Below, piece by piece: positions 1 to 64,000 of a stretch of 64,000 nt of DNA. The position numbers were made by a program, and so were the translations under genes. The notes below the pieces were generated by a model. That model was not told where the DNA came from. It searched no databases and worked only from the letters and a program-made list of their open reading frames with translations. This DNA is from Loigolactobacillus jiayinensis (lineage in GTDB: Bacteria; Bacillota; Bacilli; Lactobacillales; Lactobacillaceae). The stretch's first letter is position 1. The number at the start of each line of letters is the position of its first letter. The DNA lies in assembly GCF_003946445.1 (NCBI RefSeq), contig NZ_RHOF01000009.1, positions 1 to 64,000 on the forward strand. The letters are read 5' to 3'.

Positions 1-7
1 GTCATAG

Positions 8-50
8 TAAAACCCCCGGTATTGGATTCTGGTCCAATACCGGGGGTTCA
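8..50 (-). terminator. Rho-independent terminator of plsY
   Basis: A perfect 16-bp inverted repeat (11-26 with 33-48, 6-nt loop) lies just downstream of the plsY stop. Read on the minus strand it is followed by a short T tract. The stem is unusually GC-rich (run of five C/G), so it should be a strong terminator. Confidence 0.85.
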
Positions 51-68
51 CTTCATAATGCCTCGTTT

Positions 69-689
69 TTATTTGGATGAATTTTTATGGTAGCCGAAGC
101 CAAAAGGAACCTTGCTCTCGGTGCCATTGCGAATACGTTTGAAGTTATCCCGGTGCATATAAATGATGAAACACATTAATACAAACGCAACACCACTAAG
201 CAATGCATCATGAAAGAAAAATGAAAGCCCAAAAATGATCACCATACCTAGCATACTGGCAACACTAACCATCCGAGTGAAGTAAACCAAGCTACCAAAG
301 ACTAACCAGCACAGCAAGAAAAATAGTGGATTATAGGCTAGAACCATCCCGGCACTGGTAGCAACAGCCTTACCACCACGAAAATGATCAAAGATTGAAA
401 AGCTGTGGCCAACAACAGCGGCTAAACCAATTAAAATTGGACTGTAAAATGGGTGACTAAAGCTACCGAAAAAATACGGTAGTGCAGCTGCAAAGGTGCC
501 TTTAAACATGTCCATAAATAAGACGATCAACCCTGCTTTTTTACCAAGAACGCGGAATGTATTCGTGGTGCCGATATTGCCACTTCCCAGTGTACGAATA
601 TCTTTGTGATAAACGCGCCGTCCTAGCCATAAACCAGAAGGAATCGATCCTAGCAGATAGGCGCACACCAGCATTAGTGCAAGTTTCAA
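69..689 (-). CDS. plsY: Acyl-phosphate:glycerol-3-phosphate acyltransferase PlsY
   Basis: PlsY transfers an acyl group from acyl-phosphate to glycerol-3-phosphate at the membrane, giving lysophosphatidic acid, the first step of phospholipid synthesis. The 206-aa product has the family's signatures: N-terminal YLLGSIPSGLWLGR, then GSGNIGTTNTFRVLGKKAG, and GHSFSIFDHFRGGKAVATSAG, spread over about five hydrophobic segments. The length is normal for the family. The start is TTG at 687-689, chosen because a good GAGGAGG site lies 8-10 nt upstream and no better in-frame ATG exists. The gene is divergent from parE, a neighbourhood common in Firmicutes. Confidence 0.95.
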   Translation of the reverse strand: MKLALMLVCAYLLGSIPSGLWLGRRVYHKDIRTLGSGNIGTTNTFRVLGKKAGLIVLFMDMFKGTFAAALPYFFGSFSHPFYSPILIGLAAVVGHSFSIFDHFRGGKAVATSAGMVLAYNPLFFLLCWLVFGSLVYFTRMVSVASMLGMVIIFGLSFFFHDALLSGVAFVLMCFIIYMHRDNFKRIRNGTESKVPFGFGYHKNSSK

Positions 690-916
690 AATAGTGCCTC
701 CTCATAAGCGATGATGAGCAAATAATTGCGTGTTTTACTTGTTAGTCTGTATTTTATCATTTTTCAGATTGACTAGCTATAGTCTACTGTTTTTGTGGCA
801 ATTTAAACCTGTTTTTGGTGGTTTCTTGTATTGGCTTGGTGTACAAATAGGCCAGTTGCATGCTGAAAAAAATAATTTATCCACACGACGTGATAATCTG
901 TGTTAAAATAGGTTAA

Positions 917-930
917 CGAACATTTGTTCT
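917..930 (+). promoter_or_regulatory. Candidate LexA (SOS) box upstream of parE
   Basis: The 14-mer CGAACATTTGTTCT matches the Gram-positive LexA/DinR pattern CGAAC-N4-GTTCG except for the last base. It lies 5 bp upstream of a TTGACT -35 candidate. From memory, parEC belongs to the Bacillus subtilis LexA regulon, which fits. Binding itself is inferred. Confidence 0.6.
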
Positions 931-935
931 TTACT

Positions 936-964
936 TTGACTTTTCAATTGAATTCGCATAAGGT
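936..964 (+). promoter_or_regulatory. Candidate parE promoter
   Basis: TTGACT at 936-941 is followed after 17 bp by TAAGGT at 959-964. The -35 is good and the -10 only fair (a TAAGAT lies at 964-969 but is spaced too far). It would give a leader of roughly 165 nt. Confidence 0.4.
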
Positions 965-1137
965 AAGATAGTATCTTGTATCATGTCTACTTATGTTTTT
1001 AATTAAGCTCGCACAAGTTGTCACTAAAGTGCTAGAGCAATAGGCGCCAACTGATCGTGAATTGATCAGATTAGTTAAAAAGATGCGCACGATTCACATT
1101 TAATCATGAATTAATTCGGCAAAGGAGTTTTTGTTTG

Positions 1138-3144
1138 ATGAAAGAAGTCCAAACGGCTTATGATGACGCTTCGATTCAGGTTCTACAAGGATTAGAAGCT
1201 GTTCGTAAGCGTCCTGGTATGTATATCGGTTCAACTGATAGTAAGGGACTACACCATTTAGTTTACGAAATTGTCGATAATGCTGTCGATGAGGCTTTAG
1301 CCGGCTATGGTAAAGAAATTGACATTACGATCCATAAAGACAGTAGCGTGACCGTTCGTGATTTTGGCCGGGGTATGCCCACTGGTATGCACGCGTCAGG
1401 TATTCCAACGATTGAAGTTATTCTGACGGTGTTACATGCTGGTGGTAAGTTTGGCCAGGCAGGTGGCTATAAAACCTCTGGCGGCTTACATGGGGTCGGT
1501 TCAAGCGTTGTTAACGCGCTATCCGAGTCAATGACCGCAACAGTTGTTCGTGATGGCAAAAAATTTGAAGAGAAGTTTCGTAATGGCGGCCAGCCAGTTG
1601 GCACCTTAAAGAAATTAGGGAAGACACGTGAAGCTACTGGCACAACGATTACTTTTAAACCTGACCCAACTATTTTCACTACGGTTAATTTTAACTACAG
1701 TGTTTTAGCCGAACGAATTCGTGAGTCAGCTTTTTTGTTGCGCGATGTAAAATTTATTTTCACTGATGAACGCGGTGATGGTCAACAAGAAATTTACCAT
1801 TATGAGGATGGCATCAAAGAATTTGTTGACTATCTAAACGAAGATAAGGACACTTTGGGTCCAACAATGTTTTTCTCTGGTGAAAAAGATGGGATTCAAG
1901 TTGAATTTGCTGGTCAATATAACGATGGCTATTCCGAGAATATCCTTTCCTTTGTTAATAACGTGCGCACTAATGACGGTGGTAGCCACGAAGCTGGTAT
2001 GAAAACAGCCTTGACCCGCTCATTTAATGATTACGCGCGTAAATTGAATTTGCTCAAAGAAAAAGATAAGAATTTAGAAGGTAGCGATGTCCGTGAAGGG
2101 CTATCTGCGGTGATCTCAATTCGTATTCCTGAAGAAATATTGCAGTTTGAAGGGCAGACAAAAGGCAAGCTCGGCACCCCGCAAGCTCGTGCGGCAGTCG
2201 ATAACGTCATCGGCGAACAACTAGCTTATTATCTGTTAGAAAATGGCGATTTTGCGCAAATGATGGTCAAAAAGGCGCTAAAAGCACGTGAAGCCCGCCA
2301 AGCAGCCCGTAAAGCACGTGATGATAGCCGCAATGGTAAGCGAAAAAAGAAAACTGAACGTTTATTATCGGGTAAATTAACGCCAGCACAGTCGCGTAAT
2401 AGCAAGCGTAATGAGCTTTATCTGGTCGAAGGTGATTCGGCCGGTGGTTCAGCTAAACAAGGCCGTGATCGCAAATTTCAAGCGATTTTACCATTACGTG
2501 GTAAGGTCATTAACACCCAGAAAGCGAAAATGGACGATATTTTAAAAAATGAAGAAATCAGCACCATGATTTATACAATTGGTGCTGGTGTCGGACCAGA
2601 ATTTTCAGTCGCAGATAGTAATTACGATAAAGTGATCATCATGACCGATGCCGATACCGATGGTGCCCATATTCAGATTTTATTACTGACCTTCTTTTAT
2701 CGTTATATGAAGCCATTGATCGAGGCAGGTAAGGTTTATATTGCGCTACCACCGCTATATCGTTTACAAAAAGGGAGCGGTAAGAGCATTAAAACCCGGT
2801 ATGCTTGGACTGATGAAGAATTAGCTGCTGAGATGAAAACTTTTGGTAAAGGCGCTAATTTGCAGCGTTATAAAGGTTTAGGCGAAATGAATGCGGACCA
2901 ATTATGGGAAACGACAATGGATCCTGAATCGCGGACGTTAATTCGTGTCCGTATTGATGATGCTGCTCTAGCAGAACGACGTGTTACCACTTTAATGGGT
3001 GACAAGGTTGCACCACGGCGAAAATGGATCGAAAGTCATGTCCAATTTTCAATGGCTGAAGAAGGCAGTATTTTGGAAACAAAAACAGCCAACCATACGG
3101 CCACTAATGTAGAATCCGATACCCCAGATCAAGCAGCAAAGTGA
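1138..3144 (+). CDS. parE: DNA topoisomerase IV subunit B
   Basis: ParE is the ATPase subunit of topoisomerase IV, which decatenates daughter chromosomes in an A2B2 complex with ParC. The GHKL ATPase motifs are present (EIVDNAVDEALAGY, DFGRGMPTG, GGLHGVGSSVVNAL), followed by the transducer domain and the TOPRIM motifs ELYLVEGDSAGGSAKQGR and TDADTDGAHIQ, with the Mg-binding acidic residues intact. The product is 668 aa, normal for the family. ATG at 1138 is chosen over the adjacent TTG at 1135; AAAGGAG lies at 1121-1127. It is followed after 8 nt by parC, forming the usual operon. ParE rather than GyrB is inferred mainly from the plsY-parE-parC order. Confidence 0.96.
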   Translation: MKEVQTAYDDASIQVLQGLEAVRKRPGMYIGSTDSKGLHHLVYEIVDNAVDEALAGYGKEIDITIHKDSSVTVRDFGRGMPTGMHASGIPTIEVILTVLHAGGKFGQAGGYKTSGGLHGVGSSVVNALSESMTATVVRDGKKFEEKFRNGGQPVGTLKKLGKTREATGTTITFKPDPTIFTTVNFNYSVLAERIRESAFLLRDVKFIFTDERGDGQQEIYHYEDGIKEFVDYLNEDKDTLGPTMFFSGEKDGIQVEFAGQYNDGYSENILSFVNNVRTNDGGSHEAGMKTALTRSFNDYARKLNLLKEKDKNLEGSDVREGLSAVISIRIPEEILQFEGQTKGKLGTPQARAAVDNVIGEQLAYYLLENGDFAQMMVKKALKAREARQAARKARDDSRNGKRKKKTERLLSGKLTPAQSRNSKRNELYLVEGDSAGGSAKQGRDRKFQAILPLRGKVINTQKAKMDDILKNEEISTMIYTIGAGVGPEFSVADSNYDKVIIMTDADTDGAHIQILLLTFFYRYMKPLIEAGKVYIALPPLYRLQKGSGKSIKTRYAWTDEELAAEMKTFGKGANLQRYKGLGEMNADQLWETTMDPESRTLIRVRIDDAALAERRVTTLMGDKVAPRRKWIESHVQFSMAEEGSILETKTANHTATNVESDTPDQAAK

Positions 3145-3152
3145 GTGAGTAG

Positions 3153-5615
3153 ATGAGCAATCAACGACAGAATATTCAAGAATTAACATTAGAAGAAGTG
3201 ATGGGTGACCGTTTTGGTCGCTATTCAAAATATATTATCCAGGAACGGGCTTTACCTGACATTCGTGATGGGTTGAAGCCCGTTCAGCGGCGTATTTTAT
3301 ACGCGATGAACAAAGACGGCAATACTTATGATAAAGGTTTTCGTAAGTCGGCTAAATCAGTCGGTAACGTGATGGGTAATTTTCATCCCCATGGCGATTC
3401 TAGTATTTACGAAGCAATGGTGCGCCTAAGTCAAAGTTGGAAGCTGCGGGCACCATTGATCGATATGCACGGTAATAATGGTTCAATGGATGGCGATTCA
3501 CCAGCAGCAATGCGTTATACTGAAGCGCGGATCAGTAAAATTGCTGGTGAAATGCTGCAAGATATTGATAAAAAAACAGTGGACTTCGTGCCTAATTTTG
3601 ACGACACTGAAGAAGAACCAACTGTATTGCCAGCTCGCTTTCCCAATTTATTGGTTAACGGCGCCACCGGAATTTCCGCTGGTTATGCCACCGAAATTCC
3701 ACCGCATAATCTTAGTGAAGTCATTCAAGCGTTGGTCTATTTGTTAGACCATCCTGATGCTGATTTGGCAAAATTAATGACCTTCGTCAAAGGGCCTGAT
3801 TTTCCAACTGGTGGTATTATCCAAGGTATCGATGGCATTAAGCAAGCTTATGAAACTGGTCGTGGTCGAATTATTGTCCGCTCGCGGACTGAGATGGTGA
3901 CACTCCGCGGTGGTCGTGAGCAAATTGCGATTAGTGAATTACCTTATGAAGTTAACAAAGCACAATTAGTTAAAAAGATTGATGAGTTACGTATTTTGAA
4001 AAAAGTTGATGGTATTTCAGAAGTTCGTGACGAATCTGATCGCCGTGGCTTATCAATTGTGGTTGAACTAAAAAAAGGGGCTAACGCGCAAGGTATCCTC
4101 ACGTATTTATTAAAGAATACCGATTTACAAGTGGCCTATAACTTTAATATGGTGGCGATCAATCATCAACGACCTGATCAATTAGGCTTAAAACAGTTGT
4201 TAATGGCCTACTTAGAGCATCAACAGATCGTCATTACACGGCGGACCCATTTTGATTTAGATAAAGCGCAAGCCCGGCAGCACATTGTTTTAGGCTTGAT
4301 CAAGGCATTATCAATTCTTGATCAGGTCATTCAGGTCATTCGCCAAAGTAAAAACAAAAAGAACGCTAAAGATAATTTGGTGACTGCTTTTCAATTCACT
4401 GAACCACAGGCTGAAGCCATTGTTTCACTGCAATTATATCGATTGACCAATACTGATATTACTGCATTACAAAAGGAACAGACTGAGCTTGATCAGCAAA
4501 TCACTAAGTTACAAAAAATATTGGCTGATCCAAAGGAATTAGGACGTGTACTCAAGGCCCAGTTACGCCAAATCGATCGTGATTACGGGACTAAGCGTTT
4601 AAGCGAAATTCAAGCAGAAATTGAAGCCTTGAAAGTGGACACCAAAGTTGTGGTTGCTGATGAAGCGGTAGTTGTTGCTGTGAGTCATGATGGTTATCTA
4701 AAGCGCAGTAGTTTGCGTTCATATAATTCATCAACTGATGATGATAACGGCTTAAAAGAAGAAGATTTCTTAACCTTCCAGCAGCAGTTAAGCACCCTAA
4801 ATCATTTATTCATGTTTACGAATAAAGGCCATGTTATCTATCGGCCAGTGTATGAACTAAGCGATGCACGTTGGAAAGATACCGGTGAGCATATTTCGCA
4901 AACAATTGGTTTAGCGACCGATGAAGCGATTATCCAAACTTTTGCTTTTAGCGAATTAAAACAGGTTGGTCATTTTGTACTTATGACAACTGATGGTTAT
5001 ATTAAACAAACCGAATTTAGCGAATTTTTGCCTGGCCGTACTTATAAATCACGCGCTGCAGTTGCGATGCGATTAAAGAACCCCGATGCTTTTGTCACTG
5101 ACATTAAGTATATTCAACCTGACGAAGTGGAACAAGATGACGTGTTCTTGGCAAGTCACACTGGTTATGGCTTGCGTTATCGCTTAAGCGAAGTACCCGT
5201 TGTTGGTGCAAAAGCCGCTGGGACTAAATCAATGGCACTTAAGCCAGATGATTATGTGGTCAACGCTATCTTAGTGCCACGAGAGCAAGCAACTCCAGTG
5301 ACGATCATTACTCAGCGCGGTGCCTTGAAACGAATGGATGTTCAAGAAATCACGGAAACAAGTCGTGCACGGCGGGGTATGTTGCTGCTACGTGAACTCA
5401 AGCGCAATCCGCATCGTGTTCAAATTATGGTAGGCCCATTAGCCTCCGGTGGTAAATTAATTGTTAAAACTGATGCGCACCAAACAATTTTAATCACACC
5501 GAGTGACCATCCAATTAGTGATCGTTACTCCAATGGTTCTTTTGTATTAGATACTGAAAAGGTTGGTACACCGGTGACGGGGTACCCAGAAATAACTTTC
5601 ACACAAGATGAATAA
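3153..5615 (+). CDS. parC: DNA topoisomerase IV subunit A
   Basis: ParC is the DNA-cleaving subunit of topoisomerase IV. The winged-helix/tower region contains the catalytic tyrosine in AAMRYTEAR (Tyr122). The quinolone-resistance region reads HPHGDSSIYEAM, with Ser83 and Glu87 (the positions equivalent to E. coli ParC 80 and 84) in the susceptible state. The C-terminal half carries the beta-pinwheel repeats. Length is 820 aa. The start ATG lies 8 nt after the parE stop, and GTGAGTGAG overlapping the parE stop can act as a weak ribosome site, suggesting translational coupling. Confidence 0.96.
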   Translation: MSNQRQNIQELTLEEVMGDRFGRYSKYIIQERALPDIRDGLKPVQRRILYAMNKDGNTYDKGFRKSAKSVGNVMGNFHPHGDSSIYEAMVRLSQSWKLRAPLIDMHGNNGSMDGDSPAAMRYTEARISKIAGEMLQDIDKKTVDFVPNFDDTEEEPTVLPARFPNLLVNGATGISAGYATEIPPHNLSEVIQALVYLLDHPDADLAKLMTFVKGPDFPTGGIIQGIDGIKQAYETGRGRIIVRSRTEMVTLRGGREQIAISELPYEVNKAQLVKKIDELRILKKVDGISEVRDESDRRGLSIVVELKKGANAQGILTYLLKNTDLQVAYNFNMVAINHQRPDQLGLKQLLMAYLEHQQIVITRRTHFDLDKAQARQHIVLGLIKALSILDQVIQVIRQSKNKKNAKDNLVTAFQFTEPQAEAIVSLQLYRLTNTDITALQKEQTELDQQITKLQKILADPKELGRVLKAQLRQIDRDYGTKRLSEIQAEIEALKVDTKVVVADEAVVVAVSHDGYLKRSSLRSYNSSTDDDNGLKEEDFLTFQQQLSTLNHLFMFTNKGHVIYRPVYELSDARWKDTGEHISQTIGLATDEAIIQTFAFSELKQVGHFVLMTTDGYIKQTEFSEFLPGRTYKSRAAVAMRLKNPDAFVTDIKYIQPDEVEQDDVFLASHTGYGLRYRLSEVPVVGAKAAGTKSMALKPDDYVVNAILVPREQATPVTIITQRGALKRMDVQEITETSRARRGMLLLRELKRNPHRVQIMVGPLASGGKLIVKTDAHQTILITPSDHPISDRYSNGSFVLDTEKVGTPVTGYPEITFTQDE

Positions 5616-5620
5616 ACCAA

Positions 5621-5653
5621 AAAAAGCAATCACAACTGTGATTGCTTTTTTTT
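5621..5653 (+). terminator. Terminator of parE-parC
   Basis: A near-perfect stem (5621-5634 with 5637-5650) ends in a run of eight T at 5646-5653, immediately after the parC stop. The A run on the left arm would also give a T run on the minus strand. Confidence 0.92.
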
Positions 5654-5827
5654 GAACTGTTATAGTCTTCAACGACACTGTTATATAAAAATATAGGACA
5701 GAGATTAAAATAAATTATGCCAACAGAAAATAATTAATGCTATCAGCTACAAACGCTTTGGTTGCCATGATTGGGTTTGTTCAAAAAAAATTCACTAAAA
5801 AAACTAAAAATTTATTTGCGTAAGGGC

Positions 5828-5855
5828 TTGCATAACGAACACTTTATGTTATACT
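5828..5855 (+). promoter_or_regulatory. pflB promoter
   Basis: TTGCAT (5828-5833) and TATACT (5850-5855) are 16 bp apart, about 60 bp before the pflB start. Both hexamers are close to the sigma-A consensus. The AT-rich stretch just upstream (5777-5815) may serve as an UP element or regulator site; no clear operator was identified. Confidence 0.7.
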
Positions 5856-5921
5856 AACTTATGAAAACTGTTACATTAACAACGCTTGAAACGACGCTTG
5901 ACATTTAAGGAGGCACTAATT

Positions 5922-8183
5922 ATGAAACAGCTCCAGGCAAATGACACGACAACTGATTATTGGGAAGGATTTAACGGCGGTGACTGGCAAGATTCTATCG
6001 ACGTCCGTGATTTCATCCAGCAAAACTTGGTACAATACGATGGTGACGAAAGTTTCCTAGCTGGCCCAACTGAAGCAACCACAACCTTAAATAATAAAGT
6101 TATGGCCTTGAAGCAACAAGAACGTGAAGCCGGCGGTGTCCTTGACGCTGACAATGACGTTCCAGCAACTTTAACTTCACATGGCCCTGGATATATTGAA
6201 AAAGATTTAGAAAAAATCGTTGGTTTACAAACTGACAAACCTTTGAAACGCGCATTCATGCCTTATGGTGGTATTCGTATGGCTGAAGATGCACTAGAAG
6301 CTTATGGCTTTAAGACAGATCCTAAGATGCATCAAATCTTTACTGAATGGCGTAAAACTCATAACGCTGGTGTATTTGACGTTTATACACCAGATATGCG
6401 TAAAGCTCGTCATTATAAGATCATCACTGGTCTTCCTGATGCATATGGTCGTGGCCGGATCATTCCTGACTTACCACGGATTGCTTTATACGGGATCGAT
6501 CGTTTGATCCAAGCAAAAGTAACTGATCATGATAATGTCGGTGATGGTGAAATGACTGATGATGTCATTCGCTTACGTGAACAAATTGCTGAACAAGTTA
6601 AGGCCTTAAAAGGCATGAAGAAAATGGCTGCTAGCTACGGTTTCGATATTTCAAAACCTGCTAAGACAGCACAAGAAGCTGTTCAATGGGTTTACTTCGG
6701 TTATTTAGCCGCAGTTAAAACACAAAATGGCGCTGCAATGTCTGTTGGCCGGATCGACTCATTCTTGGATGTCTTTATCCAACGTGATCTTGATCGTGGT
6801 TTGATCGATGAAAAGCAAGCACAAGAATTAATTGACCAATTTGTTATGAAGTTACGGATGGTTCGTTTTATCCGGACAACTGATTACAATGATTTGTTCT
6901 CTGGCGATCCTATCTGGGCAACATTGTCAATGGCTGGTGTTGGTATGGACGGTCGTCATCATGTTAATAAGACAAGTTTCCGTGTTTTGAAAACTTTAGA
7001 CAACATGGGTGCTGCGCCTGAACCTAACATTACGTTACTTTGGGACAAACGCTTACCAGACGGCTTCAAACGCTATGCATCAAAAGTTTCAATTGATAGT
7101 TCAACAATTCAATATGAAAATGATTCATTGATGCGTAATGAATGGGGTACTGATTACTACGGTATTGCTTGCTGTGTATCTGCACAACCAATTGCTGGTG
7201 GTGTTCAATTCTTCGGTGCACGTGCTAACATGGCTAAAACCGTTTTATACGCCATCAATGGTGGTGTTGATGAATTGGGTAAGGCACAAGTTGGCCCAGC
7301 AGCTGAACCAATTAAGTCTGAATACATCGATTATGATGACTTTATGACTAAGTTTGATCGTCAATTAAGCTGGGTTGCTGACGTATATGTTAATGCGTTA
7401 AATGCCATTCATTATATGCATGATAAGTATGATTATGAAGCTGAACAATTATGCTTGAAAGATTCACGCTTAGATTATACCTTTGCTACTGGTATCTCTG
7501 GCTTATCACATGCCACTGATTCACTTTCAGCAATCAAATACGGTCACGTTAAAATTATCCGTGACGAAGATGGTATCGCTGTTGACTTCAAGGCTGACAA
7601 TGATTACCCACGTTATGGTAACAATGATGATCGTGCTGATAATATCGCTAAGATGTTAGTTAAGAAATTATTTGACAAGATGAACACACATCATTTATAT
7701 CATGGTGCTAAATTATCAACTTCTGTTTTGACCATTACTTCTAACGTTGTTTATGGTAAAAACACTGGTACTACACCAAATGGTCGTCAAGCCGGCGAAC
7801 CATTCTCACCAGGTGCTAATCCAGCCTATGGTGCAGAACAAAATGGTGCCTTAGCTTCCTTGCTTTCAACTGCTAAGATTCCTTACAAGTACGCTCGTGA
7901 TGGTATTTCCAATACATTTGGGGTTACACCACGGACCTTGGGGAATGATATTAGCAGCCAAGAAGATACTTTAGTTAACATGGTTGATGGTTACATGGAA
8001 AATAAAGGTATGCATTTGAATATCAACGTCTTCAATCGTGATACATTGAAAGATGCTCAAGCACATCCTGAAAAGTACCCAACATTGACGGTTCGTGTTT
8101 CTGGTTACTGTGTCTACTTCGCAGATTTGACCAAGGAACAACAAGACGACGTTATTTCGCGGACATACTTCGAAGCAATGTAA
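5922..8183 (+). CDS. pflB: Formate C-acetyltransferase (pyruvate formate-lyase)
   Basis: PflB is a glycyl-radical enzyme that converts pyruvate and CoA to acetyl-CoA and formate under anaerobic conditions. The paired catalytic cysteines are seen at residues 417-418 (IACCVSA), and the radical glycine is Gly728 in RVSGYCV near the C-terminus. The residue after the tyrosine is Cys where many homologues have Ala. The product is 753 aa, the usual length. ATG at 5922 is chosen because AAGGAGG (5907-5913) lies 8 nt upstream; the reading frame stays open 12 codons further up without a ribosome site. The activase gene follows. Formate made here could feed Fhs, encoded at 29-31 kb. Confidence 0.97.
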
Positions 8184-8200
8184 TGTAATAGTTTTCGTTT

Positions 8201-8240
8201 TAGAAAGTGGATGGATTGATCATGATTCATCCACTTTCTA
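8201..8240 (+). promoter_or_regulatory. Hairpin A in the pflB-pflA spacer
   Basis: A 17-bp stem (8201-8217 with 8224-8240, including two G-U pairs) begins 18 nt after the pflB stop. No T run follows, so it is not a classic terminator. It may protect the pflB 3' end or act in a switch, because its right arm is also the left arm of hairpin B. Confidence 0.75.
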
Positions 8241-8286
8241 GTAAAGCGCCTAAATTTGATTTAAGTGTTTTACTAGAAAGTGAATG
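8228..8286 (+). promoter_or_regulatory. Hairpin B, mutually exclusive with hairpin A
   Basis: Positions 8228-8254 can pair with 8260-8286 over about 27 positions with only two mismatches and two G-U pairs, around a 5-nt loop. It uses 8228-8240, which hairpin A also needs. The outer arms 8201-8213 and 8274-8286 are direct repeats differing at one base. It ends about 16 nt before the pflA ribosome site. Confidence 0.75.
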
Positions 8287-8312
8287 ATAGTTTTAAACGA
8301 TGGGGTGATAAG

Positions 8313-9137
8313 ATGAAAATTTTTGAACAAGAACAATCATCAGTAGCCGTGGCCGAAAATACAACGCCAATTGGTTATGTGCATTCAATAGAAACATTTG
8401 GTTCAGTTGATGGACCTGGTATTCGTTACGTCCTTTTCTTACAAGGTTGTCGGATGCGTTGCCAATTTTGTCATAATCCCGACACCTGGAATCAAGGTGT
8501 TGGTGATGAATTAACTGCGGATCAAGTCTTAGCCGATGCAGAGCGCTATAAAGCATTCTGGGGCAAGCAGGGTGGGATTACTACAAGTGGTGGTGAAGCC
8601 TTATTGCAGATCGATTTTTTGATTGATTTATTTAAAAAAGCCCACGCTAAGGGGATCAAAACTTGTCTAGATACTTGTGGTCAACCCTTTACGCGTAAGC
8701 AACCATGGTTTGGTAAGTTTGAAGAACTAATGCGCTACACAGATGTTTCATTAGTTGATATTAAGCAAATCAATCCACGTGAGCACAAACGTTTAACTGG
8801 CTGGAGTAACGAAAACATTTTTGATATGTTGAGTTACATGCTAGAAAATAATAAACATGTTTGGATCCGGCATGTCCTTGTTCCACAGCGGACTGACTTC
8901 GACACTGAATTGATCCAAATAGGCAATTATATTAAAACAATTGCCCCAATCGTGGATAAAGTTGAAGTCTTACCATACCATACAATGGGTGTCTCCAAAT
9001 ACAAAGAATTAGGCATTGATTACCCATTAGACGGCATCGAACCACCAACTCAGGCACGGGTTAAAAATGCTGAAAAATTATTGCATACCACTGATTACAC
9101 AAATTATAAAAATTATCCGAATTATCCTAAAGCATAA
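8313..9137 (+). CDS. pflA: Pyruvate formate-lyase-activating enzyme (radical SAM)
   Basis: PflA uses S-adenosylmethionine and a [4Fe-4S] cluster to abstract hydrogen from the PflB radical glycine. The cluster motif CRMRCQFC (CxxxCxxC) has cysteines at residues 46, 50 and 53, followed by the GGEALLQ glycine-rich SAM site. The product is 274 aa. ATG at 8313 is preferred over a GTG at 8280, because GGGGTGAT lies just upstream and 8280 falls inside hairpin B. The C-terminus has an unusual Tyr/Asn-rich tail with repeated NY pairs. Expression is probably tied to pflB but modulated by the spacer hairpins. Confidence 0.96.
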   Translation: MKIFEQEQSSVAVAENTTPIGYVHSIETFGSVDGPGIRYVLFLQGCRMRCQFCHNPDTWNQGVGDELTADQVLADAERYKAFWGKQGGITTSGGEALLQIDFLIDLFKKAHAKGIKTCLDTCGQPFTRKQPWFGKFEELMRYTDVSLVDIKQINPREHKRLTGWSNENIFDMLSYMLENNKHVWIRHVLVPQRTDFDTELIQIGNYIKTIAPIVDKVEVLPYHTMGVSKYKELGIDYPLDGIEPPTQARVKNAEKLLHTTDYTNYKNYPNYPKA

Positions 9138-9156
9138 TTAGTAATTTTAGTTTATA

Positions 9157-9221
9157 ATAGTAGCAGCATCTACTTTATTAGTTCAGTAAACTAGTCGAGT
9201 GGGTGAGGTTACTATTTTTTT
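9157..9221 (+). terminator. Possible terminator after pflA
   Basis: AATAGTA (9157-9163) can pair with TACTATT ahead of a run of seven T ending about 9221, with a further weak stem inside the loop. The stem is short, so the call is tentative. Confidence 0.4.
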
Positions 9222-9383
9222 AGAGAAAAATTTACGTTATCGTCACATTTTAGTTTGTAAATTATTGTATAATAATCTGCAGTACGTCGGCTTCTACCTG
9301 CTAAATTTTAAAATGAAATAATTGTTAATCTGTTAAGCTTTAGGTTATTATTAATATAAGCATATTAAAGGAGGATTCACGTT

Positions 9384-10346
9384 TTGAAAACCAAACAGGA
9401 AAATATTTTTTCATCAAAAACATTAACATATTTTTTACAGTTAGCTGAAACGATGAATTACACGCAAGCTGCTCAGCTGCTTGGTATTACGCAGCCTGCA
9501 CTGACTCAACAAATTAAAAAGTTGGAGCGTAGCGTTGAAGCACCACTATTTTATTCAGTGGGCAAAAAGCTACATTTATCAGATGCTGGGCGGACAATGC
9601 TACAAACTACTCACGAAATTTATGAGTTATTAAACCAGGCAACTGATGAAATTCAACAAACGACTAGTGCCACTCAAGGTAAAATTTCGATTGGCTTATT
9701 AGCTTCAATTGAAGATCGTGTACTAGAGGATTTTGCGATTCGTTATTATCAAGAAAATCCAGAAATCGAATTAAGTTTTCATATGTTAACGCGTAAAGAA
9801 ATTTGGGAACGCTTAGAAACTAACCAAATTGACTTAGCTGTGATGTATTTACCAGATGATAGTATCAAAAATTGGAAACCTTATAAGTCAAAGAAGATCC
9901 TAAATGAAGACTTATTATTCTTACATTACAACGAAAAATTAGCTAAGCGTAAGAAGATCAAGTACAAGGATACGATTGATAATAATTGGGTAACTTATCC
10001 GGAACGTTATTATCTTAATTCGCTGATCAATGAGTCTTACAAGAACCAGATGGTGGATGCACCAAATATTGTGGCTCATTTCACCACACCTAATCAAATT
10101 TTACGCTTTGCTCATTCAACCAAAACGTATACGGCGTTACCAAACTCGTTTGTTCAGGCGCATCAGGATGAAATTGATTCATACGTCGCATCTTTTGACC
10201 CAGCGATTCGCTTTGATCTAGCGTTTGTTTTCCGTCAGGATAAGGATCAAATTCCGCGCATTGCTAGTTTCTTAAATGCGTTTGATGACTATATGGATGC
10301 ACAAGACTATATCTCACGACTTAAAGAAACCACTGAAAATAAGTAG
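9384..10346 (+). CDS. LysR-family transcriptional regulator
   Basis: The 320-aa product has an N-terminal winged helix-turn-helix (residues about 10-70: TLTYFLQLAETMNYTQAAQLLGITQPALTQQIKKLE) and a C-terminal effector-binding domain of the periplasmic-binding type. The start is TTG, chosen because AAAGGAGG (9367-9374) is 9 nt upstream. It lies downstream of pflBA in the same direction, but a possible terminator and about 245 bp separate them, so it is probably its own unit. TATAAT at 9268-9273 is a possible -10. The effector and targets cannot be told from the sequence. Confidence 0.9.
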   Translation: MKTKQENIFSSKTLTYFLQLAETMNYTQAAQLLGITQPALTQQIKKLERSVEAPLFYSVGKKLHLSDAGRTMLQTTHEIYELLNQATDEIQQTTSATQGKISIGLLASIEDRVLEDFAIRYYQENPEIELSFHMLTRKEIWERLETNQIDLAVMYLPDDSIKNWKPYKSKKILNEDLLFLHYNEKLAKRKKIKYKDTIDNNWVTYPERYYLNSLINESYKNQMVDAPNIVAHFTTPNQILRFAHSTKTYTALPNSFVQAHQDEIDSYVASFDPAIRFDLAFVFRQDKDQIPRIASFLNAFDDYMDAQDYISRLKETTENK

Positions 10347-10375
10347 GGCGCAATAATTAAAAAATACCAAGATAC

Positions 10376-10406
10376 TTGCCATACCAGATAGCCACCGTGC
10401 TATAAT
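10376..10406 (+). promoter_or_regulatory. ppaC promoter
   Basis: An extended -10 (TGC followed by TATAAT, 10401-10406) lies 19 bp after TTGCCA (10376-10381). The extended -10 compensates for the long spacer. Transcription would start near 10413, giving a leader of about 175 nt. Confidence 0.6.
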
Positions 10407-10423
10407 TAATTACGATTAGTAGC

Positions 10424-10553
10424 AATACCAACTGCTAATAACGTAGTTGGGTAGGTATGGAACGGACCTTGGGTTAGCTGAGTTAAATCCACATGGAGAC
10501 TGATTTTCATGTGGATTTAGTGTGTTGCCCCCAAAAGACACTTTATAAAGTGT
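10424..10553 (+). promoter_or_regulatory. Structured 5' leader of ppaC
   Basis: The leader holds three foldable elements: a hairpin with CCAACTGC pairing with GTAGTTGG (about 10428-10450), a perfect 12-bp stem (10484-10495 with 10508-10519), and a perfect 16-bp palindrome ACACTTTATAAAGTGT (10538-10553). No T run follows the stems. It does not match a riboswitch that I can name. Confidence 0.5.
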
Positions 10554-10586
10554 TGCGTTCACAAATTAATAGGGAGTGTTTTTCAT

Positions 10587-11522
10587 ATGAACAAACAGTT
10601 AGTTTTTGGCCATCAAAATCCAGATACAGATGCAATCGTTGCTGCAATGGCTTATAGCCACTTGTTGAACGAATTAGGTGCTAATACCGAGGCCGTTGCA
10701 TTAGGCACACCAAACGATGAAACTAAGTATGTTTTGGACTATTTCAACGTTGAAGCACCACGAGTCGTTGAAACTGTTGCTAATGAAGTTAAAGAAGTCA
10801 TTTTAGTTGACCATAATGAAGCGCAGCAAAGTGTTGCCGACCGTAATCAGGTTGAAGTCGTTGCTGTCGTTGATCATCATCGAATCGCTAATTTTGAGAC
10901 GACTAGTCCTTTATTTTATCGTGCTGAACCAGTTGGTTGCACAAGCACGATCATTACTAAAATGTATCATGAAGACAACGTAGCAATTCCTAAGCAAATT
11001 GCTGGTTTAATGTTATCAGCAATTATTTCAGATACTTTATTACTAAAATCACCAACAACAACTGACGAAGACAAAAAAGCAATCAAGGAATTGGCAACAA
11101 TTGCTGGTATTGATGCTAATAAATACGGTTTAGAAGAATTACGTGCTGGTACTAACGTTGATAGCAAATCAGCAGCAGATTTAATCGATGCTGACGCTAA
11201 ATCATTTACATTAGCTGGTAAAAACGTTCGTGTAGCTCAAATCAACACAGTTGACGTTAACGATATCTTCAAGCGCCAACCAGAGTTTGAAACAGCTATT
11301 AAGTCAGCTGTAGCCGCTAATGGTTATGATTTGTTCTTCTTGATGGTCACTAATATCCTTAACAGCGATACTGAAGCTTTAGTGATCGGTGATCCAATTG
11401 CACCAGTTGAAACGGCCTTTAAACAGAAGCTGAACGCACAACAACGTTTAGTTTTACCAGGCGTCGTTTCACGGAAGAAACAAGTTGTCCCACAATTAAC
11501 AGCAGCATTTGAACAAGCGTAA
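10587..11522 (+). CDS. ppaC: Manganese-dependent inorganic pyrophosphatase (family II)
   Basis: This enzyme hydrolyses pyrophosphate to phosphate, pulling biosynthetic reactions forward. The 311-aa protein shows the DHH-family metal motifs: [11 protein letters not shown] at the N-terminus, [23 protein letters not shown], and the C-terminal SRKKQVVP phosphate-binding motif. These separate it from family I enzymes. The length is typical. The start ATG has GGGAG about 10 nt upstream. It appears monocistronic, with its own promoter, a long leader and a strong terminator. Confidence 0.96.
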
Positions 11523-11532
11523 AAAGTACAGC

Positions 11533-11571
11533 AAACAAACTTAGTTGATGCAGGACTAAGTTTGTTTTTTT
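11533..11571 (+). terminator. Terminator of ppaC
   Basis: A perfect 13-bp stem (11533-11545 with 11555-11567) is followed by a T run to 11571, shortly after the ppaC stop. Confidence 0.93.
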
Positions 11572-11722
11572 GCCCAAAACAGCTAGTTTCTCTAGTATAG
11601 AATTCAAATAGCACTACTTTGTATAATATATATTATGTAAACTAGGATAATTAAATTGATATTAGGCTTTCTATTTAGTTACTTTTTTTAGGACTCCCCT
11701 GTCAAAATCAGATTTGAACGGT

Positions 11723-11752
11723 AAATAAAAAAGACACAATAATGTGTCTTTT
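11723..11752 (-). terminator. Terminator of marR-degV
   Basis: A 10-bp stem (11729-11738 with 11743-11752) lies after the degV stop on the minus strand, with a T run beyond its left arm. Part of the right arm sequence is repeated again at 11753-11765, so an alternative pairing exists. Confidence 0.8.
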
Positions 11753-11768
11753 AATGTGTCTTTTTGCA

Positions 11769-12632
11769 TCAAATAATTTCGTCTTTGAGCCAACCAATGG
11801 CAATTGCTTTTTCACCTAGATGCGCGCCAATCACTGGACCAAAATAACTGATATCAAATTTAATTTGCGGGTACTTACTTGCTAACTGATCTCGCCACTC
11901 GATGGCTGCTGCTTCATCATTAGCGTGGATCACGTACGCATGGATCGGATAGTCGGTATGTTGTACCGTTTGTGCAAAAAGCTCCTCAACACGCGTATAA
12001 GCCTTCTTTAACGAGCGAATCTTTTCAAAGGCCACAATTTTATGTGAGTTATCATCAAAAGTTAAAATCGGTTTAATTCGTAACATACTACCAAGGAATG
12101 CTGATGCATTGGATAAGCGGCCGCCACGAACTAAGTTCTGTAAATCATTAACGATAAAGTATTCATTGGTCGTTTCGCGTAATGCGTCTAAGCGCGCCAA
12201 GATTTCTTCAACCGTTTTGCCTTTTTTAGCCATTTTAGCGGCAGCAAGTACTATTTCACCCATTAAAATAACCGTAATTTGTGAGTCATACGGAATAACG
12301 TGGGTATTTTTAACTAATTGGGCAGCATTTTTAAGATTATTAACAAAGCCAGAAATTGTACTCGCCAAATGAATGCTGATGACGGTATCGTAGCCTTGGT
12401 CGCCTAAATGTTCATACAGGGAGACCATTTCACCAATTGAAGGCTGCGCGGTACTAGGAAACGATTCTGAATGCCGTAATTTTTCGTAAAAGTCAGCGGA
12501 AGAGATGTCAACACCTTCATTATAGGTTTGACCATCTAGAACTACGGGTAGTGGAACAACCGTAATATCATTTTCATCGATCAATTGCTGGGGTAAGTAC
12601 GCTGTACTGTCCGTCACAACAGCAATTTTCAT
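11769..12632 (-). CDS. DegV family fatty-acid-binding protein
   Basis: DegV (FakB-like) proteins bind a fatty acid and, with FakA kinase, present it for phosphorylation so that exogenous fatty acids enter phospholipids. The 287-aa protein shows the N-terminal VTDSTAYLP, the TAQPS segment, and the SIHLASTISG and DSQ motifs of the fold. No FakA kinase gene is in the window. It lies 106 bp after the MarR-family gene, in the same direction, and may be co-transcribed. The lipid specificity is unknown. Confidence 0.9.
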   Translation of the reverse strand: MKIAVVTDSTAYLPQQLIDENDITVVPLPVVLDGQTYNEGVDISSADFYEKLRHSESFPSTAQPSIGEMVSLYEHLGDQGYDTVISIHLASTISGFVNNLKNAAQLVKNTHVIPYDSQITVILMGEIVLAAAKMAKKGKTVEEILARLDALRETTNEYFIVNDLQNLVRGGRLSNASAFLGSMLRIKPILTFDDNSHKIVAFEKIRSLKKAYTRVEELFAQTVQHTDYPIHAYVIHANDEAAAIEWRDQLASKYPQIKFDISYFGPVIGAHLGEKAIAIGWLKDEII

Positions 12633-12738
12633 AATAGGACACCTACTTTAATGTTTTCATTATCTAAATAACTATACCATAATATCTAGTAACTCACAGC
12701 CGAAACCTTAAAATTTTAATGTTGCTTCACCCCACTGC

Positions 12739-13179
12739 TCACCTACTAGCGTGGTCAGTAGCAGGGGTCAGCCGTTGGGTGCTACTTAACAAGCGTTTCA
12801 AGAGCACTCTGAGTAGCTGTTGTTCTTCGGCCGACCAATTAGCAAAAATTGCTGTCTCCATTTTAGTACGAGCTTGATTGAAAGTCATAAATTGATTTTT
12901 ACCAAAATCGGTCAAGACAAAATAACGTTTACGTTGATCTTTTTGGTCAGCTTGTTTAACTAACATTTTTTTGCGGGTCAAAGCAGTTAACTGACGACTA
13001 AGGGTCGATATATCTAAATTAGTTAGTTGCTGTAATTCAGTCAGTGTCTGTGCTGTTGTGCGTAAAAATTCTAATAAACGGACATCAGCGTGATTGAAAT
13101 TGAACTGCTGATAGAGTTGGCGCTCGTAGCGTTGACGTTGGCGCTCTATTGACTGTAATGTGTTAAAAAGCTGCTTCAT
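12739..13179 (-). CDS. MarR-family transcriptional regulator
   Basis: The 146-aa protein has the MarR winged helix: a DNA-recognition segment LTELQQLTNLDISTLSRQLTALTRKKMLV and a wing with the DxRxR-like QKDQRKRYFVLTDFG, flanked by dimerisation helices. GAGGTGA lies upstream of the ATG. The promoter region carries paired inverted repeats, which suggests autoregulation. The neighbouring degV may be a target, hinting at a fatty-acid link (FabT is also a MarR protein), but FabT identity is not supported because no fab genes are here. Confidence 0.88.
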   Translation of the reverse strand: MKQLFNTLQSIERQRQRYERQLYQQFNFNHADVRLLEFLRTTAQTLTELQQLTNLDISTLSRQLTALTRKKMLVKQADQKDQRKRYFVLTDFGKNQFMTFNQARTKMETAIFANWSAEEQQLLRVLLKRLLSSTQRLTPATDHASR

Positions 13180-13209
13180 TAGCGTTCACCTCGAATTAAA
13201 ACAATCTGT

Positions 13210-13243
13210 TTGTATAATACAACCATACTATTGTAACATACAA
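13210..13243 (-). promoter_or_regulatory. marR promoter with two operator-like repeats
   Basis: TTGTA-N3-TACAA occurs twice, at 13210-13222 and 13231-13243, with centres 21 bp apart (two helical turns). On the minus strand TTGTAT (13243-13238) and TATTAT (13219-13214), 18 bp apart, form a promoter whose -35 and -10 lie one in each repeat. This is the layout expected of an autorepressed MarR gene. Confidence 0.7.
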
Positions 13244-13264
13244 ATAAATTATTATTCAGCTTCT

Positions 13265-13293
13265 TTGTTACTTTAGTCTAAAACCAGTATAAT
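13265..13293 (+). promoter_or_regulatory. Promoter of the NFACT-family gene
   Basis: TTGTTA (13265-13270) and TATAAT (13288-13293) are exactly 17 bp apart. The short leader then contains GGTGTAAC (13305-13312), which can pair with either TACACC (13320-13325) or GTTACACC (13332-13339). Confidence 0.75.
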
Positions 13294-13382
13294 TAAACCG
13301 TGTTGGTGTAACTGATAGCTACACCATTAGTGTTACACCCTATCTAGAATCTAATAATCATTAAGAAAGCGAGGTGGCTTGA

Positions 13383-15092
13383 ATGTCCTTCGATGGTGTT
13401 TTTACGCATGCCATGGTCAATGAATTAGCACCCTTATTGGCTGGTGCGCGTCTGAGCCGTATTAGCCAGCCTTATCCCAACGAATTGATCATTACGGTAC
13501 GCGCACAGCGGCACAATTATCCGTTGCTACTTTCGGCCCACCCAAGTTACGCACGTTTACAAATTACTGAAATTCCTTTTGTTAATCCAGATAAGCCGAC
13601 TAACTTTACAATGACGTTGCGCAAGTATTTGGACGGTGCCATCTTGAAATCAATTCAACAAATTGATAATGATCGCGTTGTTCATTTAACCTTTACTGCC
13701 CGTAACGAAATTGGCGATCAGGAAAATTTAGTGCTCATTATTGAAATGATGGGCCGCCACAGTAATATTATTTTAGTTAACCAAGCTGATCAGCGTATTA
13801 TTGACACAATTCGCCATGTATCGCATGATCAAAATCGTTATCGGTTACTGTTACCAGGCGCTACCTATATCGCCCCACCGGCACAAAATGAAGCTAATCC
13901 CTTTACGGCTACTGAGCCCCTCTATCGAACATTACCAGCGACTGGTGATGTATTTGCGCAAGCTAAAGTATTACAACAAACTTACCAAGGCTTTGGTTTC
14001 GATACTGCATTAGAGGTTGCGACTCGCTTAGCTCAAGCAGATGATCAAGATAGCGCTTGGCAGGATTTTTTCCAAACAATTGATAACGCACCACAACCGA
14101 CAATCACCCATGATCCAAGTAAAAAGCAATTACAGTTCTCACCGTGCCAGTTCGTTAGCCAGCATGGGACACAAACCAGTTATCCGACACTAAGTCAATT
14201 ACTGGATCATTTTTATCGCGATAAAGCACAATTAGATCGGGTTCATCAACAAGGTGGCGACTTAATTCGGCTGGTACAAAATGAATTAAAGAAGAATAAA
14301 AAGAAATATCGTAAGCTGCAACAAACGCTAGCGGCATCAGAGAAAGCTGATTCTTATCGGATCAAAGGTGAGATCTTGACGACATATTTACATCAGGTTA
14401 CGCGCGGTATGACTGAAATCACGCTACCTAATTTTTATGCGGAAGAAGAGCCGCTTAAAATCAGCCTTTCAAATCAACTGACGCCTTCAAAAAATGCGCA
14501 GAAGTACTTTACTAAGTACCAAAAGCTAAAGAATTCTGTCCACTACGTCAATGAACAATTGGCAACGACCCAGCAAGAAATCGACTATTTCCAAGGTGTT
14601 TTAACCCAGATCGACTTGGCAGCACCAAAGGATTTACAAGATATTCAAGCTGAATTACGTCAACAAGGTTATTTGCGTACTAAAAGCAAGCAAAAGAAAC
14701 AGCGGCCTAAGCTAAGTCAGCCGGAAACTTTCTACGCGAGTGATGGTACGAAAATATTAGTTGGTAAAAATAATTTACAGAATGATCGCCTAACATTGAA
14801 AACCGCCCGTAAAACGGATATTTGGTTACATGCCAAAGATATTCCGGGATCGCATGTCATTATTACGACAGCTGAACCTAGTGAAAAAACGCTGGTTGAA
14901 GCGGCTAATCTAGCGGCTTATTACTCAAAAGCTCGTTTATCGGCTACGGTGCCTGTCGATACCGTAGCCGTCAAAAAGGTGCACAAGCCTAATGGTGCTA
15001 AACCAGGTTTTGTGATCTACACAGGTCAAAAAACGGTTACCGTGACCCCAGATGAACAATTAGTTCAAAAATTAGCACAACAGCCCAAATAA
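13383..15092 (+). CDS. rqcH: NFACT-family protein RqcH / fibronectin-binding FbpA homologue
   Basis: RqcH binds stalled 50S subunits carrying peptidyl-tRNA and directs alanine tailing in ribosome quality control; relatives were first described as fibronectin-binding proteins. The 569-aa protein has the NFACT-N domain (MSFDGVFTHAMVNELAPLLAGARLSRI, then MMGRHSNIILV), a central helix-hairpin-helix and coiled-coil region rich in lysine and glutamine (about 300-410), and the C-terminal NFACT-R domain (TDIWLHAKDIPGSHVII). The length is normal. GAGGTGG precedes the ATG. The ribosomal role is inferred from family work in Bacillus. Confidence 0.93.
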   Translation: MSFDGVFTHAMVNELAPLLAGARLSRISQPYPNELIITVRAQRHNYPLLLSAHPSYARLQITEIPFVNPDKPTNFTMTLRKYLDGAILKSIQQIDNDRVVHLTFTARNEIGDQENLVLIIEMMGRHSNIILVNQADQRIIDTIRHVSHDQNRYRLLLPGATYIAPPAQNEANPFTATEPLYRTLPATGDVFAQAKVLQQTYQGFGFDTALEVATRLAQADDQDSAWQDFFQTIDNAPQPTITHDPSKKQLQFSPCQFVSQHGTQTSYPTLSQLLDHFYRDKAQLDRVHQQGGDLIRLVQNELKKNKKKYRKLQQTLAASEKADSYRIKGEILTTYLHQVTRGMTEITLPNFYAEEEPLKISLSNQLTPSKNAQKYFTKYQKLKNSVHYVNEQLATTQQEIDYFQGVLTQIDLAAPKDLQDIQAELRQQGYLRTKSKQKKQRPKLSQPETFYASDGTKILVGKNNLQNDRLTLKTARKTDIWLHAKDIPGSHVIITTAEPSEKTLVEAANLAAYYSKARLSATVPVDTVAVKKVHKPNGAKPGFVIYTGQKTVTVTPDEQLVQKLAQQPK

Positions 15093-15103
15093 TGTGGCAA
15101 TAT

Positions 15104-15133
15104 AAAAAACCAGCATTCAATGCTGGTTTTTTT
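15104..15133. terminator. Bidirectional terminator between rqcH and pyrE
   Basis: An ACCAGCA/TGCTGGT stem (15109-15115 with 15121-15127) is flanked by A and T runs on both sides, so it can end both converging units. Confidence 0.93.
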
Positions 15134-15139
15134 GTAAGC

Positions 15140-15758
15140 TTATTTACCCCAATGTTCTGGATCACGGCGCCATTGATGCAGTAAATCACGATTAGCGGCA
15201 TCGATCGTGCCTGCAGTAATGGCCGTTTCCACCAAGGTTGTATAGTTAGTCAACGTATAAAATGGGATCCCAGCCTGAGCAAAGTTAGCGGTACTGGCAG
15301 CTAATTCGTAGCTGAAAATACCAACAACCCCCAAGACGGTTGCGCCCTCATTTTGAGCTGCGGTAATGGCTTTCAAAACACTCCCACCAGTTGAAATCAG
15401 ATCATCGATCACAACTACTTTGGCACCAGCAGCCAACTGACCTTCAATTTGCCGTCCTTGACCGTGATCTTTTGGTTTAGAACGCACGTAGATCATTGGT
15501 AATTCAAGCTTAGCCGCTACCCATGCTGCATGTGGAATACCAGCTGTTGCGGTACCAGCGATGACTTCAACTTCGGGAAAGTGTTGGCGAATTAATTTAG
15601 CTAGCCCTTTAGCGATATGTTTGCGCACCTGCGGATAACTGATGGTTAGCCGATTATCAGTATAAATCGGACTTTTAATACCACTGGCCCAAGTAAATGG
15701 TTGTTCTGGACGTAACGTGACCGCCTTTATGGCTAATAAATCAGTCGCAATTTTCGTT

Positions 15759-15772
<14 letters not shown>
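15140..15772 (-). CDS. pyrE: Orotate phosphoribosyltransferase
   Basis: PyrE joins orotate to PRPP, giving OMP, the fifth step of UMP synthesis. The PRPP-binding loop [17 protein letters not shown] is present, along with the [15 protein letters not shown] flexible loop with its catalytic lysines. The 210-aa length is normal. It is the last gene of the pyr operon, and its start overlaps the pyrF end by 14 nt, indicating translational coupling. Confidence 0.96.
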
Positions 15773-18180
<2,408 letters not shown>

Positions 18181-18206
18181 GACGTAGCCCCTTTTTTATG
18201 CCTGAT

Positions 18207-21200
18207 TTAAAGTGGTAAGGTGGTAAATGAGCGTGATTCCAAGACGCGCAAAATAGCATTGGCAGTATCCAGCGATGTAAACAACGGGATGCCACGTTCA
18301 ATGGCCTTTTGCCGAATTTGGAAGCCATCCGAAGCAACGTCGCGATCAGCGTCCATCGTATTGATCAAAACTTGGACATGGCCACTTTCTAGCAACTGTA
18401 AAATATCTTGTTCTGCATTATCTTTGATTTTTGCGACTGTGCTGGCTTTGATTTTGGCATTGGTAAAGTAGTCGGCGGTACCTGCTGTAGCAATCACCCG
18501 ATAGCCAATTTCACGGAAGCGTTTAGCTAAGGCCGCAGCTTCGGCTTTATCTTTATCAGCGATGGTGAACAAAACAGTCCCAAAATCGGGTAGGTGTAAT
18601 TTGCTAGCTTCAAAAGCCTTATACAAGGCTTTTTCCATGGTGGTGTCACTGCCCATTACCTCGCCAGTTGATTTCATTTCTGGTCCTAGCAAACTGTCAA
18701 CGTTGTACAATTTCGAGAATGAGAAAACTGGCGCTTTAACATGTACTAATTGACCTTCAGGGTACAGACCAGCTGGATAGCCCAACTCGCTTAAGGTACT
18801 GCCGAGAATAACTTGGGTTGCCACTTGCGCCATTGCGATGCCAGTTACCTTACTTAAAAACGGTACTGTGCGGCTAGCGCGCGGATTAACTTCTAGCACA
18901 TAAACTTGTTCTTGATGGATAATAAATTGAATATTCATTATGCCAATACACTTTAATGCCACCGCTAATTTTTGGGCGTCAGTGACGATCTGTTCCTTGA
19001 CCGCGGTTGACAGTGACTGTGGTGGATATACGGCCATTGAATCCCCTGAGTGAACCCCAGCGCGTTCAATATGTTCCATAATTCCTGGTAGCAACACATC
19101 TTTACCGTCAGAAATCACATCAACTTCGCATTCCTTACCCACTAAGTACTGATCAATCAATACTGGGTGATCATTAGACACTTTAACTGCGTCACGCATA
19201 TAAATTTCTAAATCGGCTTGGTTTTCAACAATTTCCATTGCGCGGCCACCTAAAACATAGCTGGGCCGAATTAACACTGGATAGCCGATGCGGGTTGCAA
19301 TGGCTACTGCCTCAGCTTCGGTCGTGGCGGTTGCACCAACTGGCTGGGGAATGGCTAAGTCTTTGATCACTTGGTCAAATTCATCACGATCTTCTGCTCG
19401 ATCCAAATCTTGCACGCTAGTCCCTAAAATCTTAACGCCAGCGGTAGCTAACGGTGCAGCTAAATTGATTGCAGTTTGACCACCAAATTGTACGATAACC
19501 CCTTCTGGTTGCTCTAATTCAATGACATTCATCACATCTTCAAAAGTTAAGGGTTCAAAGTAAAGTTTGTCGGAGATTGAAAAGTCGGTTGAAACGGTCT
19601 CTGGGTTGTTATTCATAATAATTGCTTCGTAGCCCGCTTTTTGAATAGCTTTCACGGAATGGACGGTGGCATAATCAAATTCAACACCTTGCCCGATCCG
19701 AATTGGTCCCGAACCAATTACCAACACGGAGGGCTTTTTCGTCACTAGGCTTTCGTTTTCTTCTTCAAAGGTCGCGTAATAATACGGCGTTTGTGATGCA
19801 AATTCTGCTGCACAAGTATCGACCATTTTATACACTGGCCAAATGTTGGCTTCGCGGCGCATTTCACGTAATTGTTCAACTGGGAATTGCCATAACTGAC
19901 TGATTTTCACATCAGTAAAGCCGTTACGCTTAGCTTGCTCTAATAACGCTAAATCGCCTTTTTGCGCAACTAATGCGCGTTCTAATTCAACAATGTGCAA
20001 TAATTTATCCAAGAAGAAAATATCGATTTTAGTTAACTCATTTAATTCTTCTAAGCTATAATCACGACGTAACGCTTCGGCTAGATAGAATAAGCGGTCA
20101 TCTTGGGGATGAACTAATTTGTCAGTTAAATCAGCGTCGCTAACTTGGGTCAATTCTGGTAATTCAAGATGTATGGTGCCAATTTCCAGTGAGCGCACGG
20201 CTTTGAGCAATGATTCTTCAAAATTACGCCCGATCGCCATAACTTCGCCAGTGGCTTTCATTTGCGTACCTAAGCGCCGTTCCCCTTTAGCAAACTTATC
20301 AAAGGGCCAGCGGGGAATCTTGGTTACGACGTAATCCAACGTTGGTTCAAATTCGGCGTAAGTTGTGCCGGTAATTGGGTTCATAATTTCGTCTAAGGTT
20401 AAACCAACCGCAATTTTTGAGGCAATTTTTGCGATTGGGTAACCGGTCGCTTTGGAGGCCAAGGCTGAAGAACGTGAGACCCGCGGATTAACTTCAATAA
20501 TATAGTATTGAAAGCTCTGCGGATCCAGCGCTAACTGAACATTACAGCCCCCTTCAATTTTCAAGGCGCGGATAATCTTTAACGAGGCATCACGTAACAT
20601 TTGGTTTTCTTTATCCGACAATGTTTGTACTGGCGCGGTGACAATCGAATCACCGGTATGGATACCAACTGGGTCAACGTTTTCCATATTGCAGACCACC
20701 AAAGCATTATCCGCAGCGTCACGCATGACTTCATATTCAATTTCCTTAAAACCAGCAATACTTTTTTCAATCAAGGCTTGCGTGATTGGCGACAATTTCA
20801 GCGCGTTAGTTGCGATTTCGACTAATTCGGTTTCGTTATCGCACATGCCACCGCCAGTACCACCCATGGTAAATGCTGGGCGCACAATGACGGGATAGCC
20901 AATCTTATGGGCAAAGGTGACTGCCGCGTCAACGGTGTTCACACTTAGTGAGTCAGGAATTGGTTCTTTTAATTGTTGCATTAAGTTTTTGAATAGCTCA
21001 CGATCTTCGGCTTGATCAATGGCATCTAATTTGGTGCCTAGTAATTGAATTTTAAGCTCATCGAGAATTCCAGCCGAGGATAATTCCATCGCCATGTTCA
21101 ATCCTTGCTGGCCACCCAGGGTCGGTAAAATGGCGTCGGGGAGTTCCTTGCGTAAAATCCGCGTGACAAATTCAAGCGTCAACGGTTCAATGTAAACATG

Positions 21201-21386
21201 ATCCGCAATTTCTTTGTCGGTCATGATCGTGGCTGGATTAGAGTTCACTAACACCACTTCATAGCCCTCTTCTTTTAGCGCTAAGCAAGCTTGGGTGCCG
21301 GAGTAGTCAAACTCAGCTGCTTGACCGATGATGATTGGCCCAGAACCAATCACCAAGATTTTATGAATATCTGTGCGTTTAGGCAA
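18207..21386 (-). CDS. carB: Carbamoyl-phosphate synthase large subunit
   Basis: CarB makes carbamoyl phosphate from bicarbonate, ammonia (delivered by CarA) and two ATP. The 1059-aa protein shows the two homologous ATP-grasp halves, each starting with an IGSGPIxIGQxxEFDY motif (residues about 12 and 555), with [22 protein letters not shown] in the first and [18 protein letters not shown] in the second, and a C-terminal allosteric MGS-like domain. The start is TTG with GAAGGGAAG upstream. Its place in the pyr operon points to pyrimidine rather than arginine supply. Confidence 0.97.
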
Positions 21387-21521
21387 TGTATTGACTTCCC
21401 TTCAATCTCAAAATATAGCGGTTAGCGTTGCGCTTGAACCGTGCGCAACTTCTACGCAAAAATAACTAACCAAGTTAATGTGGTGCCGAAATACAGTTCA
21501 AGCTGGCAACAGCTATCAGCG
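21387..21521 (-). other. carA-carB spacer with a hairpin
   Basis: This 135-bp gap is the largest inside the otherwise tightly packed operon. It holds a perfect 7-bp GC-rich stem (GTTGCGC 21427-21433 with GCGCAAC 21443-21449) without a T run. It could be an mRNA processing or stability site. No PyrR box was seen. Confidence 0.5.
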
Positions 21522-22595
21522 TTAAGCCCGCTTGGCAAAAGCATCGATCATTTCCATGAATTCATCAAATAAATGGGTCGCGTCATGTGGCCCTGGCGTG
21601 GCATCGGGATGAAATTGAACGGAAAAAGCCGGATAATTGCGGTGGCGTAAACCTTCAATTGTTTGATCATTGATCTCAATATGCGTCACCATTAAGTTTG
21701 CTTGTTCCACGGTTGCTGGATCAACTGCATAGCCATGATTCTGCGAGGTGAAATCAATTCTGCCGGTAGCAATTTCGCGAACTGGATGATTAAAGCCGCG
21801 ATGGCCAAATTTCATTTTATAAGTATCAGCACCGTTAGCTAAAGCGAATAACTGATGACCAAGGCAGATGCCAAATAATGGAATTTTACCTTGAATACCC
21901 CGAATGAGGTCTAATGCCTCGGGGACATCCTTGGGATCACCAGGACCATTACTGAGCATAACGCCATCAGGTGCTAGTTCCAGCACTTCTTGAGCAGTCG
22001 TATTATATGGCAAAACAGTTAAGTTACACTGCCGTTTAGATAGTTCACGTAAAACACTATGTTTTAAACCAAAGTCGATCACTACAACGTTGCGGCCAGT
22101 TGCCGGACTAGGATACGGCTTAGTGGTTGATACTTGCTGAACTTGATTTTTAGGCATGACTAATGCGTTCAACTGATCAAAAGCATGATCATCAACGGTA
22201 TCAACGATGCTAGCCTTCATGGTGCCAGCCGTACGTAAGCGCCGAGTTAAGCGCCGGGTGTCGATACCGCTGATACCAGGAATATGTTTGCGTTGCAAGA
22301 ATTCATCTAATGACATTTGATTACGCCAATTGCTTGCGCGCCGAGCAACTTCATGAACCACGACGCCTTTGCAGGTTGGTGCAATTGATTCATAGTCATC
22401 ACGGTTAATGCCATAATTACCGATCAACGGATAAGTAAAAGTAATAATTTGACCATTGTAAGATTGGTCAGTGATGGTTTCTTGATAGCCGGTCATGCCG
22501 GTATTAAAAACAACTTCACCAGTGGTTGTCAATGGCGCGCCAAAGCCTTCACCAGTAAAAATTGAACCATCTGCTAAAATTAAGTAACGTTTCAT
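21522..22595 (-). CDS. carA: Carbamoyl-phosphate synthase small subunit
   Basis: CarA is the glutaminase that supplies ammonia to CarB. The class I amidotransferase domain has the nucleophile elbow [15 protein letters not shown] and the downstream catalytic His in [12 protein letters not shown]. The N-terminal domain contains [17 protein letters not shown]. Length is 357 aa. The start overlaps the pyrC stop by four bases. Confidence 0.96.
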
Positions 22596-23875
22596 TTTGT
22601 GCCGCCTCTCTGGTAAACAAGTTGTCCGGCGACAAACGTTGCAACGGTGGCACCGTACACGTTTGCGCCAATAAAGGGTGTGTTCTTCCCTTTTGATATT
22701 AAACTAGCTGCTGTGATTGTCGTGCGTTGTTCTAAGTCAAATACCGCCAGATCAGCAGGTTGGCCGACTTTTAGCTGCCCGCTATTGGGTAACTGAAACA
22801 GCTGTGCTGGGCGCGTGCTTAACCAATTAACTAATTGATTTAAAGTGAAGATCCGCGTTTTAACAAAGTTAGTGTACAGTAAGCTGAAGGCTGTTTCACT
22901 ACCAACAATGCCAAACGGCGCTTGGCGCATACTCTGCTGTTTTTCAGCCATACTATGGGGCGCGTGATCAGTGGCAATACAATCAATTGTGCCATCTAGT
23001 AAACCAGCAATCAGTGCTTGCCGATCATGTTCGCTCCGCAATGGTGGATTCATTTTATAATTGCCATCGTCTGCTGTAATATCACGGTCGCTGAGTAACA
23101 AGTGATGCGGCGTAACTTCGCAAGATACGTTGATTCCAGCCAGTTTGGCCAACCGAATCATCTGGACGGAAGCCGCTGTGGAAACGTGGCAAACATGGTA
23201 ATGCACACCAGTAGCTTGTGCCAAAACGAGATCACGGGCTAACTGGGCAGTCTCTACCTCATTACTGATACCCGGTAAATCCAGTTGCGTGGCTTTTGGC
23301 CCAGCATTCATTACCCCACCGTGGCGCAAACTATCATCTTCCACATGAGCGGCTAGTGGCATATCAACCGCTTGTGCCGCCTGCATGGCGAGGTACATGG
23401 TGTCAGTATCTTGGACCCCTGAACCGTCGTTGGAAAAGGCAAACGCGCCGGCAGCTTTTAAAGCGGCAAAATCAACTAATTTACCAGCAGCACGCTGCTG
23501 TGTCAGCGTGGCGTATTGGCCAATACGGACAGCCCCCTCAGTTCGATTACGCTGGACCATCGTCGCCATTTGCTCAGCATTATCCGGTACCGGGGTTAAA
23601 TTCGGCATGGCACCAATAAAGGTAAAACCACCGTGCGCTGCGGCCATGCTGCCAGTTTCAATAGTTTCTTTATAGGTTTGCCCAGGATCGCGTAAATGGA
23701 CATGTAGATCAACTAAACCAGGACTAACAAAATGCTGCGCTAAATCGATTGTTGTTGCGTTATCAGCGGTTAGGTCAGTACCAATGGCAGTTATTTGGCC
23801 AGCTTGGATCAAAATATCGCGTGGCTGCAGACTGTCTGCAATCAATAATTGCCCGTTTTTTAATAAATAGTTCAT
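22592..23875 (-). CDS. pyrC: Dihydroorotase
   Basis: PyrC cyclises carbamoyl aspartate to dihydroorotate. The zinc-binding [14 protein letters not shown] motif and the [12 protein letters not shown] aspartate site of the amidohydrolase superfamily are present. At 427 aa it is the long class I form typical of Gram-positives. The ATG overlaps the pyrB stop (ATGA). Confidence 0.96.
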
Positions 23876-24807
23876 GCTAAGCCGCCTAACTGATTGCCAC
23901 GCAGGACGCTTTCAATCATTGCCATCCGTACAAAAACACCGTTACGCATTTGCTCAACGAATTTTGATTGCGGACATTCCACTAAGTCGCTAGCTAATTC
24001 AACCCCGCGATTGATGGGGCCCGGATGCATGATGATTGCATCTGACTTCATTCGTTTTGCTCGTTCTAAGGTCAAGCCATATTGCTGATGATAATCCGCC
24101 TGATCAAAACTTGCATCGTCACTGTGGCGTTCATGTTGAACGCGTAACATCATCATAACGTCTACTTGATCGACTAATTCGTCCATTGGTAGATATTGGC
24201 CAAAACAATCAAAGCGCTTGTCATACCATGCTTCTGGACCAGAAAAGTAAACTTGTGCACCTAATTTTTTTAGAACTTCCATATTCGAACGGGCTACTCG
24301 CGAATGATTTAAATCACCAACGATTGCCACTTTCAAACCAGAAAAGCCGCCAAAGGTTTCGCTGATCGTCATCATATCCAGCAAACTTTGTGATGGGTGT
24401 TCGCCGCTGCCATCACCAGCGTTGATCAAAGCGACTGGCAAGGCTGGCTGATTCAGCAATTCTTGATAGTAGGCATCTTGTGAATGGCGAATGACCAGTA
24501 ACCGAACACCAACGGCTGCTAAAGTTAAGCACGTATCATATAAGGTTTCCCCTTTACTAACGGAACTTGCTTGTGGGTTGAAATCAACTACTGACAAACC
24601 TAAACGGCGTTCGGCAATTTCAAAGCTAGTATGCGTGCGGGTACTATTTTCAAAAAACATGTTTGCCGCGAAAACAGGTTCCGCCAATTCTAATTGTGCA
24701 CCGTGTTTAAATTCTTCGGCCCGATGAATCAAGGCTTCAACAGTTCTAACATCAAGGTCACGCATTGAAACTAAGGCTGGTTGGCAAGTTAAAGATTCAG
24801 CAATCAT
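23872..24807 (-). CDS. pyrB: Aspartate carbamoyltransferase, catalytic chain
   Basis: PyrB condenses carbamoyl phosphate with aspartate, the first committed step of pyrimidine synthesis. [20 protein letters not shown] is the carbamoyl-phosphate site, [12 protein letters not shown] lies in the second domain, and HPGPINRG is near the C-terminus. The length is 311 aa. No pyrI regulatory chain is present, as expected in Gram-positives. AGGAGG lies about 8 nt before the ATG. Confidence 0.97.
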
Positions 24808-24870
24808 ATTCTTTTCCTCCTATAGGTCCGTTTAGGGCAGTTATGACTTAATATAGTTAACAAATTGAGG

Positions 24871-26142
24871 TTAATCTTCGTTTAAAGCGTGCTTCGGTAA
24901 AATTAAGTTTAAGCAGATACCGAGAATTGTGGCTAGCGCAACGCCAGTTAATTGAAATTGACCGAGTTGTAAGTAAGCACCGCCGATACCGATAACCAAG
25001 ATGGTTGAGGCAATCATCAGGTTACGTTTTTCGTCAAAATCGATTTTGTTATCAATTAAAATCCGTAGCCCGTTTGCAGCGATAACCCCGAATAGTAGGA
25101 AACTGATCCCGCCAATGACTGGACTAGGAATACTCATGATCAAAGCGCTCAATTTACCAACAAAACCGAAGACGACGGCTAGAAATGCTGCGCCGACTAA
25201 GACGTAAACACTGTGTACTTTCGTGATGGCCAAAACGCCAATATTCTCGCCGTAACTGGTGACTGGCGGGCCACCGATGAAACCAGCAACGATTGAGGCT
25301 AAGCCGTCACCAGTCAAGGTGCGATGCAGACCTGGATCTTTGAAAAAATCGCGGCCAGTTAATTGATCTAATACCATGATGTGACCCATGTGTTCAGTCA
25401 TCGTCACGAAAGCGATTGGCGCCATACCGAGAATTGCGCCCCAGTAAAATTCAGGCTTGTAGTTGACGAATGGCACTTCGAAAGCTGGCATGGCGATCCA
25501 GGCAGCTTTCAGCACTGGTGCAAAATCGACTAAGCCGAACAAAACCGCCACGATATACCCGCCGACAATACCGAGTAAAATCGGAATCAAGCTGAGGAAC
25601 CCTTTTAAGAACATATTGAAGAAAACCGTTAAAGCTAAGGTGATCAAGGCAACAATGAAGAATTTAATATCATAATGGCTGTTATTCATCATGGCGTCGT
25701 TAGCGGCGCTGCCAGCCAGTGATAAGCCGATGACCATGACTACGGGGCCAACCACGATTGGCGGCAAAACTTTATCGATCCAATCTGAACCAATTCGGCT
25801 AATAATGAGCGCAACGATCAGGTAGACAAGCCCCACAGCGATGCTCCCTTGCGCGATGGCGGGGTAACCTTGTGTCTTCATTAAGGCCTGCATGGCGACA
25901 ATGAAGGCAAAGCTGGATCCAAGGTAGGCTGGAATTTTACCTTTTGTGACCAAGATATAAATAATTGTGCCGATCCCCGAACTGAGAATGGCGATCCCAG
26001 GATTTAACCCGACTAAAATCGGTACTAAAACGGTTGAACCAAACATGGCGAATAAGTGCTGTAAGGATAAGCCGAACCACTGTAATGGTGCTGGCCGATC
26101 GTGAATGTCTAATATTGCATTACTTTTTTTATGTTCCTGCAT
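24871..26142 (-). CDS. uraA: Uracil permease (NCS2 family)
   Basis: This membrane carrier imports uracil by proton symport. The 423-aa protein has about 12-14 hydrophobic segments and the NCS2 signatures GSSFAFIVAMQAL, the conserved MTEHMGH segment, and GGPPVTSYGENIGVLAITK. It is also known as pyrP in lactobacilli. It lies between pyrR and pyrB and is preceded by its own PyrR-type attenuator, so it is expressed with the pathway when UMP is low. Confidence 0.95.
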   Translation of the reverse strand: MQEHKKSNAILDIHDRPAPLQWFGLSLQHLFAMFGSTVLVPILVGLNPGIAILSSGIGTIIYILVTKGKIPAYLGSSFAFIVAMQALMKTQGYPAIAQGSIAVGLVYLIVALIISRIGSDWIDKVLPPIVVGPVVMVIGLSLAGSAANDAMMNNSHYDIKFFIVALITLALTVFFNMFLKGFLSLIPILLGIVGGYIVAVLFGLVDFAPVLKAAWIAMPAFEVPFVNYKPEFYWGAILGMAPIAFVTMTEHMGHIMVLDQLTGRDFFKDPGLHRTLTGDGLASIVAGFIGGPPVTSYGENIGVLAITKVHSVYVLVGAAFLAVVFGFVGKLSALIMSIPSPVIGGISFLLFGVIAANGLRILIDNKIDFDEKRNLMIASTILVIGIGGAYLQLGQFQLTGVALATILGICLNLILPKHALNED

Positions 26143-26157
26143 GCCCTGACCCCCTAT

Positions 26158-26267
26158 AATTTCACAAAAAAAAGCGCGTCTTACTTAACTGGTTAGAGGT
26201 AAGCAAAATGCGTTTTTTGTGGGTACAACGAAAGTACCCCATTAAACCATTTTGCTCTCTCTGGAGA
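26158..26267 (-). promoter_or_regulatory. PyrR attenuator between pyrR and uraA
   Basis: A PyrR-binding loop (CTCCAGAGAGAGC, about 26254-26267) starts 4 nt after the pyrR stop. Downstream, GCAAAATG can pair with CATTTTGC as an antiterminator enclosing a GGGGTAC/GTACCC stem. A competing terminator uses CTTAC/GTAAG (26180-26184 with 26199-26203) and ends in eight T. UMP-bound PyrR should favour termination. Confidence 0.85.
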
Positions 26268-26270
26268 CAA

Positions 26271-26936
<666 letters not shown>

Positions 26937-26970
26937 AAATTTAAAGGATCTCGATTTATTTATTAGGTTA

Positions 26971-26999
26971 ATCATACCGGCCTGCACGTTAATTGTCAA
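26971..26999 (-). promoter_or_regulatory. Promoter of the pyr operon
   Basis: On the minus strand TTGACA (26999-26994) and TATGAT (26976-26971) are separated by exactly 17 bp. The -35 is perfect and the -10 differs at one base. Transcription would begin near 26964, about 28 nt before the PyrR box. Confidence 0.9.
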
Positions 27000-27025
27000 T
27001 CTATTTCGTGAACTATTTAGCTAAC

Positions 27026-27063
27026 GAAACCCTACCTGTAATGTTGCGTACTGGTAGGGTTTC
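27026..27063 (-). terminator. Hairpin after rluD
   Basis: A perfect 11-bp stem (27026-27036 with 27053-27063) lies just past the rluD stop. The T tract is short and interrupted, so termination may be weak and some readthrough into the pyr operon is possible. Confidence 0.6.
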
Positions 27064-27068
27064 GTAGA

Positions 27069-27980
27069 TTACTTATTTTGTTTACGCAATTTGGTTAATG
27101 TTTGTTCAAAAATGGGTGGTAATGGTACGGTGAAGGTCATTTGTTCACCTGTCCGTGGGTGTTTAAAACCTAATAATGCAGCGTGTAAAAACTGACCATG
27201 GCCTTTTAAAGTTTTCTTAGGGCCATATAGTGGGTCGCCGGCAACTGGGTGGCCAATATAGCGCATATGCACGCGAATTTGATGCGTCCGCCCTGTTTCT
27301 AAGATGCATTTGATCAAGGTGTATTCAGCAAAACGTTCGATCACTTCAAAATGAGTGACTGCATGTTTACCACCTGGTACGATGGCTTGCTTTTTCCGAT
27401 CGTTTTTTGCCCGTGCAATGGGCGCATTGATCGTGCCTTTATCTTCTTTTAGTGTGCCGTGAACTAATGCTAGATACTCACGCTGGCTGGTTTTGGCCTG
27501 TAATTGGCCAGCTAAGCTAATATGGGCTTGGTCGTTTTTCGCAACCATCAGTAAGCCTGAAGTGTCTTTATCGATACGATGCACGATTCCTGGGCGAATA
27601 ACACCGTTAATCGTCGACAGCGGGCTATGAAATAACAGCGCATTAACCAGGGTGTCTTGTGGATGCCCTGGTGCCGGATGGACCACCATACCTTGTGGCT
27701 TGTTGACCACGAGTACATCGTCATCTTCGTATACAATATCTAGTGGAATATCTTGCGGTTGCGCTGCTAAAGCTACTGGTGCCGGCACCGCTACGGTGAT
27801 CTGATCACCTGCTACTACCGCATATTTTGCTTTGACTGGTTGGCCGTTCACCTGAACATTAGCGGTTTTGATTAATTGTTGAACTTGAGCCCGCGATAAT
27901 TCGGTAAAATGACTGCTGACGACTTTGTCCAGCCGCCCAGTCTCGTCAGTAATGGTCATGGTTAAATTTTCTGCTTGCAT
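27069..27980 (-). CDS. rluD: RluA/RluD-family 23S rRNA pseudouridine synthase
   Basis: The enzyme isomerises uridines in 23S rRNA. The 303-aa protein has an N-terminal S4 RNA-binding domain (GRLDKVVSSHFTELSRAQVQQLIKTANVQVNG) and the catalytic motif HRIDKDTSGLLMVAKND with its aspartate. It matches B. subtilis YlyB by position next to lspA and pyrR. The gap to lspA is three bases. The exact target uridines are not inferable from sequence. Confidence 0.92.
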   Translation of the reverse strand: MQAENLTMTITDETGRLDKVVSSHFTELSRAQVQQLIKTANVQVNGQPVKAKYAVVAGDQITVAVPAPVALAAQPQDIPLDIVYEDDDVLVVNKPQGMVVHPAPGHPQDTLVNALLFHSPLSTINGVIRPGIVHRIDKDTSGLLMVAKNDQAHISLAGQLQAKTSQREYLALVHGTLKEDKGTINAPIARAKNDRKKQAIVPGGKHAVTHFEVIERFAEYTLIKCILETGRTHQIRVHMRYIGHPVAGDPLYGPKKTLKGHGQFLHAALLGFKHPRTGEQMTFTVPLPPIFEQTLTKLRKQNK

Positions 27981-27983
27981 GGA

Positions 27984-28433
27984 TTACCCTTTCTCGTCTG
28001 CGAAAAAAATTAAATAAACAAAAACTAAAATCACGCCAACGGTTAAGGCACTATCCGCCAAATTAAAAATCGGAAAGTTGATAAAATCGAGCTGAAACAT
28101 GTCAACCACGTAGCCAAAGCGCAAGCGATCAATAAAGTTGCCCAGTGCCCCAGCAATCATCAAAGTTAGCCCCAACGCATACCAACGATTCTGGTGACGT
28201 GCCTTAAATAATAGATAACCAAGAACAATGATCACAAGCGGCGTTAGAATCAGGAAAAAAAGTTGCTTTCCCTGTAAAATACTCCAAGCCGCCCCATCAT
28301 TGCGTAAATAGGTTAGTGAAAAAACGTTGGGAATCAGCGTTTGAATCTGTTGTAAGGCTAAATGCGTTGTGATCCATGATTTGACCAGCTGATCACAACC
28401 AACGACCACTACTAATAAAATTAAATAAAACAA
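27984..28433 (-). CDS. lspA: Lipoprotein signal peptidase (signal peptidase II)
   Basis: LspA cleaves signal peptides from prolipoproteins in the membrane. The 149-aa protein has four hydrophobic segments and the two catalytic aspartates in GALGNFIDRLRFGYVVDMF and FNLADSALTVG. The start is taken as TTG at 28433, since no nearby ATG gives the N-terminal membrane segment; AGGACC upstream is a weak ribosome site. Confidence 0.95.
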   Translation of the reverse strand: MFYLILLVVVVGCDQLVKSWITTHLALQQIQTLIPNVFSLTYLRNDGAAWSILQGKQLFFLILTPLVIIVLGYLLFKARHQNRWYALGLTLMIAGALGNFIDRLRFGYVVDMFQLDFINFPIFNLADSALTVGVILVFVYLIFFADEKG

Positions 28434-28448
28434 AAGCGGTCCTACTTT

Positions 28449-29084
28449 CTACAATAATTGTTTAAATTGAGCTAAATCCGCCGTTAAATCAGCTTGAATT
28501 TGCCGATTATAGAAGACGGCAGCGGGATGAAAGGTCGGCATAACCCGATAGTGCTTTTGTGTCGGCACAAAGACTTTTTTGGCGGTGTCGTACCGCTGGA
28601 TCGGGCCAGTCAATAACTGACCATGGACTGCGCCTACGCGATAAGTCGGTCCCAACAAACGTTGTAAACCAACATTACCGATCGTTAAAATTAAATCAGT
28701 TGGTAAATGGGCTAATTCATAATCCAGCAAAAAAGCTTGGCGCATTAGTTCTCGCTTAGTCGGTGGCCGATTATCCATCTTCTGATAAGTTGCGCCGGTA
28801 CGTTTATGTGTTTTCGTGACCACTCTAAACGGGCGGCTATGGTAGGCACTGGTAATGAAAATATCCGCCCGCGTGACACCTAATTGCGTCAATGATTTAT
28901 CCAGCTCAACACCAGCGCGACCGGTAAAAGGTTGCTGCGCTGTCACTTCAGTTGCACCGGGGGCTTCACCGACTAAAATAAAACGCGGCGTTAAACTCCC
29001 ATTGCCTGGGACTAAACCCATCACATTGCCACTAATAGTCTGTTGGCCTTGTTTGATCAGCTCTGCTGGCAGAACTTGGACCAT
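28449..29084 (-). CDS. Uracil-DNA glycosylase superfamily protein
   Basis: The 211-aa protein has the superfamily motif VGEAPGATEVTAQQPFTGRAG (family 4-like) and the C-terminal MPTFHPAAVFYN, corresponding to the His-containing motif 2. The cysteines that hold the Fe-S cluster in classical family 4 enzymes are not seen, so it may be a cluster-free variant as in other lactobacilli. It probably removes uracil or related bases from DNA. The start overlaps the fhs stop by one base (TAATG), indicating co-translation with fhs. Confidence 0.85.
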   Translation of the reverse strand: MVQVLPAELIKQGQQTISGNVMGLVPGNGSLTPRFILVGEAPGATEVTAQQPFTGRAGVELDKSLTQLGVTRADIFITSAYHSRPFRVVTKTHKRTGATYQKMDNRPPTKRELMRQAFLLDYELAHLPTDLILTIGNVGLQRLLGPTYRVGAVHGQLLTGPIQRYDTAKKVFVPTQKHYRVMPTFHPAAVFYNRQIQADLTADLAQFKQLL

Positions 29085-30757
29085 TAGAACAGGCCTGTGA
29101 TCTTACCATCCGCGTCAATATCCATGTTCAATGCAGCGGGCTTTTTCGGTAAACCAGGCATTGTCAAAACATTACCGGTTAACGCGACTAAGAAGCCGGC
29201 ACCTAAATCAGGCACAAATTCACGAATCGTGATCTTAAAGTCAGTTGGTGCGCCTAGCTTTTTGGGATCATCGCTAAATGAATATTGCGTTTTGGCCATA
29301 CAAATCGGCAATTTATCCCAACCATTATCAATAAAGGTTTGCATTTGTCGTTGTGCCTTAGTCGAAAGCTCAACGGCTTGGCCACCATAAATTTTCTGCA
29401 CAATGGTCGTCACTTTATCAACAATTGAGGCTTGGTTATCGTACAAAGGCTGATATGTTGCTGATTGGTCTAATGAAGCTAGTACCGCATTGGCTAAATC
29501 AATCCCACCAGCACCACCATTTGCCCAAACTTCAGTGTCAATTGCTTTAACATTTAGTTCTGCGCATAATGCTTGTAAAGTGGCTACTTCAGCAGCAGTG
29601 TCGGAAACAAAATGATTGATGGCCACCGTTACAGGTAAGCCATACTGTTGCATATTTTTAATGTGCCGTTTTAAGTTAACAAAGCCGGCGGTTAAGGCAG
29701 CAATATTTTCAGTTTGTAAGTCAGCCAGCGCCACGCCGCCATTATACTTAAGCGCGCGAACCGTTGCCACCAAAACAATGGCATCGGGATGTTTGCCTAA
29801 TTGAGGGACTTTGATATCGAGAAACTTCTCGGCACCAAGATCAGCACCAAAGCCGGCTTCAGTAATTGTATAATCCGCCAATTTTAGGGCAGCCGTCGTT
29901 GCCAAAATACTATTACAACCATGAGCAATATTAGCAAATGGGCCACCATGAACAAAAGTTGGTGTATGTTCTAAGGTTTGCACTAAATTTGGCTTCAGTG
30001 CGTCTTTGAGTAACATTGTAATTGCACCTTGAACCTTTAAATCAGCGACTGTTACTGGTTCTTTTTTATAATTATAGCCAATGACAATTTTAGCAATTCG
30101 CTGTTTTAGGTCAGTAATACTGGTAGCGAGACACAAAATCGCCATTAACTCACTGGCAACGGTAATGTTAAAACCGTCTTCGCGGGGAACACCTTGGAAT
30201 GGCCCGCCTAAACCGATGACAACGTGGCGTAACGCACGGTCATTAATGTCCAAAGCCCGCTTCCAAGTAATTCGCCGTTGGTCGATTTCAAGCTCGTTAC
30301 CTTGCTGAATATGATTATCGATCAACGCCGCTAAGGTATTATTAGCACTCGTTAACGCGTGCATATCACCAGTAAAATGTAAGTTAATATCCTCCATTGG
30401 GACGACTTGAGCGTAGCCGCCACCAGTGGCGCCACCCTTAATGCCCATAACTGGCCCTAATGAAGGCTCACGTAAAGCAATAATGGTCTGTTTATGTAGC
30501 TGGTTCAGCGCGTCGCCTAAGCCAATGGTAACAGTCGACTTACCTTCACCAGCTGGGGTGGGATTAATTGAAGTAACTAAAATTAATTTATGGTCAGCTG
30601 GTAGTGGCCGCTGATCTAAGGCCGCCAGTTTAACCTTGGCTTTATATTCACCATATTGTTCAATATCATGCTGACCTAAACCAATTTGTTCAGCGATAGC
30701 TTGGATCGGTTTGATCTCTTGTTGCTCATTTTGTTGTGCAATTTCAATATCAGACAA
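29084..30757 (-). CDS. fhs: Formate--tetrahydrofolate ligase
   Basis: Fhs joins formate to tetrahydrofolate using ATP, supplying 10-formyl-THF for purine and initiator-tRNA synthesis. The P-loop [18 protein letters not shown] and the [35 protein letters not shown] segment are diagnostic. Length is 557 aa. The start is TTG with AAGGGGTG upstream. TATACT (minus strand, 30830-30825) is a possible -10. Formate from PflB is a likely substrate source. It heads a unit fhs-udg-lspA-rluD. Confidence 0.97.
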
Positions 30758-30843
30758 ATAAAAACACCCCTTAAATTAAGTTTATAGCTTACTTTTCACC
30801 GCAAAATGTAATTGCGATAGCATTAGTATACCGTGTTTTATGG

Positions 30844-31251
30844 CTAACGTGAAGTCGTTGTCGCTTGTAATTCACTTAATGCAGCAATCAATTGTTGCTT
30901 CTGCTTTTTGGTCATTAGAATTGTAACGTGTGGTAAACGAGTTAACTCAAAGCGAATACCATGGGTTAAAACCACCACGTGCTGCAAATCACTAAACTTA
31001 ATTATCCGTTGGTGCTTTGGCCAGAATTGGCGTAGCGTTAAGCTAGTATTATTGGCATCTAAGGTTAAGCGCCGCCGCCAGATTCCCATGGCTGCCACCA
31101 ATAGAAATAAAATAAACGTGGCGATGGTGAACCATTGAATCGTCGTGATTTCCAGCCAACCAGTACCACTGACAAACAAAATGACAAAGGTCCAGGACCA
31201 AAAAATAATGCTAGAATATAAGTCAGGTTGATAATAAAATGAACGTTGCAT
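30844..31251 (-). CDS. ebsA: EbsA family membrane protein
   Basis: This small protein (135 aa) has an N-terminal polar segment, two transmembrane helices (about residues 14-32 and 40-58) and a basic cytoplasmic C-terminal domain of PH-like character. The sequence and its pairing with a divergent RNase HI-like gene resemble the EbsA family, first noted in Enterococcus; no enzymatic role is established. GAGGTGAC precedes the ATG. The start is 37 bp from the divergent gene, so the two share a promoter region. Confidence 0.75.
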   Translation of the reverse strand: MQRSFYYQPDLYSSIIFWSWTFVILFVSGTGWLEITTIQWFTIATFILFLLVAAMGIWRRRLTLDANNTSLTLRQFWPKHQRIIKFSDLQHVVVLTHGIRFELTRLPHVTILMTKKQKQQLIAALSELQATTTSR

Positions 31252-31288
31252 GTTGTCACCTCATAAAATTTGTAAAGGATGTTGGTTA

Positions 31289-31690
31289 ATGATTATTCTT
31301 GCTACTGATGCCGCAACTAAAGGCGCACCAGGCCCAAGTGCCGCCGGTGCTTTAATTACCCACAGGCAACAGCGCCTACAATTAAAGCAAGCCTTACCCG
31401 AAATGGACAATCATCACGCGGAGTTTGCTGCCGTTATTTTCGGTTTACAGGCCTTGCATACACGCGGTTTAACTGGTGAAACGCTCGAATTACGGACAGA
31501 TAGTAAATTAGTTCAATCTAGTCTAGAAAAAGGTTATGCTAAGCACTTTCAGCCAGAAGTGGATCAAATTTTACAGTTGGAACAAGCTTTTCCACTAGTC
31601 TTGCACGTCTGGGAAGCTGATCATCAGCATCAAGGTCCCCACCATTTAGCCCAGCAAGCACTCTTTAACCAATTAAACACAAAAAAGTAG
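31289..31690 (+). CDS. RNase HI family protein
   Basis: The 133-aa protein is a short RNase H fold: first strand IILATDAATKGAPGPSAAGALI with the catalytic Asp, NHHAEFAAVIFGL with the Glu, LRTDSKLVQSSL with the second Asp, and a C-terminal EADHQHQGPHHLAQQAL in place of the usual final Asp motif. It resembles the reverse-transcriptase-like RNase H group rather than canonical RnhA. ATG at 31289 is chosen because AAAGGA lies 9 nt upstream; the frame is open further up. Its stop lies inside the terminator stem. Confidence 0.85.
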   Translation: MIILATDAATKGAPGPSAAGALITHRQQRLQLKQALPEMDNHHAEFAAVIFGLQALHTRGLTGETLELRTDSKLVQSSLEKGYAKHFQPEVDQILQLEQAFPLVLHVWEADHQHQGPHHLAQQALFNQLNTKK

Positions 31691-31717
31691 CCGAATCAAG
31701 TCTGATTCGGCTACTTT
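31681..31717. terminator. Bidirectional terminator, RNase HI-like gene / nitroreductase
   Basis: A perfect 15-bp stem (31684-31698 with 31703-31717) overlaps the stop codon of the plus-strand gene. The six A at its left edge give a T run on the minus strand, so it best serves the nitroreductase gene. Confidence 0.88.
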
Positions 31718-31731
31718 GATAAAAAGCTTAA

Positions 31732-32334
31732 TTATTTTAACACACGGAAGCGTGATTCGTTATCCATATATTCTTTTTCACCAGCTGGTGCTTCGATTGA
31801 ACCAAATGGCATTTGAGCACGTAACCGCCAATTAGCTGGAACATCAAAAGCATCATGAACTAATTCATCAACAATTGGGTTGTAATGTTGTAAGCTTGCG
31901 CCAATACCGTTTTCAGCTAAAGCAGTCCAAACGGCTAATTGAGCGTTACCTTGTGCTTGTTCCGCCCAATCAGCAAAGTTATCAGCATATAATTCAAATT
32001 GTTGTTCTTCATTCCGGACGATGTCTTCATCAGTAAAGTACATGATCGTGCCAAAACCAGCTTTGAAACTAGCAACTTTTGCTTTAGTGCCTTCATAAGC
32101 GGCTTCCGTGGGAACTTCTGTCTTCAAGCGTTTAACGACAATATCCCAGAATTGGTTATGCTTATCGCCAAACAAAATGATGGCCCGCGTCGTTTGACCG
32201 TTAAAAGCTGTTGGCGCTTCGCGGACAACTGACTTGACCAAATCAGCGATCTCAGTTTGTGAAGCAGTTACGTTTTTACCTAAAGTATAAATTGAGCGGC
32301 GGTTTTTGAGTAAATCAAGTACAGTTGTTTTCAT
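31732..32334 (-). CDS. Nitroreductase family oxidoreductase
   Basis: The 200-aa protein is an FMN-dependent nitroreductase-fold enzyme. The N-terminal FMN-phosphate motif NRRSIYTLGKNV, the APTAFNGQ segment, and the C-terminal PFGSIEAPAGEKEYM are typical of the YdgI/HBN1 group. It would reduce nitro compounds, quinones or flavins with NAD(P)H; the real substrate is unknown. AAGGAGTG precedes the ATG. It appears monocistronic. Confidence 0.88.
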   Translation of the reverse strand: MKTTVLDLLKNRRSIYTLGKNVTASQTEIADLVKSVVREAPTAFNGQTTRAIILFGDKHNQFWDIVVKRLKTEVPTEAAYEGTKAKVASFKAGFGTIMYFTDEDIVRNEEQQFELYADNFADWAEQAQGNAQLAVWTALAENGIGASLQHYNPIVDELVHDAFDVPANWRLRAQMPFGSIEAPAGEKEYMDNESRFRVLK

Positions 32335-32626
32335 GTGTGAATGACACTCCTTAATTAGTTGATGTTTTGTAGTATATCAACTTACTAAAAGTAAGTCAAA
32401 TACAATTTAGACTTTCTTTTTAAATTATGGCATATTTTAATTGATAATACGAAAAAAACGCCTAAATAGACGTTTTTAGGTTCTTTTTAAAGTTTGGCAA
32501 TTAGGTTTACGGTTAGCTCAATAGCCTCCGCTAACTTTAGCAGCTTTAGTGAGTTTTCACAGTTTTTGGTGGTGAGGTTTTGTTTTTTATAGATACAAAG
32601 TTAAAGTAACTTTTTTATCTATTCAC
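32335..32626. other. Intergenic region upstream of the nitroreductase gene
   Basis: This 292-bp AT-rich stretch holds the nitroreductase promoter region, the likely terminator of the methyltransferase gene (32454-32477), and a short AAAGTTA/TAACTTT stem near 32597. No gene is evident. Confidence 0.6.
32447..32477 (-). terminator. Possible terminator of the rRNA methyltransferase gene
   Basis: AAAAACG and CGTTTTT (32454-32460 with 32471-32477) form a short stem that on the minus strand ends in seven T. It is 150 nt past the stop codon, so the link to that gene is uncertain. Confidence 0.5.
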
Positions 32627-33757
32627 CTAGTGAACACGTTTGCCCCAATATTGGAAAAAGTCCGTCCGTAACGCCCCATTATAAAGTTTGCGCCGCTTAG
32701 TTGATTTTTCCCCATAATAGGATTCAAACTGCAGATCGCTGGTTAAAACGTATTTGCTCCAACTCGTCAGCGGCCGGTAAACGTCACCCATTTGTTGGTA
32801 AAGTTGATGAACACTGCTGGCGTCACTTAGTCGTTCCCCATAAGGCGGATTAGCAACGATGACCCCATTATGCTTCTCAGTTCGAAAATCTTTAACTGCC
32901 AATTGTTTGAAATCAATATCGTGCAGTACGCCCGCCTCATTAGCATTTAGCTTGGCGATTTCAATCATACTGCCATCAATATCGGCACCCATAATATCTA
33001 GTACAAGATCATCACGCCGTTGAGCTGCTGCTTCCGCACGTTGCTCAGCGACCAATTCAGCCGGCATCCAATCCCAGCCTTCAAAAGAAAAGGCACGCTT
33101 TAACCCAGGCGCAATATTTAAGCCTTTTAAGGCCGCTTCAATCGGAATCGTACCTGAACCACAAACTGGATCTAAAAATGGCATATCCGTGTGCCAATTA
33201 GTAATAGCAACTAAGGCAGCTGCCATGTTTTCCTTTAGTGGCGCGTCACCCTTTTCGATCCGGTAACCACGCTTAAATAGACTAGGCCCAGTAGTATCTA
33301 ACGTCAGCATGACATGATCTTTCAGAATGCTAACTTCTAAAGCATATAAAGCGCCTGTTTCTGGCAAATGGCCACGCCGATGGTAAACTTGGCTGATTTT
33401 TTCAACGATGGCTTTTTTCGTCAATCGTTGTACATCGGGCACACTGAATAGTTTTGATTTGATCGAGCGTCCCTCTACGGGAAATTCAGCGTCCAATGGT
33501 AAGTATTCGTCCCATGGTAACGCCTTAACTTGTTCGAAAAGATCATCAAAGGTCACGGCATCAAATTCACCAACGATGATTTTAACCCGGTCGGCTGTGC
33601 GTAACCATAAATTAGTACGCACGATATCTTTTAAATCACCCTGGAAACGAATCCGACCATTTTCTGTTTGGACCTTATAGCCCATTTGTTTAAGTTCATT
33701 AGCTGCCAAAGCTTCAATCCCACTGGCAGTGGTAGCAATTAAATTGTACGTTGTCAT
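32627..33757 (-). CDS. RlmL/YpsC-type rRNA guanine-N2 methyltransferase
   Basis: The 376-aa protein has an N-terminal ferredoxin-like and THUMP RNA-binding region (residues about 1-160) and a Rossmann methyltransferase domain with DPVCGSGTIPIEAAL and the catalytic NPPYGERL. This is the RlmL N-terminal-half or YpsC type, predicted to make m2G in 23S rRNA. The RlmK half is absent, as in other Firmicutes. In Bacillus the homologue also lies near gpsB, rnpB and ypsA, matching this order. Confidence 0.92.
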   Translation of the reverse strand: MTTYNLIATTASGIEALAANELKQMGYKVQTENGRIRFQGDLKDIVRTNLWLRTADRVKIIVGEFDAVTFDDLFEQVKALPWDEYLPLDAEFPVEGRSIKSKLFSVPDVQRLTKKAIVEKISQVYHRRGHLPETGALYALEVSILKDHVMLTLDTTGPSLFKRGYRIEKGDAPLKENMAAALVAITNWHTDMPFLDPVCGSGTIPIEAALKGLNIAPGLKRAFSFEGWDWMPAELVAEQRAEAAAQRRDDLVLDIMGADIDGSMIEIAKLNANEAGVLHDIDFKQLAVKDFRTEKHNGVIVANPPYGERLSDASSVHQLYQQMGDVYRPLTSWSKYVLTSDLQFESYYGEKSTKRRKLYNGALRTDFFQYWGKRVH

Positions 33758-33867
33758 GTTATAGCCTCATTTACTATTTTATTTAATCTTTTATCGCTAC
33801 GGAAACATGCCAAAACTGGCTTAACCCGTATCAACTAAATACACATTTTAATTTTAAGCCACGCTCT

Positions 33868-33901
33868 CAAAAAAAAGACCCTCCATCGAAATGAAGGGTC
33901 T
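33868..33901 (-). terminator. Terminator of rnpB
   Basis: An AGACCCT/AGGGTCT stem (33876-33882 with 33895-33901) on the minus strand is followed by eight T, immediately past the RNase P RNA. Confidence 0.92.
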
Positions 33902-33907
33902 CCTGAT

Positions 33908-34298
33908 AAGGTGTAAACCTCTGTAAGCCATGTTTTGTCTCATTGACTGGCTCAGGAACACAATCAATGAGGGCAATCATCTATCTACAGATACAAAATC
34001 TGTCTCCATGCGTCGTTCATTTCCATACATGGAGCGCCCCTACCATAAGTTTGGGTTACTCGCTCGCGGGGTTTACCCGTTCCAACCAATTTGTTTCCAA
34101 ATTGGATCGTCACTGTGGCACTTTTCAGGATATTAATTGCATAGATTGCTCCTTAGCAACGTTCTCCGCCGTTACTGGTCACCCAGTACCTTAGCTTATT
34201 GGGCTAAGCACGAACACTACAAGCATCGCAGCTTGTGCGGGCATGGACTTTCCTCAGCCTACAAAAGTAGACCGCGATCACCCGAAGTTTACACCGGT
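33908..34298 (-). ncRNA. rnpB: RNase P RNA, B type
   Basis: The RNA is the catalytic subunit of RNase P, which trims tRNA 5' ends. On the minus strand the conserved GAGGAAAGTCCATGC block (34255-34241) near the 5' end and ACAAAACATGGCTTACAG (33938-33921) near the 3' end form the P4 helix. The ends pair through GGTGTAAAC/GTTTACACC (P1; 34296-34288 with 33918-33910). At about 390 nt the size fits. It begins just after the gpsB stop; no clear separate promoter is visible, so processing from a gpsB transcript or a promoter inside gpsB is likely. The exact ends are estimated. Confidence 0.96.
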
Positions 34299-34301
34299 AA
34301 A

Positions 34302-34652
34302 TTAACTATTTAACTTGCGTGGACCATCTTGGTTACTGTCGTCCAACTTAGCACCAAAAACATGACGCTCTAAATTAGATAACCGTTTGAGAATATCAAA
34401 ATTGGTTACCGTCGGATTAGGTTGGGCACTTTGAACATTCTTGTTCACTGTAACCTGTTTGGTTAACTCATCGTTGCGTGACCGTAAGCGTTGGTTGTTA
34501 CCCGCTAGCTCATCGACCTTAGCGTCATATGACTCATAGTCCTTGATCACTTGATCCAAGAATTCATCAACTTCAGCTGGGTCGTAACCCCGCATCTTGG
34601 TCTTAAAATCCTTCTGGAGAATATCCTGAGTTGTAAAATTCAAATCATCCAT
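34302..34652 (-). CDS. gpsB: Cell division regulator GpsB
   Basis: GpsB is a small membrane-associated coiled-coil adaptor that links penicillin-binding proteins to the division site. The N-terminal DivIVA-like domain reads FTTQDILQKDFKTKMRGYDPAEVDEFLDQVIKDYE, followed by a coiled coil and a C-terminal trimerising segment (LKRLSNLERHVFG). ATG at 34652 gives 116 aa with GAGGTG upstream; the frame runs 9 codons further without a better site. PonA, a known GpsB partner in Bacillus, is encoded nearby. Confidence 0.95.
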   Translation of the reverse strand: MDDLNFTTQDILQKDFKTKMRGYDPAEVDEFLDQVIKDYESYDAKVDELAGNNQRLRSRNDELTKQVTVNKNVQSAQPNPTVTNFDILKRLSNLERHVFGAKLDDSNQDGPRKLNS

Positions 34653-34708
34653 GTCAATACACCTCATTGCACTTGTCATTAATATGACTGTTAATAGTAT
34701 AGCAAATT

Positions 34709-35275
34709 TTAATCCGCTTGAAAACCATTTTCTTGTTCTTCTTGAAAATTATTTGCTGTATCCTGTAAATCATCAAAATCAAGCAGCCCCAATTCGTAAT
34801 CATGTTGCGCTTGATATCGCTGAATCGCCTCAACCGTGAAATGTGTTTTTCCCGGCGCTGTATCATCATATAACATTAACGCCCCATCTGTGTGCGTCAA
34901 CATAAATTCTTGATAATTTCTTAATTGTTTCGGCGAGTGATAGGGCTTATCGCTGACAGACGCCGAAAAATTAACTTGACCGCGTAAAGCTTCCAGTGCA
35001 GTTTGATTAGCCTCGTTCCAATTCTTGCCAAAATCAGCAAATGGTAGCATCATTGCTGTTTGTAATTCAGGATAATCTTTTTTTAATTCGTTGGCCACTT
35101 CTAAGCTCCACTGTTCAGTGCCCAGTTGACCACCACTAATTACCCAGGTCAAATGCTGGTCAAATCGAGCAATGATTTCTGCCTTTAACGCAGCTTTAAT
35201 AATTTTTAACTTTGGTTCATTGGCGCTGAAAACGCCGAGTTCATAACTGCGGTAACCTGTCACCCACAACCGCAT
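34709..35275 (-). CDS. ypsA: YpsA-like SLOG-domain protein (DUF1273)
   Basis: The 188-aa protein has a Rossmann-like SLOG fold: N-terminal WVTGYRSYELGVF, then WVISGGQLGTEQWSLEVA as the nucleotide- or ligand-binding glycine loop, and LPFADFGKNWNE. YpsA homologues affect cell division in Bacillus and Staphylococcus, and the gene sits beside gpsB here too. ATG at 35275 is preferred to ATG at 35281, because GAAGGG then has 6-nt spacing. The ligand is unknown. Confidence 0.9.
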   Translation of the reverse strand: MRLWVTGYRSYELGVFSANEPKLKIIKAALKAEIIARFDQHLTWVISGGQLGTEQWSLEVANELKKDYPELQTAMMLPFADFGKNWNEANQTALEALRGQVNFSASVSDKPYHSPKQLRNYQEFMLTHTDGALMLYDDTAPGKTHFTVEAIQRYQAQHDYELGLLDFDDLQDTANNFQEEQENGFQAD

Positions 35276-35316
35276 GAGCATCCCTTCTTAATTTTATTTC
35301 AAAAAATCTTAGTAAT

Positions 35317-35325
35317 TGCTATAAT
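35317..35325 (+). promoter_or_regulatory. recU-ponA promoter (extended -10)
   Basis: TGCTATAAT at 35317-35325 is an extended -10, about 22 bp before the recU start. A matching -35 is not evident. Confidence 0.55.
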
Positions 35326-35347
35326 AAAGGCTTAGGAGTGTGATCAT

Positions 35348-35992
35348 ATGCCGTTTCATTATCCAAATGGCAACCTCTACCACAATGATGCCAAAGTGCA
35401 GCCAAAAAAGCAACCGCTACGCAATCAAACCCGCTTTGATAATCGGGGCATGTCATTAGAAGAGGAAATCAATGAAAGTAACCAATTTTACCGTGCACGT
35501 GATTTAGCGGTCGTTTATAAGAAGCCACTACCATTACAAATCGTGAAAGTTGATTACCCGAAACGTAGTGCTGCCGTGATCAAGGAGGCTTACTTCCGCC
35601 AACCGTCAACGACAGATTACAACGGCGTTTATCGAGGCTATTACCTTGACTTCGAGGCCAAAGAAACTAAGAATAAGGCCAGCTTCCCGTTAAAAAACTT
35701 TCACGACCATCAAATTGAACACATGCGCCACTGTTTACGTCAAGCAGGTATCTGCTTTGTGATCATGCGTTTTGTTAGTTTAGACCGCTTATTCGTTTAT
35801 CCTGCCTCACCGTTGATTGCCCACTGGGATCAGCAAATTACCGGTGGCCGCAAATCAATTCCATTAGCTGATATTGAAACCAATGGCTTTGAAGTACACT
35901 ATGCTTTGAAACCACGAATTCCTTATCTAACGGCAGTTGATCAATTCATTGCCACGCTAACTATTCATAAAGGAGATCATCATGGCCAATAA
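35348..35992 (+). CDS. recU: Holliday junction resolvase RecU
   Basis: RecU cleaves four-way DNA junctions during recombination and segregation. The 214-aa protein shows RGMSLEEEINESN at the N-terminus and the nuclease core YRGYYLDFEAKETKNKASFPLKNFHDHQIEHM with the acidic metal ligands and catalytic lysine. AGGAGTG precedes the ATG. The end overlaps ponA by 11 nt, the classic Firmicute recU-ponA operon. Confidence 0.96.
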   Translation: MPFHYPNGNLYHNDAKVQPKKQPLRNQTRFDNRGMSLEEEINESNQFYRARDLAVVYKKPLPLQIVKVDYPKRSAAVIKEAYFRQPSTTDYNGVYRGYYLDFEAKETKNKASFPLKNFHDHQIEHMRHCLRQAGICFVIMRFVSLDRLFVYPASPLIAHWDQQITGGRKSIPLADIETNGFEVHYALKPRIPYLTAVDQFIATLTIHKGDHHGQ

Positions 35993-38336
35993 TAATCAAT
36001 CACGTGTTGCACGGCGTAAATCTGCAGCAAGAAAGCCCAAAAAACGGCATCCCATTCGCCGGATATTGCTGTGGTTAGTCGCCCTTTTTGCACTTCTTGT
36101 AGTGGCTGGCGGTGGCTTGTTCGCCTATTACGCCATGAATGCGCCAAAAGTAACTCAAGCACAACTGTCCAGTCAATCTTCTTCGGTGATCTACGACAGT
36201 ACTGGCAAAAAAATTCGCACGCTAGGGGTGGAAAATCGGACATATGCTTCCGGTAACGCCATCCCACAAACCTTAAAAGATGCTGTTATTTCCACTGAAG
36301 ACCGTCGCTTTTATTCTAACTTCGGGATCGACCCAGTGCGTATACTTGGTGCCGCATATGCCAACGTCACTGGTAGTGGCTCTGGGCTCCAAGGTGGGAG
36401 CACGTTGACCCAGCAATTAGTTAAATTAGCTGTATTTTCAACCAAAAAATCTGATCAAACTTTGAAACGTAAAGCCCAAGAAGCCTGGCTAGCAATCAAA
36501 GTTGACCGTTCTTACTCCAAGAGTCAGATCTTAGAATTTTATATCAATAAAGTACCTTTGGCCAATGGGGTTTACGGCATGGGAACAGCGGCACATTACT
36601 ATTACAATAAGCCGCTAAAGCAACTAAGCTTAGCGCAACTGGCATTAATTGCCGGCATGCCCCAAGCACCAAACACCTATGATCCTTACGTCAATCCATC
36701 TGCCGCTAAAGCACGGCGGGATACCGTGTTGCAATCAATGGTAGCTAACAAAAAAATCTCGAGTCAACAAGCTAAGGCTGCCGCCGCAGTGCCAATCACT
36801 GATGGCTTAGTCGATCAAAAGGCACAAACTAATACCGAGACCGATAACGTGACTGATGCCTACATTAGCCAGGTCGTCGCCGAAGTCAAAAAGAAAACTG
36901 GCTTAAACCCATACACTGACGGTTTAAAGATCTACACTAATTTAAATTTGAAAGTTCAAAAACGTTTATACGATATCGTCAACACTGATAATTACGTCAG
37001 CTTCCCTGATAATTTATTACAAACTGGGGTCACCATGACCGACGTTAAAACAGGTAAAGTGATGGCGATGATTGGCGGTCGGAAAACGGGTAACGTTCAA
37101 TTTGGCTTAAATCGCGCTGTCCAAACAAGTCGGAGCAGTGGATCGACCATTAAGCCGATGTTGGATTATGGTCCGGCAATCGAATACCTGAATTATTCAA
37201 CTTATCAGCAAATGGAAGACACCGCCTATACCTATGCGGGCACCAGTACGCAGCTCTATGATTGGGACTTCAAGTACCTCGGCCGCATCTCATTACGGAC
37301 TGCCTTAGCGCAATCGCGGAACGTTCCTGCCGTTCGCACTATGGATAAGGTCGGCATCAGTAAAGCAACTCAATTTATCAAAGGCTTAGGCGTTTCCTTT
37401 GATAAGACATTAGAATTGCAAAACGCAATTGGTGCGGATGTTTCCAGTCTCCAAGAAGCCGCTGGTTACTCTGCCTTTGCCAATGGTGGGACCTACTACA
37501 AGCCGTACTTGATCAATAAAATCGACAAACCAGATGGCACCAGTGAAACCTTTGATCCATCAGGTAAGCGCGCAATGAAGTCCTCAACTGCCTATATGAT
37601 CACTGACGTCTTAAAGGATGTTATCTCTGACGGTACTGGGACGAATGCGCAAATTAGTGGTTTATATCAAGCCGGTAAAACTGGGACGACTGACTATTCC
37701 AGTGATGAGCTGGCCAATAGCACCAGTATTTCAAGTAGTATGTCTAAAGACTCTTGGTTCACGGGTTACTCACATGACTACGCCATTTCAGTTTGGACTG
37801 GCTACGATCAACCACAACAACACGGTCTAACTGCAACCGAGCAACAAATTGCGAGCGGCATTTACCGTGAATTGATGCAATACGCTAATACAGAAACCAA
37901 TGCTAGCGGTAAGAATTGGACCAAGCCAAGTAGCGTTGTTGCTGCTAATATCTTAAAAGGCTCCAATCCTGCGCAATTAGCAGCTAGTGGTGCTTCCAGC
38001 AGTCAGATCACACGTGAATTATTTGTTCGTGGCACCCAGCCGACTAAGGTTGCCAGCAGCACCACCAGCACAAGTAAGAAAAATAGTGATGGTAGTTCTA
38101 GTAGCTCTAGCAGTAGTTCTAGTCTGGCTAGCAGCAGCTTTAGTTCAGCGGTTAGCAGTGCCTCCAGTTCGGCAATTGAATCTTCGTCTAGTGAAACGCA
38201 AAGTAGCACCACCCCAAGCACATCACAGGACACATCCAGCGGTAGTACTGCCGAAACTAGTAGCACACCTAGCACGGGGACTGGTAGCGTTACGACACCA
38301 AGTACTGGTACGACAACTGACAACACTGGTAATTAG
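35982..38336 (+). CDS. ponA: Class A penicillin-binding protein 1A
   Basis: PonA polymerises and cross-links peptidoglycan. The 784-aa protein has a short basic cytoplasmic tail, one membrane helix (about 27-49), a GT51 transglycosylase domain (STEDRRFYSNFGIDPVRI, GGSTLTQQLVK), and a transpeptidase domain with SSGSTIKP (SxxK), SRN and AGKTGTTDYS (KTG). The C-terminal 110 residues (from about 38000) are Ser/Thr-rich low-complexity sequence, probably a wall-spanning linker. Its ribosome site AAAGGAGATCATC lies inside the end of recU. Confidence 0.96.
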   Translation: MANNNQSRVARRKSAARKPKKRHPIRRILLWLVALFALLVVAGGGLFAYYAMNAPKVTQAQLSSQSSSVIYDSTGKKIRTLGVENRTYASGNAIPQTLKDAVISTEDRRFYSNFGIDPVRILGAAYANVTGSGSGLQGGSTLTQQLVKLAVFSTKKSDQTLKRKAQEAWLAIKVDRSYSKSQILEFYINKVPLANGVYGMGTAAHYYYNKPLKQLSLAQLALIAGMPQAPNTYDPYVNPSAAKARRDTVLQSMVANKKISSQQAKAAAAVPITDGLVDQKAQTNTETDNVTDAYISQVVAEVKKKTGLNPYTDGLKIYTNLNLKVQKRLYDIVNTDNYVSFPDNLLQTGVTMTDVKTGKVMAMIGGRKTGNVQFGLNRAVQTSRSSGSTIKPMLDYGPAIEYLNYSTYQQMEDTAYTYAGTSTQLYDWDFKYLGRISLRTALAQSRNVPAVRTMDKVGISKATQFIKGLGVSFDKTLELQNAIGADVSSLQEAAGYSAFANGGTYYKPYLINKIDKPDGTSETFDPSGKRAMKSSTAYMITDVLKDVISDGTGTNAQISGLYQAGKTGTTDYSSDELANSTSISSSMSKDSWFTGYSHDYAISVWTGYDQPQQHGLTATEQQIASGIYRELMQYANTETNASGKNWTKPSSVVAANILKGSNPAQLAASGASSSQITRELFVRGTQPTKVASSTTSTSKKNSDGSSSSSSSSSSLASSSFSSAVSSASSSAIESSSSETQSSTTPSTSQDTSSGSTAETSSTPSTGTGSVTTPSTGTTTDNTGN

Positions 38337-38362
38337 TGGCTAAGTATAGTGGCTAAACCTTA

Positions 38363-38410
38363 AAAAGAGCTTGACCCACGCAATTTATTTGCGGGATCAA
38401 GCTCTTTTTT
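38363..38410. terminator. Bidirectional terminator between ponA and nth
   Basis: A 12-bp stem (38363-38374 with 38397-38408), extended inward by a CGCAA/TTGCG stem, ends in six T on the plus strand; A residues at the left give a shorter T run on the minus strand. Confidence 0.9.
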
Positions 38411-38414
38411 GATT

Positions 38415-39065
38415 TCATTTTTTCAACCCTAAGCGGTGTTGACCATCAGCACACAGCTCCAATAAGGGACACTGCGCGCATTTAGGAGCGCGGGCAAGGC
38501 ACTGATACCGACCAAAATAAATCATTTGATGATGGGCAGTAACCCATTGGTCTTCCGGCAACTGCTTCATCATTTTCTGCTCGATCTCCAATACCGTGGC
38601 GTTTTGCGGTACCATGTGCAAGCGCTTGGTCACACGTGTGACATGGGTATCTACAGCAAACGCCGGAATGCCAAATGCGTCCGCTAAGACCACATCAGCC
38701 GTTTTACGCCCCACCCCTGGTAATTGCATTAACTCAGCGCGGGTGTGCGGTACTACGCCATTAAAGTCGGTTAATAAGGCTTGACTGGCTGCCTTCATGT
38801 GCTTAGCCTTATTGCGATACAAGCCAATACTATGAATAGCGAGTTGTAAAGTCGTTTCACTCGCCGCAGCCATCGTCTGTGGGTCAGGAAAATCAGTAAA
38901 TAACTTGGGGGTCACCTTATTAACGGAAATATCGGTAGCCTGCGCACTAAGCATCACTGAGATCATATATTGAAATGGTGTCCGCGCATCTAATGATGGT
39001 TGCGCATCAGGAAACATTTCACCCATAATTGCTACAGCTTGTTGTGTTTGTTGCTTTGACAGCAT
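38415..39065 (-). CDS. nth: Endonuclease III
   Basis: Nth is a glycosylase/AP lyase that removes oxidised pyrimidines. The helix-hairpin-helix LPGVGRKTADVVL carries the catalytic Lys, and FAVDTHVTRV the Asp. The C-terminal CLARAPKCAQCPLLELC binds a [4Fe-4S] cluster (C-x6-C-x2-C-x5-C). ATG at 39065 is preferred to 39071, because AGGGGG then has 6-nt spacing; the product is 216 aa. It follows dnaD as in Bacillus. Confidence 0.95.
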   Translation of the reverse strand: MLSKQQTQQAVAIMGEMFPDAQPSLDARTPFQYMISVMLSAQATDISVNKVTPKLFTDFPDPQTMAAASETTLQLAIHSIGLYRNKAKHMKAASQALLTDFNGVVPHTRAELMQLPGVGRKTADVVLADAFGIPAFAVDTHVTRVTKRLHMVPQNATVLEIEQKMMKQLPEDQWVTAHHQMIYFGRYQCLARAPKCAQCPLLELCADGQHRLGLKK

Positions 39066-39076
39066 CCCCATTCCCC

Positions 39077-39808
39077 CTATTGCTTATCTTTATCCTCATC
39101 GGTTGGTTCTGCCCAATTATACATCGGAATCTGCGGAATCGCACTAGTCGGCGTTGTGGCCGCCGCACTAGCTGCTGGTTGCCGCTGTTGGCGCTTTTCT
39201 TGTTCTCGCTGAATCTGTTGCTTGGTGGTTAAATGCTTACGCTCCCAGCTTAGTAGGATGCGATCCATATATTTCAAGCTATAGGCTTGATTCAGCACCG
39301 CTTCGCGTAACGCCAAGCCGATAACCTCGGGTTGGTAATGATCCTGATCTAACCAAGCACCAATTGTTTCGTACTCAATTGGCGATAACGGCCGGCCAAA
39401 TTCTGTTTCAATTTGTTCAAATAACTGCTGCCGCTGATCAGTGGTTTCTTCAACAACGGCCTGCCGCTTTTGCTGACCCAGATAGGTCGCTAATTTACGG
39501 TACATCAAAGCAAAATCATATTGATCCTGGCTGCGGCCCTGCTCGTCTTGAGTCGTATCAATAGTCAAAATTTTCTTTTGGATCATCCGGTGAATAATTT
39601 GATAGACCTGCGTGCTGGATAAGCGCAGTCGTTGTGCAATCGTAGCCATATCCGGAAAATGATTCCCAGCATCGTAAAAACTTTTTAATTCTAAATAAAC
39701 CAAAAACTCGTCATTGGTGATGCCTAATTCGTGGAAATGGGCCAGTAACAGACTCGACACCGTCGTCTGGCCAGCATTAATAAATTGTTGCATAAAGGTA
39801 TCGTCCAT
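39077..39808 (-). CDS. dnaD: DnaD-family replication initiation protein
   Basis: DnaD acts with DnaB and DnaI in primosome loading at oriC and restart sites. The 243-aa protein has an N-terminal winged helix (FPDMATIAQRLRLSSTQVYQIIHRMIQKKIL) and the C-terminal DnaD domain with EFGRPLSPIEYETIGAWLDQDHYQPEVIGLALREAVLNQAYSLKYMDRILLSWE split over about residues 130-190. The tail is low complexity. AAGGATGG precedes the ATG. Confidence 0.93.
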   Translation of the reverse strand: MDDTFMQQFINAGQTTVSSLLLAHFHELGITNDEFLVYLELKSFYDAGNHFPDMATIAQRLRLSSTQVYQIIHRMIQKKILTIDTTQDEQGRSQDQYDFALMYRKLATYLGQQKRQAVVEETTDQRQQLFEQIETEFGRPLSPIEYETIGAWLDQDHYQPEVIGLALREAVLNQAYSLKYMDRILLSWERKHLTTKQQIQREQEKRQQRQPAASAAATTPTSAIPQIPMYNWAEPTDEDKDKQ

Positions 39809-39895
39809 ATTGCCATCCTTTTCTAAAGCGTGTTTAAAAAAGTACCCAGATTTTGTGCACTAGTCTAGCTAGTTAAAACTCACCTGCAGCACTAT

Positions 39896-39956
39896 AACAA
39901 AAAAAGAGTGCCGCAATTGAACCTGCTACGCCGGCCAGCTTGCTTGACACTCTTTT
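39896..39956 (-). terminator. Terminator of asnS
   Basis: AAAAGAGTG/CACTCTTTT (39902-39910 with 39948-39956) encloses an inner GCCGGC-centred stem. On the minus strand it ends in about seven T, immediately after the asnS stop. Confidence 0.88.
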
Positions 39957-39961
39957 CCTCA

Positions 39962-41260
39962 TTATGGGTAAATGCGGTTCAATAAACGTGGGAATGGAAT
40001 CGTCTCACGCACATGATCGACACCACAAATCCAGGTCAAGGCGCGTTCTAAGCCAAGGCCAAAACCTGAATGGGGCACACTACCGTATTCACGTAGATCC
40101 AGATACCAACTGTATTCTTTAGGATCTAATCCAGCTTGTTTGATCTGCTCTAACAGGTAATTATAATCCGTTGCCCGTTCGCTACCACCGATAATTTCGC
40201 CATAACCTTCTGGTGCTAATAAGTCAGCACAGATCACAACGTCTTCACGTGTTGGATGTGGCTTCATGTAAAATGGCTTGATTTTCTTCGGGTAGTTTAA
40301 AACAAATACTGGCTGCTCAAATTGATCAGCTAAGAAAGTTTCTTCTGGTGAACCAAAATCAATACCCCAATCAACTTTAAAGCCATTTTTCTGCAGCATT
40401 GTAATAGCATCGTCATAACTGATCCGTTGATAAGGCAACTTGGTGTAGCGTTTGAGCACTTCTTTATCCCGTTCTAATAGGTCTAATTCATAATCACAAT
40501 GATCAAGCACATTTTGAACTAAGAAAGCCACGTATTCTTCTTGGATTTTCAAGCTTTCTTCTTGATGCATAAAGGCCATTTCTGGTTCTAGCATCCAGAA
40601 TTCAATCAAATGCCGCCGTGTTTTCGACTCCTCAGCGCGGAAAGTGGGACCAAAAGTGAACACCTTGTCAAAAGCCAAGGCACCAGCTTCAGCGTACAAC
40701 TGACCACTTTGTGACAAATAAGCATCACGACCAAAATATTCCGTATGGAACAATTCCGTTGTGCCTTCAGGGGCACTACCGGTTAGAATTGGTGAATCCA
40801 TTTTAATAAAACCACGGGCATTGAAAAACTCATAACTAGCGCGGATCACTTCGTTACGAATTTTCATAATGGCAAATGGTCGCCGTGAACGTAACCACAA
40901 ATGGCGGTGATCTAATAGAAAGTCGATGCCGTGTTCCTTAGGCGTAATGGGATAGCCTTCACTTTCACCTACAAGCTCGATATTAGATAATTCGATTTCA
41001 TAACCAAATTTTGAGCGTGTATCTTGATGGATCGTACCGTAAACCCACATACTAGATTCCTGATGTAGCTGTTTAGCTAATTGGAAGATTTCTTCACTAA
41101 CGGCGCTTTTAACTAAAACACCTTGGAAAAAAGCCGTCCCATCACGTAATTGCAGAAAAGCAATTTTACCGCTAGAGCGCTTGTCGGTTAACCAAACACC
41201 GATTTTAACCTCCTCATCAATATGATCTTTAGCGTCAATAATATTAATTTGCTGAACCAT
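39962..41260 (-). CDS. asnS: Asparagine--tRNA ligase
   Basis: AsnS charges tRNA-Asn. The 432-aa protein has the OB-fold anticodon-binding domain at the N-terminus ([22 protein letters not shown]), then class II motif 2 ([22 protein letters not shown]) and motif 3 ([15 protein letters not shown]). AGGGGA lies 9 nt before the ATG. It follows the aminotransferase gene after a 195-bp spacer with two hairpins. No T-box is seen. Confidence 0.96.
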
Positions 41261-41271
41261 TTAAAAATTTC

Positions 41272-41388
41272 CCCTATCTCACTTTAATTAGGTTGATTTT
41301 TACTAAAGTAAAAATCTTTAATGTTCGTGGCGGTGTCCATTCAACTACGGCACAGTTCGTCTAGTTGAAACATGGCCCTATCTCACTT
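41272..41388 (-). promoter_or_regulatory. Structured spacer upstream of asnS
   Basis: The spacer holds a perfect 10-bp stem (41295-41304 with 41307-41316), a second hairpin with perfect 8-bp arms (41340-41347 with 41362-41369), and a 13-bp direct repeat CCCTATCTCACTT (41272-41284 and 41376-41388), the proximal copy of which contains the asnS ribosome site on the minus strand. The second hairpin resembles one at 51319-51348. Confidence 0.5.
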
Positions 41389-41455
41389 GTTTTTATTACA
41401 GTTATTATTCGTCAATCTTGGCTAATAAGTGTTTTATGCACACTCTGTTTTGTAG

Positions 41456-42652
41456 CTAGGCGTCCATATTACCCTTAGTCTGAATGAAATCAGCGATCCG
41501 CTGATAGGCCTGGGTTAACGAATCTAAATCGTTGGCGTAACTGATTCGGATATGGTCTGGTTGGCCAAAGGCACGTCCTGGTACTACGGCAACGTAAGCT
41601 TCTTCAAGCAAGGCTTCAACAAACGCCTCAGTTGTTGAATAACCGCACAATTCTACTGCGCGTTTCACGTTCGGGAATAAATAAAAGGCGCCTTGTGGCT
41701 TCTCGTCTAATTCAAAGCCCGGTAAGCTTTGAATTTTAGGGAATAAATAATTCAATCGATGTTCAAAAGCTTGCCGCATTTTTTCTGCATCTGCTTGACT
41801 ACCGTTTAGCGCCGCAATCGTGGCGTATTGCGTGACTGCCGTTGGATTACCGGTTGCGTGGCTTGCAACGGTGGTCATTGCCTTAATAATGGCTGGATTA
41901 CCAAGGACATAACCCATGCGCCAACCTGTCATCGCGTAGGTTTTAGAAACACCCGTTACCAATAAGGTATTTTTACGAATAGCTTCACTTAAACTAACTA
42001 CAGAAACAAATTGATTGCCGTTATAAACCAGGTTACTGTAAATTTCATCAGAAATCACTAATACATCATGAGAAACTGCCCAATTACCAATGGCAGTGAG
42101 CTCTTCAGCTGTATAAATCAGGCCTGATGGATTCTGTGGTGAGTTTAACACCAGCGCTTTCGTCCGTGGTGACCGTGCCTTTTCTAGATCCTCAACAGTC
42201 ACTTTATGTCCAGCACCAGTTGTTTTAACTGCTAATGGCCGTCCACTAGCTAAATTAACCTGTTCAGCATAGCTGACCCAAAATGGTGCCGGCAACAACA
42301 CTTCATCCCCAGGATTAAGAATAACCTGGAAAATCAGATACAAAGCAAACTTAGCCCCAGTTGTGGCGATGATCTGCTTATTATCATAATGCACGCCAGT
42401 TTCAGCTTCGATGCGTTGGCTAATTGCTGTTTTTAATTCTGGTAGCCCACCAGCGGCAGTGTAGAAACTAGTTTTACCAGAACGAATGGCTTCAATAGCT
42501 GCTTCTTGAATATATTCTGGTGTGACAAAATCAGGTTCGCCAATCGATAAATTAACCACATCGACGCCTTTAGCGATCAACGCCTTTGTTTTAGCTGACA
42601 TTGCCAATGTTGCGGATGGTTGAACCTTCATTACATTTTTCGATAGTGCCAT
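41456..42652 (-). CDS. aspB: Aspartate aminotransferase (class I/II, PLP-dependent)
   Basis: The 398-aa enzyme interconverts aspartate and oxaloacetate with glutamate/2-oxoglutarate. The PLP lysine is in TGVSKTYAMTGWRMGY; NSPQNPSG and SDEIYSNLVY are the cofactor-contacting motifs, and the C-terminal HIRISYAND carries the substrate-binding Arg. Position between tseB and asnS matches Bacillus aspB. The broad family allows other amino acids, so substrate is inferred from synteny. Confidence 0.92.
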   Translation of the reverse strand: MALSKNVMKVQPSATLAMSAKTKALIAKGVDVVNLSIGEPDFVTPEYIQEAAIEAIRSGKTSFYTAAGGLPELKTAISQRIEAETGVHYDNKQIIATTGAKFALYLIFQVILNPGDEVLLPAPFWVSYAEQVNLASGRPLAVKTTGAGHKVTVEDLEKARSPRTKALVLNSPQNPSGLIYTAEELTAIGNWAVSHDVLVISDEIYSNLVYNGNQFVSVVSLSEAIRKNTLLVTGVSKTYAMTGWRMGYVLGNPAIIKAMTTVASHATGNPTAVTQYATIAALNGSQADAEKMRQAFEHRLNYLFPKIQSLPGFELDEKPQGAFYLFPNVKRAVELCGYSTTEAFVEALLEEAYVAVVPGRAFGQPDHIRISYANDLDSLTQAYQRIADFIQTKGNMDA

Positions 42653-42668
42653 ATCACCACTCCCAAAC

Positions 42669-43148
42669 CTATATATTTTTAAGTAACTTAACTGACTTAC
42701 CGGATTTAAAATCCAATGTTTGGTAACCTAAACGACCATTCTTATCCGCAAATGAAATCTCCCACACTGGTTTCTTGTGATAAAGTCCTAGAGTTGCATT
42801 ATAAACCTTTTTAGGTGCCTGTGTCTGCCAAACACGCTTTAAGGCCGTATTGCGGGAAATGCCGGAACTCTGATTCAGCACTGTGATTTTACCACCCTTT
42901 TGTGCGATGATCACAAAAACCGCATTATGCTGCTTGGTCTCCCCAGCAACAGTTAAGTAGCTTTGTTTGTGATTAAACCAATAAAAATCATCAACAGTGG
43001 TGACGTGGCCGTATTTTTCCGCCAACGCAATTGCTTCACGGCGCGCCGTCACGGCTGGTTTATTGGCAGCATGATAAATAAGTAATGCACTGACAATGAT
43101 CAATAAAACCACGCCAATTAAACTATATGATTTCCAATGTTTCCGCAT
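42669..43148 (-). CDS. tseB: TseB/YpmB-like membrane-anchored protein (DUF5590)
   Basis: The 159-aa protein has a single N-terminal membrane helix (about 9-29) and an extracellular domain of two cystatin-like units typical of YpmB. TseB modulates elongation-type peptidoglycan synthesis with PBP2A in Bacillus. The dinG-tseB-aspB-asnS order supports the assignment. It ends 16 nt before the aspB start and is likely co-transcribed. Confidence 0.85.
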   Translation of the reverse strand: MRKHWKSYSLIGVVLLIIVSALLIYHAANKPAVTARREAIALAEKYGHVTTVDDFYWFNHKQSYLTVAGETKQHNAVFVIIAQKGGKITVLNQSSGISRNTALKRVWQTQAPKKVYNATLGLYHKKPVWEISFADKNGRLGYQTLDFKSGKSVKLLKNI

Positions 43149-43234
43149 AATTTCCCCTCTAGCTGTAAATTAGGCCGTAAAACTACGACACAATTATTAT
43201 AGCAGATTTCTAGTCAATTTTTAGACCAAAAAAT

Positions 43235-46045
43235 TTAAACTTTTCTTGCGAAGAACTCATCTGCAGCCGCTACAACTTCAACTAGGTCAGCCGTCGTTTT
43301 CGGTAACGATGCTGGCAGTGTCTTCAGCATTCTTTTACCATAGCTAGTGGTGACGATTCGATCATCTAATACCACCATCACACCCCGGTCAGCACTAGTA
43401 CGAATTAAACGGCCAAAGCCTTGATGTAAACGCATAGTAGCCTTAGGTAAGGCTTCCTTAAAAAATGGATTTAACTTTGCTGCCGTTAATTTTTGATAAC
43501 GCGCCCGGGTCAAAATCCCATCCGGTGCTTCAAATGGTAAACGTGCAATTACTAATTGTTCCAACGCTTCCTTTGGCAGATCGATTCCTTCCCAGAAACT
43601 GCCGGTACCTAACAAAATCCCACGTTGGCTCAAACTAAAGCGCTTGGTGATACGTTCTTTACTGCCCGTCACACCTTGGGCAAAGATTTCTCGCTGCAAC
43701 GGCAAATTAGTTTGCATTAACGCTCGATAGACCTCGGCGATCATTTGCAGTGAATTGAACAGCACCAAAGTTTGCCGTTGATTATCGTGGGTCAGCGCAT
43801 AAACTGCACGCGCCACGTAGTTCGTATAGGCATGATCAGCGGCACCGCGAATTGCTGGTCCATCAGCCACCACGTAAAAAGCAGCTTGGCGCTTATAGCG
43901 AAACGGACTGGCGAAGCGTTTTTCCACGACAGCATCAGCGGATAAGCCCATTTGCTGTTCAAAGTAATCGAATTTATGGGCAACGGTCAGAGTTGCACCA
44001 GTAAATACTGGCGGCGCAAAATGTTGTAGTAGCCGCTCTACCACGGGCGTAATATCTAGCCGGCTTAGCTGTAAGGTCAAACTAGCCGCGTCACCATAGT
44101 CTTTTAAAGTCAGCCAAACTAACTGACCATGATCAGCGTCAGCTAACTGAGTAAAAACATCCCGCAATAACTGGCGCACTTGCATTAACTCGTGGACCTG
44201 TTGATTAAAATCTAACCATAACTTCTGTTCACTCACTAACCAGCTAGCTTGTTCGTTTAATAAATATTGATCAAGCTTGTCGGCTAGCAATAAACAATCA
44301 TTTAGCAAACGCCGTAACTTTTGGCCGAATCCCCGGTTGGCGGTTACCCACTCAGTTAGCTCGGTTTCCGCAAGCGGTCGTTCGATAAAACCATTGCGCC
44401 GTTCTAACGGAATTTGTTCAGCAATGAAGTCTAAGTACAACTGCTGCTGTAGCTGTTGCAATAACTGGCTAAATTCACTTAAGCCATAATCCAGTGAAAC
44501 CACATTATAATGGGCAACTGGATCATTACTTAATAAAGTAGCCAAGGTTGGTTGTTCAGTGCCAGTCAACGTTTTGTGCAGCCGTTTTAATAATTGTGTA
44601 ATTGCTCCACTAATGATTTGTTGGCTGCTAGCCTTTAAAGCAGCATCCGGAAATTGTTGTGCTTCATCGACCACTAAATAACTATTTTTGGGAAAAAATT
44701 GTTCATCGTTCACGTGCTGGCTTAAAAAGGCATGGTTGGTCACCAGTATATCTGCTTGTTGTTGCTGTTTATGAGCAGCTAGCCAAAAATCATCGGTGGC
44801 AAAAGGTGCATCCGTCGCCACTAATTCGTGGCTATGGTGACTGATCTCAGCGAATAGTGGCGAATGGTAAGTGGTTAAATGTAATTCAGCAAAATCGCCT
44901 GTTTTCGTCATTGTCAACCAAACTAGTAATTTCATCTTAAGTAGCTGAATTTGTTTGACCTTATCCGCCACTGTTAACGCTTGGCTAAACTTAGCGAGGT
45001 CGATATAGTGCTGTGGACTTTTCACGATTGCAGCTTGCAGATCAATATCCAATAATTGATTGAGCAAGGGCACAGTCTGCTGAACAAATTGGGTCTGTAG
45101 TACTGCTGTCGATGTACTGACTACTAATTTTTGTTGGCCCTGTAAGTGAAAGCTAAAAGGCAATAAATAACCTAATGACTTACCCAGGCCAGTAGCGGCT
45201 TCCAGAATCATTGGCTGTGGTTGCTCGGCGTAATTAGCGTAGATCAGATCCATCATTTTACCTTGCGTTTTACGCCATTTCAATAGTGGCCGTAAATAAT
45301 GCTTTTTTTCTGCATCCGTTGCTGGATATGTTTTAGCACTAGTCGTTAAGCGGGTTGTGGTAACGGATTTTTTGCGCAACGCTAACCCATGACTCACGTA
45401 CAAGTAATCAGGTAATGGGGTTGCGTTTTGTTGCGCGTGCACCGCAAAATATAAACCAGTCTCGCGGGCTGAGCGCGTTGCACATTTAGCCAGCGCTTGC
45501 CGGGTCACTAACGGCAGGTTCGCCAGTCGCTGACTTAAAGCAATAAATAGCTGGGCAGTCACCACCGCGTCACTATCAGCTTGATGGGGATTGGTGTGCT
45601 CAATGGCCAATAATTGGGTTAGATCACTAAGTCGATAACTAACAGCCGTGGGTAACAAAACTTGTGCTAGCTCGACGGTATCGATTGCCGCTAGTTTCAA
45701 GGCTGGTTGCCCGACACGTTGCAATTCTGCATTCAAAAATGGATAATCAAAATTAACGTTGTGGGCAACAAATACAGTATCACGTAACAGTTGACTGATT
45801 GTCGCCGCCACATCTTCAAAATACGGTGCCACCTTTAACCGTTGCGGTGATAAATGCGTTAATTGTAAAATGTTGGTGGGTACTTCGCGCTCAGGATTAA
45901 TATCCAGCGCAATTTGATCGATCACCTTGCCATGCTGTACCATAGCACAGCCAAACTGAATGATTCGGTCACCCGTTTTAACGCTGGTGCCGGTAGTTTC
46001 TAAATCAACGATGGCGTAGATCGAGTCTTTATTCATGCTCGTCAT
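43235..46045 (-). CDS. dinG: DinG-type helicase with N-terminal DnaQ-like exonuclease
   Basis: The protein (936 aa from this start) joins an N-terminal DEDD exonuclease (IVDLETTGT, HNVNFDYPFL, HQADSDAVV) to an XPD/DinG-like helicase with EAATGLGKSLGYLLPF (Walker A), VVDEAQQFPD (Walker B) and QGFGRLIRTSADRG (motif VI). The Fe-S cysteines of E. coli DinG are absent, as in the Gram-positive form, where nuclease rather than helicase activity has been reported. ATG at 46045 is chosen; ATG at 46036 is also possible, and neither has a strong ribosome site. Confidence 0.92.
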   Translation of the reverse strand: MTSMNKDSIYAIVDLETTGTSVKTGDRIIQFGCAMVQHGKVIDQIALDINPEREVPTNILQLTHLSPQRLKVAPYFEDVAATISQLLRDTVFVAHNVNFDYPFLNAELQRVGQPALKLAAIDTVELAQVLLPTAVSYRLSDLTQLLAIEHTNPHQADSDAVVTAQLFIALSQRLANLPLVTRQALAKCATRSARETGLYFAVHAQQNATPLPDYLYVSHGLALRKKSVTTTRLTTSAKTYPATDAEKKHYLRPLLKWRKTQGKMMDLIYANYAEQPQPMILEAATGLGKSLGYLLPFSFHLQGQQKLVVSTSTAVLQTQFVQQTVPLLNQLLDIDLQAAIVKSPQHYIDLAKFSQALTVADKVKQIQLLKMKLLVWLTMTKTGDFAELHLTTYHSPLFAEISHHSHELVATDAPFATDDFWLAAHKQQQQADILVTNHAFLSQHVNDEQFFPKNSYLVVDEAQQFPDAALKASSQQIISGAITQLLKRLHKTLTGTEQPTLATLLSNDPVAHYNVVSLDYGLSEFSQLLQQLQQQLYLDFIAEQIPLERRNGFIERPLAETELTEWVTANRGFGQKLRRLLNDCLLLADKLDQYLLNEQASWLVSEQKLWLDFNQQVHELMQVRQLLRDVFTQLADADHGQLVWLTLKDYGDAASLTLQLSRLDITPVVERLLQHFAPPVFTGATLTVAHKFDYFEQQMGLSADAVVEKRFASPFRYKRQAAFYVVADGPAIRGAADHAYTNYVARAVYALTHDNQRQTLVLFNSLQMIAEVYRALMQTNLPLQREIFAQGVTGSKERITKRFSLSQRGILLGTGSFWEGIDLPKEALEQLVIARLPFEAPDGILTRARYQKLTAAKLNPFFKEALPKATMRLHQGFGRLIRTSADRGVMVVLDDRIVTTSYGKRMLKTLPASLPKTTADLVEVVAAADEFFARKV

Positions 46046-46491
46046 CTGGTCTCTTTTCTTTATATTGGCTAATTTGACCACAATTTAAGTCACTGTTGTC
46101 ATTTTATCTAAACGTTAAAACACTATTAAAAATAGTAGCATTTTCCGCCGGTTACGGCAATCAAGTCTTTACTACTGGTTTAGATTTTAATGAAAGCTAT
46201 TTCATCTCTTTAAGACTGGTATTTACTTTATTCACGACAATGTATAAACTATTGATGAGTACTTTGCTAAAAGTAGGCCACAAACGGCCCTTTTTCGCGA
46301 CCGTGAACGTTGCCGTGCAATTTATTTTTAGCGTGCTGCAGGTTGCGGCTGTCTTTGGCGCTGATTAAGTTATTTTATAACTAAGTTAGCATAAACAGGT
46401 TGTAGCAAGCTAGCGCGCTAGAAGTTGCACATTTTTCAAAACGTACGTAAATTTAGATAATTCATTTTAAAATATAGAAAAGAGTGGCGCA
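46046..46491 (+). other. Long spacer between dinG and mvk
   Basis: This 446-bp region has no gene I can defend. A 90-codon frame (46096-46368, TTG start) lacks a ribosome site and similarity to a family I know. It contains a terminator-like hairpin (46269-46295: AAAAG, GGCC/GGCC stem, then five T) and a perfect CTAGCGCGCTAG palindrome (46410-46421) inside a larger stem. Promoters for the two divergent units must lie here. Confidence 0.5.
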
Positions 46492-47463
46492 ATGACATTA
46501 GAACAAGGCATCGGTGTGAGCAACGCCAAAATTATTTTGATTGGTGAGCACGCCGCCGTTTATGGCAAGCCGGCAATTGTGGTGCCGCTAACAGCAGTTA
46601 AATTAACTGCCATAACCACACCAATTGAACAAGGCCAATTAATTGAAAGTAACTATTATACGGGGCCCTTGGCGCGCTCCATGACTAACTTCTCCGGTAT
46701 CAAAAAATTGATTCAAACTATTTTGACGCGGCTCAATCAGCAGCAAGCTAACTTTAAATTAACGATCACAAGCCAGATCCCTGCCGAACGTGGTATGGGC
46801 TCTTCAGCAGCAACTGCTGTGGCGGTAACGCGTAGTCTTTATGACTTTTTTGGAAAAAAATTAAATCGCGCCACCTTACTAGAACTAGCTAACGTTGCGG
46901 AAACAGTGACCCACGGCTCGCCTAGTGGCATGGATGCCGCAACAACGAGTTCAACGGCGCCAATTTGGTTTATCAAGGGCCACGCCAGCTATAATTTACC
47001 CATTAATTTAAGTGGTAATTTAGTGATCGCTGACAGCGGCATTCGTGGTCAAACTGGTCCAGCCGTTACCACTGTACGTGAGCGTTTAGCTGATTTCCCC
47101 CAAGAAACGGCTGTCTTTTTAGATCAACTGGCTGAATTAGCAGAATCAACGCGCAAAGCCATTGCCTCGCAACAATTGGCCCAAGTGGGTAAAAATTTCA
47201 CCTCGGCCCAATTAATTTTACAAACACTTGGCGTCAGCAATGAAACCATCGATCATTTAGTTTTTGTTGCCCAACGTAACGGGAGTCTGGGCACCAAGCT
47301 AACCGGTGGTGGCCGTGGCGGTTGCATTATCGCTTTAACGGCTGATGATGCCACTACCCAACACTTGTTACGTGCTTTGGCTGCTGAAGGTGTGACTCAA
47401 ACTTGGGTCCAACCGTTAGCGCATCTTAATCAAACTAAAAATCAGGAGTATGACCATGAATAA
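46492..47463 (+). CDS. mvk: Mevalonate kinase
   Basis: The enzyme phosphorylates mevalonate at the start of the lower isoprenoid pathway. The 323-aa GHMP kinase shows ILIGEHAAVYGKPAIVVPL, the phosphate loop PAERGMGSSAATAVAVTRSL, and the C-terminal KLTGGGRGGCIIAL. GAGTGG upstream of the ATG is a weak ribosome site. It begins a four-gene pathway cluster and overlaps mvaD by 8 nt. Confidence 0.96.
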   Translation: MTLEQGIGVSNAKIILIGEHAAVYGKPAIVVPLTAVKLTAITTPIEQGQLIESNYYTGPLARSMTNFSGIKKLIQTILTRLNQQQANFKLTITSQIPAERGMGSSAATAVAVTRSLYDFFGKKLNRATLLELANVAETVTHGSPSGMDAATTSSTAPIWFIKGHASYNLPINLSGNLVIADSGIRGQTGPAVTTVRERLADFPQETAVFLDQLAELAESTRKAIASQQLAQVGKNFTSAQLILQTLGVSNETIDHLVFVAQRNGSLGTKLTGGGRGGCIIALTADDATTQHLLRALAAEGVTQTWVQPLAHLNQTKNQEYDHE

Positions 47464-48430
47464 TGCCGTTACAGCCCGCGCCCACACAAACATCGCCTTG
47501 ATCAAATACTGGGGCAAAGCTGATCCCAAGCTGATCATCCCGCAAAACAGCAGCCTATCCTTGACGCTAGACCCCTTTTACACTGATACGACAGTTCAAT
47601 TTGACGCTGCTTTGACGCAAGATCAAATCAAAATCGATGGCCAAGTGCTCAATCAAACTGCCGGCCAACGGGTACGTGACTTTTTAGATTTAGTTCGTCA
47701 ACGTGCCGGCATCACCGCCTTTGCCCAAGTTAATTCGTATAACCATGTCCCCACCGCTGCTGGCCTAGCTTCATCAGCTTCGGGGTTTGCTGCCTTAGCT
47801 GCAGCCGCCAGTAAAGCAGCCGGGTTGACCTTAGATCAGCCAGCTTTATCGCGTTTGGCTCGCCGCGGTTCCGGCTCCGCCACACGTTCAATCTACGGTG
47901 GCTTTGTCGAATGGCAAAAAGGCCACAATGATCTTGATTCGCAGGCGGTCCCTTTTCAAGAAACGATTGATTTCGATATTCAAATGATCGCTATTTTGTT
48001 AGATCCACGACCCAAGAAAGTTGCCAGTCGTGCCGGGATGGCCCAGGTTGTCGCCACTTCACCTTATTACACCGCTTGGCCACCTAGTGCGGAAAAAGAT
48101 CTTATCGCCATGAAAGCCGCAATTCTTAAAAAAGATTTAAATTTAATTGGACAATTAGCTGAAGCTAACGCTATGAAAATGCATGCCACCACACTTAGCG
48201 CCACACCGCCGTTTACTTATTTTGAACCAGAAACTTTGGCCGCTATTGAAATAGTTCAAAGCTTGCGCAATAATGGGGTTTCTTGTTATTATACTATGGA
48301 TGCGGGTCCGAACGTGAAGGTTATCTGTTCGGCCAAGGAGACACCCGCTATCTTGACGCGCCTACGTCAGCACTTTCCCGCCGACCATTTGTTGGTGGCT
48401 AAGCCTGGCCCAGGAATTGCGTATTTATAA
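47456..48430 (+). CDS. mvaD: Diphosphomevalonate decarboxylase
   Basis: MvaD converts mevalonate diphosphate to isopentenyl diphosphate, using ATP. The N-terminus ARAHTNIALIKYWGKADPKLIIPQNSSLSLTL and the loop PTAAGLASSASGFAALAAA are diagnostic, as is the C-terminal YYTMDAGPNVKVIC with the catalytic Asp. ATG at 47456 (324 aa) is preferred to 47450, since AGGAG at about 47444-47448 then has proper spacing. Confidence 0.96.
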   Translation: MNNAVTARAHTNIALIKYWGKADPKLIIPQNSSLSLTLDPFYTDTTVQFDAALTQDQIKIDGQVLNQTAGQRVRDFLDLVRQRAGITAFAQVNSYNHVPTAAGLASSASGFAALAAAASKAAGLTLDQPALSRLARRGSGSATRSIYGGFVEWQKGHNDLDSQAVPFQETIDFDIQMIAILLDPRPKKVASRAGMAQVVATSPYYTAWPPSAEKDLIAMKAAILKKDLNLIGQLAEANAMKMHATTLSATPPFTYFEPETLAAIEIVQSLRNNGVSCYYTMDAGPNVKVICSAKETPAILTRLRQHFPADHLLVAKPGPGIAYL

Positions 48431-48445
48431 TAAGGTATGACGAAA

Positions 48446-48497
48446 TGGCGAGCACGTTCTGGACATTTAGAACGTGTTTTAAAAATGTCATTCGCCA
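48446..48497 (+). promoter_or_regulatory. Alternative hairpins between mvaD and pmk
   Basis: CACGTTCT/AGAACGTG (48453-48460 with 48469-48476) followed by TTTT competes with GACATTT/AAATGTC (48462-48468 with 48483-48489). An outer TGGCGA/TCGCCA pair (48446-48451 with 48492-48497) can enclose either. The first resembles a weak terminator. Confidence 0.5.
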
Positions 48498-48540
48498 CAC
48501 TGTCCATATCTAATTGTTGTGGTTGAAAGGAAATGATTTT

Positions 48541-49614
48541 TTGATAACGGCTCAGGCCCCTGGCAAGCTATATATTGCGGGTGAATACGCAGTTGTGGAG
48601 ACTGGATTACCCGCTGTTATTGTCGCATTGAATCAATTTGTGACGGTCAGCATTGAAAAAAGCGCCGATTTTGGCAGTATTGTATCGAAGCAATACCAGG
48701 AAAACTCACTATATTGGTCGCGCCAAGGTGATGAAATGGTTTTTGACAACCGGGATAATCCCTTTCATTACATTCTCTCGGCGATTCGCCTAACTGAAAA
48801 GTATGCGTTGGAAAGTGGTAAGCGGTTATCGCTTTATCATCTACGCATTAATAGTCAACTCGATTCAGCTGACGGTAAAAAATATGGCTTAGGTAGTTCC
48901 GCGGCCGTTACGGTAGCAACGATCAAAGCTTTGCTCGCCTATTATGACTTACCTTTGAGTAAGGATAAATTATATAAATTAGCTGCAATTGCGCATCTAG
49001 ATGTTCAAGGCAATGGGTCACTGGGTGACATTGCCGCCAGCGTCTATGGTGGTTGGATCGCGTATCAAGCATTTGATCGTGATTGGTTGCAAGCCGTTCG
49101 TCGTGAAACTGGCTTAAAGGCACTATTAAATCTGGAATGGCCGCAGCTCAATATTGAACTGTTGACCCCACCAGAAAACTTGCAATTAATGATTGGTTGG
49201 ACTGGCTCGCCAGCGTCGACCTCACAATTAGTTGATAAGATCACGATTGCTAAAGCTAAAAAACGTGGCGCTTACCAGCAGTTTTTGGAACAAAGTGCTG
49301 ACTGCTTAAAACAAATGATTACGGGCTTCAAACAGAAAAACTTAGCCGTGATTCAAAACCAAATCAAGCGGAATCGCGAATTACTACAACAATTAAGTGA
49401 TTTCAGTCACGTGTCGATTGAGACGCCACTATTACAAAAAATGTGTAATTTGGCCGAAGAATTCGGCGGTGCAGCGAAATCTTCTGGTGCTGGCGGTGGT
49501 GATTGTGGTATTGCCATTCTCGACTCAGCTTTGCCCACACACCAATTAGCCGCTGACTGGCAACAAAACGGTATTGAGCAACTGGCACTGGCCGTCCACA
49601 ACGTGACATTATAA
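48541..49614 (+). CDS. pmk: Phosphomevalonate kinase
   Basis: The enzyme makes mevalonate diphosphate from mevalonate 5-phosphate. The 357-aa GHMP kinase shows APGKLYIAGEYAVVETGLPAVIVAL, KKYGLGSSAAVTVATIKALL, and the C-terminal AKSSGAGGGDCGIAIL. TTG at 48541 is chosen, as AAAGGAAA lies about 10 nt upstream and the alignment with family starts (short segment before APGK) fits; open codons further up (from 48514) lack support. Confidence 0.94.
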   Translation: MITAQAPGKLYIAGEYAVVETGLPAVIVALNQFVTVSIEKSADFGSIVSKQYQENSLYWSRQGDEMVFDNRDNPFHYILSAIRLTEKYALESGKRLSLYHLRINSQLDSADGKKYGLGSSAAVTVATIKALLAYYDLPLSKDKLYKLAAIAHLDVQGNGSLGDIAASVYGGWIAYQAFDRDWLQAVRRETGLKALLNLEWPQLNIELLTPPENLQLMIGWTGSPASTSQLVDKITIAKAKKRGAYQQFLEQSADCLKQMITGFKQKNLAVIQNQIKRNRELLQQLSDFSHVSIETPLLQKMCNLAEEFGGAAKSSGAGGGDCGIAILDSALPTHQLAADWQQNGIEQLALAVHNVTL

Positions 49615-49621
49615 GCAAACT

Positions 49622-49671
49622 AAAGCGGTCCGCGCAGTTACAATCCTGTAACCACGAACCGCTTATTTTTT
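49622..49671 (+). terminator. Terminator between pmk and fni
   Basis: AAGCGGT/ACCGCTT (49623-49629 with 49658-49664) with an inner GTTAC/GTAAC stem is followed by ATTTTTT. Only about 22 bp separate it from the fni ribosome site, so fni seems to depend on readthrough. Confidence 0.8.
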
Positions 49672-49708
49672 GTCGTCAGCGACCACATATACAAAGGAGG
49701 CTACCACC

Positions 49709-50755
49709 TTGGCTAAATTATCTGCCCACGCCCATCGCAAAGACGAACATGTTTTTTTAGCAGAAAAGTTTTACACGCCAACTATAACAAATGATTTTGA
49801 TCAAGTTCGTCTGCTGCACCAAAGTTTACCCGAGATTGCCCTGAGTGAAATTGATCTCACCACAACCCTAGCTGGCCAACCGGTGGCCGTGCCTTTTTAC
49901 ATCAACGCCATGACTGGTGGTAGCCCATGCACACAGCAACTAAACCAGCAGTTAGCCACTATTGCGGCTAATTTAGCTATCCCCATGGCCACTGGCTCCC
50001 AAAGTGTCGCTTTGAAGGAACCAGAATTAGCGGCTAGCTTTAAGATCGTTCGTGACGTTAATCCAAAGGGCGTTATTCTAGCTAATTTAGGCGCTGACGC
50101 TACTTTAGCACAGGCAGAGCAAGCAGTAGCCATGTTGCACGCCAACGCGTTACAGGTGCATTTAAATACGCCTCAGGAAGTTGTTATGCCTGAAGGTGAA
50201 CAACGTTTCTACTGGTTGGCCAATCTGAGCCAGCTGGTAACCAAGTTATCTGTGCCCGTCATCGTAAAAGAAGTTGGCTTCGGCATGAGCCAAACGACCC
50301 TCGCCCAATTAAGCCAAGCAGGCAGCCAATACGTTGATCTTGGCGGGCGCGGTGGCACTAATTTTGTCCAAATTGAAAATGCCCGCCGACCACAACGTGA
50401 CCTCGCTTACTTAGCCGGCTGGGGCCAATCGACGGTTGAGTCCTTACTGGAAAGCCGCGCCTACCAGCAGCAACTGACCATCTACGCTTCCGGCGGTGTA
50501 CGCCAGCCGCTGGATATCGTCAAAGCCCTAGCACTAGGCGCCAAATCAGTTGGCGTCGCCGGCACAATTTTACATCATTTACAAAAAAACGGCCTTGATG
50601 CTACGCAAGCATGGCTGGCCGAATGGCTCACACAATTAAAATTAATTTTTGCCTTGCTGGGCTGTCGTAATGTCAGTGAATTACCGCAAAAAGCGCAACT
50701 GATTTTCAGTCCAGAATTGGTGAACTACGCGGCACAACGACAAATCAAACTATAA
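49709..50755 (+). CDS. fni: Isopentenyl-diphosphate delta-isomerase, type 2 (FMN)
   Basis: Fni interconverts isopentenyl and dimethylallyl diphosphate with reduced FMN. The 348-aa TIM-barrel protein has HRKDEHVFLAEKF, the NAMTGGS and ATGSQSVAL segments, VKEVGFGMS, and GGRGGTNF. TTG at 49709 is chosen because AAAGGAGG is 8 nt upstream. It completes the mevalonate-to-C5 pathway encoded by the three preceding genes; the upper branch (HMG-CoA synthase and reductase) is not in the window. Confidence 0.95.
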   Translation: MAKLSAHAHRKDEHVFLAEKFYTPTITNDFDQVRLLHQSLPEIALSEIDLTTTLAGQPVAVPFYINAMTGGSPCTQQLNQQLATIAANLAIPMATGSQSVALKEPELAASFKIVRDVNPKGVILANLGADATLAQAEQAVAMLHANALQVHLNTPQEVVMPEGEQRFYWLANLSQLVTKLSVPVIVKEVGFGMSQTTLAQLSQAGSQYVDLGGRGGTNFVQIENARRPQRDLAYLAGWGQSTVESLLESRAYQQQLTIYASGGVRQPLDIVKALALGAKSVGVAGTILHHLQKNGLDATQAWLAEWLTQLKLIFALLGCRNVSELPQKAQLIFSPELVNYAAQRQIKL

Positions 50756-50805
50756 AAAAGAGTCTTGCTGAAGTACGGCTGCACTATTAGCTCGTAGGCA
50801 GAGTT

Positions 50806-50990
50806 AGTTTGGTTCCATTCCGGCGCTGGCGTATGGAACGCGTGGCACGTTGGCAAGCTAATTTTCTTTCCAATTAAGCCCAATCGGAAAAGAAAATGGA
50901 TCTTGCCAGCCGCGCATGGTACTAGGCGACCACGGTCACCAAGTACCATCGACACAGCTGATAACGCCAGCGCCTCCATTTCACCTTGGC
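50806..50990 (+). repeat. Structured element A
   Basis: Outer arms GGCGCTGGCG and CGCCAGCGCC (50822-50831 with 50965-50974) pair perfectly. Inside are a stem with TTGGCAAG/CTTGCCAG and ATTTTCTT/AAGAAAAT arms (50850-50908) and a 34-nt hairpin (50916-50949) with symmetric one-base mismatches. GTTCCAT/ATGGAAC (50812-50818 with 50833-50839) is an alternative to the outer stem. It shares ordered motifs with element B read on the other strand. Confidence 0.6.
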
Positions 50991-51096
50991 AGCGTTTGAG
51001 CATTATTTTGTGAATTAGATTAATTGTTTGGTTGGTTCAATTAGGATTAACCGACATTTATTAGTGAGTCGTAGCTTTAAAGTAGGTTGTATGTGC

Positions 51097-51143
51097 AAAA
51101 AAACGCCGATAAAACAGTCAGAGAACTGTTTTATCGGCGTTTT
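51097..51143. terminator. Strong hairpin terminator inside the fni-rsmF gap
   Basis: A perfect 19-bp stem (51100-51118 with 51125-51143) with a 6-nt loop has four T on the plus side and seven on the minus side. On the minus strand it would end a transcript that includes element B; on the plus strand it could end fni readthrough. Confidence 0.88.
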
Positions 51144-51204
51144 GTATTCTGATTTCCACTAATAGCTTTGCCACTTAAACAATCAATAGTTAAACGTTCA
51201 ACCG

Positions 51205-51395
51205 TTGCCTGCTGGAATGTAGTCGCCAGTGGGCCGCTATCGCTCGTTCCTAGCAACTAAGTTTAGCAAGTATCAAGTAGTACTTACTCATTAAACAGTG
51301 CTTGCTTCCCGTTGTCGATTGAACTATGGCAAAGACCGCCCAGTTCAAGTCGCACTCGTTCCGTCCACTGGCGACGGAATGGAGGCTAACTAGCT
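51205..51395 (-). repeat. Structured element B
   Basis: Outer arms GTCGCCAGTGG and CCACTGGCGAC (51222-51232 with 51365-51375) pair perfectly over 11 bp. Inside are AGCAAG/CTTGCT (51265-51270 with 51301-51306) and a TTGAACT/AGTTCAA hairpin (51319-51348). TTCCGTC/GACGGAA (51359-51365 with 51373-51379) competes with the outer stem. Read on the minus strand it aligns in motif order and spacing with element A. Confidence 0.6.
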
Positions 51396-51425
51396 CGGTT
51401 TATAGGAAAATTTCAGAGATAATCT

Positions 51426-51454
51426 AAAAAAGAATCCAACTTGGATTCTTTTTT
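51426..51454 (-). terminator. Terminator of rsmF
   Basis: A perfect inverted repeat of A6GAATCCAA around a single central base (51426-51454) overlaps the rsmF stop and ends in a T run on the minus strand. Confidence 0.88.
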
Positions 51455-52826
51455 AGTCCGCAATATCAGCCACAAAGCGTAGTCCTTTGGGAAAGAAATT
51501 CTTCATCGTTTGGCCAGTTAATTTACCGAAGCCAACTGATTTAACCTGATAACGTAGTAGAAACCAGCCTTTACCGGTTGCCGCTGTGGTGAACGTTTCC
51601 CCGTGTACGTATTTGATGTACTGTTCTGTGGTTAAATCGAGCATTTGCTGCGCGCTGGATAAGGTCAAAGCTAGCGCATACGCCGGCTCAAAGCGGTTCC
51701 GCTTAAACTCACCTAAAGGCAAGCCAGGCCGGACAACTTTTAGGCCTTTAAGTGCAACCGCCACTGACTGGGCAAATAAATGCTCACGATGAACCAACAA
51801 ATGTTGATAGTTAGCCGCTGGTAAAATGGCTTGGCTAAAGCCTTGCCATAATGCTTGTTGCTCCTTAGTCAAGGCTGCAACTGGCCGCCGCCCTTTTTTC
51901 GCTTTATGTGCTGCTTTAACAGGTGTTGCTACAGCTGGCGCAGTGTCTGCTAGTCGTAATTTAGCGATAAAGTGCCCTTCACCACGGAATAAATGGGGAA
52001 ATAGCCGCAGCGTGCCGGCTAAGGCGGGGTTGTTATCCGCCCATTCTGGTCGTCCAGCACTCATCCCTGTTGTCCGTTCAATTGGCACCACCGTCAGTGG
52101 GTATTCTTGTAACAACCAAGCGATGATCTGCTCGTCTTCTTCTGGACTAAAGGTGCAAGTTGAATAGATCAATTCACCACCAGGCTGGAGCATTTTTAGC
52201 GTTTCAGTTAAAATTTCTCGTTGCCGCTGCGCACAGGTTGCTGGGTAGTCTGGGGTCCAATATTTTTTAGCCGCTGGATCTTTACGAAACATGCCTTCAC
52301 CAGAACATGGTGCGTCGACTAAAATGCGGTCAAAATAGCTGGGAAATTGGCTAGCTAGCCGTTCTGGCGTTTCATTAGTGATCACAGCGTTGGTAATACC
52401 AAAGCGTTCCACATTTTCGGCCAAGATTTTAGCGCGTTTAGGCATGATCTCATTGGCGACTAATAACCCCTGTTGCTGCATGAAACTAGCTAAATGCGTG
52501 GTTTTTCCACCAGGGGCGGCACATAGATCCAGCACCCGCTCGCCGGGCTGCGGTGCCGCAACGGCTCCAACTAACATGGCACTGGGCTCTTGACTGTACA
52601 CATAGCCGGCTTGATGATCAACCTGGCGCCCTTTCACTGCACCATAGTAACCCCACTGTGACCGCGGTACTGGCTGATCTAAATCCAAGGCAACAGCCTG
52701 CGGATTGGGCTTCAACGGGTTGAGCCGAAAGCCTTTATCGCCACTGGCCTGAAAACTAGCTAGAAAAGCAGTGGCTTCGTCACCTAGTAACTGTTGATAT
52801 TTTGCTGCAAATCCTTCTGGTAACAA
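51453..52826 (-). CDS. rsmF: RsmF-like 16S rRNA (cytosine-C5) methyltransferase
   Basis: The 457-aa protein belongs to the RsmB/RsmF (NOL1/NOP2/sun) family. The SAM site DLCAAPGGKTTHLA, the VDAPCSGEGMFRKD motif with one catalytic Cys, and YSTCTFSPEEDEQ with the other are present, followed by a C-terminal PUA-like RNA-binding region. The start is TTG with AGGGGAA upstream. The target is m5C in 16S rRNA by family analogy. Confidence 0.92.
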   Translation of the reverse strand: MLPEGFAAKYQQLLGDEATAFLASFQASGDKGFRLNPLKPNPQAVALDLDQPVPRSQWGYYGAVKGRQVDHQAGYVYSQEPSAMLVGAVAAPQPGERVLDLCAAPGGKTTHLASFMQQQGLLVANEIMPKRAKILAENVERFGITNAVITNETPERLASQFPSYFDRILVDAPCSGEGMFRKDPAAKKYWTPDYPATCAQRQREILTETLKMLQPGGELIYSTCTFSPEEDEQIIAWLLQEYPLTVVPIERTTGMSAGRPEWADNNPALAGTLRLFPHLFRGEGHFIAKLRLADTAPAVATPVKAAHKAKKGRRPVAALTKEQQALWQGFSQAILPAANYQHLLVHREHLFAQSVAVALKGLKVVRPGLPLGEFKRNRFEPAYALALTLSSAQQMLDLTTEQYIKYVHGETFTTAATGKGWFLLRYQVKSVGFGKLTGQTMKNFFPKGLRFVADIAD

Positions 52827-52863
52827 ACTTTTTCCCCTTTTCGTTTAAGCACCTATTTAAGGT

Positions 52864-53844
52864 CTAATGTGGTGCGAGTCGTTTTAGCGTGTGCCGCAAG
52901 CGCAGGCCATAATAGCTTAAGCTGAGCAAATAAATAACCACTAATAAAATACCTAACAGATCATATTGAAGAATATATAGCCGCCACGCGCCGATTAAGC
53001 CACCTAAAGCAATTGCCACTAGTGACCATAACGCAAAATGGCGTAGCTCGCGCCAGTAAAAATCAGTGGTATCGTCAGTATAAAAACTAGCAGCATGCAA
53101 CATGCGCCGGGCTAATACCAACCATAATTCAGCGACGACCAATAATAAGACAATGATCAAAACCAAGGCGCCACCGAACCACCAATACTCTTCAAACCAA
53201 GCTAAGCCAACAAACGGCGTACTTTGTGGAACCAGTCGTTTAGCTGAACTAGCCTGAAATAGGCGCTTAAATGTAGCCAAATGGGTCAACTTCGGCTTGC
53301 CGTCTAGGCGAATATCAAACTTCGTCAATGACTGCTGCGCTAAACTTTGTTGCGTTGACGTTGAAATGAAGATCATGTTATCTAACTGACTGTCTTTCTT
53401 GGTCCCCACCACACCAATCACCGATAAATAGCGATCACCATACTTCAAGTAACTTTGATTAGTCGGTGTATACAAATTTTTTGCAACCTTTTGACCCACT
53501 ACCACCACTGGCACTGGCGAAATAAAATCACTGTCACTAAAAAAACGACCAGAAACTAACGGTAACGTTTTAAAATTACCAGCGCCATACATATAAATCG
53601 TATTTGAATGCGGCTGACGATATTGGACTTGGTAATTGGTCAGCTGCTTATTTTGCGCCAATTGCTGATTAGCGTTGACGATGGTCTGTTGATGTTTGGT
53701 TGTTAGGACCTGGGCACTAGTGGATAGCCCAGCATGATCCAACAGATCCTGATAGACGACTCGGTTCATTTGACTAAAGAAGAAAACACCTAAAAACGCG
53801 ACAAGTGCGCTCAAGACAACCAAAAGCGATTTACGTTTTAACAC
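52864..53844 (-). CDS. MacB-like ABC permease domain protein, orphan
   Basis: The 326-aa protein has an N-terminal membrane helix (about 7-26), a long extracellular domain (about 30-220) resembling the MacB periplasmic core (VSGRFFSDSDFISPVPVVVVGQKVAKNLY, YLSVIGVVGTKKDSQLDNMIFIS), and three C-terminal helices. This is the FtsX/MacB permease layout. No ATPase gene is adjacent, so it may pair with a distant ATPase or act alone. It sits 37 nt upstream of rsmF. Substrate unknown. Confidence 0.7.
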   Translation of the reverse strand: MLKRKSLLVVLSALVAFLGVFFFSQMNRVVYQDLLDHAGLSTSAQVLTTKHQQTIVNANQQLAQNKQLTNYQVQYRQPHSNTIYMYGAGNFKTLPLVSGRFFSDSDFISPVPVVVVGQKVAKNLYTPTNQSYLKYGDRYLSVIGVVGTKKDSQLDNMIFISTSTQQSLAQQSLTKFDIRLDGKPKLTHLATFKRLFQASSAKRLVPQSTPFVGLAWFEEYWWFGGALVLIIVLLLVVAELWLVLARRMLHAASFYTDDTTDFYWRELRHFALWSLVAIALGGLIGAWRLYILQYDLLGILLVVIYLLSLSYYGLRLRHTLKRLAPH

Positions 53845-54002
53845 GTGAGTTTCACCTATTTCATGATAGATTATTTAATTACAGCATAGCCGGTAAACAA
53901 GCCACCTGTCCAGTAGCTGCTTGAAAATTAAGTAGCTATTTATTAGGCGCGCTAATTCAGACAGCCCTAATCAGGTGCAGTTACCACCCGCTGTGGCTGA
54001 CA

Positions 54003-54773
54003 CTAATTGATCCAAAATAACTGTTCGTGCACCAGATCTAACGGTGGAAAACACTGATTTAGGGCCGTGACCTGCGCCGAATGCTGGTAATGGGCCTGTT
54101 GCCAAAATTCAGTGCTGTTAGTACAGCCGTTACGCTCGCCGATACACAGCAAAGGGATCTGTGGTGTATCCTGACGCATTAATTGTAGCAGTTGCCAATC
54201 AATTGGGACACCGTCAGGGCTCCAAACCATCACGACATAATCAATTTGCTGGCGGTATTTGCGGTAAGCTGCCAATGCATCTAATTTTTCGACTGGCGTC
54301 AGTAGCTGCTTGCCAGTTTCGTTTTCCACCACCCAGCCGAGGCTGTCAGTGGCGTAAACTTGTTGGTTGAATTGACGCAAGCCATAGCTTAGATACCCAT
54401 TGCCTGCCATAACTTCTAAATAACGTTTACCCGGTAAGCGGGCAATGCCGGCCGCTACCGCTGGCGTAATTTGACCCCAAAAGCCAAATTGATCTTGCAA
54501 AAAACCGCGATAATTCTGCAGACAACGGTCCAAGCGTTGAAATTCAACCGCCGCTTGACTAAAATCCTGTTGTGGCTGTTGTAACGTCCACTCAATCAGA
54601 ATTGTTTCCGGTAAAATTAAATTCGGCAGTGGTTGTGGTAACTTATTTTGACTCAGTCGATAAATATTACGCAAGATACCATCTAAACGCTGGGCCACTG
54701 CCGGTAGTGCCGCATATTGCCGCCGTAATTGCTGAACGTCTTGCACATAAGCGGTGGTCATTACATTTTGCAC
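54003..54773 (-). CDS. SAM-dependent methyltransferase-like protein
   Basis: The 256-aa protein has an all-helical N-terminal half and a Rossmann-like C-terminal half with YLEVMAGNGYLSYGLRQ (motif I-like), VYATDSLGW (acidic second strand) and VVMVWSPDG (motif IV position). The methyltransferase fold is inferred; a catalytic motif is not evident. GTG at 54773 is chosen because AGAGGTG lies 5 nt upstream. No family name is recognised. It is separated by 158 bp from the MacB-like gene, and by 64 bp, including a terminator, from the SufT-like gene upstream. Confidence 0.6.
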   Translation of the reverse strand: MQNVMTTAYVQDVQQLRRQYAALPAVAQRLDGILRNIYRLSQNKLPQPLPNLILPETILIEWTLQQPQQDFSQAAVEFQRLDRCLQNYRGFLQDQFGFWGQITPAVAAGIARLPGKRYLEVMAGNGYLSYGLRQFNQQVYATDSLGWVVENETGKQLLTPVEKLDALAAYRKYRQQIDYVVMVWSPDGVPIDWQLLQLMRQDTPQIPLLCIGERNGCTNSTEFWQQAHYQHSAQVTALNQCFPPLDLVHEQLFWIN

Positions 54774-54789
54774 TTGTACACCTCTTCAC

Positions 54790-54830
54790 GAAAAAAAAGA
54801 GTCAGACAATTGCTTGTCCCACTCTCTTTG
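54790..54830 (-). terminator. Terminator after the SufT-like gene
   Basis: An imperfect stem (about 54794-54804 with 54817-54828) on the minus strand ends in eight T, just after the stop of the DUF59 gene and just before the ribosome site of the next gene. Confidence 0.8.
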
Positions 54831-54837
54831 ATTATAT

Positions 54838-55200
54838 CTAACGGATACCTAATGCAATCCGGGCATAACGACTCATCTTGTCAACTGACCAAGCTGGATA
54901 CCAAACCAATTCAACGTCAACGTCCTTAACTTCAGGAACTTCACTTAACGATTGGTTGATCTGTTCATTCAGCAAATCAGATAGTGGGCAACCCATTGTG
55001 GTCAACGTCATCTTAATGTGACATAAACCTTCTTCGTTCAAATCAACACCATAAATTAAACCAAGGTTAACAATATCGATCCCTAATTCAGGGTCGATCA
55101 CGGATTCTAAGGCCGTTAAAATATTATCTCTAACGGCATCGACTTCGCCACTTTCCTCAGTTTGTGCAACATCTTTTTCAGTTTCACTCACAGGACTCAC
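54838..55200 (-). CDS. SufT/MIP18-type metal-sulfur cluster assembly factor (DUF59)
   Basis: The 120-aa protein has an acidic N-terminal extension and a DUF59 domain: ALESVIDPELGIDIVNLGLIYGV, then KMTLTTMGCPLSDLL with the conserved Cys, and VELVWYPAWSVDKMS. Such proteins assist Fe-S cluster maturation. No suf genes are nearby. The function is inferred from the family. Confidence 0.88.
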   Translation of the reverse strand: MSPVSETEKDVAQTEESGEVDAVRDNILTALESVIDPELGIDIVNLGLIYGVDLNEEGLCHIKMTLTTMGCPLSDLLNEQINQSLSEVPEVKDVDVELVWYPAWSVDKMSRYARIALGIR

Positions 55201-55246
55201 CTCTTTTACTTTCCCTCATTATACTTAAAAAAAGTCAATAGAGCAA

Positions 55247-56584
55247 TCATAAATGAGAAGGGCTTTCATTTAGATCAAGGTGAGCCATATCGGCGTAGGT
55301 TTCCCGCTTAATAATTAAGCGACTTTGGCCGTTTTCAACAAAGACAACCGCTGGGCGTGGATTGCGATTATAGTTGCTAGCCATCGAATAACCATAAGCG
55401 CCCGTAACGAACATGGCTAACACATCCCCTGGTTGACTTTGCGGTAAAGGCAAGTCCCAAATCAACATGTCACCAGACTCACAATATTTACCGGCAATCG
55501 ACACCGTCTCTACTGCGGCGCCGTCAGGATCATTGGCTAATACTGCGTTATATTTAGCTTCGTATAGTGCTGGACGAATATTATCACCCATGCCACCATC
55601 TACAGCCACGTAGCTGCGGATACCTGGTAAATCTTTCCGTGAGCCAACGGTGTACAACGAGGTGCCTGCTTCGGCGACCATCGAACGCCCTGGCTCGATC
55701 CAGATTTCTGGTAAAGGCAAGTTAGCGGTTGTGGCTTCTTTTTTAACGATAGCGATAATGTCGCGGACATACTCCTGTGGCGCTAACGGCTGATCGGCTG
55801 CTGTGTAGCGGACGCCAAAGCCGCCACCGAGATTCAAAACTTCTGCGGTAAAGCCAGTTTTGGCCCACTGTGCTAATAAGTCGATCATAGCCTTAGCTGC
55901 CATTTCAAACCCTTTAGTTTCAAAAATTTGCGAACCAATGTGGCAATGTACGCCCCGCAAATTCAGCCGGGGCAAGGCTTGAACTTTTTCAAAAGCCTGC
56001 GTTGCTTGGCCACTTTTTAGGTCAAAACCAAATTTGGAATCTTCCTGACCCGTCATAATGTATTCGTGGGTGTGCGCCGAAATACCAGGTGCGATCCGCA
56101 ATAAGACATCGATTTTTTGATCGTGTTCCTGTAAAACTTGGTCCAATAAATCAATTTCGTGGAAATTATCTAATACGATCGTGCCCACGCCAGCCGTTAC
56201 TGCATAATCTAGTTCGGCCGCTGATTTATTATTCCCGTGAAATGAAGCCGTGGCCAGAGGGAAGCCAGCTTGTTGCGCGGTATAAATTTCACCACCAGAA
56301 ACCACGTCACAACCGACGCCCTGTGCTGCTAATAGTTGATACATGGCGATGGCCGCAAAAGCTTTACTTGCGTAGGTGACTTTATAGGCCACACCAGCTT
56401 CTTCAAAAACTTGCTTAAAACCCGCGATCCGTTGTTTGATTAAGGCCACATCATAAACCATTAATGGTGTGCCGTACTCATGGGCTAGTTCGATGGTATC
56501 CACGCCGCCAATACTCAAGTGCCCCGCTTGGTTCGTTGTTTGCGTGCCATATTGATAGTAACTCAAAACATCCGCTCCATTCAT
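55247..56584 (-). CDS. lysA: Diaminopimelate decarboxylase
   Basis: LysA converts meso-diaminopimelate to lysine. The 445-aa protein is a fold-type III PLP enzyme: YKVTYASKAF carries the PLP lysine, HCHIGSQIF and NLGGGFGVRY the phosphate site, EPGRSMVAEAG, and CESGDML the catalytic Cys of the neighbouring subunit. The start is uncertain: ATG at 56584 or TTG at 56590, both with a poor ribosome site. Confidence 0.95.
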   Translation of the reverse strand: MNGADVLSYYQYGTQTTNQAGHLSIGGVDTIELAHEYGTPLMVYDVALIKQRIAGFKQVFEEAGVAYKVTYASKAFAAIAMYQLLAAQGVGCDVVSGGEIYTAQQAGFPLATASFHGNNKSAAELDYAVTAGVGTIVLDNFHEIDLLDQVLQEHDQKIDVLLRIAPGISAHTHEYIMTGQEDSKFGFDLKSGQATQAFEKVQALPRLNLRGVHCHIGSQIFETKGFEMAAKAMIDLLAQWAKTGFTAEVLNLGGGFGVRYTAADQPLAPQEYVRDIIAIVKKEATTANLPLPEIWIEPGRSMVAEAGTSLYTVGSRKDLPGIRSYVAVDGGMGDNIRPALYEAKYNAVLANDPDGAAVETVSIAGKYCESGDMLIWDLPLPQSQPGDVLAMFVTGAYGYSMASNYNRNPRPAVVFVENGQSRLIIKRETYADMAHLDLNESPSHL

Positions 56585-56638
56585 TTTCAACTATGCAAAA
56601 ACGGCGACCACTATGTGCCACCGTTACGTCTAAATTAG

Positions 56639-56824
56639 CTATTTAGCGTCTTTTTCCTTACCGGCAACAAAATAATGATCGTGCGGCATTTCGTTAAGCA
56701 CGATATGAATATCATCAGCTGGCACATTGGCGTCCTTGGCGATTGCAGCGGTAACGTCAGCGGCCATTTGCTTTAATTGTTCGGGCGTACGGCCAGCCAA
56801 TAAATCGATATGAACTAATGGCAA
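56639..56824 (-). CDS. 4-oxalocrotonate tautomerase family protein
   Basis: This 61-aa protein belongs to the tautomerase superfamily, which needs an N-terminal proline as the catalytic base. TTG at 56824 is chosen because it places Pro directly after the initiator Met (MPLVHIDLLAGRTPEQLKQM), with AGGAAG about 8 nt upstream; a GTG three codons earlier would bury the Pro. The substrate is unknown. Confidence 0.9.
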   Translation of the reverse strand: MPLVHIDLLAGRTPEQLKQMAADVTAAIAKDANVPADDIHIVLNEMPHDHYFVAGKEKDAK

Positions 56825-56860
56825 ATTAATCACTTCCTCATTTAAACTTAACCTTCTAGA

Positions 56861-57748
56861 TTATACCGAACTCTTAGACGTTTGCGCAAGTTGACTTTTA
56901 TGGTCTTCATCTAAAAATTCACCTAAAACTTGGGTGGTATTTAAAATGTTAACAAACGCTGCTGGATCAACCGTTTTTACCGCTTGTTCAATATCGTAAA
57001 GTTCATAGCGGGTGATCACGATCATCAACACGTTGCTGTCTTTTTGCGTGTAGGCACCACGGGCGGGCAAAATTGTGATACCACGAATCAAACGTTCATG
57101 AATAGCTTTGATCAAGGCGGTTGATTGCTGGGTAACGATCATCACGGTGACCTTTTGTTGGCTGGTATTAATACTGTCGATGACCCGCGACATACAATAG
57201 ATGGAAATAATCGTGTACAACGCGCTGGACCAGCTGATGCTGAAACCCGCAATGGCGATGATCAGGCCGTTGATTGCCAACATCAACGTGCCGATACTTT
57301 TGCCAGTGGTTTTGGCCAACGCAAAAGCGACAATGTCCATTCCTCCAGTGGAGAAACCATATTTCAGCGCTAAGCCAACGCCGATGCCGGTAAGGACACC
57401 CCCAATGATCGCATTCATCAACGGATTCGTTGATAACGCTTGGATCGGTAAAAGCACTGATAGCACCGAGGTCAACGCCGCCGTCAAAATACTAAATAAC
57501 GTGAAGCCGCGGCCGATTTTGAACCAACCTAACACGCCAATCGGCAGATTAAACAGTAAGATCCACCACCCAGTTTGAACGTGCCAGCCGGTAAAGCGAG
57601 CTAATAACGTGGAGACTAGCTGTGCCAGACCATTGACCCCTGAGCTAAAAACTGCTGCTGGAATCAAGAAATTATTCAAGGCCACGGCCACTAATATACT
57701 CGCAATGATCGTAAAACTGATTTTTTTACCTAACTCATTTTTGTCCAT
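56861..57748 (-). CDS. YitT family membrane protein
   Basis: The 295-aa protein has five to six transmembrane helices with the YitT signature (NNFLIPAAVFSSGVNGLAQL, GVGLALKYGFSTGGMDIVAFAL) and a C-terminal DUF2179 domain (TILPARGAYTQKDSNVLMIVITRYE). The family is widespread in Firmicutes without settled function. ATG at 57748 is chosen because GGAGG lies 8 nt upstream; the frame stays open 30 codons beyond. Confidence 0.9.
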   Translation of the reverse strand: MDKNELGKKISFTIIASILVAVALNNFLIPAAVFSSGVNGLAQLVSTLLARFTGWHVQTGWWILLFNLPIGVLGWFKIGRGFTLFSILTAALTSVLSVLLPIQALSTNPLMNAIIGGVLTGIGVGLALKYGFSTGGMDIVAFALAKTTGKSIGTLMLAINGLIIAIAGFSISWSSALYTIISIYCMSRVIDSINTSQQKVTVMIVTQQSTALIKAIHERLIRGITILPARGAYTQKDSNVLMIVITRYELYDIEQAVKTVDPAAFVNILNTTQVLGEFLDEDHKSQLAQTSKSSV

Positions 57749-57904
57749 CCCCGCTACCTCCGCATCTGATTTCCATTCATTGTACTCAATCCTGCTGCAT
57801 AGCGGGCTTTTATGATGATTTTCTTTGTGAATTCTCATCTTTAACCCTATTTAAACTAACTTTACTCATCTAATCCTTAGAAAGCGTGCCACTGCTGGCG
57901 AAAA

Positions 57905-57913
57905 TGGTATAAT
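57905..57913 (+). promoter_or_regulatory. Promoter of the dipeptidase gene (extended -10)
   Basis: TGGTATAAT at 57905-57913 is a perfect extended -10, about 40 bp before the start codon. The -35 is not evident. Confidence 0.6.
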
Positions 57914-57954
57914 TATGCTGATATTTTTAAATTTATGTATAAAAGGAGATTAAT

Positions 57955-59388
57955 ATGCAAAAACAAATGTTAACTAATTTGTCAGCGTGCACTAGTATTC
58001 TAGTCGGTAAAGCAGCTAGTGCTGACGGTTCGCTGCTAATTGGCCGCAATGAAGATAGTAAAGCCGCGTGGCCAAAACATTTTGTTAGCCATCCCCGCCA
58101 AAGCCATGCCACCGCGCCGGAGTTTAAGTCAAAGGATACTGGCTTCACGCTGACCTTGCCACTGGAACAAGCAAAGTACAATGCCACGCCAGAGTGGACG
58201 GATGAATTCGGCTTATTCGAAGAAGATGGCTTTAATGAATACGGCGTTGCCATGAGCGCCACCGAAAGTGCTTACGCTAATGAACGTGTGTTAGCCTACG
58301 ATCCCTTGGTGGCAACTGGTATTGCTGAAGAAGCCATGGTCACCGTTGTCCTACCTTACGTCAAAACTGCCCGTGCTGGCGTGCTGCGTTTAGGCGCCTT
58401 AGTCGAACAATACGGCACCGCCGAAAGCAACGGCATTTTATTTGCCGACCAAGATGAAGTCTGGTACATGGAAACAGCAACCGGCCATCACTGGGTTGCC
58501 CAGCGCATTCCTGATGATGCCTACGCAGTTGTGGCCAACCAGCTGGCCATTCAGGTGATCGACTTTAACGATGCACAAAACTTCTTGAGTTCAGCCGGTA
58601 TTCAAGCTTTTGCCGCCGCCCATCATTTATGGCAAGCGGACACGCCATTTAATTTTCGCGAGATTTTTGGTACCCACACGGCCAGCGATTTTGTATATAA
58701 TACACCGCGGGTTTGGTATGGGCAAAAAATATTGACACCTTCACAGCCGCAACAACCCCAAAGTGATACGCTGCCATTTATTCAGCGTGCGGACAAACCA
58801 ATTCATTTTGAACAAGTCGCTCAGATCCTTGCCTCCCACTATCAAGGGACTAAATACGATCCCGTTGGTAGCGGTAAGGCTAAATATCGCCATAAATTTC
58901 GGCCAATCAGTTTAGCCAAAACCCAAGAATCACATATTTTGCAGTTGCGCCCTAACTTGGCACCAGCGCTGGCTGATATCCATTGGCTAGCCATGGGCGT
59001 TACCGCTGAAAGTATTTACGTACCGTTCTATGCTGGCGCTGAGCAAACGCCAGTCGATTATCAAATTGGTGGTCAAACTTATGATTCCAAATCCAGTTAT
59101 TGGCTGTATAAACTTGCGGGTGTGCTTGTTGACAGCCATTATCACGCTTTTAATCCGTTACTTAGTAGCGTCCAAACGGCGACCCATACGCAACTATTAC
59201 GAGCACTAGCTGAACACGATGCCGGCGCGACCACCAAAAAAGGCACAGCGCTGATCAGTTACTTGAATCAAGCTAACCAACAACACGCTGACTTAGCGCG
59301 GCAAAATTTTGAAGCTTTGATTGCTGATATGGTGACCCAAGCAACTGATTTTTCACCGCTGAATTTTAAAACTGACGAAAATCTGTAA
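57955..59388 (+). CDS. pepD: C69-family dipeptidase
   Basis: The 477-aa enzyme cleaves dipeptides. It is an Ntn-hydrolase, with the nucleophile Cys12 in LSACTSILVGKAASADGSLLIGRNED exposed after removal of a short propeptide. Conserved EFGLFEEDGFNEYGVAMSATES follows. The length is normal for lactobacillal PepD. AAAGGAG lies 7 nt before the ATG. It is followed 51 bp later by a permease, suggesting a shared peptide/amino-acid use. Confidence 0.93.
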   Translation: MQKQMLTNLSACTSILVGKAASADGSLLIGRNEDSKAAWPKHFVSHPRQSHATAPEFKSKDTGFTLTLPLEQAKYNATPEWTDEFGLFEEDGFNEYGVAMSATESAYANERVLAYDPLVATGIAEEAMVTVVLPYVKTARAGVLRLGALVEQYGTAESNGILFADQDEVWYMETATGHHWVAQRIPDDAYAVVANQLAIQVIDFNDAQNFLSSAGIQAFAAAHHLWQADTPFNFREIFGTHTASDFVYNTPRVWYGQKILTPSQPQQPQSDTLPFIQRADKPIHFEQVAQILASHYQGTKYDPVGSGKAKYRHKFRPISLAKTQESHILQLRPNLAPALADIHWLAMGVTAESIYVPFYAGAEQTPVDYQIGGQTYDSKSSYWLYKLAGVLVDSHYHAFNPLLSSVQTATHTQLLRALAEHDAGATTKKGTALISYLNQANQQHADLARQNFEALIADMVTQATDFSPLNFKTDENL

Positions 59389-59439
59389 GTACAGGGCAGT
59401 AGTAGCCCACTAAATTACAATGTTTAGAGGAAATTATAA

Positions 59440-60936
59440 ATGGAAAAACAAAAGAAAATCACCGTTATTGGCCTGATCTTGATGATTTTTGGCTCGATCT
59501 TCGGTTTCGCTAACACCACTGTTGCCTATTATTTAATGGGTTATGGTGGCATTATTTGGTATTTATTTGCCGCAATTTTATTCTTCTTGCCATCATCCTT
59601 AATGTTTGCCGAGTACGGTTCTACTTTTAAAGAAGTTCACGGCGGCATTTATTCTTGGCTAGCCGAATCAATTGGTGAACGTCCTGCCTTCATTGGCACC
59701 TTCATCTGGCTAGCATCGTGGATCATCTGGATGGTCTCAACGGCGTCCAAAGTCTGGATTCCTTTTTCCACTTTCGTTTTTGGTCACGATCAAACCCAGA
59801 CTTGGCGTTTTTTCGGCCTGACGCCAACGGCAACGGTTGGTTTACTGGGGATTATTTTCTTCCTATTGATCACCTTACTGGCCAGCCATGGTGTCCAACG
59901 GATCTCACGGATTGCTTCCTTTGGCGGCTTCTTAATTGCGTTGCTAAATGTGGCCTTCATTTTGGTCAGCTTATTGATCCTGTTTAAAAACGGCCTGCAC
60001 TTAGCCCAACCGATTCACGGCGTCCACAGCTTTATTTCTTCACCGAATGCTGATTATAAGAGTGTCATCGGTATGCTGTCATTTGTTGTGTTCGCGGTCT
60101 TTGCTTATGGCGGGATGGAAACTATGGGCGGCGTTACCGATAGTATGGAAAAGCCGGAAAAAACCTTCCCCAAAGGCTTGATCATTGCCACCGTCGTGAT
60201 TGCCATTAGTTACGCGCTGTCGATTTTTATTTGGGGTATTTCCGCTAATTGGCAACAAGTTCTGAATAACAAAACGACTAATCTAGGTAACATTACCTAT
60301 GTTTTAATGGACAATCTTGGATTTTACTTTGGCCAAAGTTTCGGCTTTAGTCTAGCCACCGCACACTTAATTGGGATTTGGTTTGCCCGGGTCACCGGCT
60401 TTGCCATGTTCTTTAGTTATCTTGGCGCGTTCTTCGTCCTGATTTATTCACCACTAAAATCATTTGTCCTTGGTACACCTAAAGCGCTTTGGCCAAAAGG
60501 CTTCGCTGATACTAACAAAGCGGGCATGCCGGTTAAAGCCATGTGGGCGCAAGCAATTTTCGTTTCTGTTTTAATTTTCATTGTCGCTTTTGGTGGTCAA
60601 AACGCCCAAGTCTTCTACAATGTCCTGACCCAAATGGCCAATGTTTCCACTACTTTGCCGTATTTATTCTTAGTGACTGCTTTTCCATTTTTCAAACGGC
60701 GCCAAGATTTAAAACGGCCCTTTGAAATTTATAAGAACCAAACCTGGACCTGGATCATTACGATTGTCGTTGACCTGGTGTTAGCGTTCGGTATTCTGTT
60801 CACAATTATCCAACCGTTGTTAGAAGGCCAATACTTAGATGCCTTTGAAATGGTGATTGGCCCCATCGTCTTTGGCTTGATTGCTTGGTTAATGTACCAG
60901 CATTATGACCATAAACAGTTAGCAAGTAGTAAATAA
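59440..60936 (+). CDS. APC-superfamily amino acid permease, YjeM-like
   Basis: The 498-aa protein has about 12-13 transmembrane segments. The N-terminus GLILMIFGSIFGFANTTVAYYLMGYGG and the segment FAVFAYGGMETMGGVTDSMEKPEKTFPKG place it among the glutamate/GABA-antiporter-type APC carriers related to YjeM. The substrate is not inferable. It lies downstream of pepD with GAGGAAA before the ATG. A diverged paralogue lies at the window's right end on the other strand. Confidence 0.88.
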   Translation: MEKQKKITVIGLILMIFGSIFGFANTTVAYYLMGYGGIIWYLFAAILFFLPSSLMFAEYGSTFKEVHGGIYSWLAESIGERPAFIGTFIWLASWIIWMVSTASKVWIPFSTFVFGHDQTQTWRFFGLTPTATVGLLGIIFFLLITLLASHGVQRISRIASFGGFLIALLNVAFILVSLLILFKNGLHLAQPIHGVHSFISSPNADYKSVIGMLSFVVFAVFAYGGMETMGGVTDSMEKPEKTFPKGLIIATVVIAISYALSIFIWGISANWQQVLNNKTTNLGNITYVLMDNLGFYFGQSFGFSLATAHLIGIWFARVTGFAMFFSYLGAFFVLIYSPLKSFVLGTPKALWPKGFADTNKAGMPVKAMWAQAIFVSVLIFIVAFGGQNAQVFYNVLTQMANVSTTLPYLFLVTAFPFFKRRQDLKRPFEIYKNQTWTWIITIVVDLVLAFGILFTIIQPLLEGQYLDAFEMVIGPIVFGLIAWLMYQHYDHKQLASSK

Positions 60937-60942
60937 ATAAAC

Positions 60943-60975
60943 AAAAAAACGACGCCAAATTGGCGTCGTTTTTTG
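60943..60975. terminator. Bidirectional terminator, permease / penicillin-binding protein
   Basis: A perfect 13-bp stem (60945-60957 with 60961-60973) is flanked by A and T runs and sits between two converging genes. Confidence 0.95.
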
Positions 60976-60979
60976 TTTG

Positions 60980-62965
60980 CTAATATAAGGTTTCCACGTA
61001 GGGTTTCATTGCGGTGACCACGTCTTCACTACCAGTACCTTCCAGCATGGCCACCATTAAATACGTATCATTGTCGGCGTCAGCGGCCATTAAAAAGCCA
61101 TTCTGTTCGCCGTCAGTATCTTGCTTTTGTTTCAATTCAGCGGTGCCCGTTTTAGCGGCAATATTATGACCGCTAATTTGTAACGCATGGGCGGTGCCTT
61201 GACTGTCAGCAACCACTTGGACTAAAGCTTGCTTAACCGCGGTGGCACTAGCTTTTTTCAAAACGGTTTGCTGCTTGGCCGTTTTATCCAATAACAACGT
61301 CGGTAATTGCATTTGGCCGTCATTGGCAATTGCAGTGTACATCGTTGCCTGTTGGATCGGCGCTAATAGTAATTGGCCTTGACCATACGCCGTATCCGCT
61401 AGTAGGATTTTGCTGGTCAATTGCCCGCTATTGGAAATTTGCGGCTTATTCAGTGCCAAGGGTAAATTAGCTTGCGCACTGAAAAATGGTTGTAGCCCTT
61501 TTAAATAAGCCTTACTGCCCATTTGTAGTCCCGCTTGAGCGAACCAAATGTTATCCGAATTAACCAAGGCTTGCGTCATGTTTTCACTAGCCGCATCAGT
61601 CACCCGCGTCACTTGATAACTGCCCCAGCTACTGTCTTGCTGCCACTTTAGCCCACTAATTGACTTGGTGGTGGCCGTGGTGATCGTGCCGTTGTCCAAC
61701 GCAATCCCTGCCGTCAGCATTTTAAAGGTGGAGCCAGGCGCGTACCGCTGAGTAAAGCGGCTTAAAAATGGTTGCGCTGTGTTACTGGCGTATTTCTGGT
61801 AATCTTTTTGACTAATCCCGGTAGCAAATAAATTGGGATCGTAACTTGGTGAACTGACCAACGTCAATAATTGGCCATTGCGCGGATCCATGGTGACAAC
61901 AGCACCTTTTTTGCCAGCTAATTGCTGATAGGCTTTGACCTGTTTGCTGCGATCAATTGTCAGCTTGATGGTTTTGCCATCCCGTTTTTGCGTTTTTAAC
62001 AACGTGCGACTCACCGTATCGCCATTATTGATGGTGATCTTACCGCCGTCTTGGCCTTGTAATTGCTTATCGTAATAGCGCTCTAAACCAGTTTTGCCAA
62101 TATTATCACCGGTTTGTAATTCGGGATGCTTCTTCAAGTCGGCCGCCGTTACCTCACCCACGTAACCAATCAATTGGGCGCTGGCTTCACCGGTTGGATA
62201 GGTGCGCGCCGACACTGCTCGGTACGTGACTCCGGTCAAACTTGGCTTAGTGGTCACCGTTTTAATCGGCACAAAACTATCCTTGGTGACCCACTGTTGC
62301 TGCAACGACTGCTTTAATGTGGCGACATCGACGCTAAACTGCTGACTAATTTTGGTCAGATTCGTACTGCGCGTGGTGCCACTACCGAGCTGGCTTGGCA
62401 CCATTCCGGCTTGGGTCACCTGACCATCTTTCGCTAAAGCTTGGCCATTACGGTCAACAATTTCGCCACGCTTACCCTGCTGCCATTGTAATTGAACTGT
62501 ATCGGTGCCATTCATATGGGGGAACAGCATCGCCGGTGTCCAAATAACCCGCCAGTGACCCTTTACTAATTGGACAGTGGTTTGATAGTGCTTGACTGTT
62601 AACGCCCCGATCATCGTCTGTAAATTCAGATCAAACGTCATTTGGTAAGTTTTTGCACTTTTACGAGTGACTTTTAACTGCTTGATTTGCATATCACTGG
62701 CCCCAATTTGGCCAAAAACAGCAACATTCCGGGCGACAACTTTTTTAGCGGTGTACTGATAGTCACCACCAGTCAGTTGTTGTTTGTCCACTTGGCCAAC
62801 CATTTTCGTGAAATTCTGTTGACTAAAAGCTTGGGTGTAGGTCGTGGCTACCTTTTGGACGGCTGCTGTCGTCTGTTGGCGCTGCTGCCACTGATAGAAG
62901 TACCAGCCACCGCCGCCTAACAGGAACAACACCAGTAAACCCACCAACAAGTATTTTTTGCGCAT
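60980..62965 (-). CDS. Class B penicillin-binding protein with MecA-like N-terminal domain
   Basis: The 661-aa protein has a membrane anchor (about 5-24), an NTF2-like MecA_N domain (about 35-150), a PBP dimerisation domain (about 160-320), and a transpeptidase domain with APGSTFKML (SxxK), NSDN (SxN) and AAKTGTAEL (KTG). This layout matches the low-affinity PBP3/PBP2a group of Bacillus, enterococci and lactobacilli. It cross-links peptidoglycan and may add intrinsic beta-lactam tolerance. ATG at 62965 is chosen because GAGG lies 8 nt upstream. Confidence 0.92.
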   Translation of the reverse strand: MRKKYLLVGLLVLFLLGGGGWYFYQWQQRQQTTAAVQKVATTYTQAFSQQNFTKMVGQVDKQQLTGGDYQYTAKKVVARNVAVFGQIGASDMQIKQLKVTRKSAKTYQMTFDLNLQTMIGALTVKHYQTTVQLVKGHWRVIWTPAMLFPHMNGTDTVQLQWQQGKRGEIVDRNGQALAKDGQVTQAGMVPSQLGSGTTRSTNLTKISQQFSVDVATLKQSLQQQWVTKDSFVPIKTVTTKPSLTGVTYRAVSARTYPTGEASAQLIGYVGEVTAADLKKHPELQTGDNIGKTGLERYYDKQLQGQDGGKITINNGDTVSRTLLKTQKRDGKTIKLTIDRSKQVKAYQQLAGKKGAVVTMDPRNGQLLTLVSSPSYDPNLFATGISQKDYQKYASNTAQPFLSRFTQRYAPGSTFKMLTAGIALDNGTITTATTKSISGLKWQQDSSWGSYQVTRVTDAASENMTQALVNSDNIWFAQAGLQMGSKAYLKGLQPFFSAQANLPLALNKPQISNSGQLTSKILLADTAYGQGQLLLAPIQQATMYTAIANDGQMQLPTLLLDKTAKQQTVLKKASATAVKQALVQVVADSQGTAHALQISGHNIAAKTGTAELKQKQDTDGEQNGFLMAADADNDTYLMVAMLEGTGSEDVVTAMKPYVETLY

Positions 62966-63077
62966 CCGTTTAACCTCTATTCTTGATTTATTTAGCATAG
63001 CCGGTCATGCCGCCATTTGCAAGCTCTTTTCCAGCTAAAAAGGCTCATGCCGCATACGTCATTTAGTCAATATAAAA

Positions 63078-63114
63078 GCGCCGGTGGCATAATTAGATTT
63101 ATGCACACTGGCGC
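63078..63114 (-). terminator. Terminator of the second permease gene
   Basis: A long stem with GCGCC/GGCGC, GTG/CAC and CATA/TATG blocks (63079-63092 with about 63101-63114) follows the permease stop on the minus strand and ends in four T. Confidence 0.75.
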
Positions 63115-63119
63115 TGCGC

Positions 63120-64000
63120 TTATTTACTCGCTTGATGTTGATAACGTTGAAATAAGCCCCAAGCCACAAGGCCAAATAGTGCCGGCCCGGCAATTGAGTA
63201 AATTGTTTTCGCCCAATCACCATTGACGGCGGGCTCAATAATAGTGAACACATTAGCGAAACCAACTGACAAAATAACCACACCAACACCGAGGTACGTG
63301 GCAAATTTTGATTTATACATCGTAAACGGCTTTTTGATTGTCGTTTTCTTTTTAAAGCCTAGAAACGCAAACGCGATAAACATGTAAGGTAGCGTCATTG
63401 ATACATTGGTCATCGATACCAAAATATCAAAGAACGCCTTAGCACCCCGGCCACCAAAGGAAACTGCAAAAATGATCACAATCACAATTGCGGCTTGGAT
63501 CCGCATCGCGTTGATGGGCACGCCATTTTTGATCACAGTTAATTTTCGTGGCCAAATTACTTTCGGTGTGCCTTCGATCAATTGCTTTAATGGTGAAAAA
63601 ATTAAGGTGAAAAAGGCACCCGACAAGGCCAAAAACATCGATAAGCCCATGTACCGGCTGATCCATTGGCCAACTTGGATCGAAGCTGCTTCAGATAAAT
63701 ACAGTGCGTGGCCAATCTGGTAACCCATATTGTTCATGGCAATGTACGCCACGTTGCCTAATGTCACCTGAGCGCTGCCAAATTTAGTGAAGGCAAAATT
63801 CCAATTGGTGAAGGCGCCCATAATAAAGATACCGATGGCGTAACCGGCAGCGATGATTATGGCAGAAATCGTGATGCCCCGAGGAAAAGTGACCGCCGCG
63901 TTTTCCGTTTCATCAACTAAGCCGCCAACGACTTCCAAACCACCATAGGCAAAAATCGCGTAAACTAGGAAGCTAAATACGGCAATCATCGCCGTAAAAT
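63120..64000 (-). CDS. APC-superfamily amino acid permease, YjeM-like (partial)
   Basis: The gene is cut by the window end: the frame stays open to base 64000, so the 5' part (about 200 codons by comparison with the paralogue at 59440) is missing, and the ATG at 63989 is internal. The visible segment has FLVYAIFAYGGLEVVGGLVDETENAAVTFPRG and the C-terminal half of a YjeM-like carrier, with about seven membrane helices. It aligns over its whole length with the other permease but with clear divergence, suggesting an older duplication or separate origin. Confidence 0.88.
   Translation of the reverse strand, partial: FTAMIAVFSFLVYAIFAYGGLEVVGGLVDETENAAVTFPRGITISAIIIAAGYAIGIFIMGAFTNWNFAFTKFGSAQVTLGNVAYIAMNNMGYQIGHALYLSEAASIQVGQWISRYMGLSMFLALSGAFFTLIFSPLKQLIEGTPKVIWPRKLTVIKNGVPINAMRIQAAIVIVIIFAVSFGGRGAKAFFDILVSMTNVSMTLPYMFIAFAFLGFKKKTTIKKPFTMYKSKFATYLGVGVVILSVGFANVFTIIEPAVNGDWAKTIYSIAGPALFGLVAWGLFQRYQHQASK

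Follow-up and report, generated by a model that had tools for sequence, protein, structure and literature searches.

REPINs and BIMEs are inverted doublets of REP sequences that are moved by RAYT, a Y1 transposase. Inverted doublets, clusters and compensatory changes in the hairpins have been described for them (PMC3116915; PMC6006769), and the single REPs measure 20–40 bp (PMC3733652). The BOX elements of Streptococcus pneumoniae (boxA-boxBn-boxC) have end modules that fold together and variable inner modules that fold independently, and terminal repeats and a target duplication have been reported (PMC3049150). IS1272, which moves by stem-loop-replacing transposition, targets hairpins (PMC5678879). 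There are also stem-loop families in Lactobacillus johnsonii, of which a table gives counts only (PMC2267715). The repeat presented here is described in none of the top-ranked open-licence PMC papers.

We have found a repeat of this general kind in the window, i.e., the whole stretch of 64,000 nt of Loigolactobacillus jiayinensis that was analysed. Two folded domains, A on the plus strand and B on the minus strand, are the inward-facing halves of a single element of 663 bp (50762–51424). The earlier note had taken them for two elements at 50806–51395; the unit is larger, and its target duplications lie outside it. These are two copies of TAAAAAAGA, 9 bp, at 50753–50761 and 51425–51433, the right one within the A-tract of the rsmF terminator. 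The element sits in the terminator between an FMN_dh-family gene, presumably fni-like, and rsmF, which is on the opposite strand (Pfam gave FMN_dh on one side of the gap and RsmF domains on the other). The limits were drawn from the duplication and from comparison with a related species (G003), where the orthologous site is empty and contains a plain, intact terminator. G004, G001 and G007 likewise have a short gap after the same FMN_dh-family gene, G005 is rearranged there, and the right side of the site was read in genomes other than G002 and G006. Both ends of the element are outer arms with a terminal inverted repeat (50762–50814, plus; 51383–51424, minus) that is degenerate here and has the genome consensus GGTTCTTTCTGAANTTTGNCTG. 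In size and coding content the element resembles a MITE, since it measures less than ~1 kb and is overlapped by a single ORF of 50 aa or more, which has 92 aa and is on the minus strand. A single non-autonomous mobile DNA element, with large inward-facing folded domains at both ends, is in our opinion the probable explanation of the locus. A mobile hairpin repeat had been among the suggestions of the earlier note, and the multiple copies, the target duplication and the empty site bear it out.

We read the element as one that would work like REPIN, BOX and MITE repeats, with large folded-DNA domains as the putative recognition parts. Like REPINs and BIMEs it is intergenic, abundant and made of structured units that form inverted doublets and larger clusters with compensatory changes in their hairpins. 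However, the present unit is multi-branched and about 130–180 nt long, against the 20–40 bp of REPs, and the Loigolactobacillus element has target duplications of 8–9 bp. GTGG, one form of the GT[AG]G expected at the foot of a REP palindrome of 20–40 bp, is frequent by eye but does not mark the base of a simple hairpin. On account of this size difference we have not filed the element as a REPIN. The likeness to BOX, compared by architecture alone, concerns the co-folding end modules, the variable inner modules, the terminal repeats and the target duplication, whereas here two such domains stand face to face and several genera of another family carry them. With MITEs it shares the lack of substantial coding sequence, the terminal inverted repeats, the target duplication and the empty site, but its folded core carries outer ends that depend on the species, and an autonomous partner was not found. 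Hairpin targets are common to IS1272 and the present element, although IS1272 replaces the hairpin without duplication and the present element splits the terminator and makes one. On these comparisons we file it as an interspersed folded repeat, probably a member of neither the REPINs nor BOX.

Each half of the window element consists of an 11-bp stem around a branched unit of ~120 nt. Domain A (50813–50983, plus) is closed by arms at 50822–50832 and 50964–50974, seen in the sequence and in covariation, around a unit of ~119 nt with two hairpins (type inA, 50842–50960). Domain B (51213–51384, minus) is closed by 51375–51365 with 51232–51222 and encloses a unit of ~120 nt (type inB, 51235–51354) that is found elsewhere in the genome in tandem and alone. 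Other copies enclose two or three units. As the earlier note had observed, CCATTCCG (50815–50822) and GGAACG (50835–50840) on the plus strand have minus-strand counterparts with identical spacing (51382–51375 and 51362–51357), and the outer arms, given there as perfect over 10–11 bp, have 11 bp in both domains. The covariance model R1 matches A with 192.5 bits, A being among the 36 domains from which it was built. Window B was left out of the model and is still found at E 1.8e-7 (search of one genome), so that the kinship of A and B, which the earlier note wanted weighed against chance, goes beyond it. Between the halves is a 19-bp hairpin at 51100–51143 (51100–51118 pairs with 51125–51143), apparent in the sequence and as a self-inverse match. 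Its description as a strong terminator rests on inspection by eye, since a simple terminator scan omitted it. The closing stem of A has the motif CCATTCC as a direct repeat at its two feet (50815–50822 and 50976–50982); at the 3' foot it reads CCATTTC in the window and often CCATTCC in other copies, and resembles a small duplication.

A search with domain A gave 25 matches in the genome of the window, a number that counts A itself and fragments, and the 697-bp gap gave 67 matching stretches there. Of 60 genomes searched, this one among them, eight had a match. Seven of these belong to the genus, for which eight genomes were present, and one of the seven has a single match of 39 nt; the eighth, from another genus, has one match of 42 nt. 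All 41 stretches found by a pattern scan came from records of Loigolactobacillus backii, binensis, iwatensis or zhaoyuanensis. Module mapping of 30 picked loci revealed a mosaic formed by an outer end, one or more ~120-nt units, a core with the central hairpin, again one or more units and the inverted outer end, the units being single or in tandem (three consecutive in L010). The closing arms differ in their letters while their partners match, and they are spaced by ~120–126, 242–247 or 360–367 nt in most of the copies with a partner, within a list of 134 entries that includes matches lacking a good partner and some other spacings. As in BOX, pairing end modules flank a variable number of inner modules. 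Units of the inB type are also found solitary (L062, L063, L065 and L066 in the window's genome, G000; L077–L079 in G004), closed by their own outer stem, e.g., GTGCGCCATAAGAC...GTCTTATGGCGCAC, and by eye those of G000 directly precede a terminator. In G004 ten unit matches stand against two full domains.

Both ends could be found for nine elements of G000. Five of them, the window element included, are flanked by exact duplications of 8–9 bp; the others have two of 7/8, one of 6/7 and one of 6/9. Since the best-fitting of several offsets was taken, chance could account for the weak ones. When the site was restored, it folded as a hairpin in seven of the nine (z −2.8 to −9.0, with shuffles that preserved base composition only), while that of L073 does not fold (z 0.0) and that of L067 does so without clarity (z −1.8). 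The four elements lacking an exact duplication and these two sites count against the mobile reading. The terminal inverted repeat has 17 matches in the genome at up to three mismatches, vs. two for the control, and is present at both ends of eight of the nine elements at up to five, the window copy being the most degenerate (four and five). The outer ends of the core are of one kind in G000 and G003 and of another in two further species, L. backii and L. iwatensis; in these two CTAG lies within 14 nt in 19 of 28 distinct end matches. This variation also counts against the mobile reading, since the folded core and its outer ends may not share one history: different elements may have captured the core as a passenger, or it may move by itself. 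A minimal form with an internal deletion is seen at L178 (G003:C127:8578-8639), whose 62 bp hold nothing but the two terminal repeats, placed back to back and flanked by a duplication of 7/8 by eye (ACTATGAG/ATTATGAG).

Conservation of the fold was examined in alignment A2, which holds 36 single-unit domains of the genus with an inA unit, taken from 60 single-unit stretches and aligned without reference to structure. The drawn structure had 92.7% paired cells, vs. 36–48% in slid controls, and both sides had changed in a compensatory manner at 28 of the 50 pairs within the genus. The helix of columns 28–35/101–107 was poorly supported (85.7% paired), and inspection by eye suggests a better fit for a GTG/CAC helix, found as GCxGTG with CACxGC in other genera. 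For the unit alignment A1, RNAalifold gave one hairpin with changes on both sides at three of 14 pairs. Outside the genus, an alignment of 51 sequences from three genera showed compensatory change at 47 of 50 pairs and 90.4% pairing, vs. 38–49% when slid, figures that are favoured by the alignment having been fitted to the model. Mean identity between genera was 39–51%, and 12 of the 51 unpaired columns were at least 85% conserved across genera. Pairing conserved in further genomes, on which the earlier note had made its case depend, is thus found within and beyond the genus. Of the eight genomes of the genus, G001 had no match with R1 and the other seven had 2 to 47 each. In a sample of the whole order it matched five of 395 genomes, and model R2 matched 17 of them; the 17 represent seven of the 81 genera sampled and belong without exception to the window's family. 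Both runs applied stricter filters and scored seven candidates per genome, so misses are expected. Under laxer scoring of chosen genomes R1 was found in 17 of 20 and R2 in 12 of 12 (1 to 59 matches each).

The arrangement of the domains was recorded by grouping matches less than 900 nt apart, sequence repeats having been dropped, at loci that had been chosen as matches and are not a random sample. The 122 groups comprised 61 single domains, 55 '+-', 3 '++-', 2 '++--' and 1 '+++--'. All 61 groups with two to five domains read (+)n(−)m, i.e., they show the inverted doubling of palindromic units known from REPINs, and the count of adjacent matches agrees (45 '+-', 2 '++', 1 '--' and 0 '-+'). No group was located within a larger ORF, in a test that disregarded overlapping ORFs under 200 aa, some of which exist. 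Both neighbours were available for 115 groups, and the flanking genes are co-directional in 61 of these, convergent in 38 and divergent in 16. The domains are closer to gene 3' ends (n = 141, median 139 nt) than to 5' ends (n = 96, median 254.5 nt).

Some loci deserve a separate mention. In genus g21 a domain pair is found upstream of the same GNAT gene at L222, L225 and L226, and by eye at L221 and L227 too; across these species inheritance looks vertical, which counts against the mobile reading. At this gene the halves of L225 are swapped with respect to L222, L226 and L227, by eye, as if the whole element had been inverted. One genome of genus g55 has mirrored arrays of four or five domains (L286 +++--, L287 ++--, L288 ++--). 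L246 (G304:C64) contains two identically scoring domains 2.5 kb apart, possibly a recent copy, and in L245 (G022:C45:158000-169000) a TnpB-like gene (OrfB_IS605, Cas12f1-like TNB) lies between domains 3.2 kb apart. This gene and an IS3-type ORF beside L286 were considered as companions and both were taken as chance. The ORFs around clustered copies are ordinary and vary by place (Pfam on eight proteins), and no constant companion gene emerged.

Compensatory change that conserves a structure is usually counted as evidence for RNA. In an RNA under selection G·U pairs are expected to be tolerated and A·C are not. Counting all drawn pairs, there were 43 G·T and 75 A·C in A2, and 180 and 223 in A3. 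Further counts were restricted to pairs that are at least 80% Watson-Crick, and gave 13 G·T vs. 15 A·C out of 1,462 in A2. Across the six genera of A5 there were 30 G·U vs. 55 A·C in 3,573 cells, with A·C at least as frequent as G·U in each genus. Counted by column and genus the values were 19 G·T vs. 34 A·C (p 0.053), or 10 vs. 26 when Loigolactobacillus is set apart (p 0.011), p values that are soft because the sequences are related. The far rows of A3 had 6 G·T vs. 24 A·C, and the Loigolactobacillus rows of A3 went in the opposite direction (67 vs. 39). As a control, the RNase P RNA of the window showed 9 G·U vs. 1 A·C in 97 pairs (one sequence). As G·U does not on the whole outnumber A·C, we would not take RNA for the best reading of the domain. 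Judging from these alignments, the fold would be kept mainly at the DNA level, or partly through copying between arms. The excess of A·C outside Loigolactobacillus hints that the complement of the modelled strand may be the one that matters. We can tentatively go further and propose a distinct class, with a branched DNA fold of ~160 nt and near-strict Watson-Crick covariation in at least seven genera, found singly or in (+)n(−)m arrays and perhaps moved by an undescribed enzyme specific for single strands or cruciforms.

Near-strict Watson-Crick pairs with four alternating pair types and few wobbles are also what would be expected if, at replication, template switching had made one arm of a long quasi-palindrome the template for the other, leaving compensatory changes that have no function and pairing that is not selected. 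Arm-to-arm copying does not explain why the multi-branch plan and some unpaired positions persist at such low identity across genera, which counts against this explanation, and we consider it unlikely.

The earlier note had also proposed copies of a non-coding RNA or an RNA family not yet described. In this case an undescribed structured RNA would be present twice, as A and B, with convergent transcription that starts in the flanking genes or at promoters of the domains themselves. Part of the proposal stands, as the structure is conserved and carries strand-specific unpaired motifs (the 12 columns above). The proximity to gene 3' ends and the G·U excess in the Loigolactobacillus rows of A3 speak in the same sense, and so does the orientation of the nearest domain, which in 104 of 131 cases is sense with respect to the gene reading toward it, a bias that the inward-facing design alone produces for doublets and that the RNA reading would predict too. 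But single domains between co-directional genes are on either strand (19 sense, 16 antisense), wobbles are rare and mostly not favoured over A·C, in contrast to RNase P RNA, and a scan found no sigma-70-like site in 50700–51500. The earlier note had matched the domains to no known RNA, and this agrees with Rfam 15 (4227 families), where no match at gathering score overlaps the window element or occurs in 19 further loci. The weak overlaps (E up to 1) were set aside as chance, being far below their cut-offs: bglG-cis-reg in the core of L067 (33.9 bits, cut-off 80), MIR5998 over the central hairpin in L009 (22.7, cut-off 180) and SpF66 over a unit in L063 (21.6, cut-off 42). In nine diverged loci the sole two Rfam matches, a T-box and a miRNA model, were both outside the domains. 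Elsewhere in the window two ordinary RNAs were recognised, a class B RNase P RNA at 33919–34289 and a binding site for PyrR at 26842–26951. On balance the RNA reading appears improbable to us. Least credible is a site of benefit to the host (a bidirectional barrier to transcription or replication, or a nucleoid site) that spreads as a repeat, as proposed for BIMEs, which the inward symmetry of all multi-domain groups, the preference for gene 3' ends and the several g21 loci kept at one GNAT gene would suit, but which is at odds with a copy number of 0 to 47 matches per genome within one genus and with the neighbour genes examined, which vary from place to place.

Returning to the non-autonomous mobile DNA element, what is seen is its interspersion between genes, the duplication, the empty site, the folded inward-facing halves and the variable number of units. 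For REPINs, recognition by a Y1 enzyme of their own has been presumed; in the present case, likewise, a transposase supplied in trans would recognise the domains in single-stranded or extruded DNA. Terminators would be tolerated as landing sites because the element supplies a central hairpin of its own, and the ~120-nt units could multiply through recombination between the GGAACG(A/C)G motifs that border them.

We have searched for the possible mobiliser, and that the searches below revealed none counts against the mobile reading. No insertion sequence was seen in the six terminal-repeat loci that were read for an autonomous element with the same ends, and among 301 genomes from the family only two, which are Loigolactobacillus, contain the repeat at up to one mismatch. 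Duplications of 8 bp together with GGNTCTTT ends would, we presume, point to ISL3. The ISL3 transposase genes of the genus adjoin a different terminal repeat, and ISL3 was rejected, as the ISL3-like ends of the genus share just about the first eight letters with the element. Pfam detected no RAYT (Y1) among the eight neighbour proteins scanned. Carriage by plasmids or phages was discarded after blastn of 50760–51430 gave no match in either, and carriage by viruses after the exact end pattern gave none in viral contigs.

The wobble test, with the exceptions mentioned, points to DNA, and genome scans may wrongly class families of this kind as RNA. Lactic acid bacteria gain a large repeat family that we did not find catalogued, and with it comes the question of which enzyme reads a DNA fold this large.
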